44,263 nt of DNA from Solobacterium sp. (lineage in GTDB: Bacteria > Bacillota_I > Bacilli_A > Erysipelotrichales > Erysipelotrichaceae): NCBI GenBank assembly GCA_017433125.1, contig JAFRHT010000078.1, forward strand, positions 1-44,263. Reading direction: 5' to 3'. The notes under the pieces were generated by a model, which saw nothing but the letters and a program-made list of their open reading frames with translations, was not told the DNA's origin and made no database searches. A program made the position numbers and the translations under genes. Positions 1 through 44,263 of this stretch are shown piece by piece (within the stretch, counting starts at the first letter, position 1; every line of letters begins with the position of its first letter).

Positions 1-1
1 G

Positions 2-124
2 ATTATCATGGAAATCGTTGAACTGCCGGTCGGTACGGAACTGGAACTTCATGATGATGGAGAGGGCAAGTATTTTACCGATACAACAACCGGGGAACGG
101 CTCAGAAGACCCGGGCAGGAATAA
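2..124 (+). CDS. C-terminal end of an unidentified protein (partial)
   Basis: An open frame enters from the left edge and runs 40 codons to a TAA at 122-124. The visible tail is acidic and polar and ends in RRPGQE. No domain can be recognised from so little. A strong hairpin terminator follows eight bases after the stop, which supports this being the end of a real gene and transcription unit. An ATG lies at position 8, but there is no visible ribosome binding site to suggest that the protein starts there. Confidence 0.5.
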   Translation: MIMEIVELPVGTELELHDDGEGKYFTDTTTGERLRRPGQE

Positions 125-131
125 AAAGAAC

Positions 132-163
132 AGCACTGCGTAACACCAGCAGTGCTTTTTTTC
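132..163 (+). terminator. Rho-independent terminator
   Basis: An 8-bp perfect stem AGCACTGC/GCAGTGCT with a 9-base loop is followed by a run of seven T. It closes the gene entering from the left and isolates the metal-resistance operon. Confidence 0.85.
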
Positions 164-182
164 TGTGTATGCGGAAAGATGA

Positions 183-246
183 TTGACAGGCCCGGCAGGC
201 AGGTATATATTTGATTTGTACATATGAACAGATGTAAATATGTTCA
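183..246 (+). promoter_or_regulatory. Promoter and candidate ArsR/SmtB operator of the metal efflux operon
   Basis: A textbook sigma-A promoter is visible: TTGACA at 183-188, a 17-bp spacer and TATATT at 206-211, giving a start near 218. Directly over the predicted start lies an imperfect inverted repeat, TGAACA (225-230) and TGTTCA (241-246), the type of element bound by SmtB/CzrA repressors. Its position would let apo-repressor block initiation, with Zn, Cd or Co relieving it. The promoter is seen directly; the operator role is inferred from the repeat and the adjacent regulator. Confidence 0.75.
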
Positions 247-258
247 AGTGGAGAAGTG

Positions 259-612
259 ATGACTGAACTGACTGACAAAGAAAAAATGACCCGGATCCGG
301 AATGTGCTGCCGCCTGATGAGGAACTGTATGACCTGGCGGAAGTGTTCAAGGTCTTCGGTGACCAGACCCGGGTGAAGATCATGTATTCCATCCTGAGAG
401 GGGAGCTCTGTGTGGCGGAAATTTCTGATGTCCTTGAAATGACGCAGAGCGCGATCTCCCATCAGCTGCGGATTCTGAAAAACGCCAAACTGGTGAAGAG
501 CCGCCGGGATGGAAAGGTTATTTATTATAGTCTTGATGATGATCACGTTGCCCAGATCCTGCGGATCGGCACGGAACATCTTGAAGAACAGAATGAAAAA
601 GGAGAGGAATGA
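259..612 (+). CDS. ArsR/SmtB-family metal-sensing repressor
   Basis: A 117-residue winged-helix repressor predicted to control the operon it heads. The recognition helix region reads TQSAISHQLRILKN (about residues 62-75), typical of SmtB/CzrA. The C-terminal helix keeps all four ligands of the SmtB alpha-5 zinc site with exact spacing: D94, H96, H107 and E110. The alpha-3 region has only one cysteine (ELCVAE, C51), so a CadC-type thiolate site is unlikely. This points to Zn(II)/Co(II) sensing. The ATG at 259 is chosen over the GTG at 256 because GGAG at 250-253 is better spaced from it. The stop overlaps a possible upstream start of the next gene, so the three genes form one operon. Confidence 0.92.
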   Translation: MTELTDKEKMTRIRNVLPPDEELYDLAEVFKVFGDQTRVKIMYSILRGELCVAEISDVLEMTQSAISHQLRILKNAKLVKSRRDGKVIYYSLDDDHVAQILRIGTEHLEEQNEKGEE

Positions 613-614
613 TC

Positions 615-833
615 ATGAAGAAAACGTACGAAATCTATGTCGACTGCGCCAACTGCGCCCAGAAAATGGAAGACACAGCCAACAAGGTGGAGGGTGTCGC
701 CAAGGCCACTGTCAGTTTCATGACCCAGAAAATGAAGGTTGAATTTGCGGAAGGCGCGGATGCGCCGGCAGTCATGGAGGAAGTTCTGAAGGCTTGCCAG
801 AAGGTGGAGCCGGACTGCGAAATCAAGCTGTAA
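615..833 (+). CDS. Stand-alone heavy-metal-associated (HMA) domain protein
   Basis: A 72-residue single-domain protein with the ferredoxin-like HMA fold and a CANC metal-binding motif (CxxC) near residues 11-14. Such domains bind soft or divalent metals and hand them to a P-type ATPase. The next gene is a P1B ATPase that lacks its own HMA domain, so this is probably its detached metal-binding domain or chaperone. The ATG at 615 is preferred to the one at 609 because GGAGAGG (601-607) is at proper distance only from 615. It was called as a CopZ-like fold, but the regulator and ATPase argue for Zn/Cd rather than copper. Confidence 0.85.
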   Translation: MKKTYEIYVDCANCAQKMEDTANKVEGVAKATVSFMTQKMKVEFAEGADAPAVMEEVLKACQKVEPDCEIKL

Positions 834-860
834 ACAACAAATAGCGGGAGGCTGGCTGAT

Positions 861-2738
861 ATGACGAAAAGACAGAAAAATACATTGATGCGCATAATTG
901 TTTCGGCAGTTCTGCTGATCGGTGTCATTGTCCTGGAAAAAACGACCGCCTGGCCGGCCTGGACGTACCGGGTGCTTGTCCTGGTGCCGTATTTCATCAT
1001 CGGCCATGATGTTCTCAGAAAGGCTCTGCTGGGCATCAAAAACAGACAGGTATTCGACGAAAACTTCCTGATGGCAACAGCGACGGTCGGCGCGATGATT
1101 CTCGGGGAAACCACCGAGGGTGTTGCGGTCATGCTGTTCTATCAGATCGGCGAACTGTTCCAGCAGCTGGCTGTCGGACGATCCCGCCGCAGTATTTCCG
1201 CCCTCATGGATATCCGTCCGGACTATGCCAATATCGAACAGCCGGACGGGACCCTGGAACAGGTGGATCCGGACGATGTGGAAACCGGTACGCTCATTGT
1301 TGTGCAGCCGGGTGAGCGGATTCCGATTGACGGCGTGGTTGTGGAAGGAAACTCCAGCCTGAATACCGCGGCATTGACCGGGGAAAGCCTGCCCCGGGAA
1401 GTCATGCCGGGTGATGATGTCATCAGCGGCTGTGTGAACAACAACGGCCTGCTGAAAGTCAGAACGACCAAGCCGTTTGAAGAATCCACGGTTTCACGGA
1501 TCCTGGACCTGGTGGAAAACTCCAGCATGAAGAAGGCCAAGGCTGAAAACTTCATTGCCAAGTTCGCCCGTGTCTATACCCCGGCCGTGTGCGGCAGCGC
1601 CCTGGCCCTGGCGGTGATTCCGCCGCTGGTGCTCGGCCTGGCCGGACAGGGCTGGAACTTCGGCACCTGGGTCTTCCGGGCCCTGACCTTCCTGGTCATC
1701 AGCTGTCCGTGTGCCCTGGTTGTCAGTATTCCGCTGAGTTTCTTCGGCGGCATCGGCGGCGCTTCCCGCAACGGTATCCTTGTCAAGGGCTCGAACTACC
1801 TGGAAGCCCTGGCAGATGCCTCTGTGGTGGTCTTTGACAAGACCGGCACCCTGACCAAAGGAGTCTTTGAAGTGACGCAGACGGCCCCGGCGGCAGGGAT
1901 CACATCCGCTGAACTGCTCGAATGCGCGGCCCTGGCGGAAAGCTACAGTACCCATCCGGTGGCTAAGAGCCTGCGGCAGGCAGTTGACAGACAGCTGGAT
2001 CAGTCGCGGGTAGGCGCGGTGGAGGAAATTGCCGGACATGGTGTCAAAGCCGAGGTGGACGGACATGAAATCCTGGCCGGGAATGCCCGGCTCATGGACC
2101 GCTTCGGGGTGCGGTACATCCCGAATGAAGCAGCCGGCACGATTGTCTACGCCGCCCGTGACGGTCAGTTCCTCGGTTCGGTCACGATTAATGATGTACT
2201 GAAGGAAGACACAGTGGAAGCGCTTCGGCAGATGAAAGCGTGCGGCATCCGCAGAACCGTGATGCTTACGGGTGATGCCGAACAGGCAGCTGCGGCCGTT
2301 GCCGCCCAGACCGGTGTTGACGAATTTCATTCGGGACTGCTGCCGGCCGACAAGGTTGCCTGGATCGAAAAGATGCTGCAGGAGAAAACCGATAAGGAAG
2401 TGCTGTGTTTTGTCGGTGACGGCATCAATGACGCGCCGGTGCTTTCCCGGGCTGATGTCGGCATTGCCATGGGGGCGCTGGGTTCCGACGCGGCGATTGA
2501 AGCGGCGGATATCGTGCTGATGGACGATGACATTGCCAAGATCCCGAAGGCTGTCATGATTGCCAGAAAGTGCCTGCGGATTGTCCGCGAAAACGTCGTA
2601 TTTGCGATCGGTATCAAGCTGATCTGCCTGGTGCTGAGTGCCTTCGGATATGCCAATATGTGGTGGGCGGTCTTCGCGGATGTCGGCGTCATGGTGCTGG
2701 CTGTGCTGAATGCCACCCGGACTTTGGCCATGAAATAA
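861..2738 (+). CDS. cadA: Heavy-metal translocating P1B-type ATPase (Zn/Cd/Pb exporter)
   Basis: A 625-residue membrane pump that uses ATP to export divalent heavy metals. Visible motifs are TGES (173-176, actuator), the transmembrane CPC (282-284), the phosphorylated aspartate D326 in DKTGTLT, and GDGIND (519-524). K586 in the seventh and D607 in the eighth membrane helix match the lysine/aspartate pair typical of the ZntA/CadA (P1B-2) group, which supports Zn/Cd/Pb over copper. The protein starts directly with membrane helices and has no N-terminal HMA domain; that domain is encoded separately just upstream. A good ribosome site (CGGGAGG) precedes the ATG. It could equally be named zntA. 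Confidence 0.93.
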
Positions 2739-2743
2739 TCAGT

Positions 2744-2767
2744 AACCGGACTGCGGTCCGGTTTTTC
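2744..2767 (+). terminator. Rho-independent terminator of the metal operon
   Basis: The stem AACCGGAC/GTCCGGTT with loop TGCG is followed by five T, six bases after the ATPase stop codon. Confidence 0.85.
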
Positions 2768-2819
2768 TGTTGTCCCGGCCGGTTTGTGTTATCCTAATAG
2801 CCGTAAGAGGATCAGAAAC

Positions 2820-4043
2820 ATGATAAAGATACTGCTGTGGGACATTGATGGGACGGTGCTGAATTTCTTGGAGGCAGAGAAAAATGCCATCCGCATGGGT
2901 TTTGCGGAGTTTTCCCTGGGAACCTGTACGGATGAGATGCTGCGGGTATACTCGGCCATCAATGAGAAGTACTGGCAGCGTCTGGAACGGGGTGAGATGA
3001 GCAAGCCGGAGATCCTGATCGGCCGTTTCCGGGAGTTCTTTTCGCGTTATCATCTGCCGGCAGACACAGCCGAAGAATTCAATCGCAGGTATCAGACCAA
3101 TCTCGGGGAAACGATCTGTTTCAATGACAATGCCTTTGAACTGATTACCGGGCTGAAAAACCGGGTGTTTGAATATGCTGTAACCAATGGCACGGAAGTC
3201 GCCCAGGAGAAGAAACTGCGCCGGTCCGGGCTGGACCGGGTGTTTGACGGGGTGTTCATTTCCGAACGGCTCGGGGCGGAGAAACCGTCCCGGGAGTTCT
3301 TCCGGCAGGTATTCGCCGCCATCGGAAACCCGGACCCGGATGAGGTGATGATCATCGGGGATTCTTTGACCAGTGACATGCCGGGCGGCCTGAACGCCGG
3401 CATCCGGACATGCTGGTATAATCCCGCACATCTGCCCCAGCCGGAAGGAATGATGCTGGATTATGTCATTGATGATCTGTCCGCTGTGCCGGGAATACTG
3501 GACAGGGAAGGCACCCCGGAACTGTGGGACGTCCTGGACAGTGAACACCGCCGGACCGGCCGGCGCTGCGTACGCGGGACAGAGATGGCCCCGGAAGATT
3601 ACCACCAGGTGGTGCATATCTGCATTTTCAATGAACAGGGGGAGATGCTGATCCAGCAGCGGACTGCTGCGAAGAAAGAATGGCCTTCCTGTTGGGATGT
3701 CTCGACCGGCGGCAGTGCCCTGGCCGGGGAAACCAGCCGTGAAGCCGCGGCCCGGGAACTGTACGAAGAGCTGGGCATACAGTATGATTTCAGCACTGCT
3801 GAGCCGGTCATGACCGTACACGACCGGAATATTTACGATGATTTCTTTGCCGTGGTGCTGCCGGTGAATCTGTCCGGGCTGCGGCTGCAGAAAGAAGAAG
3901 TCGCCCGGGTGCGCTGGGCTGATTATGACACCGTGCGGCAGATGATTGCGGCAGGGACGTTTATACCATACCGGCCGGGCTATCTGGAGGTCATGTTCGC
4001 CAGCCGCGGCACAACCGGGGCGATTGAGAGGTACAGAGGATGA
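2820..4043 (+). CDS. HAD-type nucleotidase fused to a Nudix hydrolase
   Basis: A two-domain protein of 407 residues. The N-terminal half is a HAD phosphatase of the YjjG/pyrimidine 5'-nucleotidase type: DIDGT (D8 and D10), motif II T122, motif III K155 and motif IV GDSLTSD around D181. The C-terminal part is a Nudix domain whose box is complete from G298 (G-x5-E304-x7-R312-E313-L-x-E316-E317-x-G319-I). The Nudix part resembles the isopentenyl-diphosphate-isomerase-like branch that acts on varied diphosphates. The fusion suggests one protein that hydrolyses non-canonical nucleoside di/triphosphates and then the monophosphate; that coupling is inferred. The ATG at 2820 is chosen, with AGAGG upstream, over a GTG 36 bases earlier. 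Its stop overlaps the next start as ATGA. Confidence 0.88.
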   Translation: MIKILLWDIDGTVLNFLEAEKNAIRMGFAEFSLGTCTDEMLRVYSAINEKYWQRLERGEMSKPEILIGRFREFFSRYHLPADTAEEFNRRYQTNLGETICFNDNAFELITGLKNRVFEYAVTNGTEVAQEKKLRRSGLDRVFDGVFISERLGAEKPSREFFRQVFAAIGNPDPDEVMIIGDSLTSDMPGGLNAGIRTCWYNPAHLPQPEGMMLDYVIDDLSAVPGILDREGTPELWDVLDSEHRRTGRRCVRGTEMAPEDYHQVVHICIFNEQGEMLIQQRTAAKKEWPSCWDVSTGGSALAGETSREAAARELYEELGIQYDFSTAEPVMTVHDRNIYDDFFAVVLPVNLSGLRLQKEEVARVRWADYDTVRQMIAAGTFIPYRPGYLEVMFASRGTTGAIERYRG

Positions 4044-4618
4044 AACCGGAAAAGATGCTGGAAATCCTGCAGACAGCAGGCAGACTGAAGACAGCCGTCA
4101 GACATTGCTGGACGGAAGAAAACCGCCGCGAAAGCGTGGCTGATCACAGCTGGCGGATTGCCCTGATGGCGATGCTGATGCGGGAGGAAGAGGAATTTGC
4201 CGGATATGATATGGACCGGGTGATCCGCATGTGCCTGATCCATGACCTGGGCGAAGCCTTCACCGGGGATATTCCGACATTTGAAAAGACCGACGGGGCC
4301 CGGGTAACGGAAGATGAACTGTACGCTTCCTGGGTGGCCTCGTTCCCGCTGCCGCAGCAGGAAAGCTGGCAAGCCCTGCTTGCCGAGATGAAGGAACAGC
4401 AGACACCTGAGGCAAAACTGTACAAGACCCTGGACCGGATCGAGGCGCTGATCTCGCACAACGAATCGGATCTGGATACGTGGCTGCCGCTGGAATATGA
4501 CCTGCAGTACACATACGGGAAAAAGGAGATGGATGAAATCCCGTATATGCGTGCGCTGCGGCAGGCCGTGGATGCGTGGACAACGGAAAAAATCAGTGAA
4601 AAAAAGGACAGCCGGTAA
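4040..4618 (+). CDS. HD-domain 5'-deoxynucleotidase (YfbR/HDDC2 family)
   Basis: A 192-residue HD-superfamily hydrolase. The metal and catalytic residues H36, H68, D69, E72 and D77 sit at almost the same positions as in E. coli YfbR, a 5'-deoxynucleotidase acting on dNMPs. The short IHDLGE motif and overall length fit the family. It overlaps the HAD-Nudix gene by four bases (ATGA), so both are probably translated together, forming a small nucleotide clean-up unit. Exact substrate cannot be read from sequence. Confidence 0.85.
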   Translation: MKPEKMLEILQTAGRLKTAVRHCWTEENRRESVADHSWRIALMAMLMREEEEFAGYDMDRVIRMCLIHDLGEAFTGDIPTFEKTDGARVTEDELYASWVASFPLPQQESWQALLAEMKEQQTPEAKLYKTLDRIEALISHNESDLDTWLPLEYDLQYTYGKKEMDEIPYMRALRQAVDAWTTEKISEKKDSR

Positions 4619-4636
4619 ACTGTCCGGGAAAAGAAA

Positions 4637-4662
4637 AAATGGATGGGTCAGCCCATCCATTT
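4637..4662. terminator. Bidirectional terminator between convergent genes
   Basis: An 11-bp stem (AAATGGATGGG/CCCATCCATTT) with loop TCAG is flanked by A-rich sequence on the left and T-rich on the right, so it can stop transcription from both sides. The plsY stop codon lies in its loop (4648-4650). Confidence 0.85.
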
Positions 4663-5253
4663 GATTTTGCTTTCGGTGCCGTTCATGACCCGCTTCAGGT
4701 TGCTGCGGTGCCGGTAGGTGACAAACAGCCACAGGGCCGTCAATGACAGTGAGATGCTCAGATCGCACTTCAGGGCATAGCTGGCAATGACGGCGGCCAG
4801 AACGGAAAGAATACTGGCAACCGATACCATTTTGAACAGGTAGAGGATAACGAAGAAGCACAGGATCGGGAACAGGAACTGCCAGAACCAGTGCCCGGTC
4901 ATCAATGATACAATGCCCAGTAAATAGCCGTAAGTCGTGGCCACGGCCTTGCCGCCGTGAAACTGGGCAAAGACCGGGAAACAATGACCGACACAGCAGG
5001 CCAGACCGGCATAGATGACCGCTTCCGGGGCCAGCCGGGAAGCAATCAGCATGCTCAGGAAGGCCTTCAGGGCATCCAGAACGGTAACGATGACAGCGGC
5101 TGGCTTGCCCAGCACCCGGCCGGCATTGGTGGCACCAAGGTTGCCGGAGCCTTCCTTCCGGATATCTTTATGATAAAAAATTTCACCGATAACCAGTGCC
5201 CACGGCACAGATCCGAAGAGATAACTGATGACGATGGCAAGCAGAGTATTCAT
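4648..5253 (-). CDS. plsY: Glycerol-3-phosphate acyltransferase PlsY
   Basis: A 201-residue integral membrane enzyme that acylates glycerol-3-phosphate using acyl-phosphate, the first step of phospholipid synthesis in Gram-positive bacteria. The three family motifs are visible: SGNLGATNAGR near residues 36-46, the GHCFPVF..GGKAVAT block near 90-110, and a C-terminal R-H-R region. Several hydrophobic segments fit the five-helix topology. The ATG at 5253 has GAGGTGAGG upstream on the minus strand. It is convergent with the HD gene and appears monocistronic. Confidence 0.95.
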   Translation of the reverse strand: MNTLLAIVISYLFGSVPWALVIGEIFYHKDIRKEGSGNLGATNAGRVLGKPAAVIVTVLDALKAFLSMLIASRLAPEAVIYAGLACCVGHCFPVFAQFHGGKAVATTYGYLLGIVSLMTGHWFWQFLFPILCFFVILYLFKMVSVASILSVLAAVIASYALKCDLSISLSLTALWLFVTYRHRSNLKRVMNGTESKIKWMG

Positions 5254-5324
5254 AGCGCCTCACCTCAGGGTTTATTCTACCATAATGCAGGGTTTTTGGA
5301 GATTGCCGTGAATAATATCATTGT

Positions 5325-5606
5325 ATGGGTATTCTCTTTCTGAATATGCTGAGCGGGGCCAGTCTTGGCAGTTTTGCCTGCTGTATGATCATCCGGCTGA
5401 AGGCTCACCGCCCGGTGTGGGGGCGGAGTGTCTGTGAGCACTGCGGGCAGGTGCTGAAACCGGCAGATCTGATCCCGGTCATCAGCTACATCCGCGCCCG
5501 CGGCCGCTGCCGTTACTGCGGCTGCCGCATCAGTCCGGAAACAATGGTATTCGAAGGGATCGGGGCGCTGGCGGGCCTGCTTTTTACAGTGAGCAGAGGG
5601 TGGTAA
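5325..5606 (+). CDS. Orphan N-terminal domain of a type IV prepilin peptidase (truncated)
   Basis: A 93-residue product matching the cysteine-rich N-terminal domain of PilD/ComC prepilin peptidases: a membrane segment with GSFACCMIIRL, then CEHC and CRYC pairs (the zinc tetracysteine), the intervening DLIPVISY, and ISPETMVFEGIGALAGLL. The A24 aspartyl-protease domain that should follow is absent; a stop occurs at 5604-5606 and parE starts 38 bases later. No convincing ribosome binding site precedes the ATG, and an in-frame TAA lies just upstream. It is probably a decayed gene, though a free-standing regulatory or methylase-domain remnant cannot be excluded. Confidence 0.7.
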   Translation: MGILFLNMLSGASLGSFACCMIIRLKAHRPVWGRSVCEHCGQVLKPADLIPVISYIRARGRCRYCGCRISPETMVFEGIGALAGLLFTVSRGW

Positions 5607-5610
5607 TTTT

Positions 5611-5619
5611 TGGTATAAT
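5611..5619 (+). promoter_or_regulatory. Extended -10 promoter of the parE operon
   Basis: TGGTATAAT at 5611-5619 is an extended -10 element (TGn plus TATAAT) 26 bases before the parE ATG. No good -35 is visible at 16-18 bp, which is common when the TGn element is present. Confidence 0.6.
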
Positions 5620-5644
5620 ATTGCCGGTTAACAAGGAGATTTGA

Positions 5645-7570
5645 ATGACAGAAACACAGCGCTATGATGACAGCAGTATTCAGATTCTGAAAGGCCTGGA
5701 ATCTGTCCGCAAACGTCCGGGCATGTATATCGGTTCGACGGACAGCCGCGGCCTTCATCATCTGATCTGGGAAATCGTGGACAATTCCATTGACGAAGCA
5801 ATCAACGGGTACGGCAGAAAAATCAGCATTACCCTGGAAGAAGACGGATCCTGCACGGTACAGGATGACGGCCGCGGCATGCCGACAGGCATGCATGAAA
5901 GCGGCGTGAATACCCTGCAGGTTATTTTTACGGTTCTGCATGCCGGCGGCAAGTTTACAAGTGAAGGCGGATACAAGACGGCGGGCGGCCTGCACGGGGT
6001 CGGCGCGTCGGTGGTCAACGCCCTGAGTGAGTGGCTGGAAGTTGAGGTGGCCCATGACGGCCGGCTGGTGCGCATGCGTTTTGAGCACGGTGATCAGAAG
6101 ATCGGCAAGCTGGAAGATCTCGGCCGGACAAACCGGACCGGGTCCACAGTCCGCTTCAAGCCGGACCCGGCGATTTTCACGACCGTGGATTTCAAGTTTG
6201 ATACGGTCTGTGAACGGGCCCGGGAAAAAGCTTTCCTGCTCAGCGGCATTGCCATGACCGTGACGGATAAAAGAAGCCGGCGGACCGCCAGTGAAACATA
6301 CTGCTATGATGACGGCCTGACGGCATACCTGAACTATCTGACAGAGGACAGGACCCCGATGATGAACCCGGTCAAACTGAGCGGGGAATCACAGGGCATC
6401 AGGATCGAATGTGCCTTCCAGTATACCGATGACTACCAGGAGAACACGTACAGTTTTGTCAACCTGGTGCGCACCATCGACGGCGGTACGCACGAGGTCG
6501 GATACAAGTCGGCCTTTACCAAGGCTGTCAACGACTACGCCAGAACGCATGGCCTGCTGAAGGAGAAGGACAAGAATCTTGAAGGCGGGGATGTGCGGGA
6601 AGGGCTCACATCGATTCTTTCCGTGTCTGTCCCGGAAGAGATCCTGCAGTTTGAGGGCCAGACCAAAGGCAAGCTTGGCACCCCGCAGGCCAAATCGGCA
6701 GTTGATGCCGTGGTGGCGGACAAGCTGGCTTACTGGCTGGAGGAAAACGGCGAGCAGAGTGTCCGGCTGATCCGCAAGATGATGAAGGCGGCCATGGCCC
6801 GGGAAGCAGCCCGGAGGGCCCGTGATGATGCCCGCAAGGGAAAGAAAACGACCCGGAATGAAAAGATTCTTTCCGGCAAGCTGGCCCCGGCCCAGACCAG
6901 GGATGCGGCGCACAAGGAACTGTTCCTGGTCGAGGGTGATTCGGCCGGCGGCAGTGCCAAGCAGGGTCGGGATTCCCGTTACCAGGCCATTCTGCCGCTG
7001 CGGGGCAAGGTGCTGAATACGGAGAAGTGCACCATGGGCGAGATTGAGAAGAATCTCGAACTGAACACCCTGATTCATGCGATTGATGCCGGGGTGGGTC
7101 CGAGTTTTGACTATCAGGCTTCCAATTACAGCAAGATCATCATCATGACCGATGCGGATGATGACGGTTCGCATATCCAGATCCTGCTGCTGACGTTCTT
7201 CTACCGCTACATGCGGCCGCTGCTGGAACAGGGCATGGTCTACATTGCGCTGCCGCCGCTGTACAAGGTGACAAAGGGCAAGCAGACGCAGTACTGCTAC
7301 ACCGATGATGAACTCGATGCGGTCCGCAAAAAACTGGGCCGGATCGAAGTGCAGCGTTACAAAGGCCTTGGTGAGATGAATGCCACCCAGCTGTGGGAGA
7401 CAACCATGGACCCGGCTACCCGGACCCTGATCAGAGTCGGCATCCAGGATGAAATGCTGGCTGATAAGCGGGTATCGGTGCTGATGGGCGACAAGGCCGA
7501 CCGGCGCCGCAAGTGGATCGAAGACAATATCTCCTTCACACTGGAGGATGATTTCAAGGTGGACGCATAA
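5645..7570 (+). CDS. parE: DNA topoisomerase IV subunit B (ParE)
   Basis: A 641-residue ATPase subunit of topoisomerase IV, which separates sister chromosomes and relaxes supercoils. GHKL ATP-site motifs are present: EIVDNSIDEA, DDGRGMP and the YKTAGGLHGVGASVVNAL segment, whose TAGG and GASV wording favours ParE over GyrB. The Toprim domain follows with LVEGDSAGGSA and TDADDDGSHI. Length is normal for Bacillota ParE. Its TAA shares one base with the parC ATG, the standard parE-parC arrangement. AAGGAG precedes the start. Confidence 0.94.
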   Translation: MTETQRYDDSSIQILKGLESVRKRPGMYIGSTDSRGLHHLIWEIVDNSIDEAINGYGRKISITLEEDGSCTVQDDGRGMPTGMHESGVNTLQVIFTVLHAGGKFTSEGGYKTAGGLHGVGASVVNALSEWLEVEVAHDGRLVRMRFEHGDQKIGKLEDLGRTNRTGSTVRFKPDPAIFTTVDFKFDTVCERAREKAFLLSGIAMTVTDKRSRRTASETYCYDDGLTAYLNYLTEDRTPMMNPVKLSGESQGIRIECAFQYTDDYQENTYSFVNLVRTIDGGTHEVGYKSAFTKAVNDYARTHGLLKEKDKNLEGGDVREGLTSILSVSVPEEILQFEGQTKGKLGTPQAKSAVDAVVADKLAYWLEENGEQSVRLIRKMMKAAMAREAARRARDDARKGKKTTRNEKILSGKLAPAQTRDAAHKELFLVEGDSAGGSAKQGRDSRYQAILPLRGKVLNTEKCTMGEIEKNLELNTLIHAIDAGVGPSFDYQASNYSKIIIMTDADDDGSHIQILLLTFFYRYMRPLLEQGMVYIALPPLYKVTKGKQTQYCYTDDELDAVRKKLGRIEVQRYKGLGEMNATQLWETTMDPATRTLIRVGIQDEMLADKRVSVLMGDKADRRRKWIEDNISFTLEDDFKVDA

Positions 7571-10095
7571 TGGCAAGAAAGAACGAATTTGAAGACAATA
7601 CAAAATATGTGCCGGTGCTGCTGGAAGATGTCATGGGCGACCGGTTCGGCCGTTATGCCAAATATATCATTCAGGAGCGGGCCCTGCCGGATGCCCGGGA
7701 CGGTCTGAAGCCGGTCCAGCGCCGGATTCTTTATGCCATGTATCATGACGGCAATACCTGGGATCACCCATACCGCAAATCGGCCAAGACGGTCGGCCTT
7801 GTCATCGGTAATTATCACCCGCACGGGGATACCTCTGTCTATGATGCGATGGTCCGCATGTCCCAGGACTGGAAAGTGCGGCTGCCGCTGATTGATATGC
7901 ACGGCAACAACGGTTCCATTGATGATGACCCGGCTGCGGCGATGCGTTATACCGAAGTGCGCCTGGCCAAGGTCACGCAGATCATGGAAGATGACCTGGA
8001 CAAGGATACCGTGGAGATGGCCCCGAACTTCGATGATACGGAAAACGAACCGACGGTCCTGCCGGTGCCGTTCCCGGTCATGCTGGTCAACGGGGCAACC
8101 GGCATCGCGGCCGGTTATGCGACCAACATGCCGCCGCATAATCTGAGCGAAGTCGTGGACGCGGCGATTTACCGTCTGCAGAATCCGAACTGTATGCTTT
8201 CTGAGATTATCGAACTGATCCCCGGCCCGGATTTCCCGACCGGCGGTATCGTACAGGGGGCGCAGGGCATCCGCGAAGCGTTTGAAACCGGCCATGGCCG
8301 GGTGGTTGTGCGGGCCAGGGCGGAAATTGTCCAGGCCAAGACCTGCCGGCAGATCGTCATTACGGAAATCCCGTATGAAGTCATCAAGAGCGATCTGGTC
8401 AAGAAAATGGATGAAATCCGGCTGTCCCGTGATATTGACGGGATTCTGGATGTCCGTGATGAAACCGACCGGACCGGTCTCAGGATCGTTGTCGATGTGC
8501 GCAAGGACGCCGATGCCGGCATGATCCTGAACTATTTCTATAAAAATACCGATCTGCAGATCTATTACAGTTACAACAATGTGGCGATTATCGACAAGCG
8601 GCCGGTGCAGGTGGGCCTGCTGGGGCTGCTGGACGCGTTTATAGCCTTCCGCAAGGAAGTGGTTATCCGCCGTTCCCGGTTTGAACTGGACCGCATGGAG
8701 AAACGGTGCCATGTCATCGAAGGCCTGATGAAGGCCGTATCGATTCTTGACCAGATCATCGATATCATCCGGCATTCACAGGACAAGGCCGATGCCAAGC
8801 GGAACCTGATGGCGGAGTTCGGCTTTGATGAACCCCAGGCCGAAGCGATCGTCACCCTGCGGCTGTACCGGCTGTCCAACACGGATATCTTTGAACTGCG
8901 GGAGGAGTTTGCCGAACTGGTCAACCAGATTGAGGAGACCAGGTCCATCCTCGAAAACCCGAGCATCCTGACCCATGTCATCGTGCAGGAACTCAAGGCT
9001 GTCCGCAGGGAATACGGACAGGAGCGCCGGACGAAGATTGAGGATGAGATCAGCGAACTGGTCATCAACCGCTCCAGCATGGTGGCCAGCGAACGGGTGG
9101 TCGCAACGGTGAGCCGGGACGGTTATGTCAAACGCGTTTCCCTGCGTTCCTACGGGGCCAGCGAGGGCACCCCGACCGGATTGAAGGAGGGGGATGAACT
9201 GATCGGCCATATCGAGTGTGATACGCTCGATACGCTGCTGCTGTTCACCTCGAAGGGCAATTATGCCTGCCTGCCGGTCTGGCAGATCGATGAGGGCAAG
9301 TGGAAGGACCTCGGCATGCACCTGAACAAGGTGGTGCGGATTGAAGGCGATGACAAGATCCGCAATGTCATTGTGATCCACAGTTTTGACACCTATGCCT
9401 GGATCGTGACGGCTTCCTCGGACGGATTTATCAAGAAAACACCGGCTTCCGCCTGGCAGGTCCAGCGCAACAGCCGGGTCATGCCGGCCATGAACCTCGG
9501 TCCGCAGGCTGAACTGCTGACTGCGTTTGCGGCCTATCCGGATGATGCAGTCACCCTGGTGACCCGTGACGGCTTCGCCAGCCGCTACAGTCTGGACCAG
9601 GTACCGGAAACCGGGATCAGGGCCAAGGGCGTCAAAGCTGTCAATCTCAGCGCCGATGACCGGCTGGCCTTTGTCTGCCCGCTGCGCCGGGGTGTGCAGG
9701 GCGTCCTGTATGTCTGCCGCAACGGGGCCATGAAGCGGGTCCGGCTGGATGATATCCAGCAGGGCAACCGGCCCGTAAAGGGCAGCCTGATTGCCAAGAA
9801 AGTCAAATCCAACCCGAATGAACTGCTGCTGGTGCGGCCGGTCACCCCGGGTGATATCCTGGCTTTCTATGATCCGGAAGAGCATCTGCTGAAAGCTTCC
9901 GAAGTTCCGCTGAAGACCACGGATACCACGTTCAGCACACCGCTGAGCCTGAAGGCCGGCTGGTATCTGCGCCGGGGTATTGAGGACTGCCGCATGGTGG
10001 AAATTCCGCCGGAAGCGCTGGCTGCCAAGAAAGAAGAAAGCCATCCGGATGTGGAAAGGCTGAGTCTCTTTGATGAAGAAGGTGAAAAGGAATGA
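7570..10095 (+). CDS. parC: DNA topoisomerase IV subunit A (ParC)
   Basis: An 841-residue DNA cleavage subunit, partner of ParE. The active-site tyrosine is Y127 in AAAMRYTEVRL. The C-terminal half carries the repeated beta-propeller blades typical of ParC/GyrA. At the quinolone pocket the protein reads HPHGDTSVYDAM, placing Thr88 where S. aureus GrlA has Ser80 and Asp92 where it has Glu84. The last part is acidic (SLFDEEGEKE). It overlaps parE by one base and yqeH by four (ATGA), so topoisomerase and ribosome-assembly genes may be cotranscribed. Confidence 0.94.
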   Translation: MARKNEFEDNTKYVPVLLEDVMGDRFGRYAKYIIQERALPDARDGLKPVQRRILYAMYHDGNTWDHPYRKSAKTVGLVIGNYHPHGDTSVYDAMVRMSQDWKVRLPLIDMHGNNGSIDDDPAAAMRYTEVRLAKVTQIMEDDLDKDTVEMAPNFDDTENEPTVLPVPFPVMLVNGATGIAAGYATNMPPHNLSEVVDAAIYRLQNPNCMLSEIIELIPGPDFPTGGIVQGAQGIREAFETGHGRVVVRARAEIVQAKTCRQIVITEIPYEVIKSDLVKKMDEIRLSRDIDGILDVRDETDRTGLRIVVDVRKDADAGMILNYFYKNTDLQIYYSYNNVAIIDKRPVQVGLLGLLDAFIAFRKEVVIRRSRFELDRMEKRCHVIEGLMKAVSILDQIIDIIRHSQDKADAKRNLMAEFGFDEPQAEAIVTLRLYRLSNTDIFELREEFAELVNQIEETRSILENPSILTHVIVQELKAVRREYGQERRTKIEDEISELVINRSSMVASERVVATVSRDGYVKRVSLRSYGASEGTPTGLKEGDELIGHIECDTLDTLLLFTSKGNYACLPVWQIDEGKWKDLGMHLNKVVRIEGDDKIRNVIVIHSFDTYAWIVTASSDGFIKKTPASAWQVQRNSRVMPAMNLGPQAELLTAFAAYPDDAVTLVTRDGFASRYSLDQVPETGIRAKGVKAVNLSADDRLAFVCPLRRGVQGVLYVCRNGAMKRVRLDDIQQGNRPVKGSLIAKKVKSNPNELLLVRPVTPGDILAFYDPEEHLLKASEVPLKTTDTTFSTPLSLKAGWYLRRGIEDCRMVEIPPEALAAKKEESHPDVERLSLFDEEGEKE

Positions 10096-11141
10096 AACGT
10101 TGCCGTGGCTGCGGAGCCGTGCTGCAGACAGAAGACAGAAATCTGCCGGGTTATACCCCGAAGGCAGAGAATGATTACTGTCAGCGCTGTTTCCGCCTGA
10201 TTCACTATGATGATCTGACGGTCTCCATGCGGACCGGGATTGATCCTGACCTGGTCCTGGAGGAAATCCGCCGCCTGGATGCCCTGGTGCTGTGGGTGGT
10301 GGATCTGTTTGACTTCGAAGCCGGCATGATCCCGGGCCTTTCCCGGCGTCTGGACAACAAGGATATCATCCTTGTCTGTGCCAAGCGGGATATCCTGCCG
10401 GACACCCTGAACCATGAAAAGATTGCCCGCTTTGTCTTCGGCCGTCTGCGGGAGATGGGCATCCAAGTCAAGGGCTTGGTGCTGACCTCAAAGCTGCAGA
10501 GTGAAGGCATCGAGGAAGTGCGCAACGCTGTCCGGATGAGCTATGCCGGCCGGCCGGTGGTGGTTATGGGCCGGGCCAATTCCGGCAAGAGCACACTGCT
10601 CAACCACCTGCTCGGGGAAGAAGTGCTGACCAGCAGCCGCTATCCGGGTACGACCCTGGAATTCAATCACATGGAAATTGACGGCATCGACTACATTGAT
10701 ACGCCGGGCATCGAGATCGCTGACAGCCTTCTGATGGAAGTGCGCGAGGAAGATCTGAAGACGATCCTGCCGGCCCGCATGATCAAGCCGCAGGTCTACC
10801 AGGTCAACAAGAATCAGAGTTTCGCCATCGGCGGTCTGGCCCGGATCGATCTGACTGAGTGCGATCATGCCAGCTGCGTATTCTATCTGAGCGATAAAAT
10901 GTCGATTCACCGCAGCAAGCTGCAGGGCGCGGATGCCCTCTGGGAGAAGCACTATGGCGAACTGTTCACCCCGGTGCCGCTGAAGAACGAATTCCATACC
11001 ACAACCATCCGCAAGAATATGGATAAAATGGACATCGTCATCGAAGGCCTTGGCTGGGCCAGTGTATCCGGCCAGATCTCAACGATTACGGTCAAGGCCC
11101 CGAAGGGCGTCAATATCACATTCAGAAAGGCGATGCTTTGA
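10092..11141 (+). CDS. yqeH: Ribosome biogenesis GTPase YqeH
   Basis: A 349-residue circularly permuted GTPase needed for 30S subunit assembly. An N-terminal zinc finger is formed by C4, C7, C30 and C33. The motif order is permuted as expected: a G4-like AKRD comes first, then the P-loop GRANSGKST (K166) and DTPG (D203). The usual N of NKxD is replaced by A, a modest departure from consensus. A C-terminal RNA-binding region follows. It overlaps parC by four bases and is followed by yhbY and the yqeK fusion, the conserved Bacillota order. Confidence 0.93.
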   Translation: MKRCRGCGAVLQTEDRNLPGYTPKAENDYCQRCFRLIHYDDLTVSMRTGIDPDLVLEEIRRLDALVLWVVDLFDFEAGMIPGLSRRLDNKDIILVCAKRDILPDTLNHEKIARFVFGRLREMGIQVKGLVLTSKLQSEGIEEVRNAVRMSYAGRPVVVMGRANSGKSTLLNHLLGEEVLTSSRYPGTTLEFNHMEIDGIDYIDTPGIEIADSLLMEVREEDLKTILPARMIKPQVYQVNKNQSFAIGGLARIDLTECDHASCVFYLSDKMSIHRSKLQGADALWEKHYGELFTPVPLKNEFHTTTIRKNMDKMDIVIEGLGWASVSGQISTITVKAPKGVNITFRKAML

Positions 11142-11142
11142 T

Positions 11143-11430
11143 ATGCTGACAGGAAAACAGAAACGATACCTCCGCTCTCTGGCGGAAACCCAGCCGGCCT
11201 TGTTCCAGATCGGCAAGGACGGCCTGAGCGACAATCTGATCAATACCGTCAACAATGCGTTCAATACCAGGGAACTGGTCAAGATCCGGCTGCTGCAGTC
11301 GGTGGCAGAGGATCCGAAGGAACTGGCCTTTGACCTGGCCATGTATACGCACAGCGAGCTGGTGCAGATCATCGGCCGGACCATCCTGCTGTACAAAAAA
11401 GGCAGGAAACCGGAGATTATCCTGCCATGA
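11143..11430 (+). CDS. yhbY: YhbY-type (CRM domain) ribosome-associated RNA-binding protein
   Basis: A 95-residue protein consisting of a single CRS1-YhbY (CRM) RNA-binding domain, with the family pattern LTGKQKRYLRSLA at the start and FQIGKDGLSDN following. Members associate with pre-50S ribosomal particles. The ATG at 11143 is chosen because it is the conserved beginning of the family and lies one base after the yqeH stop; longer in-frame starts run into yqeH. The upstream AAAGG is somewhat distant, so translation may be coupled to yqeH. In B. subtilis the counterpart is yqeI in the same gene cluster. Confidence 0.92.
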   Translation: MLTGKQKRYLRSLAETQPALFQIGKDGLSDNLINTVNNAFNTRELVKIRLLQSVAEDPKELAFDLAMYTHSELVQIIGRTILLYKKGRKPEIILP

Positions 11431-12239
11431 GGAAGACGGCTGTCATCTGCGGATGCTTTAATCCGGTTACCGCACAGGATGTTGCCTTTGCCATCCGGCT
11501 GCGGCGGGAAAAGCAGTATGACTGGATAGTCTTCGTCCCGGAGGCAGAGGGCAGTCTGCCCCGGGAGACACGAAAAGACCTGCTGAAAGCCGCGCTGAAG
11601 CCTTACCGGCATTTCGGTGCCGGGGAGATGGTGAAAGACGCCGATGTCTATTCTTCATCTGCCGGTCCCGCGGAAGAAGCTGTGCGGCAGGGAAACTATG
11701 CCCTGGCCGCCTGCGGCATCCGCCGGATGCTTGGCGCGGAAGGACTGTACTTTGAAGACCTGGTGGATGCCTGCTGCAACCCGCACCGGGCCGCACATTC
11801 CCGGGCTGTGGCGGATCTTTGCCGGCAGCTGGCGGAAGCGCACGGGCTGGACGGGGATCTGGCCTGGCGGGCCGGGATGCTGCATGATATTACCAAAGGC
11901 CGCAGTGAGGAATGGGGCCGGCGGATCCTGGAACGCTATGAACCCGGGGCCCTGCAGTATGCCCCGCCGGTATGGCACAGTTTTACTGCCCCGGTCTGGC
12001 TGAAACAGAACCTCGGCATAACTGATCATGAGCTGCTGTCGGCAGTCCGGAACCATACCCTTGGGGGCGGCCGGACACCTCTGGCAATGATTCTCTATAT
12101 CGCCGACAAGACAGAACCGACAAGAGGATACGATTCCACAAGGGAAATCGCCCTGAGTACGAAAGATCTCGCGGCCGGCTTCGCCCTGGTGAAGCAGGAA
12201 GCTGCCGAATGGCTGAAAAAGGAAGGTGTAAATGGCTGA
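11427..12239 (+). CDS. yqeK: Shortened, degenerate NadD-like domain fused to a YqeK HD hydrolase
   Basis: A 270-residue fusion. Residues from about 108 on are a YqeK domain, an HD hydrolase that splits diadenosine tetraphosphate symmetrically: HRAAHS, MLHDITKG, HSFTAPV, RNHTLGG and IADKTEP are all in order. The first 105 residues start like a NadD nucleotidyltransferase (CGCFNPV), but the catalytic HxGH reads TAQD, and the middle with the IGAD and substrate loops appears missing. NadD normally has about 190 residues. This half is therefore probably a structural remnant without adenylyltransferase activity. It sits exactly where nadD-yqeK lie in other Bacillota. Overlaps: four bases with yhbY, eight with rsfS. 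Confidence 0.85.
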   Translation: MRKTAVICGCFNPVTAQDVAFAIRLRREKQYDWIVFVPEAEGSLPRETRKDLLKAALKPYRHFGAGEMVKDADVYSSSAGPAEEAVRQGNYALAACGIRRMLGAEGLYFEDLVDACCNPHRAAHSRAVADLCRQLAEAHGLDGDLAWRAGMLHDITKGRSEEWGRRILERYEPGALQYAPPVWHSFTAPVWLKQNLGITDHELLSAVRNHTLGGGRTPLAMILYIADKTEPTRGYDSTREIALSTKDLAAGFALVKQEAAEWLKKEGVNG

Positions 12240-12570
12240 ATTACTGGAAATGACTGAACGGACACTGTCCGAAAAGCTGGGTGAGAATATTGTTACCATT
12301 GACATGCGGAGTGTTAATCCGTTTACGGACTACTTTGTCATCGTAACGGCCAGAAATCTCCGGCATGCATCGTCACTCGCCGATGATCTGATCGAGGAAG
12401 CGGAAAAACAGGGCTTCCCGGTCCGGACCCGTGAGGGTGAGGAGGGCAGCAGCTGGATTCTTGTAGACCTCTACAATGTCATCGTACATATCTTTACGGA
12501 AGAAGGAAGAATGCAGTACCGGCTGGAGAATCTCTGGGGAGACCTGCCGGCAAAGCGTTACGAGGAATAA
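12232..12570 (+). CDS. rsfS: Ribosomal silencing factor RsfS
   Basis: A 112-residue protein that binds L14 on the 50S subunit and blocks subunit joining when nutrients run low. The family signature is clear: the NPFTDYFVIVTA stretch around residues 24-36, EEGSSWILVDLYNVIVHIF in the middle and a LW end. It overlaps the yqeK fusion by eight bases with GGAAGG inside that gene as the ribosome site. It is the last gene of the parE-to-rsfS run and is followed at once by a terminator. Confidence 0.93.
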   Translation: MAELLEMTERTLSEKLGENIVTIDMRSVNPFTDYFVIVTARNLRHASSLADDLIEEAEKQGFPVRTREGEEGSSWILVDLYNVIVHIFTEEGRMQYRLENLWGDLPAKRYEE

Positions 12571-12571
12571 G

Positions 12572-12597
12572 AAAAAATCCCGTGAGGGATTTTTTTA
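12572..12597. terminator. Bidirectional terminator after rsfS
   Basis: A stem AAAAAATCCC/GGGATTTTTT with a GTGA loop has A-run and T-run arms, so it can end both rsfS and the convergent thioredoxin-fold gene, whose TAA lies inside the right arm. Confidence 0.8.
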
Positions 12598-13134
12598 TGA
12601 ATTCGGCGTTTCGATCGGCTGCAGGATATCGTAATCATCATACAGCTTGTTCAGGGCCAGCCACTGCCGGAAGTCATCGATGCTGATCGGCTGCTGGGGA
12701 TTCCATTCCAGCGTGTTGTCAATGACGATTTCCCCATTGTCGTTGCGGCAGGCCACAAAGGCCGGATAAGCGGAAACGTTCCATTCGTTCTTCAGCCGGG
12801 TCGCCAGCTGCTTTTCGTCAATACCCGATACATCCACGAACTCAATGAGCGTCATGAGTTCATTTTCGGTTTCATTGTTTACGCTTTTGAGAACGGTATT
12901 TTCCAGATACAGGCAGTCATTGCTGTCAGCGGAACAGAAAAAATAATAGTGCATGGTGGAATTGCCGGTACTGCGGGTATATTCCTTCAGTGTCTCGTAA
13001 TCCAGTGACACTGAGGCAATTGCCGATTCACTTCCGGCATCTGCCTGCTCCGGCTCAAATAAACAGAAGCCCACAAAGATGCCGCTGTAGAGCACCAGCA
13101 GAATCATGAGGGTAAACATAATACGTTTCAGCAT
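12595..13134 (-). CDS. Membrane-anchored thioredoxin-fold protein of unknown role
   Basis: About 179 residues from the chosen start. An N-terminal hydrophobic anchor (residues about 5-24) is followed by an extracytoplasmic domain. It shows thioredoxin-fold marks: YYFFCSADSNDCLYLE, where the place of the CxxC motif reads SNDC with an extra upstream Cys, and WNVSAYPAFVAC with the cis-proline. A normal dithiol oxidoreductase is therefore doubtful. The ATG at 13134 is chosen because a near-perfect promoter places the transcript start at about 13135; the ATG at 13140 would lie upstream of it. No Shine-Dalgarno is present, so a leaderless transcript is likely. It is convergent with rsfS. Confidence 0.7.
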   Translation of the reverse strand: MLKRIMFTLMILLVLYSGIFVGFCLFEPEQADAGSESAIASVSLDYETLKEYTRSTGNSTMHYYFFCSADSNDCLYLENTVLKSVNNETENELMTLIEFVDVSGIDEKQLATRLKNEWNVSAYPAFVACRNDNGEIVIDNTLEWNPQQPISIDDFRQWLALNKLYDDYDILQPIETPNS

Positions 13135-13141
13135 AAACATA

Positions 13142-13170
13142 ATTATATCGAAGGGCAGAACGGTTTGCAA
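13142..13170 (-). promoter_or_regulatory. Promoter abutting the start codon of the thioredoxin-fold gene
   Basis: On the minus strand, TTGCAA (13170-13165), a 17-bp spacer and a perfect TATAAT (13147-13142) place the transcript start near 13135, next to the ATG at 13134. Confidence 0.7.
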
Positions 13171-13248
13171 TTTGCCCGGCAATATCGAATGAAAGAGAAT
13201 TCGTTAAGTTTTCAAAAAAATATATTTTCCTTAACGGATAATGATGAC

Positions 13249-13254
13249 TATAAT
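13249..13254 (+). promoter_or_regulatory. -10 element upstream of the CofE-like gene
   Basis: TATAAT at 13249-13254 lies 35 bases before the ATG at 13290. Upstream AT-rich sequence (13211-13230) may act as an UP element; the -35 is poor (TTTTCC at 18 bp). Confidence 0.5.
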
Positions 13255-13289
13255 GAAATGTATTTTTCTGATTAAAAGGAGTGATAAAC

Positions 13290-14483
13290 ATGGAGAGAAT
13301 ATCCGGTACCGTATCAAGAGGTCTGCGGGCTCCGATCATCAAGACTGGTGATGATCTCAGCACCATTGCTGTTGACACCCTGATGAAGGCTGTTGCCAAC
13401 GGTGAGGTTGTTCCGCGTGACCGTGACATTCTGTGCATTACGGAATCCGTTCTGGCCCGTGCGCAGGGTAATTACTGCACAACGGAACAGATCGGCAAAG
13501 ATGTCAGGGAAAAGATGGGCGGAAAGACAATCGGCGTGATCTTCCCGATTCTCAGCCGAAACCGTTTCGCGGTCTGCCTGCGCGGGTTTGCCAAGGGTGC
13601 GGAAAAAATCGTTCTGCAGCTGAGCTATCCGTCGGACGAAGTCGGCAATCATCTTGTGGATCTGGACCTGCTGGATGAGAAGAACGTCAATCCGTATTCC
13701 GATATTCTGACCGAAAGCCGCTTCGAAGAGCTTTTCGGCAAGTCCAAACATCCGTTTACCGGCATGGATTATGTGTCATACTACAAGGATGTCATCGCGG
13801 CGGAAGGCTGTGAGGCAGAAGTCATCTTCGCCAATGACCCGCGGGCCATCCTGCAGTATACGAAGAATGTCCTGTGCTGCGATATTCATACCAGAGCCCG
13901 GACAAAGCGCCTGCTGAAGGCGGCAGGGGCAGAGATTGTCCTCGGCATGGACGAAATCATGACCGCCCCGGTGGACGGCAGCGGTTACAACAGCCAGTAT
14001 GGCCTGCTGGGTTCCAACAAGGCCACGGAAGGCACCGTCAAACTCTTCCCGGTTGATGCCCAGCCGTTCGTTGAGGAAGTGCAGGCAAAGCTGATTGAAA
14101 GAACCGGCAAGATGATTGAAGTCATGGTCTACGGCGACGGGGCCTTCAAGGATCCGGTCGGCAAGATCTGGGAACTGGCGGATCCGGTCGTCTCCCCGGG
14201 GTATACAGCTGGTCTCGAAGGAACTCCAAACGAACTGAAACTGAAGTATCTGGCGGACAATGACTTCGCTGATCTGCGCGGTGAAGAACTGCGGGAAGCG
14301 ATCCGGGAATCCATCCGGACCAAGGATGCAGCCCTGGTCGGCAAGATGGTTTCCGAAGGAACTACCCCGCGGCATCTGACCGATCTGATCGGTTCGCTGT
14401 GTGACCTGACCTCCGGCAGCGGTGACAAAGGCACGCCGTTCATCTATATCCAGGGTTATTTCGACAACTATACCAATGACTGA
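13290..14483 (+). CDS. CofE-like F420-0:gamma-glutamyl ligase-family protein
   Basis: A 397-residue member of the family typified by CofE, which adds glutamate to coenzyme F420-0 using GTP. Features include the opening with R/G-rich strand followed by DDL, PRDRDILCITESVLARAQG near residues 40-60, and a central metal/substrate region with MDEIMTAPVDGSGYN. Versions in Bacillota and spirochaetes without F420 are known and their substrate is unsettled; no other F420 gene is seen here. The ATG at 13290 has AAGGAG at ideal spacing; the GTG at 13281 overlaps that site. It is a single-gene unit closed by a strong terminator. Confidence 0.78.
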   Translation: MERISGTVSRGLRAPIIKTGDDLSTIAVDTLMKAVANGEVVPRDRDILCITESVLARAQGNYCTTEQIGKDVREKMGGKTIGVIFPILSRNRFAVCLRGFAKGAEKIVLQLSYPSDEVGNHLVDLDLLDEKNVNPYSDILTESRFEELFGKSKHPFTGMDYVSYYKDVIAAEGCEAEVIFANDPRAILQYTKNVLCCDIHTRARTKRLLKAAGAEIVLGMDEIMTAPVDGSGYNSQYGLLGSNKATEGTVKLFPVDAQPFVEEVQAKLIERTGKMIEVMVYGDGAFKDPVGKIWELADPVVSPGYTAGLEGTPNELKLKYLADNDFADLRGEELREAIRESIRTKDAALVGKMVSEGTTPRHLTDLIGSLCDLTSGSGDKGTPFIYIQGYFDNYTND

Positions 14484-14490
14484 TCTTCAG

Positions 14491-14517
14491 GGATCCGGGC
14501 AGCCGGATCCTTTTTTT
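14491..14517 (+). terminator. Rho-independent terminator
   Basis: The stem GGATCCGG/CCGGATCC with loop GCAG is followed by seven T. Confidence 0.9.
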
Positions 14518-14540
14518 GGCGCTGTGCGCGTTTTCTGACA

Positions 14541-14546
14541 TATAAT
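14541..14546 (+). promoter_or_regulatory. -10 element of dnaD-nth
   Basis: TATAAT 24 bases upstream of the dnaD ATG, just after the preceding terminator. The -35 is not clear (TTGGCG at 19 bp). Confidence 0.5.
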
Positions 14547-14569
14547 AAAAAAACACGGGAGTTGATTTT

Positions 14570-15109
14570 ATGAAGTGGTATGAACAGCGCTATGTCAGTC
14601 ACCGGGACTGGATTCTGGATCAGCTGGAGGTTCTCGGGCTCAGCGAGAAGGAAGTGATCATCGTCCTGCTGATCGATTTTCTGAATGAACATCAGCAGGA
14701 AATCTCATTGGACCTGCTGCACCGGAAGACCGGCTGGTCCACGGCCGAAGTTGATCAGGTCATATCGGTGCTGTGCGCAAGAAAATACATGGAAATCAGA
14801 GCATCCAGCCAGGGTGTCCGGTTCCTGCTGGACGGGCTGTTTGAGACCGATACGGCCCGGGATCAGCGCATTCTGGACACGCCGCTGTTTGATGTCTTTG
14901 AAACGGAATTCGGCCGGCCGCTGACCCAGAAGGAAATGCAGAAGATCAGTGACTGGAACCGCACGGCGGACCGGCGCATGATTCTCTATGCGCTGCGTGA
15001 AGCCAGCGGCTATCAGAAGAAAAATATCGGCTATGTGGAATCGGTGCTGAATGCCTGGCTGCAGAAGGGCTGTACACCGGAGATGATTGAAGAGGGCAGA
15101 ACAGGATGA
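14570..15109 (+). CDS. dnaD: DnaD-family replication initiation protein
   Basis: A 179-residue primosomal protein used to load helicase at oriC and at restart sites. The N-terminal half is a winged-helix domain (GLSEKEVIIVLLIDFLN onward). The C-terminal DnaD domain contains FETEFGRPLTQKEMQKISDW and ends near the YVESVLNAWL helix that resembles the conserved YxxxILxxW signature. It is shorter than B. subtilis DnaD (about 232). GGGAG precedes the ATG. It overlaps nth by four bases, the conserved Bacillota dnaD-nth pair. Confidence 0.9.
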   Translation: MKWYEQRYVSHRDWILDQLEVLGLSEKEVIIVLLIDFLNEHQQEISLDLLHRKTGWSTAEVDQVISVLCARKYMEIRASSQGVRFLLDGLFETDTARDQRILDTPLFDVFETEFGRPLTQKEMQKISDWNRTADRRMILYALREASGYQKKNIGYVESVLNAWLQKGCTPEMIEEGRTG

Positions 15110-15741
15110 AGACAGAGGAGATTCTCAAGGGTCTGGATGAGCTGTTTCCGGATGCGAGGTGCGAGCTGGATCACCGGAATAATTATGAAATGGCAGTGGC
15201 TGTGGTCCTGTCGGCGCAGACTACGGATGTCTCAGTCAACCGGGTGACGCCGGCCCTGTTTGCCAGATACCCGGATGCCGCTGCCCTGGCGGAAGGGGAA
15301 CTGCCGGAAATCGAACAGTGCATTGCCTCCCTGGGCCTGTACCGCAACAAGGCCAGGGCTATCAAGGGGATGGCAGCCGGCATGATGGAACGTTTTGCCG
15401 GGGAAGTGCCGGACAATATGAAGGATCTGGAATCACTGCCGGGCGTGGGCCGCAAATGTGCTAATGTCATCCTGAGTGAGTGCTATGGTGTTCCGGCATT
15501 GGCCGTGGACACGCATGTGCATCGGATTTCCCGCCGGCTGGGCCTGGCCAAACCGGATGACAATGTGCTGGAAACCGAAAAGAAGCTGAGAAGAAAAATC
15601 CCGCGGGAACGCTGGATTAAAACGCATCATCAGATGATCTTTTTCGGCCGGTACCTGTGTCACGCCCGCAGGCCGGAATGCAGCCGCTGCCCGTTTACGG
15701 CGGGCTGCCGCGAGAAAAACAAGAACCTGCCGGGAAAATAA
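15106..15741 (+). CDS. nth: Endonuclease III (DNA glycosylase/AP lyase)
   Basis: A 211-residue base-excision-repair enzyme that removes oxidised pyrimidines and nicks abasic sites. The helix-hairpin-helix LPGVGRKCANVIL carries the catalytic lysine K117, and D135 in VDTHVHRIS is the catalytic aspartate. The iron-sulfur loop C-x6-C-x2-C-x5-C is intact at C185, C192, C195 and C201. Its ATG overlaps the dnaD stop (ATGA). It is convergent with ponA. Confidence 0.95.
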   Translation: MKTEEILKGLDELFPDARCELDHRNNYEMAVAVVLSAQTTDVSVNRVTPALFARYPDAAALAEGELPEIEQCIASLGLYRNKARAIKGMAAGMMERFAGEVPDNMKDLESLPGVGRKCANVILSECYGVPALAVDTHVHRISRRLGLAKPDDNVLETEKKLRRKIPRERWIKTHHQMIFFGRYLCHARRPECSRCPFTAGCREKNKNLPGK

Positions 15742-15756
15742 CAGGCTGTAAGAAAA

Positions 15757-15782
15757 ACGGAGAGTGAAGGATCACTCTCCGT
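15757..15782. terminator. Terminator between convergent nth and ponA
   Basis: A perfect 11-bp stem ACGGAGAGTGA/TCACTCTCCGT. On the minus strand it is followed by five T, so it mainly ends ponA; on the plus strand the tail is GTTGTTG and weaker. Confidence 0.8.
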
Positions 15783-18594
15783 TGTTGTATACCAGCCGCA
15801 GCAGGCTCTTGTCTTCAACGGATTCACCCGGTTCCTTGCGGGTGCTGCCGTCGTAGTAGAAGATGAACGAACCGACGCCGATGTTGTAGTCACGGGTGGT
15901 GCTGATCCCGTTGGCATTGCACCATTCCACGGCACTGTTCACATCAGAAACACTGCCGATGGTTATACCATTGCCAGGCTCCGGGACTGCTGTCTGCTCA
16001 GGTTCCGCAGAAGTTTCCGGTTCCGGTGTCGGCGTATGCTCAGGTTTGTCATCTTCCGGCACATCCTGTGTACGGAAGTTCACGCAGATTTCATTGGACT
16101 GCTGGGCATCGTTCTCATATGCATAATAGCCGCAGGCCTCGGTGTCCATGCCGGCCAGCAGGTCCATGCCTTCGGTTTTATGTTCCGAATCACTGACGAC
16201 AATGCCCTTGACTTCACCGGCCTGCGATACCCGGACCTTGTACTGGATCGGACCGAACAGCCAGCTGTAATCAAACATCCTGCGGCCTTCCGCCCAGACC
16301 AGGCAGTTGTCGCCGGAATACAGGCTGATATCCATCGTATCCGGGGCTACCGTCAGTTTTTCGGCATTCGGGTACGGCGCCCATTCAAAGGAGACAGAGC
16401 CGTCATCGTTATACGTTGCGTTGAAGGAATTCAGGGTTTCCACGGGTTCCTGCTCGGCCGTGACCAGATTTGCCTTGTCACTCTTGATCAGTCCGTAGGA
16501 GATCAGGCTTCCTTCCATGCCTTCAACCGGATAGGCATAGGGGAAGGTGGCCATGATATGGGAAATCCCGGAGATGCCGTCCGGCCGCGGAATTTCCGGC
16601 GGATTGACATCGTCATTAAGGGCACTGACCAGCAGGCTTGAGATATTGCCGGGGATATTCAGGGCTGCCTTGGCATTGGTGAAGTAGGTGTTCTGATCCT
16701 TGATGCCTTTTTCATAACCGACCCAGACAGCGGTTGTATACTGGCTGGTTTCGGATACCATCCACTTGTCCTTGGACGCGCCCTGCGGAATGTTGTACTG
16801 CAGGCCTTCGGAACCCCAGTCGGTTGTGCCGGTCTTGCCGTATACCGGATAGTTCCGGATCAGGATCTGCAGATAGTTCTGGTAGTTCTTGTTTACGGCT
16901 GTGTACATCAGCGAAGCTGCCAGGTACGCGGCCTGCGGGGTCAGGACATTCTTCGGAATGTACTGCGGCACCAGCGGTTCCTGTGTTACGCTGCGGTACT
17001 CAATGCGGGAGATCGTGTGCGGTTCAATGTAATTGCCGCCGTTCATCAGGACGGCATGGGCGGCCATGAGTTCCTTGGCACTGCAGGTGAAGTTCGATCC
17101 GCCGATAGCGAAACCGATATCGAAGTTATCCGCCGATACCTGCGAGAAGCCGAGGTTAGTCACATAGTTGACAACCGTCTGCCAGCCGGCCGTATTGATG
17201 ACTTCCTGCAGGGCCTGGATGGCCGGGGTGTTCAGGGAGAGGCCCACGGCATCTTCCAGCGGCAGCTGGCCGTAGTAACTGTTGTTGGCATTCTTGATGA
17301 TGATATTCGTACCGGCGTACATGATCGGCCGGTCGGTAACGACATGACTGGTAGCCCAGCCGAGATACTCAAAGGCCAGGGCATAGTCAAGGAACGGCTT
17401 GACGCTGGAACCGGGCTGCTTGTACTGGTTGGTGGCATGGTTCAGCAGCATCGACCCGCCGCGTCCGTAGTTGCGGCCGCCGCCGATGGCCACGATCTCA
17501 CCGGTCTGGTTGTTTTCCGAGATCATCGCGATTTCCATCAGATCATCCGGAAAGACCACTTCCGCATAATTGCCGGCCTGGATATCATCCATGACCTGCT
17601 GGACTTTCGGATCCATATAGGTATAGATATCCATGGCGACGTTGTACGGGTCCATGCCGGTCAGTTTTTCGGCTTCTTCAATGACCGAATCGATATATGA
17701 CTGGTAGGCATAGGCCCGCCCGCCGGCTCTCTGGCTCATCGGATCGATCAGCGTGTCTTCCACCTTGACGGCCATGGCCAGGTTGTACTCGTTCTTGGTG
17801 ATATAGCCGTGGTTCATGAGCTGGTAGAGAACGGTATTCCGTCTTCTGGTCGCATAGTCCAGATAGTTGTGCGGATCATACCAGTAAGGGGAGTTGATAA
17901 CCCCGGCCAGCATCGCCGCCTCCGCCAGGTTCAGCTCACCGGCATGTTTGCCGTAGTAGTACTGGGAAGCCATCTCGATCCCGCGGATATTGCCGGTGCC
18001 GCCGAAGTTCAGTTTGTTCAGGTACATCTCGAAGATGGCCTTTTTGTTCGAACGGCGTTCCAGTTCCCTGGCCAGGGCAATCTGTTCAACCTTGTACTCG
18101 ATGTCCTTGGAACGGGTTTCCCCGGTTTCATCATTCTGGAAGTAGGTGACCTTGACCAGCTGCATGGTGAAGGTGGAACCGCCTTCACGGGAGTTGTTGT
18201 GGGTCAGGATGTTCTTGACGTTGACCAGGGCTGCCTTGATGAACCGCGGCATGTCAAAGCCGTCATGCTTGAAGTAACGGCTGTCTTCCACGGCCAGGAA
18301 GCAGTCAATGACCGCCTCGGACATTTCATTGTAGGTGATATTCTCGCGCAGCTGGGTGCCGATATCGGCAATTTGGTTTCCGTCCTTGTCAAAGATATGG
18401 GAACTTTCCGCGGAGAAGAAATCATCCACTTCCAGTTCAGGCTTATCCCTGAGCATTGAGCCGACCATGACCAGCCCGGCGGCTGTTCCGGTCAGTTCGA
18501 AAAAGACCAGAACGGCAAGGATCAGCGTGATCAGATTGCGTTTATTCAGTTTCCGCTGGGTGCGGCGGGGTTTTCTTTGACGTTTTTTAGTCAT
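15772..18594 (-). CDS. ponA: Class A penicillin-binding protein (PBP1, transglycosylase/transpeptidase)
   Basis: About 940 residues. A basic cytoplasmic tail and one membrane helix (about 20-45) precede a GT51 glycosyltransferase domain with catalytic E103 in VEDSRYFKHDG and the GGSTFTMQLVK and RRSNKKAIFEMYLN motifs. The transpeptidase follows with nucleophile S396 in SSVK, SLN (453-455) and KTG (587-589). A fibronectin-like region, a Pro/Glu/Thr linker and an approximately 65-residue C-terminal domain complete it; the last is weakly PASTA-like. The ATG at 18594 is chosen because AAGGAG lies seven bases upstream inside recU; the longer in-frame start at 18627 has no such site. Overlaps the recU end by eight bases. 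Confidence 0.93.
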   Translation of the reverse strand: MTKKRQRKPRRTQRKLNKRNLITLILAVLVFFELTGTAAGLVMVGSMLRDKPELEVDDFFSAESSHIFDKDGNQIADIGTQLRENITYNEMSEAVIDCFLAVEDSRYFKHDGFDMPRFIKAALVNVKNILTHNNSREGGSTFTMQLVKVTYFQNDETGETRSKDIEYKVEQIALARELERRSNKKAIFEMYLNKLNFGGTGNIRGIEMASQYYYGKHAGELNLAEAAMLAGVINSPYWYDPHNYLDYATRRRNTVLYQLMNHGYITKNEYNLAMAVKVEDTLIDPMSQRAGGRAYAYQSYIDSVIEEAEKLTGMDPYNVAMDIYTYMDPKVQQVMDDIQAGNYAEVVFPDDLMEIAMISENNQTGEIVAIGGGRNYGRGGSMLLNHATNQYKQPGSSVKPFLDYALAFEYLGWATSHVVTDRPIMYAGTNIIIKNANNSYYGQLPLEDAVGLSLNTPAIQALQEVINTAGWQTVVNYVTNLGFSQVSADNFDIGFAIGGSNFTCSAKELMAAHAVLMNGGNYIEPHTISRIEYRSVTQEPLVPQYIPKNVLTPQAAYLAASLMYTAVNKNYQNYLQILIRNYPVYGKTGTTDWGSEGLQYNIPQGASKDKWMVSETSQYTTAVWVGYEKGIKDQNTYFTNAKAALNIPGNISSLLVSALNDDVNPPEIPRPDGISGISHIMATFPYAYPVEGMEGSLISYGLIKSDKANLVTAEQEPVETLNSFNATYNDDGSVSFEWAPYPNAEKLTVAPDTMDISLYSGDNCLVWAEGRRMFDYSWLFGPIQYKVRVSQAGEVKGIVVSDSEHKTEGMDLLAGMDTEACGYYAYENDAQQSNEICVNFRTQDVPEDDKPEHTPTPEPETSAEPEQTAVPEPGNGITIGSVSDVNSAVEWCNANGISTTRDYNIGVGSFIFYYDGSTRKEPGESVEDKSLLRLVYNNGE

Positions 18595-19171
18595 TCGCAT
18601 TCTCCTTGAAGAAGCGCTGATCGACAATCTGCAGATAGTCGACCGGCTTGACGTAATTGTACGGGATCAGGATGCCATGTTCCTGAAACCATTTGTAGGG
18701 AATGGAACTGCGGCCGCAGGTCCGGATGTAACTGTTCATCTCGCCGGCATCCACGTAGTAGGTTTCGCCGTAGACCGTGAAGCGGACGATGACAAAGGCG
18801 ATTGCCCCGTGCCGGATGACGCTGTCCAGGTGACGGATCTGATGCTCATGGATGGACTTGATCGGGAACGAGGTCTTTGAGGCACATTCCTTGGCTTCAA
18901 AGTCCAGGTATTTCCCGCGGTAGATGCCGTTATAGTCGGTAGTGCTCGGCACCTTGAAGTAGGCTTCGGTTATTTTCGCGGCCGTACGCATCGGGTAATC
19001 CACTTTGACAATGGTTACCGGCGTGGGCTTTTTATGAATGACAGCCCGATCCGTATCCAGATAATACGAATTGGTCAGATTGATTTCCTTTTCCAGTTCC
19101 ATGCCGCGGCCGCCGGCGCCGGTTTTGTGCTCAGCCGGGCGGGCTTTGCGGCCGTCAGGATAGTTTACCAT
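18587..19171 (-). CDS. recU: Holliday junction resolvase RecU
   Basis: A 194-residue nuclease that cuts Holliday junctions and helps chromosome segregation in Bacillota. The active-site block is visible: STTDYNGIYRGKYLDFEAKE (catalytic Asp/Glu/Lys), followed by KTSFPIKSIHEHQIRHL. The N-terminal tail with YPDGRKARP is family-typical. AGGAGGT lies five bases before the ATG on the minus strand. The gene overlaps ponA, matching the recU-ponA operon of B. subtilis. Confidence 0.94.
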   Translation of the reverse strand: MVNYPDGRKARPAEHKTGAGGRGMELEKEINLTNSYYLDTDRAVIHKKPTPVTIVKVDYPMRTAAKITEAYFKVPSTTDYNGIYRGKYLDFEAKECASKTSFPIKSIHEHQIRHLDSVIRHGAIAFVIVRFTVYGETYYVDAGEMNSYIRTCGRSSIPYKWFQEHGILIPYNYVKPVDYLQIVDQRFFKENAND

Positions 19172-19194
19172 GGTGACCTCCTGTCATGAGATAT

Positions 19195-19200
19195 ATTATA
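19195..19200 (-). promoter_or_regulatory. -10 element of recU-ponA
   Basis: TATAAT on the minus strand 24 bases upstream of the recU ATG; the -35 region (TTTTCC at 17 bp) is poor. Confidence 0.5.
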
Positions 19201-19292
19201 CATGATCTCTATTAAAAGGAAAAAGGCGGTAATTCTTAATTCGGACCGCAAACCTGCCCGCCGGGGTGGGGTCAGGGAAGCGGTTTTCCCGG

Positions 19293-19298
19293 TATAAT
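19293..19298 (+). promoter_or_regulatory. -10 element of the 5'-nucleotidase gene
   Basis: TATAAT 29 bases before the ATG at 19327. A small inverted repeat GGGAA/TTCCC (19275-19290) lies immediately upstream. No clear -35. Confidence 0.45.
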
Positions 19299-19326
19299 GA
19301 AATTGCCCTGAAAGGAGGTGCTTTTC

Positions 19327-20793
19327 ATGGATCGTTATAAGCAGCTGACTCTGCTGCATTCCAATGACATGCACGGTGATTTTCTTCCGCACACGGATGC
19401 GGAGGGAAAGGAAACCGGCGGCCTGGCCAGGCTGTCCGGTTATATTCAGGATACACGCAAGCGGGAAAAAAACGTGATATACGCCAACGGCGGTGATATG
19501 TTCCGGGGTTCAGTCATTGACAGTGAGTATATGGGCCTGTCCACGATCGAACTGATGAACCTGCTGTCCCCGGATGTGACTACGGTCGGCAATCACGAAG
19601 TGGATTACGGCCTGGCGCATCTGCTGTTTCTGGAGAAGTGCGCGAGATTTCCGATCATCAACGCGAATTTCTATGTAACGCTGAACAATACCAGGCTGTT
19701 CAAGCCTTACATCAACGTGGAAGTGGGCGGCCTGAGGGTCATGTTCATCGGCATCCTGACGGAAGAAGTCCTGGCATCCACGAAGAGCGAAAAGGTGATC
19801 GGCACCTTCCTCAATGTGGAAGAGGCAGCCCGGGAAGTCGGCATTATCTGCGACAACTACCGCACCACCCAGACGGACCTGACCATCCTGCTTACCCACA
19901 TCGGCATTGAGGCGGACCGCAGACTGGCCCGGCTGCTGGACCCGGGGTGGGGCGTTGACATGATCATCGGGGCGCATTCCCATACCATGATGACGGAACC
20001 GGAAATCGTCAATGGTGTGCCGATTGTGCAGGCTTACACCGGCACCGGGCTGATCGGCCGGTTTGACCTGACGATCGATACGGAAACCGGGACCATTTCG
20101 GATTACCGCTGGGAATGTGTGCCGATCAACTGGAAAACCGCGCCGGTGGACCCGGTTATGGCGGAGCTGATTGCCCATTACCAGAGTGAAACCGATGCCA
20201 AATACAAGCGGATCGTGACCCGCTTTGCCCGCCGCCTGACGCATCCGAAGCGGGAACAGGAGACCGAGCTCGGCAATCTGTACGCTGATCTGATGCAGGA
20301 TGAAAGCAGCTTTGACATCATGATGTTCGGTTCCGGCGCCATCCGCAAGAAGGAACTCGGACCGCTGGTCGAATACCAGGACCTGCTGGAAAATACACCT
20401 TTTGACGATGTGGTCTGGATGCTGGAAGTCACCGGTGCCCAGTTCCGCCGCATGATCCAGCACATTATGCGGGATGAAGCCTGGGAAGGGCATACGGAGT
20501 TCTATCAGTTTTCCCGCGGGGTGCGCATTGTCTACCGCAAGAGCACGCATCATATTGATGTCCTGCGGTTCAACGGGGCTGACATCAAGGATGACCAGCG
20601 GCTGAAGATCGCCCTGCAGAACTACCATTACACCAATTTCGATGAGTTCCTCGGCGTCCCCCTGGAAGAAGTGAAGCAGAACATGAAACCGCGGGTTGTG
20701 GCCACTTCGGTCAACAATATCGTGGAGGAGTATCTGACCCTCCACCAGGGCCTGGATGCCCGCATCGAAGGGCGCATCGTCATTTTCGACTAG
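19327..20793 (+). CDS. Cytoplasmic 5'-nucleotidase/metallophosphatase (UshA/YunD type)
   Basis: A 488-residue two-domain phosphatase. The N-terminal metallophosphatase domain shows the dinuclear-metal motifs HSNDMHGDF, NGGDMFRGS, GNHEVDYG, LTHIGIEAD and GAHSHTM. The C-terminal part corresponds to the 5'-nucleotidase substrate domain (LGNLYADLM, FGSGAIRK). Unlike UshA it has no signal peptide, so it should be cytoplasmic, like B. subtilis YunD. The ATG at 19327 sits seven bases after an AAAGGAGG site; the GTG at 19318 is inside that site. The gene stands alone and is followed by a terminator. Confidence 0.85.
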   Translation: MDRYKQLTLLHSNDMHGDFLPHTDAEGKETGGLARLSGYIQDTRKREKNVIYANGGDMFRGSVIDSEYMGLSTIELMNLLSPDVTTVGNHEVDYGLAHLLFLEKCARFPIINANFYVTLNNTRLFKPYINVEVGGLRVMFIGILTEEVLASTKSEKVIGTFLNVEEAAREVGIICDNYRTTQTDLTILLTHIGIEADRRLARLLDPGWGVDMIIGAHSHTMMTEPEIVNGVPIVQAYTGTGLIGRFDLTIDTETGTISDYRWECVPINWKTAPVDPVMAELIAHYQSETDAKYKRIVTRFARRLTHPKREQETELGNLYADLMQDESSFDIMMFGSGAIRKKELGPLVEYQDLLENTPFDDVVWMLEVTGAQFRRMIQHIMRDEAWEGHTEFYQFSRGVRIVYRKSTHHIDVLRFNGADIKDDQRLKIALQNYHYTNFDEFLGVPLEEVKQNMKPRVVATSVNNIVEEYLTLHQGLDARIEGRIVIFD

Positions 20794-20810
20794 CACAGTG
20801 ACATGCAGGG

Positions 20811-20856
20811 CTGTTCATGCCGGTTCACCGAAGAACCGCTGAACAGTCTTTCGTTT
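20811..20856 (+). terminator. Terminator after the 5'-nucleotidase gene
   Basis: An outer stem CTGTTCA/TGAACAG and an inner stem CGGTTC/GAACCG form one long hairpin (20811-20846), followed by TCTTTCGTTTT. Confidence 0.75.
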
Positions 20857-20859
20857 TGT

Positions 20860-20865
20860 TATAAT
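20860..20865 (+). promoter_or_regulatory. -10 element of the dehydrogenase-aminotransferase pair
   Basis: TATAAT 27 bases before the ATG at 20893. A clear -35 is not visible because the preceding terminator occupies that region. Confidence 0.5.
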
Positions 20866-20892
20866 AAGCACAGCAAAGAGGAGGCTGCGGCG

Positions 20893-21849
20893 ATGAAGGA
20901 AATCATAAGCATCAATGCGGAACAGGTATACAGTCAGCTCAGTCCGGCAGAGTGCATCGGACTGATGGAACAGGTATTTGCGGACGAGGAAAGCGGGGCC
21001 TGCGTGCAGTATCTGCGCACGGCCATACCGATGCCCAACGGCAATGTCATGGCGGCGATGCCAGCCTATTTCCATGCGGGTTTTTTCGGCATGAAGATTC
21101 TCAGCGTCTATCCCCGCAACAGCCTGGACGGTTATCCGTCCCATCAGGGCCAGATCCTGGTATTTGATGAAGCCCACGGGGAACTGAAGGGGCTGGTGGA
21201 CGCGATGGCCGTGACCGGGGTGCGCACCGGCTGCTGCAGTGCGGTGGCCAGCCGTTATCTGGCCCGGCCGGAATCCTCGGTCCTGGCCCTGATCGGCTGC
21301 GGACATCAGGCCTGGTCACATCTGCGGGCCCTGAAGGAAATCTTCCCGCTGCAGCGCGTCAGGGTATTTGACGCCGTATGGACCCGGGCCAAGGCTTTTG
21401 CGGAAGACGCGGAAGCGGAAACCGATCTGCCGGTTGAAGCCTGTGCGTCCATAGAAGAAGCGGTAAAGGACGCGGATATCATCTGCACCCTGACGGCCGC
21501 GAAAGAGCCGATCCTGAAGAAAGAATGGGTCAGGCCCGGCGCGCATATCAACGCAGTCGGGGCCTGCGCCAGGGATGCCCGGGAGATTGACGGGGCATTG
21601 ACGGCGGCAGTGCGGTTCTATTGCGACAATACGGACTCTGTGTGCCATGAAAGCGGGGATTATCTGCTGGCCCTGCAGGAAGGCAGTATTGCGGAAGGAC
21701 ACATTATCGGAACAATCGGTGAAGTCATGGCCGGGAAAGTGCCGGGCCGGACATCACCGGAAGAGATTACAATGTTTGAATCACTCGGCATGGCAGTGGA
21801 AGACCTGATCTGTGCCGACTATCTGATCGGAAAGGCAGGAAAAAAATGA
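20893..21849 (+). CDS. Ornithine cyclodeaminase/mu-crystallin family NAD(P)-dependent enzyme
   Basis: A 318-residue member of the OCD/mu-crystallin family. These enzymes catalyse NAD(P)-linked reactions on amino or imino acids: ornithine cyclisation, alanine dehydrogenation, or imine reduction in opine-like biosynthesis. Substrate-site residues R42, K68 and R111 align with OCD, and the Rossmann loop GCGHQA is at 135-140. The later CDNTDS segment carries the likely catalytic aspartate. The ATG at 20893 has AGAGGAGG upstream. Its TGA overlaps the next ATG, tying it to a class V aminotransferase. True ornithine cyclodeaminase activity is not implied by the motifs alone. Confidence 0.82.
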   Translation: MKEIISINAEQVYSQLSPAECIGLMEQVFADEESGACVQYLRTAIPMPNGNVMAAMPAYFHAGFFGMKILSVYPRNSLDGYPSHQGQILVFDEAHGELKGLVDAMAVTGVRTGCCSAVASRYLARPESSVLALIGCGHQAWSHLRALKEIFPLQRVRVFDAVWTRAKAFAEDAEAETDLPVEACASIEEAVKDADIICTLTAAKEPILKKEWVRPGAHINAVGACARDAREIDGALTAAVRFYCDNTDSVCHESGDYLLALQEGSIAEGHIIGTIGEVMAGKVPGRTSPEEITMFESLGMAVEDLICADYLIGKAGKK

Positions 21850-23024
21850 ACAGCGATTGGGTAAAGGAATACCGGAAACTGTTTCCGGCAGCGGCACAGT
21901 GTGTCTACATGGACAATGCGTATGACTGCGGCAGCACAACCTTCGGCATCCGCGGGGTGGAACGCTATTTCGCCGATTGGACAAAAGCAGCTGTAACCGT
22001 GGAGCGGGGCGGCCCGGGCCGGGCTTCCCACTTTGCGGTCATCGATGAGACAAGGGGCCTGCTGGCCGAATTGTGCGGGGCGGCAAGTCCGGATCTCGTG
22101 GCCTTCACCAGAAATACCAATGAGGGTCTGAACGCGATCCTGCAGGGTTTTGCGTTTGCCCCGGGGGACAACGTGGTCACCAATGCCATTGAGCATCATT
22201 CGGTTATCATGCCGGCCCTGAATGCCGGGCGGACCAGAGGCATTGAAGTACGGGTGCTGCCTGAACGGGACGACGAGCGGATCCCGGCCGCGGACCTGAT
22301 GGCGCTGTGTGATGAACATACCCGGATGATGCTGGTCAGCCATGTGCAGTCGGTCACCGGCTACCGGATTGATCTGGCTGAACTCGGGAAACTGTGCCAT
22401 GAGCGCGGTATTTACCTGGTTGTGGATGCCATCCAGAGCCTCGGACTGGAACCGTTCCGCATGGAAGAATGGCATGTGGACGCGGTCAACGGGGCCGGGT
22501 ACAAGAGCCTGAACGCGGTCAACAGCATCGGCTTTACCGTTTACAGCAGGGAACTGCTGAAGCAGATCTGGCCGGTCTATATCGCCGCCGGTTTCTGTAA
22601 TGATGTCCGCTTCCGCGACGGGCAGTGGGAACTGTACTGCACGGATGATGAAAATGCCCGGAAGATGGAGAACAGCTCCCTGGACAACCCGGGGATCTAT
22701 GTCCTGAACGAATCGCTGAAGGTGCTGAAGGGCGTCGGCATCGAACGGATCAATGTCCATGTCCGTGAACTGTACAAAGTACTGCGGCAGGGACTCGCGG
22801 ATCTGGACTATCCGGTTATTACCCCGGCGGCCGAGGCGGAACACCTGGGCATCGTGTCCATGCGGCCGGCTGATCCGCAGGCCATGTTTGCCTTCTTCCG
22901 CAGCCGGAACATCGCGCTGAGCATTGCCGGCGGCACCCATGTGCGCTTCTCGCTGGGCGGTTTCAGCACGATGGAAGACATCGATGCGGTACTGGCGGCG
23001 GCCCGGGAATATGACGGCCGCTGA
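21846..23024 (+). CDS. Class V (cysteine-desulfurase-like) PLP-dependent enzyme
   Basis: A 392-residue fold-type I PLP enzyme of the class V aminotransferase family. Features are NTNEGLN near 90-96, H117-H118 stacking on PLP, D194 in VVDAIQSLG pairing with the ring nitrogen, and K220 in GAGYKSLN as the Schiff-base lysine. The usual HK before the lysine is YK here, and no mobile cysteine loop of true NifS/IscS/SufS is evident, so desulfurase activity is doubtful. Transamination, racemisation or lyase chemistry are alternatives. It is translationally coupled (ATGA) to the OCD-like dehydrogenase. Confidence 0.82.
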   Translation: MNSDWVKEYRKLFPAAAQCVYMDNAYDCGSTTFGIRGVERYFADWTKAAVTVERGGPGRASHFAVIDETRGLLAELCGAASPDLVAFTRNTNEGLNAILQGFAFAPGDNVVTNAIEHHSVIMPALNAGRTRGIEVRVLPERDDERIPAADLMALCDEHTRMMLVSHVQSVTGYRIDLAELGKLCHERGIYLVVDAIQSLGLEPFRMEEWHVDAVNGAGYKSLNAVNSIGFTVYSRELLKQIWPVYIAAGFCNDVRFRDGQWELYCTDDENARKMENSSLDNPGIYVLNESLKVLKGVGIERINVHVRELYKVLRQGLADLDYPVITPAAEAEHLGIVSMRPADPQAMFAFFRSRNIALSIAGGTHVRFSLGGFSTMEDIDAVLAAAREYDGR

Positions 23025-23062
23025 GCAGCAGGATATTCCTTCTGAAACGGCCGGGGACTGAT

Positions 23063-23090
23063 TGATTTTCGGATAATATCCTGTAATAAT
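23063..23090 (+). promoter_or_regulatory. Promoter of gpsB (and perhaps rnpB)
   Basis: TTGATT at 23063-23068 and the extended -10 TGTAATAAT (hexamer 23085-23090) are separated by 16 bp, 25 bases before the gpsB ATG. Confidence 0.55.
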
Positions 23091-23114
23091 TACTGAATAA
23101 GGAGTGTGGCGGAT

Positions 23115-23453
23115 ATGGCTGGCAAAGTGAATCTGGATATCCAGACGATTCTGGATAAGGAATTTAATATCGATTTCAAGGGCTACAACGCATCGGAAGT
23201 CGACGCGTTTCTGGATCTGGTGATCCAGGATTACGAAACATATCAGAGCATCACTTCTGATCTGAACGAGAAGATTGCCGAACTGGAGCGGACCAACGCT
23301 TCCCTGCGGGCCAAGCTGATCGAAGTGGAAGGGCGGACCAGGGCGCTGGAAGCCAATCCGTCCGTCAGTGCCCAGGGCGCCGCCAATGTGGACATTCTCA
23401 AACGGCTGTCCCGGCTGGAGGAGGAAGTCTTCGAACGTTCTAAGAATAAATAG
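23115..23453 (+). CDS. gpsB: Cell division/peptidoglycan adaptor GpsB
   Basis: A 112-residue DivIVA-like protein that links PBPs to the divisome. The N-terminal lipid-binding/DivIVA motif FNIDFKGYNASEVDAFLD is followed by a coiled coil (about residues 35-75) and a short C-terminal helix (ILKRLSRLEEEVF). The ATG at 23115 is chosen because AAGGAG lies ten bases upstream; the GTG at 23106 is one base from it. The stop codon abuts the RNase P RNA gene, the same neighbour as in B. subtilis. ponA, a known GpsB partner in Bacillota, lies about 5 kb away. Confidence 0.93.
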   Translation: MAGKVNLDIQTILDKEFNIDFKGYNASEVDAFLDLVIQDYETYQSITSDLNEKIAELERTNASLRAKLIEVEGRTRALEANPSVSAQGAANVDILKRLSRLEEEVFERSKNK

Positions 23454-23815
23454 AAATGAGTGTCTCGGGCAGCCGCTGTCATTGAGGAATGGCAGAGGAA
23501 AGTCCATGCTCGCACCGCCTGTGACGGCGGTAGTGATTGTGCTGGCCGAAGCGATAAGACCAGGCAGTGTAACAGCTGACGGCGGAACCGGAGCCTAAAG
23601 GGAAACCCATGGCCGAGGTCCTTAAGGTGTCACAGTGACGAAGCCGGCGGGAAACCGTCCGGGTGGAACGCGATAAACCCCGCAAGCGAGAAATCCAAAT
23701 TTGGTAGGAGAGTCCCGGCGGACGAAACGAAGTCCTATGGGAGTGCGTATGCACAGATAAATGGCTGCCACCGGGCAACCGGGACAGAACATGGCTTACA
23801 GAGTGTGCTCATTTC
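23454..23815 (+). ncRNA. rnpB: RNase P RNA, type B (rnpB)
   Basis: The catalytic RNA that trims tRNA 5' ends. Hallmarks are GAGGAAAGTCCATGCTCGCAC near the 5' end (first half at 23492), the AGTGACGAAG and GTGGAACGCGATAAACCC segments, CAAATTTGGTAGG, and GACAGAACATGGCTTACAG near the 3' end. The P1 helix closes with AAATGAG (23454-23460) and CTCATTT (23809-23815). The CAAATTTGGTAGG context and overall layout match the Bacillus type B class. It starts directly after the gpsB stop and is followed by a terminator. Ends are estimated from P1 pairing. Confidence 0.95.
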
Positions 23816-23817
23816 AG

Positions 23818-23842
23818 GGAAGGTCTGTGATCTTCCTTTTTC
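23818..23842 (+). terminator. Terminator of rnpB
   Basis: The stem GGAAGGTC/GATCTTCC (one G-U pair) with a TGT loop is followed by TTTTTTC. Confidence 0.8.
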
Positions 23843-23859
23843 TATTACCTGCGGGCTTG

Positions 23860-23868
23860 TGATATACT
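23860..23868 (+). promoter_or_regulatory. Extended -10 promoter of pgsA
   Basis: TGATATACT (TGn plus TATACT) 36 bases before the pgsA ATG; no good -35. Confidence 0.5.
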
Positions 23869-23903
23869 ACTTAAGAAATCTTAAGAAAAAAAGGAGAATC
23901 GTA

Positions 23904-24497
23904 ATGAACCTGCCGAATCGACTTACGGTGTTCCGCATGGTGCTGATACCAATTGTCATACTGATCTACATTTTCCCGTTCACCCAGTTCGGGATAGAGC
24001 CCAGGGTTTTCCTGACCGGCCCGGTCAGACTGCCGCTGATCAATCTGATCTGCCTGGCGGTCTATCTGGTAGCGGCCTTTACCGACTACCTTGACGGTCA
24101 TATTGCCCGCAGCCGCAACATGCAGACAACCTTCGGCAAGTTCGCCGATCCGATCGCGGACAAGATGCTGACCACGACCATGTTCCTGCTGTTCCTGTCC
24201 CGCGGCCTGATCCCAGTGGTGCCGGTGATCCTCATGGTCTGCCGGGATATCATCGTGGACGGCTGCCGGATGATTGCGGCCAGCAACGGCAAGGTGGTGT
24301 CTGCCCAGATGCTCGGCAAGCTCAAGACCGTCCTGCAGATGATCACCATCGCGCTGGTTCTGCTCAATAACCTGCCGTTTGAACTGTGGCGTCTGCCAGT
24401 AACGGAAATCATGGTCTGGTTCTCGGCCTTTGTCAGCCTGGCCAGCGGCTTCTCCTACTTCACCCAGCTCAAGGATGATATCCTTGAGAGCAAATAA
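23904..24497 (+). CDS. pgsA: CDP-diacylglycerol-glycerol-3-phosphate 3-phosphatidyltransferase
   Basis: A 197-residue membrane enzyme making phosphatidylglycerol phosphate. The CDP-alcohol phosphotransferase signature D-G-x2-A-R-x8-G-x3-D-x3-D is visible across the segment that starts DYLDGHIAR and ends FADPIADK. The opening MNLPNRLTVFRM is typical of PgsA. Several hydrophobic helices follow. AAGGAG is seven bases before the ATG; the frame is open further upstream but into the rnpB terminator. It precedes recA as in other Bacillota, although the usual intervening cinA is absent. Confidence 0.94.
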   Translation: MNLPNRLTVFRMVLIPIVILIYIFPFTQFGIEPRVFLTGPVRLPLINLICLAVYLVAAFTDYLDGHIARSRNMQTTFGKFADPIADKMLTTTMFLLFLSRGLIPVVPVILMVCRDIIVDGCRMIAASNGKVVSAQMLGKLKTVLQMITIALVLLNNLPFELWRLPVTEIMVWFSAFVSLASGFSYFTQLKDDILESK

Positions 24498-24545
24498 GGA
24501 AACCTGATTTTTCTGCGAATAAAGCAGTTAAAGGAGATAAGTAAC

Positions 24546-25589
24546 ATGGCGACAGCAAAAGGAAAAGAAACTGACAGCAAAAAGGATCAGCTGCTGGCTG
24601 ATGCCTTGAAGGCAATTGAAAAAGAATACGGCAAGGGCAGCATCATGCGGCTCGGAGACCGGGCTGATGTGGCTGTGGATGCCATTCCTTCCGGTTCGCT
24701 GGCCCTGGACGCGGCCCTTGGCATCGGCGGTTATCCGAAGGGCAGGATCGTTGAAATCTACGGTCCGGAATCCTCCGGCAAGACAACCCTGGCCCTGCAT
24801 GCCATTGCCGAATGCCAGAAGGGCGGCGGCCGCTGTGCGTTCATTGACGCTGAAAACGCAATCGACCCGGTCTATGCGAAAAAGCTCGGTGTTGATATTG
24901 ATGAACTTATCCTGTCCCAGCCGGACTCCGGTGAGCAGGCGCTGGAAATCACCGAAGTCCTGATCAAGTCGGGCGCCATTGACCTGGTGGTCATCGACTC
25001 GGTGGCAGCGCTGGTGCCGCAGGCGGAACTGGACGGCGAAATGAGCGATGCGTCAGTCGGCCTGCAGGCCCGGCTGATGTCCAAGGCCATGCGAAAGCTG
25101 GCCGGGGTCATGAACCGTTCCAGCTGCACGGCGATCTTTATCAACCAGCTGCGGGAAAAGGTCGGCATCATGTTCGGCAATCCGGAAACGACACCGGGCG
25201 GCCGGGCACTGAAGTTCTATGCCTCGGTCCGGCTTGATGTCCGCCGCGGGGAAACCCTGAAGAACGGTTCGGACGCGATTGGCAACGTTGTCAAGATCAA
25301 GGTTGTCAAGAACAAGGTGGCCCCGCCGTTCAAGACCGCCAACGTGAATATGCTGTTCGGGGAAGGCATCTCCCATGTGGACGAAATCATCAACCTGGCA
25401 GTGGAAAACGATATCATCGAGAAGTCCGGTGCCTGGTTCTCCTACAAGGGAGAAAAGATCGGCCAGGGTTTCATGTCCGTACGGGAATTCCTGAAACAGA
25501 ATCCCGCCATCGACGAAGAGGTGACCGCCCTGCTGAAGGAAAAGCTCTTCGGCGGCCCGGCGGAAGAAGAAACGGAAAAAGAAGCGTAA
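24546..25589 (+). CDS. recA: Recombinase A
   Basis: A 347-residue ATP-dependent strand-exchange protein. The Walker A is GPESSGKT (73-80), and the conserved [12 protein letters not shown], the L1/L2 loop stretches and the NQLREKVG segment are intact. The acidic C-terminal tail (EEETEKEA) is typical. AAGGAG precedes the ATG by eight bases. No convincing LexA box of the CGAAC-N4-GTTCG type was found between pgsA and recA, so SOS control, if any, is not visible here. A terminator follows immediately. Confidence 0.97.
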
Positions 25590-25612
25590 GAAGACCGCAT
25601 GGTCTTCTTTTC
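25588..25612 (+). terminator. Terminator after recA
   Basis: The stem AAGAAGACC/GGTCTTCTT with a GCAT loop overlaps the recA stop codon and is followed by TTTCTTG. Confidence 0.75.
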
Positions 25613-25638
25613 TTGTGAAACTGCAGATATTTTTCACT

Positions 25639-25667
25639 TGTTATGAAAGCGTCAGATAGCGTATAAT
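25639..25667 (+). promoter_or_regulatory. Promoter of rny-ymdB
   Basis: TTGTTA (25639-25644), a 17-bp spacer and TATAAT (25662-25667) give a strong sigma-A promoter and a roughly 45-base leader. Confidence 0.75.
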
Positions 25668-25718
25668 AAACAACGAGAGAAATCTCATGTTCTTTTCAAA
25701 ATGGGAGGTTTTATATAT

Positions 25719-27272
25719 ATGAACAATATTCTTGTCCCCATTTTGGCATGTTTAGTTGGTTTAGTGATTGGCGTCATCATCATGATGATCGCAAGCCGTA
25801 ATGGTCTGGATGCCGCGCGTGTGCAGGCCGAAGCGCTTCTTGACGAATCCAAGGTGAAGGCGGAGAACGTGATCCGCCAGGCTACCCTCGATGGAAAGCA
25901 GCAGGTCTACGACATGAAGCTGCAGGCGGAGAAGGAGATCAAGGATCAGAGAAATCGGATCCAGCAGACTGAAAACAAGCTGACCCGCCGTGAAGATAAT
26001 CTTAATTTCCGTGAAGAAAATCTGACCGTCAAAGAAAAGAAACTCGATGAGAAGATGAAGCTCGCGGAAGATAAACTGGCAAACCTGTCAAAAATGGAAG
26101 CTGATCTGCAAGATAAGATTGAAAGCCAGGTTGCTGTCCTCGAACGGACTGCCGGCATGAGCCAGGACGATGCCAAGAAGGAACTGATGGACATCGTTGA
26201 AAAGCGGACTGAGAAGGAAATTGCGGCATATCTGAGAGAACAGCAGGATATCGCCGAAGAAAAAGCTGCCGACAACGCCCGGACCATTATCGCCAACGCG
26301 ATTCAGCGCTACAGCCAGGAGGAAACGCTTGAACGTACAGTCTCCGTTGTAACGCTGCCGAGTGAAGATATGAAGGGCAGAATCATTGGCCGGGAAGGCC
26401 GGAATATCAAAGCCATCGAACAGGCTACCGGGGTTGACCTGATCATCGATGATACCCCGGATGTCATTACGGTATCCTGCTTTGATCCGATCCGGCGGGA
26501 AATTGCCCGGCAGTCACTGGAAATCCTCATGCGGGACGGCCGTATCCAGCCGGGCCGCATTGAAGAGGTTGTTGCCAAGGTGACCAGGGATCTGGACGAA
26601 AGCATCATGAAGATCGGTGATGAAGCCGTCTTCAAGATGGGTATCGGCCGGCTGAACAAGGAACTGATCAAGCTGCTCGGACGGCTGCGGTTCCGCTACA
26701 GCTACGGCCAGAATGTGCTGGAACACTCCATGGAAGTGGCAACATTTGCCGGCATCATGGCGGCTGAACTCGGTCTGAACCAGGCCCTGGCCAAGCGGGC
26801 CGGCCTGCTTCACGACATCGGCAAGGCCATCGATTTCGAGCAGGAAGGCAGCCATGTTGAGCTGGGGGCCAAGGTTGCCAAGAAGTACGGTGAAAATGCC
26901 ACCATCATCAATGCCATTGAATCCCATCATGGTGATGTGGCGGCCACCGGCATTATCTCCGAACTGGTTTCGGCTGCCGACACCCTGAGCGCCGCGCGCC
27001 CGGGGGCCCGCTATGAATCCATGGAGAACTATATCGAGCGTCTGGAACAGCTGGAAAAGATCGCGACCGGTTTCGACGGCGTGGAACGGGCCTTTGCCAT
27101 CCAGGCCGGCCGGGAAATCCGGGTCATGGTCCAGCCGGAAAAGATCAACGATGTCACCATGGTCAAGGTGGCGCATGATATCAAGGAAAAGATTGAGAAT
27201 GAACTGACCTATCCGGGTCAGATCAAGGTCACTCTGATCCGTGAGGTCCGGGTTCAGGAACTGGCTCAGTAG
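25719..27272 (+). CDS. rny: Ribonuclease Y
   Basis: A 517-residue membrane-tethered endoribonuclease that starts mRNA decay in Bacillota. An N-terminal membrane helix (about 4-26) is followed by a long charged coiled coil (about 30-180), a KH RNA-binding domain (GRIIGREGRNIKAIEQATG) and an HD domain with AGLLHDIGKAID. Length matches B. subtilis RNase Y (520). The ATG at 25719 is chosen, with GGGAGG ten bases upstream, because it begins with the membrane segment; the in-frame ATG at 25701 lies before that site. ymdB follows after two bases. Confidence 0.95.
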   Translation: MNNILVPILACLVGLVIGVIIMMIASRNGLDAARVQAEALLDESKVKAENVIRQATLDGKQQVYDMKLQAEKEIKDQRNRIQQTENKLTRREDNLNFREENLTVKEKKLDEKMKLAEDKLANLSKMEADLQDKIESQVAVLERTAGMSQDDAKKELMDIVEKRTEKEIAAYLREQQDIAEEKAADNARTIIANAIQRYSQEETLERTVSVVTLPSEDMKGRIIGREGRNIKAIEQATGVDLIIDDTPDVITVSCFDPIRREIARQSLEILMRDGRIQPGRIEEVVAKVTRDLDESIMKIGDEAVFKMGIGRLNKELIKLLGRLRFRYSYGQNVLEHSMEVATFAGIMAAELGLNQALAKRAGLLHDIGKAIDFEQEGSHVELGAKVAKKYGENATIINAIESHHGDVAATGIISELVSAADTLSAARPGARYESMENYIERLEQLEKIATGFDGVERAFAIQAGREIRVMVQPEKINDVTMVKVAHDIKEKIENELTYPGQIKVTLIREVRVQELAQ

Positions 27273-27274
27273 CC

Positions 27275-28048
27275 ATGAGAATACTGTTTCTTGGTGATGT
27301 GACCGCCCGCAGCGGGCGGGATGCCGTTATCGCGGAACTGCCCCGTCTCAAACAGGAGTACGGGGCGGATTTCACCATCGTCAACGGAGAGAACGCAGCC
27401 CACGGCAAGGGGATCACGACGAAAATCTACCGGGCTCTGAAGGAGGCCGGCGCCGATCTGATCACGCTGGGCAATCACGCTTTTTCCAAAAGCGAGATTA
27501 TTACGGGCATGGGCAACTGCCCCGACCTGATCCGGCCGGCCAATCTGGAACCTGCGGATGCCGGGTCCTGCTGGGCGGTCAGAACCTGTCAGGGCAGACG
27601 CATTGCGGTGATCAACCTGCTCGGCAATATCTTCATGGACTGCGCGACAGAGTCACCGTTTGCGGCCATGGACAGGATCCTGCCGGAGGTGCAGGCCGAT
27701 GCGATCCTGGTGGACCTGCATGCGGAAACCACCAGCGAGAAACAGTTGTTCTTCCATCGTTACCGGCAGCGAGTCAGCGCCGTGATCGGCACGCATACCC
27801 ATGTGCAGACCGCTGATGAACGTGTGCTGGACGGCTGTGCCTTCATCAGTGATGTCGGCATGTGCGGACCATACGAGAGTATTATCGGCCGCAGCATTGA
27901 AGAAGTCATGGCCCGGATGATCGATCAGACCCAGACCCGGTTTACGCCGGCCGAAGGACCGGCAATTATCTGCGGGGTTGTCATTGAGATTGATGACAAT
28001 ACCGGCCGGGCCCGCAGCATTGAGAGAATACAGAAACGTCCATTCTGA
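27275..28048 (+). CDS. ymdB: YmdB-type metallophosphoesterase
   Basis: A 257-residue calcineurin-like phosphodiesterase of the YmdB family, which hydrolyses 2',3'-cyclic nucleotides in B. subtilis and is encoded next to RNase Y. Metal-site motifs are LGDVTARSGRD, VNGENAAHG, LGNHAFSK, DLHAETTSEK and IGTHTHVQTAD. GNHAFSK departs slightly from the common GNHTWD. It starts two bases after the rny stop, so the pair is cotranscribed. Confidence 0.92.
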   Translation: MRILFLGDVTARSGRDAVIAELPRLKQEYGADFTIVNGENAAHGKGITTKIYRALKEAGADLITLGNHAFSKSEIITGMGNCPDLIRPANLEPADAGSCWAVRTCQGRRIAVINLLGNIFMDCATESPFAAMDRILPEVQADAILVDLHAETTSEKQLFFHRYRQRVSAVIGTHTHVQTADERVLDGCAFISDVGMCGPYESIIGRSIEEVMARMIDQTQTRFTPAEGPAIICGVVIEIDDNTGRARSIERIQKRPF

Positions 28049-28063
28049 AGAAGGGGCGTTTTC
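28034..28063 (+). terminator. Possible terminator overlapping the ymdB end
   Basis: AAACGTCC and GGGCGTTT can pair with one G-U across a 12-base loop, followed by TTC. The stem is moderate. Confidence 0.45.
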
Positions 28064-28101
28064 ATTTGATCTGTCCGGATATTCCCGGTAAATAAAGCGG
28101 G

Positions 28102-28151
28102 TATAATCAGAATTCTTTCCGGGTTCTTGCAGGCATGGTATTGTTTATAAG
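28102..28151 (+). promoter_or_regulatory. Promoter region of the phosphatase-GTPase operon
   Basis: Two -10 elements are visible. TATAAT lies at 28102-28107. An extended -10, TGGTATTGT (hexamer 28139-28144), would start transcription at about 28151, exactly at the GTG start codon. There is no Shine-Dalgarno sequence between them. Confidence 0.5.
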
Positions 28152-28621
28152 TGGAAGAAAAGAAAAAAAAGATTCTGTTCGTCTGCTGGGGCAATATCTG
28201 CCGCAGTCCGATGGCGGAATACATCATGAAATACCTGGCCGGACAGGCTGGTCTCTCAGACCGCTTTGAGATTGACTCGGCGGCCGTATCCGCGGAAGAA
28301 ACGGGCAATCCGGTCTATCCGCCGGCCCGCCGGATCCTGCATGCGCATGGCATCCCGTGCGGGAATCACCGGGCCAGGCAGATGACCCGGGCGGATTATG
28401 ACTGTCATGATCTGCTGATCGGTATGGATACAGTGAATATTGCCTGGATGAAACGCATCTGCGGCGGTGATCCGGAACATAAAATCCGGCAGATGATGGA
28501 CTATACAGACCGGCCGGGTGATGTCAGTGACCCGTGGTACACCGGCGATTTTGAAACAGCATACCGGGATATCCTGGCCGGCTGCACCGGCCTGATTGCT
28601 CAAACAGAACAGGAGAAATGA
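28151..28621 (+). CDS. Low-molecular-weight protein-tyrosine phosphatase
   Basis: A 156-residue phosphatase. The P-loop is VCWGNICRS with nucleophile C12 and R18, and the general-acid aspartate is in DPWYTGDFETAY near the C-terminus. Position 16 is isoleucine, as in tyrosine-specific LMW-PTPs; the YwlE arginine phosphatases have threonine there, so phosphotyrosine is the likelier substrate. The start is GTG and no ribosome binding site is visible, so a leaderless mRNA is possible. It is the first gene of a three-gene unit with a redox protein and a ribosome-directed fusion protein. Confidence 0.88.
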   Translation: MEEKKKKILFVCWGNICRSPMAEYIMKYLAGQAGLSDRFEIDSAAVSAEETGNPVYPPARRILHAHGIPCGNHRARQMTRADYDCHDLLIGMDTVNIAWMKRICGGDPEHKIRQMMDYTDRPGDVSDPWYTGDFETAYRDILAGCTGLIAQTEQEK

Positions 28622-28625
28622 ATAT

Positions 28626-29093
28626 ATGACAGAACAGTTTATCCGGGAATTCATCGCGCGTGAAGAAAGCCTTCCGGCAGAAGAGCGTCCTTTTTATCAT
28701 ATGAACTGTGCCGAAAACCTGCTGCGCTCCGCCGCCCGGCAGTATGACCTGGATGTGCCGGAGCAGATGTTCCGGATTGTCATCCCGTATGGGGCAGGGA
28801 TGCAGACGCAGAATACCTGCGGCGCGCTGCTTGGGGCACTGGCGGCCATCGGCCTGCTGTACAGCGAAGAAAAACCGTCAAAGGATCTGAAAATGAAAGC
28901 GGCTGTCCGGGCGTATGTACAGCGTTTCCAGGATGAATTCGGGAGTCTTTCCTGCGCGGCAGTCAAACCGGCATTCCAGGATGAACGCCGGACCTGCACA
29001 CCGGTCAAGGTCAGAGCCGGTCAGCTCCTGGATGAGGTCGCTGCGGATATCGATGCGATCCATGCTGCTTATCTGAAGGAAACAGGCCAATGA
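28626..29093 (+). CDS. C_GCAxxG_C_C family redox-type protein
   Basis: A 155-residue protein of the small cysteine-rich family named for its C...GCAxxG...C...C spacing. Here the cysteines are in HMNCAENLL (C28), NTCGALLGALAAIGLLY (about residue 61), SLSCAAVKP and RRTCTPVK. Members are thought to be redox-active or cofactor-binding, often near redox or transport genes; the function is not established. The ATG at 28626 follows AGGAG by ten bases. Its stop overlaps the next start (ATGA), so it is translationally coupled to the GTPase-nuclease fusion. Confidence 0.75.
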   Translation: MTEQFIREFIAREESLPAEERPFYHMNCAENLLRSAARQYDLDVPEQMFRIVIPYGAGMQTQNTCGALLGALAAIGLLYSEEKPSKDLKMKAAVRAYVQRFQDEFGSLSCAAVKPAFQDERRTCTPVKVRAGQLLDEVAADIDAIHAAYLKETGQ

Positions 29094-31591
29094 GGAAGAA
29101 AACTGTCATCGGCATTCTGGCCCACGTCGATGCCGGCAAGACCACCTGCATTGAAAGTATGCTGTTCAACTCCCGGCAGATCCGGAAGATGGGCCGCGTG
29201 GATCACCGCGACGCGCTGCTGGACTACGACGAGAACGAGCGCAGCCATGGGATTACGATCTATGCCAAGGAAGCCTACCTGCCCTGGCAGGATACGGATA
29301 TCTACGTCATTGATACCCCGGGGCATGTGGACTTTTCCAGTGAGATGGAGCGCAGCCTGCAGGTGCTGGATTTGGCCGTCATCCTGATCAATGCCCAGGA
29401 TGGTGTGCAGAGTCATACCAGGACCATCTGGCGGTGCCTGGAACAGTATCATATTCCGGCCCTGATCTTCATCAACAAGATGGATATCAGCTATCGTTCA
29501 GCCGCGGAACTGCTGGCCGACCTGCGGCAGCACTGCAGTGAAGACTGCATTGATTTCAGCGCGGCCGACCGGCTGGAGCGGCTGGCCATGGTCAGTGACG
29601 ATATGCTCAACGCCTTCATGGATACCGGTACAATCAGTGATGACATGGTCCGCCAGGCAGTATCCCAGCGTCTCTGTTTCCCGGTGCTTTCCGGCTCGGC
29701 CCTGAAAAACCAGGGGATCAGCGAACTGCTGGACCTGATTGTCCGCTGTGCCCCGCAGAAGGAATATCCCGATGTCTTCGGTGCCCGGGTCTACAAGATC
29801 TCTACGGATCCGGAGGGCAACCGGCTGACCCATATGAAGATTACCGGCGGGGTTTTGCGTGCCCGCCAGCGCATCAATGACCAGGAAAAAGCGGATCAGA
29901 TCCGGATCTACAGCGGCCCGGAGTTCCGCATGGTGCAGCAGGCCGAAGCCGGCATGATCTGCGCGGTCAAGGGACTTGTCAGCGCCGAAACGGGCCAGGG
30001 CCTGGGATATGAGGAAAACCGCACAAAACCGGTCCTGCAGGCCTGCATGGACTACGAACTGCTGGTGCCGGAAGGAACCGACATGCTCAGGCTGACCGAA
30101 ACCTGCCGGCGGATCGCCGACGAGGATCCGCAGCTGATGCTGACAATCGATCCGGTGACCCGGAACATCCATATCCGCATCATGGGTGAAATGCAGAAGG
30201 AAATCCTCGAGGACCGGATCCGTCAGGCCTGCGGGGTCTCCGTGGGCTTCAGTTCCGGCGGAATTCTCTATCAGGAAACCATTGCCGCCCCGGTGATCGG
30301 TGTCGGTCATTTTGAGCCGCTGCGCCATTATGCGGAAGTCGTGCTGAAACTCAGCCCGCTGCCGCGGGGCCGGGGTCTTCTGATCGACTCGGAGTGCCCG
30401 GTTGACAATCTTTCGCTGAGCTGGCAGAAGTCAATATTCACCAGCCTGCGGATGAGTGAACCGCCCGGGATCCTGACCGGGTCACCGTTAACGGATATGC
30501 GCATTACCATTCTCAACGGCCGCGCCCATCCCAAGCATACCGAAGGGGGAGACTTCCGCGAGGCGGCCCTGCGGGCAGTCCGCATGGGGCTGATGAAAGC
30601 CGGCGGGGTGCTGCTGGAGCCCATGGTCAGTTACACGGTGACCCTGCCGCAGGAATACCTGAGCCGGGCCCTCTATGATCTGGAACAGCACCAGGCTTCC
30701 GTACAGATCAAGGAAGCAGGTGAGGGGCAGACCGTGATCAGCGGGCGGGGGCCGCTGCGGCTCATGCGCAATTACCAGCAGGATGTTACGGCCTATACCC
30801 GCGGCCGCGGCACATACGAAGCGGCGGCAGACGGCTATGCGGAAACGGCTGAACAGGAAGCCCTGGTGACAGGCAGCGGCTATGATCCCGAGCGGGACCT
30901 GGCCCATCCGTCAGCTTCGGTTTTCTGTGAACATGGCAGCGGTTATGCCGTCCCGTGGTACGAAGTCGAAGATCACATGCATCTGGAACTGCAGAAAGAG
31001 ACAAACAATACTGCCTACCAGCACCGCCGCTATCAGGTGAGCGCGGCGGATCTGAACCGGCTGAATGACATGGCCGGCGGTAAGAACCGGAAGGAAGATA
31101 CCTATATCCGTGATCCCAGGAAGCCGCTGAGCAGCGATCCGGTCCGCATCAAGGTTCGTGATGAACTGCCTGTCTGCATGATTATTGACGGCTACAACAT
31201 GATCTACGGCTGGGACAGCATGAAAGCGCTGGCGGAGATCGACATCACCACTGCCCGGGAGAAACTGATTGACGAACTGTTCAGCTACCAGGCCTATCTT
31301 GGGCACCGGATGATCCTGGTGTTTGACGGCTACCGGCGGCCGGATAACTACGGTACTTCCTACCGCCGCGGCAAGGACATGAAGATTGTCTATACCCGCA
31401 CGAATCAGACCGCGGACCAGTATATCGAGGAGATTACCAGCGAGATGAAGAAGAAGTACAACCTGATCGTGGTTACTTCGGACAACCTGATCCAGAACGC
31501 CGTGTTTGCCCAGGGTGCCATGCGCATGTCGGCCCGTGAACTGGAGAACCAGATCCGTTTCCGGCGCAGCCAGGGCAGCTATAATATCTGA
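29090..31591 (+). CDS. TetM-like ribosome-binding GTPase fused to a Rae1/YacP-type NYN nuclease domain
   Basis: An 833-residue fusion. Residues 1 to about 640 follow the full layout of TetM/EF-G ribosomal-protection GTPases: AHVDAGKTT (11-19, K17), HGITI, DTPGHVDF from D75, NKMD from N129, then EF-G-like domains II to V with PQEYLSRALYDL. The domain IV loop III differs from TetM (AHPKHTEGGDFR against STPADFR). After a roughly 50-residue charged linker comes a NYN/YacP domain: IIDGYNMIYGW (D700), LVFDGYRRP (D746) and VVTSDNLIQN (D798), the acidic cluster of PIN-like nucleases. In B. subtilis, YacP (Rae1) is a separate protein that cuts mRNA in the ribosomal A site. This gene joins both activities in one chain. 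Tetracycline resistance is possible but unproven. Confidence 0.9.
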   Translation: MRKKTVIGILAHVDAGKTTCIESMLFNSRQIRKMGRVDHRDALLDYDENERSHGITIYAKEAYLPWQDTDIYVIDTPGHVDFSSEMERSLQVLDLAVILINAQDGVQSHTRTIWRCLEQYHIPALIFINKMDISYRSAAELLADLRQHCSEDCIDFSAADRLERLAMVSDDMLNAFMDTGTISDDMVRQAVSQRLCFPVLSGSALKNQGISELLDLIVRCAPQKEYPDVFGARVYKISTDPEGNRLTHMKITGGVLRARQRINDQEKADQIRIYSGPEFRMVQQAEAGMICAVKGLVSAETGQGLGYEENRTKPVLQACMDYELLVPEGTDMLRLTETCRRIADEDPQLMLTIDPVTRNIHIRIMGEMQKEILEDRIRQACGVSVGFSSGGILYQETIAAPVIGVGHFEPLRHYAEVVLKLSPLPRGRGLLIDSECPVDNLSLSWQKSIFTSLRMSEPPGILTGSPLTDMRITILNGRAHPKHTEGGDFREAALRAVRMGLMKAGGVLLEPMVSYTVTLPQEYLSRALYDLEQHQASVQIKEAGEGQTVISGRGPLRLMRNYQQDVTAYTRGRGTYEAAADGYAETAEQEALVTGSGYDPERDLAHPSASVFCEHGSGYAVPWYEVEDHMHLELQKETNNTAYQHRRYQVSAADLNRLNDMAGGKNRKEDTYIRDPRKPLSSDPVRIKVRDELPVCMIIDGYNMIYGWDSMKALAEIDITTAREKLIDELFSYQAYLGHRMILVFDGYRRPDNYGTSYRRGKDMKIVYTRTNQTADQYIEEITSEMKKKYNLIVVTSDNLIQNAVFAQGAMRMSARELENQIRFRRSQGSYNI

Positions 31592-31633
31592 AATCAGTGT
31601 GCAGATGTTAATATTTTAAATCGGCTGAGATTA

Positions 31634-31662
31634 TTGAAGTGTAAAAAGTCGGATGCTATAAT
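31634..31662 (+). promoter_or_regulatory. Promoter of the ferredoxin gene
   Basis: TTGAAG (31634-31639), a 17-bp spacer and TATAAT (31657-31662) with an upstream TGC extended element. Confidence 0.75.
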
Positions 31663-31686
31663 TTGTGACAGGAGGTAATTACCATT

Positions 31687-31863
31687 ATGCCAGTAACAGT
31701 TGATAAGGAACTCTGCATCGGTTGCGGAGCCTGTGTAGGAGTTTGCCCGGTAGGCGCTCTGGAACTCGACGACGAAGGAAAGTCCCAGTGCAATGAGGAC
31801 CTGTGCATTGATTGCCAGTCTTGTGTAGGTTCCTGCCCGGTAGAAGCTATCGCAGCGAAGTAA
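31687..31863 (+). CDS. 2[4Fe-4S] ferredoxin
   Basis: A 58-residue clostridial-type ferredoxin that carries low-potential electrons. Two classical clusters are visible: CIGCGACVGVCPVGAL (residues about 10-25) and CIDCQSCVGSCPVEAI (about 40-55), each C-x2-C-x2-C-x3-CP. The ATG follows an AGGAGGT site by 11 bases. It is a one-gene unit with its own strong promoter and terminator. Confidence 0.95.
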   Translation: MPVTVDKELCIGCGACVGVCPVGALELDDEGKSQCNEDLCIDCQSCVGSCPVEAIAAK

Positions 31864-31873
31864 AAAAACGCAG

Positions 31874-31901
31874 AAAACCGTCCCTGACCGGGCGGTTTTT
31901 T
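31874..31901 (+). terminator. Terminator of the ferredoxin gene
   Basis: The stem AAAACCGTCC/GGGCGGTTTT (one G-U) with loop CTGACC is followed by further T. Confidence 0.85.
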
Positions 31902-31941
31902 GTTGTCTGAAGCAGGAATGATCATGGGGTGTTATCGTTTC

Positions 31942-31978
31942 CGAAAGCGTTTACAGCGTACGTGAAGAGGACTATAAT
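31942..31978 (+). promoter_or_regulatory. Promoter with an overlapping cre-like (CcpA) box
   Basis: TTTACA (31950-31955), 17 bp and TATAAT (31973-31978) form a strong promoter for the ABC operon. The 14 bases 31942-31955, CGAAAGCGTTTACA, match the CcpA cre consensus TGWAANCGNTNWCA at all but the first position and cover the -35 exactly. CcpA binding there would block RNA polymerase, so carbon catabolite repression is predicted. The promoter is seen; the regulation is inferred. Confidence 0.72.
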
Positions 31979-32016
31979 AATTGCAAAGGTTTCACAAATA
32001 ATAGGAGGGAAAGATT

Positions 32017-33114
32017 GTGAAAAAACTGATGAAACTGTTCCTTGCCGGATCACTGGCATTTGGAATGGCCGCCTGCAGTTCCGGCGGCAACTCCGGCGGC
32101 GGTACTTCGGATGATGAATCCGAACTGGTAAAGGCCGCCAAGGAAGAAGGCGAACTGGTTGTTTACGGTTCCTGCGAAGAAGAATATCTGACGGCGGCAG
32201 CCGAGCATTTCGAGGAACTCTATGGGATTCACGTGACGGCACAGAGACTGTCCACCGGTGAAGTCCAGGCCAAGATTGAAGAAGAGAAGGGCAATCCTTC
32301 CGGTGACGTCTGGTTCGGCGGCACCACCGATCCGTACAACATTGCGGCATCCAAGGGCCTGCTCGAAGCTTATGAGGCAGAAAACGCATCTCATCTGATC
32401 AGCCCTGCTTACCGTGATAAGGACGGCTACTGGTATGGTATTTACAAGGGCATCCTGGGCTTCATGGTCAATAAGGATGAACTGGCCCGTATGGGTATTG
32501 ACAGACCGGAAGACTGGGCTGATCTGCTCGATCCGAAGTACAAGGGTCTGATCTGGCTGTCCAACTATAATACTGCCGGCACAGCCAAGCTTGTCATCAA
32601 CACCATGATCCAGAAGTACGGCCACGACGAAGGCATTCAGTACCTGGTTGACCTTGACAAGAATGTTCAGGTTTACACCAAGTCCGGCTCCGGCCCGTCC
32701 AAGAATGTCGGCACGGGTGAGTGTGTGGTCGGCATCGGCTTCCTGCATGACGGCATTACCCAGATCGTTGACAACGGCTATGGAAACGTCGAACTGGTGA
32801 TCCCGAGCAGCGGCACATCATTTGAAATCGGCGCTACAGCCATCTTCGCCGGCGCCAAGCATCCGAATGCCGCCAAGCTGTGGATTGAATACGCCCTGTC
32901 TCCGGAATGTGTCGAACTGGCAGCCCAGCATGGTTCCTATCAGTTCCTGGTCATCGACAACGCCAAACAGCCGGAAGTCGCGGATGAATTCGGTCTCGAT
33001 CCGAACAACGTCATGGACTATGACTTCGAAGATGCCAAGGCCAACACCGAAACATACATCGCCGATGTCATGAATGCCCTGGGCGGCGGCGACGACAGAT
33101 TCAAGACAGAATAA
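32017..33114 (+). CDS. ABC transporter substrate-binding lipoprotein (FbpA/AfuA family)
   Basis: A 365-residue binding protein. The signal peptide ends in a lipobox FGMAAC with the lipidated cysteine at C20. The mature domain is of the FbpA/AfuA class: GELVVYGS start, GDVWFGGTTDPYNIAASKG, WYGIYKGILGFMVNKD. Relatives bind ferric iron, sugar phosphates (Actinobacillus AfuA) or 2-aminoethylphosphonate. A clear pair of iron-binding tyrosines is not evident to me, and the promoter carries a cre-like box, so a phosphorylated carbon substrate is a good alternative to iron. GTG start with AGGAGG eight bases upstream. It heads an SBP-permease-ATPase operon. Confidence 0.85.
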   Translation: MKKLMKLFLAGSLAFGMAACSSGGNSGGGTSDDESELVKAAKEEGELVVYGSCEEEYLTAAAEHFEELYGIHVTAQRLSTGEVQAKIEEEKGNPSGDVWFGGTTDPYNIAASKGLLEAYEAENASHLISPAYRDKDGYWYGIYKGILGFMVNKDELARMGIDRPEDWADLLDPKYKGLIWLSNYNTAGTAKLVINTMIQKYGHDEGIQYLVDLDKNVQVYTKSGSGPSKNVGTGECVVGIGFLHDGITQIVDNGYGNVELVIPSSGTSFEIGATAIFAGAKHPNAAKLWIEYALSPECVELAAQHGSYQFLVIDNAKQPEVADEFGLDPNNVMDYDFEDAKANTETYIADVMNALGGGDDRFKTE

Positions 33115-33133
33115 CAACTGAACAGAACAAGAC

Positions 33134-33169
33134 AATACCGGGCGGATTCCGTGTCCGTCCGGTATTTTC
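33134..33169 (+). terminator. Intergenic attenuating hairpin after the binding-protein gene
   Basis: A 13-bp stem (AATACCGGGCGGA/TCCGTCCGGTATT, one G-U) with a seven-base loop is followed by TTCC. Placed between binding protein and permease, it probably gives excess binding protein by partial termination or 3'-end protection. Confidence 0.75.
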
Positions 33170-33198
33170 CTGACTGATCCATAGAGAGGAGGCTTAAT

Positions 33199-34908
33199 AT
33201 GGCGAGAAGTCAAAGCAGAGAACTCGAGCGCAAGAAGTTCTTTGCGGATCCCATCATGGTGACAACCATTGTTGTTCTGATTGTTTTCCTGACACTGTTT
33301 ATCCTGTATCCGCTGGCGATCCTGCTGATTGACAGTGTGATTACCGGCGAAGGCATTTCCCTGAGTGTATTCCACCGGGTCATGGGCATGCCAAGTTTTC
33401 GCAGGGCCATTACCAATACCCTGAAAGTCGGTTTCCTGGTCGGTATCCTGTCGGCCCTGATCGGCCTGCTGTTTGCCTATGTGGAAGAATATGTCCAGCT
33501 CAAGACAAAGGTGCTTGCCGGCCTGTTTAAAGTGATAAGCATGCTGCCGGTTGTCTCACCGCCGTTTGTACTGTCGCTGTCCATGATCATGCTGTTCGGC
33601 AAGGCCGGCATCATTACCCGTTATCTGCTGCATATCTATGACAATAACGTGTACGGCTTCTGGGGCATCGCGATAGTCCAGACCCTGACATTCTTCCCTG
33701 TCTGCTACATGATGATGAAGGGCCTGCTGCGGAATATTGACCCGTCGCTGGAAGAAGCGGCCCGGGACATGGGCGCATCACGGCTCAAGGTTTTCAATAC
33801 TGTGACGCTGCCGCTGATTCTGCCGGGCCTCGGCAATGCGTTCCTGGTGACGTTCATTGAGTCCATCGCGGATTTTGCCAACCCGATGATCATCGGCGGT
33901 TCCTATGATACGCTGGCAACCTCAATTTATCTGCAGATTACCGGTGCGTATGACAAGCAGGGCGCTTCCGCCATGGCGGTCGTGCTTCTGGCTATTACGC
34001 TGATGATGTTCATCGTCCAGAAGTACTATCTGGAAGCCAAGAGCACTGCCACCCTGACCGGCAAGGCCAGCCGGCAGAGAATGATGATCACCGACAAGTC
34101 GGTCACCCGGCCGCTGACGGCTTTCTGCCTGCTTGTTTCCCTGTTTGTTGTCATGATGTATATCTGTGTGCCGCTGGGTGCGCTGTTCAAGACATGGGGT
34201 TATGACTTCCATCTGACATTCAAGTGGTTCCAGATGGTCTTCACCAGATACAAGGGCTTCAAGGCCTTCAAGGATTCCTTCCTGCTGTCGCTGATTGCCT
34301 CGCCGATCACGGCGCTGCTGTCCATGATAATTTCCTACCTGGTTGTCAAGCGTTCGTTCCGGGCCAAGGGATTCATTGAAGCAGTATCCATGCTGGCAAT
34401 GGCAGTCCCGGGCACGGTTCTCGGTGTCGGTTACATCCGCGGCTTCTCGGCCGGTGTATTCCGTTCCGGTTTCCTGCAGTCCCTGTACGGGACAGGAACG
34501 CTGCTTGTCATCGTATTCATCGTACGCTCGCTGCCGACCGGTACCAGAAGCGGTATCTCGGCCCTGCGCCAGATTGACAAGAGTATCGAAGAATCCGCCT
34601 ACGATATGGGCGCTGACAGTTTCCGGGTGTTCATGACGGTGACGCTGCCGCTGATCAAGGACAGTTTCCTGTCCGGCCTGGTTACGGCGTTTGTCCGCAG
34701 CATTACGGCAATTTCCGCCATTATCCTGCTGGTAACACCGAAGTTCTTGCTGATTACCGTGCAGATCAACGAGTTCGCCGAGAAAGGTTCTTACGGCATT
34801 GCCTGTGCCTTCGCGACGATCCTGATCATAATTACTTACGGTTCCGTCACCCTGATGAACCTGTTTATCAAGCACTTCGGCACCAGCCGTGAAATCAAGG
34901 AGGTATAA
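33199..34908 (+). CDS. ABC transporter permease, fused double-length (FbpB/AfuB type)
   Basis: A 569-residue membrane protein made of two homologous permease halves. Each half carries an EAA loop that contacts the ATPase: EEAARDMGASRLKVFNTV near residue 185 and EESAYDMGADSFRVFMTV near residue 463. About a dozen hydrophobic segments fit two six-helix units, so a single chain replaces the usual dimer, as in FbpB and AfuB. AGAGGAGG precedes the ATG, and the ATPase gene begins two bases after its stop. Confidence 0.9.
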   Translation: MARSQSRELERKKFFADPIMVTTIVVLIVFLTLFILYPLAILLIDSVITGEGISLSVFHRVMGMPSFRRAITNTLKVGFLVGILSALIGLLFAYVEEYVQLKTKVLAGLFKVISMLPVVSPPFVLSLSMIMLFGKAGIITRYLLHIYDNNVYGFWGIAIVQTLTFFPVCYMMMKGLLRNIDPSLEEAARDMGASRLKVFNTVTLPLILPGLGNAFLVTFIESIADFANPMIIGGSYDTLATSIYLQITGAYDKQGASAMAVVLLAITLMMFIVQKYYLEAKSTATLTGKASRQRMMITDKSVTRPLTAFCLLVSLFVVMMYICVPLGALFKTWGYDFHLTFKWFQMVFTRYKGFKAFKDSFLLSLIASPITALLSMIISYLVVKRSFRAKGFIEAVSMLAMAVPGTVLGVGYIRGFSAGVFRSGFLQSLYGTGTLLVIVFIVRSLPTGTRSGISALRQIDKSIEESAYDMGADSFRVFMTVTLPLIKDSFLSGLVTAFVRSITAISAIILLVTPKFLLITVQINEFAEKGSYGIACAFATILIIITYGSVTLMNLFIKHFGTSREIKEV

Positions 34909-34910
34909 CA

Positions 34911-35987
34911 ATGGCTAAAGAGAAAAAAGGGGTTCGCCTTGAACATATATCGAAAATCTACCTGGATCCCAAGACAAAGAAAGAATTCTATGCCGTAAAG
35001 GATACGACCCTGGATATCGAACCGGGTACATTTGTCACCCTGCTCGGCCCGTCCGGCTGCGGCAAGACCACGACCCTGCGCATGATTGCCGGCTTTGAAA
35101 GCCCGGATGAAGGGGAGATCTACCTCGGCGGGGAACCGATCAATGAACTGACGCCGAACAAGCGTGACACGGCCATGGTGTTCCAGAGCTATGCGCTGCT
35201 GCCGCACTACAATATCTACGACAACGTCGCGTATGGCCTGAAACTGCGGAAGATGAGTCCTGAGGTCATCAAGGAGAAGGTAACCAACATTCTGAAACTG
35301 GTCGGCCTGGAAGGCATGGAAAGCCGGATGACCAACCAGCTCTCCGGCGGCCAGCAGCAGCGGGTTGCCCTGGCCAGAGCCCTGGTTATCGAACCGGGCG
35401 TCCTCCTGTTTGACGAACCGCTGTCCAACCTGGATGCCAAACTGCGGGTCACCATGCGGACGGAAATCCGCCGGATCCAGCAGGAGGCCGGTATCACCGC
35501 TGTTTACGTTACCCACGATCAGTCGGAGGCTATGGCTATTTCCGACCAGATCATTATTATGAATAAGGGTGTTGTGGCCCAGATGGGCACCCCGCAGGAA
35601 ATCTACTACCATCCGAACAGCGAATTTGTCGCGGACTTTATCGGTGAGGCAAACTTCCTCAAGGGCACCATCACGGCCAAGGACGGGGCCAACGGTACGG
35701 CGGATGTCTACGGCAACACGGTGGAACTGCATGACATTGCGGACCGCGGCGCCGGCGATGAATGCACCCTGGTGCTGCGGCCGGAAGCCGCGCTGGTCGC
35801 GGATGAGGGCCAGCTGCCGTGCGATGTCATCCTCAGCACATTCATGGGCAGCTACCAGAACTACCATGTCATGGTCGGCGATACGCTGGTCAAGATCACA
35901 GACTTCAACCCGAAGAACAAGAAGATCTACGCGGTCGGGGACAAGGCATTTGTCAAATTCGATCCCGACAGTGTACACGTCATCTGA
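34911..35987 (+). CDS. ABC transporter ATP-binding protein (FbpC/AfuC/PotA type)
   Basis: A 358-residue ATPase. Walker A is GPSGCGKTT, the signature LSGGQQQR, Walker B LLFDEP, and the switch histidine is in YVTHDQSEA. A C-terminal TOBE domain follows (VLRPEAAL), as in the MalK/PotA/FbpC group. It closes the SBP-permease-ATPase operon and is followed by a terminator. Sequence does not decide the substrate. Confidence 0.9.
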   Translation: MAKEKKGVRLEHISKIYLDPKTKKEFYAVKDTTLDIEPGTFVTLLGPSGCGKTTTLRMIAGFESPDEGEIYLGGEPINELTPNKRDTAMVFQSYALLPHYNIYDNVAYGLKLRKMSPEVIKEKVTNILKLVGLEGMESRMTNQLSGGQQQRVALARALVIEPGVLLFDEPLSNLDAKLRVTMRTEIRRIQQEAGITAVYVTHDQSEAMAISDQIIIMNKGVVAQMGTPQEIYYHPNSEFVADFIGEANFLKGTITAKDGANGTADVYGNTVELHDIADRGAGDECTLVLRPEAALVADEGQLPCDVILSTFMGSYQNYHVMVGDTLVKITDFNPKNKKIYAVGDKAFVKFDPDSVHVI

Positions 35988-35995
35988 ACGGAAAC

Positions 35996-36020
35996 AGATC
36001 CTGCGCAGGCAGGATCTTTT
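35996..36020 (+). terminator. Terminator of the ABC operon
   Basis: The stem AGATCCTGC/GCAGGATCT with loop GCAG is followed by TTTTCTG. Confidence 0.85.
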
Positions 36021-36040
36021 CTGTTCCGGACAGGCTCTGT

Positions 36041-36046
36041 TATAAT
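36041..36046 (+). promoter_or_regulatory. -10 element of miaB
   Basis: TATAAT 23 bases before the miaB ATG. The -35 (TTTCTG at 17 bp) is weak and overlaps the preceding terminator tail. Confidence 0.45.
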
Positions 36047-36069
36047 GTTCTGCGGAATCAGGAGAGATC

Positions 36070-37515
36070 ATGACAGAATATAAATTGCCGAATCAGAAAG
36101 AAAGCCGCCGGCGCCGGGCGGAACAGGAAGAAATACAGTATACGGAAGCGGCGGAACTGCGCAGTCTCGGCAGCGGCCGTACGTATTACATGCATACCTA
36201 CGGCTGCCAGGCCAATGTGCGGGACGGGGAAACCCTGGCCGGCATGCTCGGCAGTATGGGGTTCCGGGAAACCCCGGAACAGGCGGAGGCCGATGTGCTG
36301 ATCTTCAATACCTGCGCAGTCCGCAAGGCCGCCGAGGAACATGTCCTGGGGGAAATCGGTTCACTGAAACCGCTGAAGAAGGCGCATCCCGAGAAGATCT
36401 TCGTGCTCTGCGGATGCATGGCCCAGGAAGAAGCGGCCGTGAAGGAACTGATTGAGCGGTATCCGCAGGTCGATCTGATCTTCGGCACGCACAACCTGCA
36501 CCGGTTCCCGCAGCTGCTGCAGAAAGCCATGCAGGGCCAGCGGGTGGTGGAAGTCGAATCTGTGGAAGGAGCTGTCGTGGAAGGCATGCCCGCAGTCCGT
36601 TCCCGGAAGCACAAAGCCTTTGTCAATATCATGTACGGGTGCGACAAGTTCTGCACCTACTGCATCGTGCCCTATACCAGAGGCAAGGAACGCAGCCGCC
36701 GGCCGGGCTACATTCTGCGCGAGATCCGTGAACTGAGGGAAAACGGCTGCCGGGAAGTGACGCTGCTGGGCCAGAATGTCAATGCCTACGGCAAAGACCT
36801 GGGCATGGAAGACGCCTTTACCACGCTGTTAAGGGACTGTGCGGCCACCGGCATCGATCGGATCCGCTTCTATTCGTCCCATCCGCGGGACTATACGGTT
36901 TCCACGATCGAAGCCATGCGGGACTGCCCGAATATCATGAAGGCCCTGCACCTGCCGGTACAGAGCGGCTCAACCGAAGTGCTGCGGCGGATGAACCGGG
37001 GCTACACGGCTGATCACTATAAACAGCTGTTCGATGACATGAAGGCGCGGATCCCGGAAATCACCTTTACAACCGATCTGATTGTCGGCTTCCCGGGGGA
37101 AACGGATCAGCAGTTCCAGGAAACCCTGGATCTGGTGGACTACTGCCGCTTTGATCTGGCTTATTCGTTTGCCTTTTCCCCGCGGGAGGGCACCCCGGCT
37201 GCTTCCTATCCCGACAGTATTCCGGAAGAAATCAAGAAGGAACGCCTGAACATCCTCAACGAACGCCTGGCCCGATATGCCCGGGAAAACAATGAAGCCT
37301 ATGTCGGCCGGACCCTCGAAGTGCTCTGTGACGGGCCGTCCAGGAAAAATCCCGACACGCTGGCGGGTTATTCACGGGAAAACAAACTGGTCAACTTCAC
37401 GGCGGAGAACTGCCGGGAAGGTGATCTGGTGAATGTCCGCATCACCACCGCCAAGAGTTTTTCCCTGGATGGCGAAGCTGTTGAAAAAACAGGTAAAATA
37501 AACATCGGTAAATAA
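36070..37515 (+). CDS. miaB: tRNA-2-methylthio-N6-dimethylallyladenosine synthase
   Basis: A 481-residue radical-SAM methylthiotransferase that modifies A37 of tRNAs reading UNN codons. The N-terminal methylthiotransferase domain has three cluster cysteines (TYGCQAN, NTCAVR, LCGCMAQ). The radical-SAM cluster is CDKFCTYC in VNIMYGCDKFCTYCIVP, and a C-terminal TRAM domain follows (DGPSRKNPDTLAGY onward). Motif wording fits MiaB rather than RimO or MtaB. AGGAGAG precedes the ATG. A RidA-family gene follows after 14 bases and may be cotranscribed. Confidence 0.95.
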   Translation: MTEYKLPNQKESRRRRAEQEEIQYTEAAELRSLGSGRTYYMHTYGCQANVRDGETLAGMLGSMGFRETPEQAEADVLIFNTCAVRKAAEEHVLGEIGSLKPLKKAHPEKIFVLCGCMAQEEAAVKELIERYPQVDLIFGTHNLHRFPQLLQKAMQGQRVVEVESVEGAVVEGMPAVRSRKHKAFVNIMYGCDKFCTYCIVPYTRGKERSRRPGYILREIRELRENGCREVTLLGQNVNAYGKDLGMEDAFTTLLRDCAATGIDRIRFYSSHPRDYTVSTIEAMRDCPNIMKALHLPVQSGSTEVLRRMNRGYTADHYKQLFDDMKARIPEITFTTDLIVGFPGETDQQFQETLDLVDYCRFDLAYSFAFSPREGTPAASYPDSIPEEIKKERLNILNERLARYARENNEAYVGRTLEVLCDGPSRKNPDTLAGYSRENKLVNFTAENCREGDLVNVRITTAKSFSLDGEAVEKTGKINIGK

Positions 37516-37529
37516 GGAGGAAAAAGACG

Positions 37530-37883
37530 ATGAGTGAGATTATCCGCAAGAACGGCAACGGAAGATATTCCGAAGCAGTGATCAAAGACGGCATTCTGTA
37601 TGTAGCCGGACAGGTCGGCGACACTCCGGATGCCAGTGTCGAACAGCAGACAAAGGAACTGCTGGCCACCATTGACCGCATCCTGGCCGAGAACGGTTCC
37701 GACAAGGAACACATCCTGGCCGCGACCGTTGTCCTGGCTGACATCAAGAATGTTGCCGAGATGAACGCTGTCTGGGACGCCTGGGTTGTCAAGGGCGCTG
37801 AACCGACCCGCATGTGCTTCGAAGGCAAGCTGGTCAGCCCGGCCTGGCGCGTTGAAGTCTGCCTGACTGCCGCCGTCAAGTAA
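37530..37883 (+). CDS. RidA/YjgF family enamine-imine deaminase
   Basis: A 117-residue RidA-superfamily protein; classical members hydrolyse reactive enamines and imines from PLP enzymes. GILYVAGQVG, the long helix and the C-terminal PTRMCFEGKLVSPAWRVEV segment fit the fold. The arginine in PTR corresponds to the carboxylate-binding Arg105 of E. coli RidA. It belongs to a divergent subgroup, so the substrate is uncertain. AAGGAGG lies nine bases upstream. A PLP enzyme of unknown role is encoded elsewhere in the window. Confidence 0.88.
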   Translation: MSEIIRKNGNGRYSEAVIKDGILYVAGQVGDTPDASVEQQTKELLATIDRILAENGSDKEHILAATVVLADIKNVAEMNAVWDAWVVKGAEPTRMCFEGKLVSPAWRVEVCLTAAVK

Positions 37884-37892
37884 GTCTGGAAT

Positions 37893-37919
37893 AAAGGTTC
37901 TGCGGAACCTTTTCCTTTT
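37893..37919 (+). terminator. Terminator after ridA
   Basis: The stem AAAGGTTC/GAACCTTT with loop TGCG is followed by TCCTTTTC. Confidence 0.8.
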
Positions 37920-37930
37920 CCCGGCCGTCA

Positions 37931-37959
37931 TTGTTTGGAGGCTTTATTTATCGTATAAT
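37931..37959 (+). promoter_or_regulatory. Promoter of rnjB-ftsK
   Basis: TTGTTT (37931-37936), a 17-bp spacer and TATAAT (37954-37959). Confidence 0.7.
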
Positions 37960-37988
37960 AAATAAACACGAAACAAAGGAGGGTCATA

Positions 37989-39653
37989 ATGAGCAAAGTA
38001 CGTATTTTTGCCCTCGGCGGACTCGACGAGGATGGCAAGAACATGTATGCCGTGGAAGTTGATGACGATATTTTCCTCATTGACTGCGGTATGAAATATC
38101 CGGGCAGTGATCAGCTTGGAATTGAGATGATCATTCCTGATTTCCAGTATCTGACAGAGCATCAGAACAAAATCAGAGGACTTTTTCTGACCCATGGGCA
38201 TGATGATGTCATGGGCGCCGTGCCGCATCTGCTGCGGCAGGTAAATATCCCGATCTACACTGCGCCGCTGACCGCCAGGCTGCTGGAAAGGCGGCTGCGC
38301 AAAGAGGGTATCAAGGATTACACGATTCACCGGATTCACCGTTCCGGCAGCTTCAAGCTCGGCACAGTGAAGATCAGGACCTTCGGCACGACGCAGTCAA
38401 TCGCCGACGGCTTCGGGGTTGCCATCAGCACCCCGGATGGATATGTTGTCTACACCAGCGAATTCATCGTTGACTATGATACGAAGAATGAGGCGTTCGA
38501 CTTCAATATCGCGGACATCACCGAACTCAGCAGCAAGGGTATCCTGGCCCTGATGACCGAATCGGTCGGCTCGACCCGGGGCGGCCACAGCGCGCCGAAT
38601 CACCGCATCACCGAGCAGATTGCCCCGTATATCGAGGATGCCCGGGACCGGGTAGTCATTACAGCTTACAGCCAGAACCTCTACCGGATTATCGAAATCA
38701 TCGAACTAGCCGTGCGCTACAACCGCAAGGTCATGATCTACGACGAGGAACTGCGGGCCCTGATGCAGGATATGGCAACCCTGGGCTACTACCGGATCCC
38801 GGCCGGTCTGGAGATTGCCCCGCAGAACTATGACAATGCCATGGACAATGTGATTGTGATCATCGCCGGCAACGGACAGACGATCTTCCGCAAGGTCCAT
38901 AAAATCGCCACCCGCGAAGATGAAACCATCCAGCTGCGGGACACCGACACCGTTATCATCTGTTCCCCGGCAGTGCCCGGCACGGAACGGGATGAGAGCG
39001 CCATGGAGGATGATCTTTACAAGGAGACCTCACGGGTCTTCGCCATTGATTCCCGGCGGACCTTCAGCATGCACGCTTCCATTGAAGATCTGAAGATGAT
39101 GCTGTATCTGATGAAGCCGAAGTACTATGTCCCGGTCAAGGGAGAATACCGGCAGCTGATTTCCAATGCCAATATTGCGCTGGACATGGGCATTCCCGCC
39201 AGCAGCATCATTGTCATGGACAACGGCCAGATCGCGGTCATCAGCGACGGCAGGCTGGAACGGCAGTTTGAAAGCATCAAGGTCGAGGATGTACTGGTCG
39301 ACGGCAAGGATAACCTGGACGCCGCCGGCATGATCCTGAAGGACCGTGAGATTCTCAGCACGGACGGTGTCATTATTGTCGGGGTCGTGGTCAATCACGC
39401 CACCAAGGAAGTGATCGGCGGTCCGGATGTGCAGAGCCGCGGAGTGATTTATCTGAAGGATGCCGACTATATCATCAAGGAGATCGGTGATATTCTGGAG
39501 AATGCAATTGAGGAAGCTGTCCGCAGCCATCAGTATGACAACATGGCCTGCCGGGCAGAAGCCAGAGAACGGATCAGCCGCTATGTCATGAAGGAAACGG
39601 GCAAGCGGCCGATGATCCTGCCGGCGATTGTCGAGATCAATGTCGGCATTTGA
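37989..39653 (+). CDS. rnjB: RNase J2-like protein with an eroded active site
   Basis: A 554-residue beta-lactamase/beta-CASP protein of the RNase J family. The fold and ends are typical (RIFALGGLDEDGKNMY, KPKYYVPVKGEYR, C-terminal KRPMILPAIVEI). The metal site is not: HxHxDH reads HGHDDV (H69-V74), the expected HSIPD is QSIAD, the TGDF aspartate is Glu (TSEF), the SGHxS after HxS is missing (HASIED), and PVHGE is PVKGE. It is unlikely to cleave RNA alone and probably acts as the non-catalytic partner of an RNase J1 encoded elsewhere. The following ftsK gene matches the rnjB-spoIIIE neighbourhood of B. subtilis. AAAGGAGGG precedes the ATG. Confidence 0.88.
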   Translation: MSKVRIFALGGLDEDGKNMYAVEVDDDIFLIDCGMKYPGSDQLGIEMIIPDFQYLTEHQNKIRGLFLTHGHDDVMGAVPHLLRQVNIPIYTAPLTARLLERRLRKEGIKDYTIHRIHRSGSFKLGTVKIRTFGTTQSIADGFGVAISTPDGYVVYTSEFIVDYDTKNEAFDFNIADITELSSKGILALMTESVGSTRGGHSAPNHRITEQIAPYIEDARDRVVITAYSQNLYRIIEIIELAVRYNRKVMIYDEELRALMQDMATLGYYRIPAGLEIAPQNYDNAMDNVIVIIAGNGQTIFRKVHKIATREDETIQLRDTDTVIICSPAVPGTERDESAMEDDLYKETSRVFAIDSRRTFSMHASIEDLKMMLYLMKPKYYVPVKGEYRQLISNANIALDMGIPASSIIVMDNGQIAVISDGRLERQFESIKVEDVLVDGKDNLDAAGMILKDREILSTDGVIIVGVVVNHATKEVIGGPDVQSRGVIYLKDADYIIKEIGDILENAIEEAVRSHQYDNMACRAEARERISRYVMKETGKRPMILPAIVEINVGI

Positions 39654-39666
39654 GAAGAGGCGGAAA

Positions 39667-42384
39667 GTGACACGTAAAACAGGAAATACAGCAAAGAAGA
39701 CAACCGGGAGCACAACCCGGCGCAAGACCAGGGCGGAGCGGGAAGCAGAGAAGCTGAGGCTGCAGCAGATCGAAGAAGAGAAGCGGTGGCGGCGGACCTG
39801 CATTTTTGCCGTGATTCTGTTCGCCCTGACGATTGTGGCCTATACAAGGATGGGCCTGGTCGGACGCTATCTCGGCGATGGGCTGCAGTATCTGTTCGGG
39901 CATTTCTATTACATCCTGACCGGACTGTTTGTGGTCCATGTGATCCTCTTCGCGATCAACCGGGCCAGCGGGAATTCCGCCAGCCGGAATCCGCTTGGCA
40001 TGATCCTGATTATTCTGGCGTTCCTGATGATCCTTTCCTACCGGGATACACCGCATGATCTGAAGGGCATTGAGATCCTGCAGAGTTATAACGAAAACCT
40101 GAGTGTTTACTTCAGTGAAACACCGCCGGACAAAGTCGGCGGCGGTCTCTTCGGGGCGCTGCTGGTGTCGCTGAGTACGATGCTGGTGGACTGGAAGGGG
40201 ACGATCCTTGTCATCGCGGTCCTGATTGTCATTTCGCTGATCCTGCTGATCAGCCTGAAGGTATACAAGCAGGCCTTTGCGACAATTAAGAACTACTTCG
40301 CGACCAACGAGGAAGACGATGACGATGAAGAAGATGAGGAAGATGATGAGCCCGTCCCGGCTGTTACCCTGAAGAAGCCGGAGAAGAAACCCGAAAGGGC
40401 CCCGGACAATGTCATTTCGCTGGCTGACCTGCCGAAACAGGAACTCGGTCATATCACGCCGACCGTGCCGAATATCCGGGTGGATATGGAAGATACCCGG
40501 GACCTGCCGGTGGCGGAACCGGCCCCGGCCGCAACCATGGACACGGTGGAGATCCCGCTGAGCATGCGGGAACCGCAGCCGGCAGTCCGCGGGGAAGCGC
40601 AGAAGGAAGAAAAGAAGAGCCTGTTCATCACCGCTGACGGACCGATGCAGCAGCAGCTCTCCATTATCCATGCGGCCGCGCTGGAAAATGAAGAAGTGGA
40701 TGAGGATTACTATCCGGCCTATGTCCCGGTAACGCCGCTGCGGCCGTATGCCGGTTCAGAACCGAATCCGTATCCGGATCCGGCCCCGTACGCAGAACCG
40801 GAACCATATATTTCCCCGGAACCGTATGCTGAACCGGAAGAGCCGGTGACGCCGCCGATGGCCGAACCGGCCCCGAAACCGGAAGTCAAGCCGGAACCGG
40901 CAAAGGAAGACCTGGCCATTGCGCATCCGCGCAAGGCGAAGAACTACCGCCTGCCGAAAGACAACCTGCTCGATCCGATTCCGCAGAAACAGCGGGATAT
41001 CATGGAACTGAACCGGGCCAATGCCGTGGACAAGGGGGAACTGCTCATCCAGGCCCTGCGCAACTTTGATATTGAAGCCCAGCTGAAGGATTACCATATC
41101 GGTCCGTCCGTCACGAAGTTTGAAATCAAACCGAATGCCAGCGTCAAGGTATCGCGGATCCTGAACCTGGCTGACGACATCAAGATGCAGCTGGCGGTCC
41201 GGGATGTCCGTATTGAAGCGCCGATTCCGGGATACAACGCGGTCGGTGTGGAAGTGCCGAACCAGAAAGCCATTCCGGTCAAGATGCGGGAACTGATCCA
41301 CAACATCTCCGAAAAGGATCAGGCCGAACCGCTGCTGATCATCCTCGGCAAGGACCTGATGGGCAATACCGTTACCTGCCGGCTGGATAAGATGCCGCAC
41401 CTGCTGATTGCCGGCGCGACCGGTTCCGGCAAATCCGTATGCATGAACTCGATCATCACATCACTGCTGCTGCGGACCAAGCCGGAAGATGTCAAACTGC
41501 TACTGGTCGACCCGAAGAAGGTCGAATTCACGCCGTATCAGAGCATTCCGCACCTGATCGGCCCGGTCATCAATGATCCGGCCCAGGCCAGCAATGCCCT
41601 GAAGGTCATTGTCAAGATCATGGAGGACCGCTATGACATGTTCTCCAAGGCCGGCGTGCGCAACATCCAGGGCTTCAACGCAAAAGTCGAAAATGAACCG
41701 GCTCCCGCGGATGGCTCACCGAAGCCGGAGAAGATGCCGTACATCGTGGTTATTGTGGATGAGATGGCTGACCTGATGCTGGTGGCCGGCAAGGAAGTGG
41801 AAGCTTCCGTGCAGCGGATTACCCAGCTGGCCAGAGCTGCCGGCATCCACCTGATCATCGCGACCCAGAGACCGTCGGTTGATGTCATCACCGGGGTCAT
41901 CAAGTCGAATATCCCGAGCCGGATTGCCTTTGCGGTATCCTCCGGCATCGATTCCCGGACGATTCTGGATCATGTCGGTGCGGAACGGCTGCTCGGCAAC
42001 GGTGATATGCTGTACATGCCGATCGGATCGTCCAACGCGATCCGCGTACAGGGCGTGTTCGTCACAGACGATGAAGTACAGCGGATAGCCAAGTTCTGTT
42101 CTGATCAGCAGACCCCGTTCTACGATGACGCGTTCATTCGTCTGGACGGTGTGGAAGGCAATGAAGGAACTGCCGTTATGGGTGCTGACTCGGACCCGAT
42201 GCTTGAAGAAATCAAGCAGTTTGTCATCGACCAGCAGAAAGCTTCGACATCACTGCTGCAGCGGCACTTCGGCATCGGCTACAACCGGGCGGCCCGCATG
42301 ATCGACGTCCTGGAAGAACAGGGCGTCATCGGCCCGGCCCAGGGTTCCAAGCCCCGTGAGGTCTATATCAAGAAAAATGCCTGA
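39667..42384 (+). CDS. ftsK: DNA translocase FtsK/SpoIIIE
   Basis: About 905 residues. The N-terminus has four membrane helices (within about 40-230) that anchor it at the septum. A long acidic and Pro/Glu-rich linker with PEPY-type repeats follows (about 230-430). The motor domain carries Walker A GATGSGKS, Walker B VVIVDEMADLM and the RecA-like ARAAGIHLIIATQRP stretch, and ends with a winged-helix gamma domain (LLQRHFGIGYNRAARMID) that reads chromosome polarity. The GTG at 39667 with AAGAGG seven bases upstream is preferred; an in-frame ATG at 39640 inside rnjB is the alternative (914 residues). Confidence 0.93.
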   Translation: MTRKTGNTAKKTTGSTTRRKTRAEREAEKLRLQQIEEEKRWRRTCIFAVILFALTIVAYTRMGLVGRYLGDGLQYLFGHFYYILTGLFVVHVILFAINRASGNSASRNPLGMILIILAFLMILSYRDTPHDLKGIEILQSYNENLSVYFSETPPDKVGGGLFGALLVSLSTMLVDWKGTILVIAVLIVISLILLISLKVYKQAFATIKNYFATNEEDDDDEEDEEDDEPVPAVTLKKPEKKPERAPDNVISLADLPKQELGHITPTVPNIRVDMEDTRDLPVAEPAPAATMDTVEIPLSMREPQPAVRGEAQKEEKKSLFITADGPMQQQLSIIHAAALENEEVDEDYYPAYVPVTPLRPYAGSEPNPYPDPAPYAEPEPYISPEPYAEPEEPVTPPMAEPAPKPEVKPEPAKEDLAIAHPRKAKNYRLPKDNLLDPIPQKQRDIMELNRANAVDKGELLIQALRNFDIEAQLKDYHIGPSVTKFEIKPNASVKVSRILNLADDIKMQLAVRDVRIEAPIPGYNAVGVEVPNQKAIPVKMRELIHNISEKDQAEPLLIILGKDLMGNTVTCRLDKMPHLLIAGATGSGKSVCMNSIITSLLLRTKPEDVKLLLVDPKKVEFTPYQSIPHLIGPVINDPAQASNALKVIVKIMEDRYDMFSKAGVRNIQGFNAKVENEPAPADGSPKPEKMPYIVVIVDEMADLMLVAGKEVEASVQRITQLARAAGIHLIIATQRPSVDVITGVIKSNIPSRIAFAVSSGIDSRTILDHVGAERLLGNGDMLYMPIGSSNAIRVQGVFVTDDEVQRIAKFCSDQQTPFYDDAFIRLDGVEGNEGTAVMGADSDPMLEEIKQFVIDQQKASTSLLQRHFGIGYNRAARMIDVLEEQGVIGPAQGSKPREVYIKKNA

Positions 42385-42401
42385 AAAAGGCATTTTTTCT
42401 T
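42369..42401 (+). terminator. Terminator overlapping the ftsK stop
   Basis: The stem CAAGAAAAATGCC pairs with GGCATTTTTTCTTG (one extra T); the ftsK stop codon lies in the loop, and the T-run is within the right arm. Confidence 0.8.
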
Positions 42402-42428
42402 GCAATCAGGGAAATCCCGCGCTATTGT
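42400..42428 (+). promoter_or_regulatory. Promoter abutting the GtrA-like gene start
   Basis: TTGCAA (42400-42405), a 17-bp spacer and TATTGT (42423-42428) predict a start at about 42435, only a base or two before the ATG at 42437. Confidence 0.55.
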
Positions 42429-42436
42429 GCCGGGGT

Positions 42437-42925
42437 ATGAAAAAATATGAGACTATCTGTCAGATCTTCAGTTTCATGGCAGTGTCCTGTGCTGTAACAA
42501 TTCTGCAGCTGGTGCTGGTCAACCTGTTCCTGTATCTGATGCAGGGCTGGAAGGCGCCGCTGCCGGACTGGCTGGGCCGCTTCATGAACCCGCAGACTGT
42601 CGGTTACGGCAATGACAACTGGGGTTATGTGCTGCCGTTCTTCCTGTCCAATGTCCTGGCCAATATCTACGGCTACTTCCGCAACCGCAGGACAACGTTC
42701 CACAGCGATGCCCCGCGGCGCAGTTTCCATATCTATCTGGGGCTGATCAGTGTACTGATCCTGCTGTCTACCTGGTTCCAGGGCACAGCGGCCCACCGCA
42801 TCGGCATCCTGTATCCGTTCCTGCCGGCCGCCAGCACTGCGGCGTTTCTGGCCGGCATGCTGCAGTGGCTGATCCTGTTCCCGGCTGAGAAATTCATCCT
42901 CTTCCGGCCCCGTCAGAACACTTGA
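42437..42925 (+). CDS. GtrA-like four-helix membrane protein
   Basis: A 162-residue protein with four predicted membrane helices. The second helix pair boundary has ANIYGYFRNRRTTFHSD, resembling the conserved N-(Y/F)-x-x-N-R-x-x-(V/T)-F motif of the GtrA family, which is linked to lipid-carried sugars for teichoic acid or glycan decoration. Similarity is moderate, so the assignment is tentative. The ATG at 42437 is chosen because it follows a promoter predicted to start within a few bases; there is no properly spaced Shine-Dalgarno. The longer in-frame extension reaches into ftsK and its terminator. Confidence 0.65.
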   Translation: MKKYETICQIFSFMAVSCAVTILQLVLVNLFLYLMQGWKAPLPDWLGRFMNPQTVGYGNDNWGYVLPFFLSNVLANIYGYFRNRRTTFHSDAPRRSFHIYLGLISVLILLSTWFQGTAAHRIGILYPFLPAASTAAFLAGMLQWLILFPAEKFILFRPRQNT

Positions 42926-42926
42926 A

Positions 42927-42954
42927 TTGACTTCCGGGCCGGCCCTGCTATGAT
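42927..42954 (+). promoter_or_regulatory. Promoter of the small Cys-rich membrane protein
   Basis: TTGACT (42927-42932), a 16-bp spacer and TATGAT (42949-42954) with an upstream TGC extended element. Confidence 0.65.
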
Positions 42955-42977
42955 ACAGATACGAAAGGGGCATGTAT

Positions 42978-43169
42978 ATGAATCTGGTTTCATGGGTGAT
43001 TCTGATCTTAGTTCTGGCCCTGGTTGCGGCGGATATATGGTATCTGCGTACGCACCGGAGCAGCTGCTCGGGTGTCTGCAGTGAATGCGGCTCGGTCTGC
43101 CGGTGGAGCGAGGACCTGAAAAAGGCCCGCCGGGAAATCCGCAGGGACCGCAACATGCCGCAGGCATAA
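42978..43169 (+). CDS. Small FeoB-associated-type Cys-rich membrane protein
   Basis: A 63-residue protein: one N-terminal membrane helix (about 5-22) followed by a short cysteine cluster, SCSGVCSECGSVC, and a basic tail. This layout matches the FeoB-associated Cys-rich membrane protein family, small partners often found beside ferrous iron transporters. No feoA or feoB is in this window, so the link to iron is by family only. The ATG at 42978 has AAAGGGG seven bases upstream, better than the ATG at 42972. It has its own promoter and terminator. Confidence 0.65.
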   Translation: MNLVSWVILILVLALVAADIWYLRTHRSSCSGVCSECGSVCRWSEDLKKARREIRRDRNMPQA

Positions 43170-43202
43170 GTGCCTGAATTTGATAAGAATATTCAGAAAA
43201 GA

Positions 43203-43232
43203 CAAATACCGGCAATGGTATTTGTTTTTTTA
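43203..43232 (+). terminator. Terminator before ssb
   Basis: The stem CAAATACC/GGTATTTG with loop GGCAAT is followed by seven T. Confidence 0.85.
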
Positions 43233-43257
43233 TCCCGATCGGCACAGATTGACCGGT

Positions 43258-43286
43258 TTGAAGGATGTGCTTTTCCCCCGTATCAT
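43258..43286 (+). promoter_or_regulatory. Promoter of the ssb gene
   Basis: TTGAAG (43258-43263), a 17-bp spacer and TATCAT (43281-43286), with a leader of about 31 bases containing AGGAGGTG. Confidence 0.55.
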
Positions 43287-43323
43287 TCCTTGTACACAGA
43301 AACAATCAGGAGGTGTAAAATAC

Positions 43324-43524
43324 ATGATCAATCAATGTGTACTGGTCGGCAAGGTTGTCCGTGAGCCGGAAATCCGCACAACGCCGAAGGGCAATACAAT
43401 TGCCCATATGCTGGTGGAGGCAGACCGCAGCTTCCGCAACGAAGACGGTTCCTTATCGTCGGATGTTTTCCAGGTGACCCTCTGTATTGTGACTATGAGA
43501 TTGAGCTATCTCGAAAAGTCGTAG
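43324..43524 (+). pseudogene. ssb: Single-stranded DNA-binding protein, truncated at a sequence junction
   Basis: The first 53 or so residues are a normal SSB beginning: MINQCVLVGKVVREPEIR, the TTPKGNTIAHMLVEADRS block and SDVFQVTL. After VTL, where the OB-fold should continue, the frame runs into 13 unrelated residues and a TAG. From about position 43481 the DNA also turns AT-rich. The full family length is about 110-170 residues, so more than half is missing. A good AGGAGGTG and promoter show that the 5' end is a real gene. Either a mobile element or recombination event broke it, or the contig is chimeric here. Confidence 0.8.
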
Positions 43525-43814
43525 AAGTCTTTAAAACAAGCCATTTTTCGACATCGTGGGGTTATAACAAAACGGTCCTCGGAAACAGAAAACGGCAGGC
43601 GTATATCGAGTATAAAGTTTCGATTTGCCTAGAGGTCGAGATTGTAGAGTCATCTTTCCCTGTTGGAAAACAATTAAAATTAGAGCAAATTGAAGCTTTA
43701 AGCGAATATTTCGACGGTGATTTCGATGATACTCAAGTGATGGAAACACTTGATTTGGACCCTCTTGAATACTATGAATTAAAACTGGAAATTCGAAAGA
43801 ATAGAGAAAAGTAA
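43482..43814 (+). pseudogene. 5'-truncated gene fragment of unknown function
   Basis: An open frame of 110 codons ends at a TAA at 43812-43814 and has no ATG, GTG or TTG usable as a start near its left end; it simply begins at the ssb junction. The product is AT-codon-rich, unlike its neighbours, with a charged C-terminus (LKLEIRKNREK). I do not recognise a family. A strong terminator follows, which suggests it is the true 3' end of a gene whose beginning was lost or lies elsewhere. Confidence 0.55.
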
Positions 43815-43823
43815 TTATTACGT

Positions 43824-43864
43824 CAGCGTCAATTGGTGATATTGCCAATTGACGCTGTTTTGTT
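43824..43864 (+). terminator. Strong terminator in the foreign segment
   Basis: A perfect 13-bp stem CAGCGTCAATTGG/CCAATTGACGCTG with an eight-base loop is followed by TTTTGTTT. Confidence 0.85.
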
Positions 43865-43880
43865 TGGGGAGGAATAACAC

Positions 43881-44237
43881 ATGGCTATGAAAAATGAGAC
43901 CTTCTATTGTCTAAAAGTTGAATTGGGAATTGATACTTGTGAAGAAGTTACAGCGATTGAACGGCATAAGCATGGGTCGGAGTATTTGTGGCTTTGGATC
44001 CGCTTGGCTTTGAAGTATGCAAACTATGGTGGCGTTCTTTGCCGTCGCATCGGTGACCAGGTACTTCCCGTGACAGCTGATGATCTGGAGGCAGAAATGA
44101 AAGGCGGTTTTACCGATGTCTCAATTAAAGACGGTGTAGCTACTCTGATCCAGGGATCATTGATCTATATCAATTCTGATGGCTTTATGGCAACGAATCC
44201 AGAGCCTTTGGGTACTGGAAAACGCGACCAGCAATGA
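43881..44237 (+). CDS. Phage replisome organizer N-terminal domain protein
   Basis: A 118-residue protein resembling the N-terminal domain of phage replisome organizers, which start phage or plasmid replication: a YCLKVELGID opening, a helix with YLWLWIRLALKYANYGGVL, and a beta turn ending in SLIYINSDGFM. Family members are usually longer, with a DnaD-like C-terminal part; here a stop at 44235-44237 follows a short polar tail, so it may be truncated or a single-domain form. GGGGAGG lies eight bases before the ATG. Composition is AT-rich compared with the chromosome. Confidence 0.65.
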   Translation: MAMKNETFYCLKVELGIDTCEEVTAIERHKHGSEYLWLWIRLALKYANYGGVLCRRIGDQVLPVTADDLEAEMKGGFTDVSIKDGVATLIQGSLIYINSDGFMATNPEPLGTGKRDQQ

Positions 44238-44263
44238 GAAGCATGTTCTGGTAACAGATCCCA

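Follow-up and report, generated by a model that had tools for sequence, protein, structure and literature searches.

A fusion of a Tet-like GTPase to an RNase domain has been known in outline since 2015, and the architecture is thus not new. Ten Clostridiales were described as having Tet proteins that carry a NYN domain of the YacP type, and RNase-based resistance was proposed as their role, without functional work (Atkinson 2015, BMC Genomics, PMC4342817). Rae1 (YacP), a free protein of ~170 aa encoded beside rlmB, is an A-site mRNA endonuclease (PMC12320835; PMC6613710), and TetM and EF-G occupy the A site (PMC8161019). The gene described here lies in a stretch of 44,263 nucleotides, referred to as the window, and has the same order as the fusions of Atkinson, a Tet-like GTPase followed by a YacP-type NYN domain in one chain. 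Compared with the ten Clostridiales known before, the fusion is now extended to Erysipelotrichia, a group name inferred from sequence resemblance and gene content, and to several more Clostridia families. New here, as judged by sequence comparison, are a separate GTPase clade with its own tip (xAHxKHTEGGDFR), its unfused orthologues, the replacement of Rae1 and the conservation of the catalytic residues. We give roughly even weight for and against the protein being a chromosomal ribosome-associated factor, in which the GTPase acts and a tethered Rae1-type nuclease then cuts A-site mRNA. No functional study of a GTPase-NYN fusion was found in the open-access literature, in agreement with the original prediction made for this DNA.

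The fusion ORF (29090-31591, forward strand) begins with ATG and encodes 833 aa with zero internal stops, arranged as GTPase (residues 1-589), a conserved C-terminal extension (to ~632), a linker (638-691) and the NYN_YacP/Rae1 domain (697-824). The single frame with GTPase and then NYN, as originally read, was borne out by the uninterrupted ORF and by the Pfam domains (Table 1), with NYN_YacP found within the expected residues 690-833 (697-824, E 8.2e-39). The motif positions given at that time (K17, D75TPGH, N129KMD, D700, D746 and D798) were all correct, and a fourth conserved acid, D776, had been overlooked. A frameshift or assembly artefact was ruled out by ~120 independent sequences with the same fusion from Erysipelotrichia and Clostridia, Agathobacter and Monoglobus being further carriers, and of the 40 loci examined in the window's family and the wider group, 39 had a continuous gene. 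The fusion is thus real and conserved. The one exception among the 40 (L063, from genome G076 of the same genus) showed a frame change within the linker at 9536-9578, where the GTPase (712 codons) and the NYN domain (160 codons, -1 frame) lie in different frames that overlap across two A-rich runs. The break may reflect faulty assembly, a genuine split of the gene or slippage at the A-rich runs.

Table 1. Features of the fusion locus and its upstream neighbour, by position in the window.
Feature	Residues	Position	Strand	Basis
C_GCAxxG_C_C redox-type protein		28596..29093	+	4-base overlap (ATGA) with fusion start
Fusion gene, EF-G/Tet-like translational GTPase and YacP/Rae1 NYN nuclease	833 aa	29090..31591	+	ORF, Pfam
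G domain	6-222	29105..29755	+	Pfam GTP_EFTU 1.8e-49
Domain II	232-302	29783..29995	+	Pfam EF-G_D2 22.8 bits, below cut-off 27
Domain III	330-386	30077..30247	+	Pfam EFG_III
Domain IV, clade signature GHFEPLRHYAEV	392-504	30263..30601	+	Pfam EFG_IV, conservation
Domain IV tip, loop III, GRAHPKHTEGGDFR	477-490	30518..30559	+	alignment of 117 fused sequences
Domain V	507-589	30608..30856	+	Pfam EFG_C
GTPase C-terminal extension, motif SVFCEHGSGYxVxWYEVxxxMH	~590-632	30857..30985	+	conservation, predicted structure
Disordered linker	638-691	31001..31162	+	pLDDT under 50
NYN_YacP / Rae1 nuclease domain	697-824	31178..31561	+	Pfam 8.2e-39; PDB 5MQ8/5MQ9 YacP 7e-21
Acidic residue (Rae1 D7)	D700	31187..31189	+	100% in 117 fused and 22 stand-alone
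Acidic residue (Rae1 D53)	D746	31325..31327	+	100%
Acidic residue (Rae1 D81)	D776	31415..31417	+	99%
Acidic residue (Rae1 D104)	D798	31481..31483	+	99%

The GTPase half has the five EF-G-like domains of a Tet(M)-type protein with intact G motifs, consisting of the P-loop AHVDAGKTT with K17, the switch I sequence SHGITI (RGITI-type), D75TPGH79, N129KMD and GSALK. The domain II region, with a Pfam score below the cut-off, showed its strands in the predicted structure. K17, D75, H79 and N129 were invariant over 117 fused sequences, in which the catalytic residues of both halves were at least 98% conserved. By sequence, the nearest solved structure of this half was TetM (3J9Y, 2e-73), and the fold search with the full predicted model ranked EF-G and EF-2 first, as expected. 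Tet(M) and Tet(O) (PDB 3J9Y, 4V6V) share with the fusion the five domains and a C-terminal extension at ~30% identity. Unlike them, however, the fusion belongs to a separate clade, has another loop III and a longer C-terminal extension with its own motif, carries an added nuclease and shows no link to mobile resistance elements.

In the GTPase tree, built by a quick method with EF-G as outgroup and SH-aLRT support, fused and unfused sequences formed one group (100) beside the Tet(M/O/W/Q) group (99). Within it, 20 of 21 window-side fusions grouped together (99), as did the clostridial unfused sequences (98). The deepest forks are compatible with a single fusion that was later lost in places or with repeated fusion. 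The best-scoring NCBIfam model was tet_protect, at 375 bits against a cut-off of 775. The original assignment as a ribosomal-protection-type GTPase thus held for the five EF-G-like domains and the G motifs, but on the tree and the tet_protect cut-off the protein is placed in a clade of its own, sister to Tet(M/O/W/Q), rather than among Tet(M)-type proteins.

The tip of domain IV separates the two clades as well. Loop III reads GLYYSPVSTPADFR in TetM, GSYHEVDSSEMAFK in EF-G and GxAHxKHTEGGDFR in the fused family, where K482 (111 of 117 sequences), H483 (115 of 117) and T484 (115 of 117) are conserved. The replacement of PADFR by GGDFR, noted in the original prediction, is correct by the alignment of the 117 fused sequences; the Tet(M) loop YSPVSTPADFR with its P509 is absent, and the window has HPKHTEGGDFR, with K482 aligned to P509. 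In TetM, P509 contacts 16S C1054 in the drug site (PMC8161019). Proline loss alone cannot exclude drug protection, since TetM with the triple change S508A/P509A/V510A remains active (PMC4750697).

Antibiotic ribosome protection, in which tetracycline or some other drug would be expelled from the A site by the GTPase, with the NYN domain in an accessory role, e.g. clearing mRNA or rRNA as Atkinson proposed, is the strongest of the alternatives and is in our view unlikely. TetM being the closest solved relative, tet_protect the best NCBIfam model, the activity of the triple mutant, and the TetM, TetW, TetO or TetS family labels that some database records give to such proteins would all fit it. 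A plain resistance protein, which the original prediction had already doubted, is nevertheless argued against by the failed 775-bit cut-off, the tree and the wholly different loop III taken together, and a plain tetracycline resistance gene is disfavoured on the same grounds. Also against drug protection are the clade-wide chromosomal distribution, the absence of mobile linkage in the window and the varied neighbours elsewhere. Labels of the kind 'tetracycline resistance ribosomal protection protein' on the fusion clade are probably mistaken, and could lead to resistance genes being overcounted in gut metagenomes.

The same GTPase also occurs without the nuclease. A 'translation factor GTPase family protein' found in Ligilactobacillus salivarius and some Clostridia is unfused; in L. 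salivarius it has ~40% identity over residues 3-633 and shares the GHFEPLRHY signature and the C-terminal extension with its motif, while the NYN domain is absent. Its loop III, ASNVHTVGGDFR, keeps HT and GGDFR but not K482. When a model of domain IV and the C-terminal extension was searched in 66 Clostridia genomes, three clear score classes were obtained, corresponding to fused proteins (398-424 bits), unfused orthologues (297-336 bits, in frames of ~650-730 codons) and other factors (120 bits or less). Unfused GTPases were present in 12 of 40 genomes with stand-alone Rae1, in 2 of 16 without NYN and in 0 of the 10 fused genomes searched. Since unfused orthologues occur in genomes with free Rae1 or without NYN, the GTPase has a role for which the nuclease is not required, and the orthologues lacking any NYN are the main weakness of the mechanism that we favour.

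The nuclease half is a Rae1/YacP domain, with a NYN_YacP score of 133.7 bits against a gathering cut-off of 24.6. It resembles B. subtilis Rae1/YacP (PDB 5MQ8, 5MQ9) in its NYN sequence family and in its four acidic residues, D7, D53, D81 and D104 in B. subtilis numbering, all of which are present in the window. The aspartates that had been called conserved, D700, D746 and D798, were so in 99-100% of the 117 fused sequences, and N703 was invariant too. Positions invariant in 22 stand-alone Rae1 sequences were nearly all kept in at least 90% of the fusions, with E107, R118 and E123 of Rae1 being looser. In contrast to Rae1, the domain of the window is fused, lies outside the rlmB operon and lacks the C-terminal tail, its match covering profile positions 1-135 of 166. 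Within this missing region, R166P abolishes Rae1 function in B. subtilis (PMC6613710), and many clostridial fusions retain the tail; one reading is that docking has passed from the Rae1 tail to the GTPase in the window lineage. In the NYN tree, 21 of 22 stand-alone sequences fell in one group (100/98), and the minimum number of changes needed was two. The stand-alone NYN of one genome (G759, loci L230/L201), which also has an unfused GTPase, was nested among fused NYN domains (97/57), a possible fission of the fusion.

In order to see how the domain is distributed, genomes of three samples were compared for NYN_YacP. NYN_YacP was present in 88 of the 146 genomes of the window's family, nearly all in frames of ~820-930 codons; short frames were few, and include the frame break described above and one that begins at a contig end. 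The wider phylum sample had 39 of 392 genomes over the cut-off, again nearly all long frames, and Clostridia had 248 of 391. The best 150 of the Clostridia matches comprised 82 long frames (fused), 63 stand-alone ones (169-216 codons) and 5 undecided. Since ~36-40% of the sampled genomes in the window's family and in Clostridia have no NYN_YacP at all, its function is dispensable. When an alignment of the C-terminal half was used to search the genomes of 84,980 species, all of the best 80 loci kept held fused genes (Clostridium, Desulfosporosinus, Anaerovorax, Fusibacter, Lachnospiraceae and Oscillospiraceae), though as best matches they say nothing about the rarity of unfused forms.

Fused and free forms rarely meet in one genome. 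Two NYN_YacP matches were found in only 5 of 391 Clostridia genomes, one having two fusions, one (G846) a fusion and a stand-alone gene, and three a second match below the cut-off. Fusion and free Rae1 together were thus seen in 1 of the 391 sampled genomes, compared with ~36 expected under independence, a figure extrapolated from the matches listed that ignores phylogeny. Likewise, none of 19 Clostridia genomes chosen for carrying the fusion had a stand-alone NYN_YacP over the cut-off. The original prediction asked whether a separate yacP is missing where the fusion occurs, and this holds for the window's own genome, in which the fused domain is the sole NYN_YacP match. There, no yacP lies between rlmB and the sigma gene (cysS-mrnC-rlmB-sigH), only 13 bases separating the cysS-mrnC-rlmB cluster from the sigma-factor gene; RlmB was identified by protein search and the other names were read from translations. 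In C. difficile yacP fills this slot between rlmB and sigH, which indicates that the domain has left its ancestral place in the window's genome. These comparisons show that the fusion replaces free Rae1, which it does in many gut bacteria. Its broadly chromosomal, clade-wide occurrence in Erysipelotrichia is as for a housekeeping factor.

Two fusions (L057 in G484 and L079 in G290, family f19) came from a family of the same class that is only distantly related. In both trees the neighbour of L057 is Clostridium punense (99 and 100/88), a placement that suggests horizontal transfer. In another genome, three matches of identical score lie exactly 71,006 bases apart (G113:C1, 2304129, 2375135 and 2446141), probably a tandem assembly duplication.

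The same distribution bears on a looser reading of the fusion, in which the halves are independent, joining sets only equal dosage or ribosome proximity, and the NYN domain acts as free Rae1. A long, disordered linker of variable length, together with the existence and occasional co-occurrence of unfused GTPase and free Rae1, is what such a loose arrangement would predict. However, throughout Erysipelotrichia and in many families of Clostridia the two domains have remained linked, apparently having come apart only once or a few times. Free Rae1 disappears where the fusion occurs, and the shorter Rae1 tail of the window lineage looks as though the GTPase had taken over docking. We regard the loose reading as improbable, slightly more so than drug protection. 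Processing of rRNA or tRNA, with the GTPase bringing NYN to ribosomes or precursors, is hardly probable, because, although Atkinson 2015 (PMC4342817) cites a first prediction of the NYN/YacP family in rRNA/tRNA maturation and yacP normally adjoins the rRNA methyltransferase gene rlmB, Rae1, the only characterised bacterial YacP in the cited literature, acts on A-site mRNA (PMC12320835, PMC6613710), and a large share of related genomes are without the domain, unlike what is expected of an rRNA maturase.

The AlphaFold2 model of the fusion (mean pLDDT 85, pTM 0.66) was confident for the GTPase and its extension to ~632 and for the NYN domain, with disorder predicted at 638-652 and 657-691. The linker varies in sequence and length within the family, by one measure from 57 to 114 residues (62 in the window), as would suit a flexible tether. 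Chains this long can bridge several nanometres, so the A site may lie within reach.

In the mechanism of successive action that we favour, as the simplest one to unite both halves, the GTPase half would bind a ribosome that has stalled or been blocked by a drug, at its factor site and A site, through the clade-specific HxKHTEGGDFR loop of its tip, clear the A site, hydrolyse GTP and then rearrange or leave, withdrawing the tip. A flexible linker of ~55 residues, which joins the nuclease to domain V, would then let it reach the emptied A site and cut mRNA in it, so that the ribosome enters rescue. Here we infer ribosome binding, the order of the steps, mRNA as the substrate and stalled ribosomes as the trigger. 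The two halves probably act one after the other, since domain IV and Rae1 are thought to share A-site space; simultaneous action in the A site appears sterically unlikely from the published binding sites. The conservation of both active sites (98-100% over the 117 sequences), the relationship of the NYN domain to bona fide Rae1 and the replacement of Rae1 support this mechanism, as does the predicted structure, with its confident folds for GTPase and NYN on either side of a disordered linker. Against it stand the missing Rae1 tail in the window, the dispensability of the function and the competition for the A site. If true, many gut Lachnospiraceae, Oscillospiraceae and Erysipelotrichia would deliver an A-site endonuclease by a GTPase, which would explain how an A-site RNase stays off working ribosomes. 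The fusion makes it possible to test directly how stalled ribosomes are selected by nucleases of the Rae1 type.

The neighbourhood of the gene differs between genomes. In the window, the C_GCAxxG_C_C gene and the fusion are, from their overlap, probably translationally coupled, a pairing that is not conserved in relatives. No conserved operon partners were found, neighbours being varied and the rny/ymdB neighbourhood absent in relatives. No PADLOC match was obtained, and a role in anti-phage defence was set aside. A mobile or plasmid-borne gene was likewise rejected, since only 2 of 72,556 plasmid records hold the fusion, both of them large replicons (251 kb and 518 kb) that come from gut Clostridia and are typed as non-mobilizable, and no mobile linkage was present in the window. 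A further NYN match on a C. difficile 'plasmid' (L170, NZ_CP149721.1) was discarded, as the record looks like a chromosome piece, with gltX, cysS, rlmB, yacP, sigH, tuf and ribosomal protein genes.

Several other arrangements were observed along the way. On the 251 kb replicon of Agathobacter rectalis (L167), a CopG/BrnT toxin-antitoxin pair lies directly upstream of the fusion (7307-7815). In the window, rny (RNase Y), ymdB, a low-molecular-weight phosphatase gene and the C_GCAxxG gene (25701-29093) precede the fusion in one tight run, possibly an RNA-decay operon. Elsewhere in the window, positions 2784-4040 encode a protein of 419 residues in which a HAD hydrolase is joined to a NUDIX domain.
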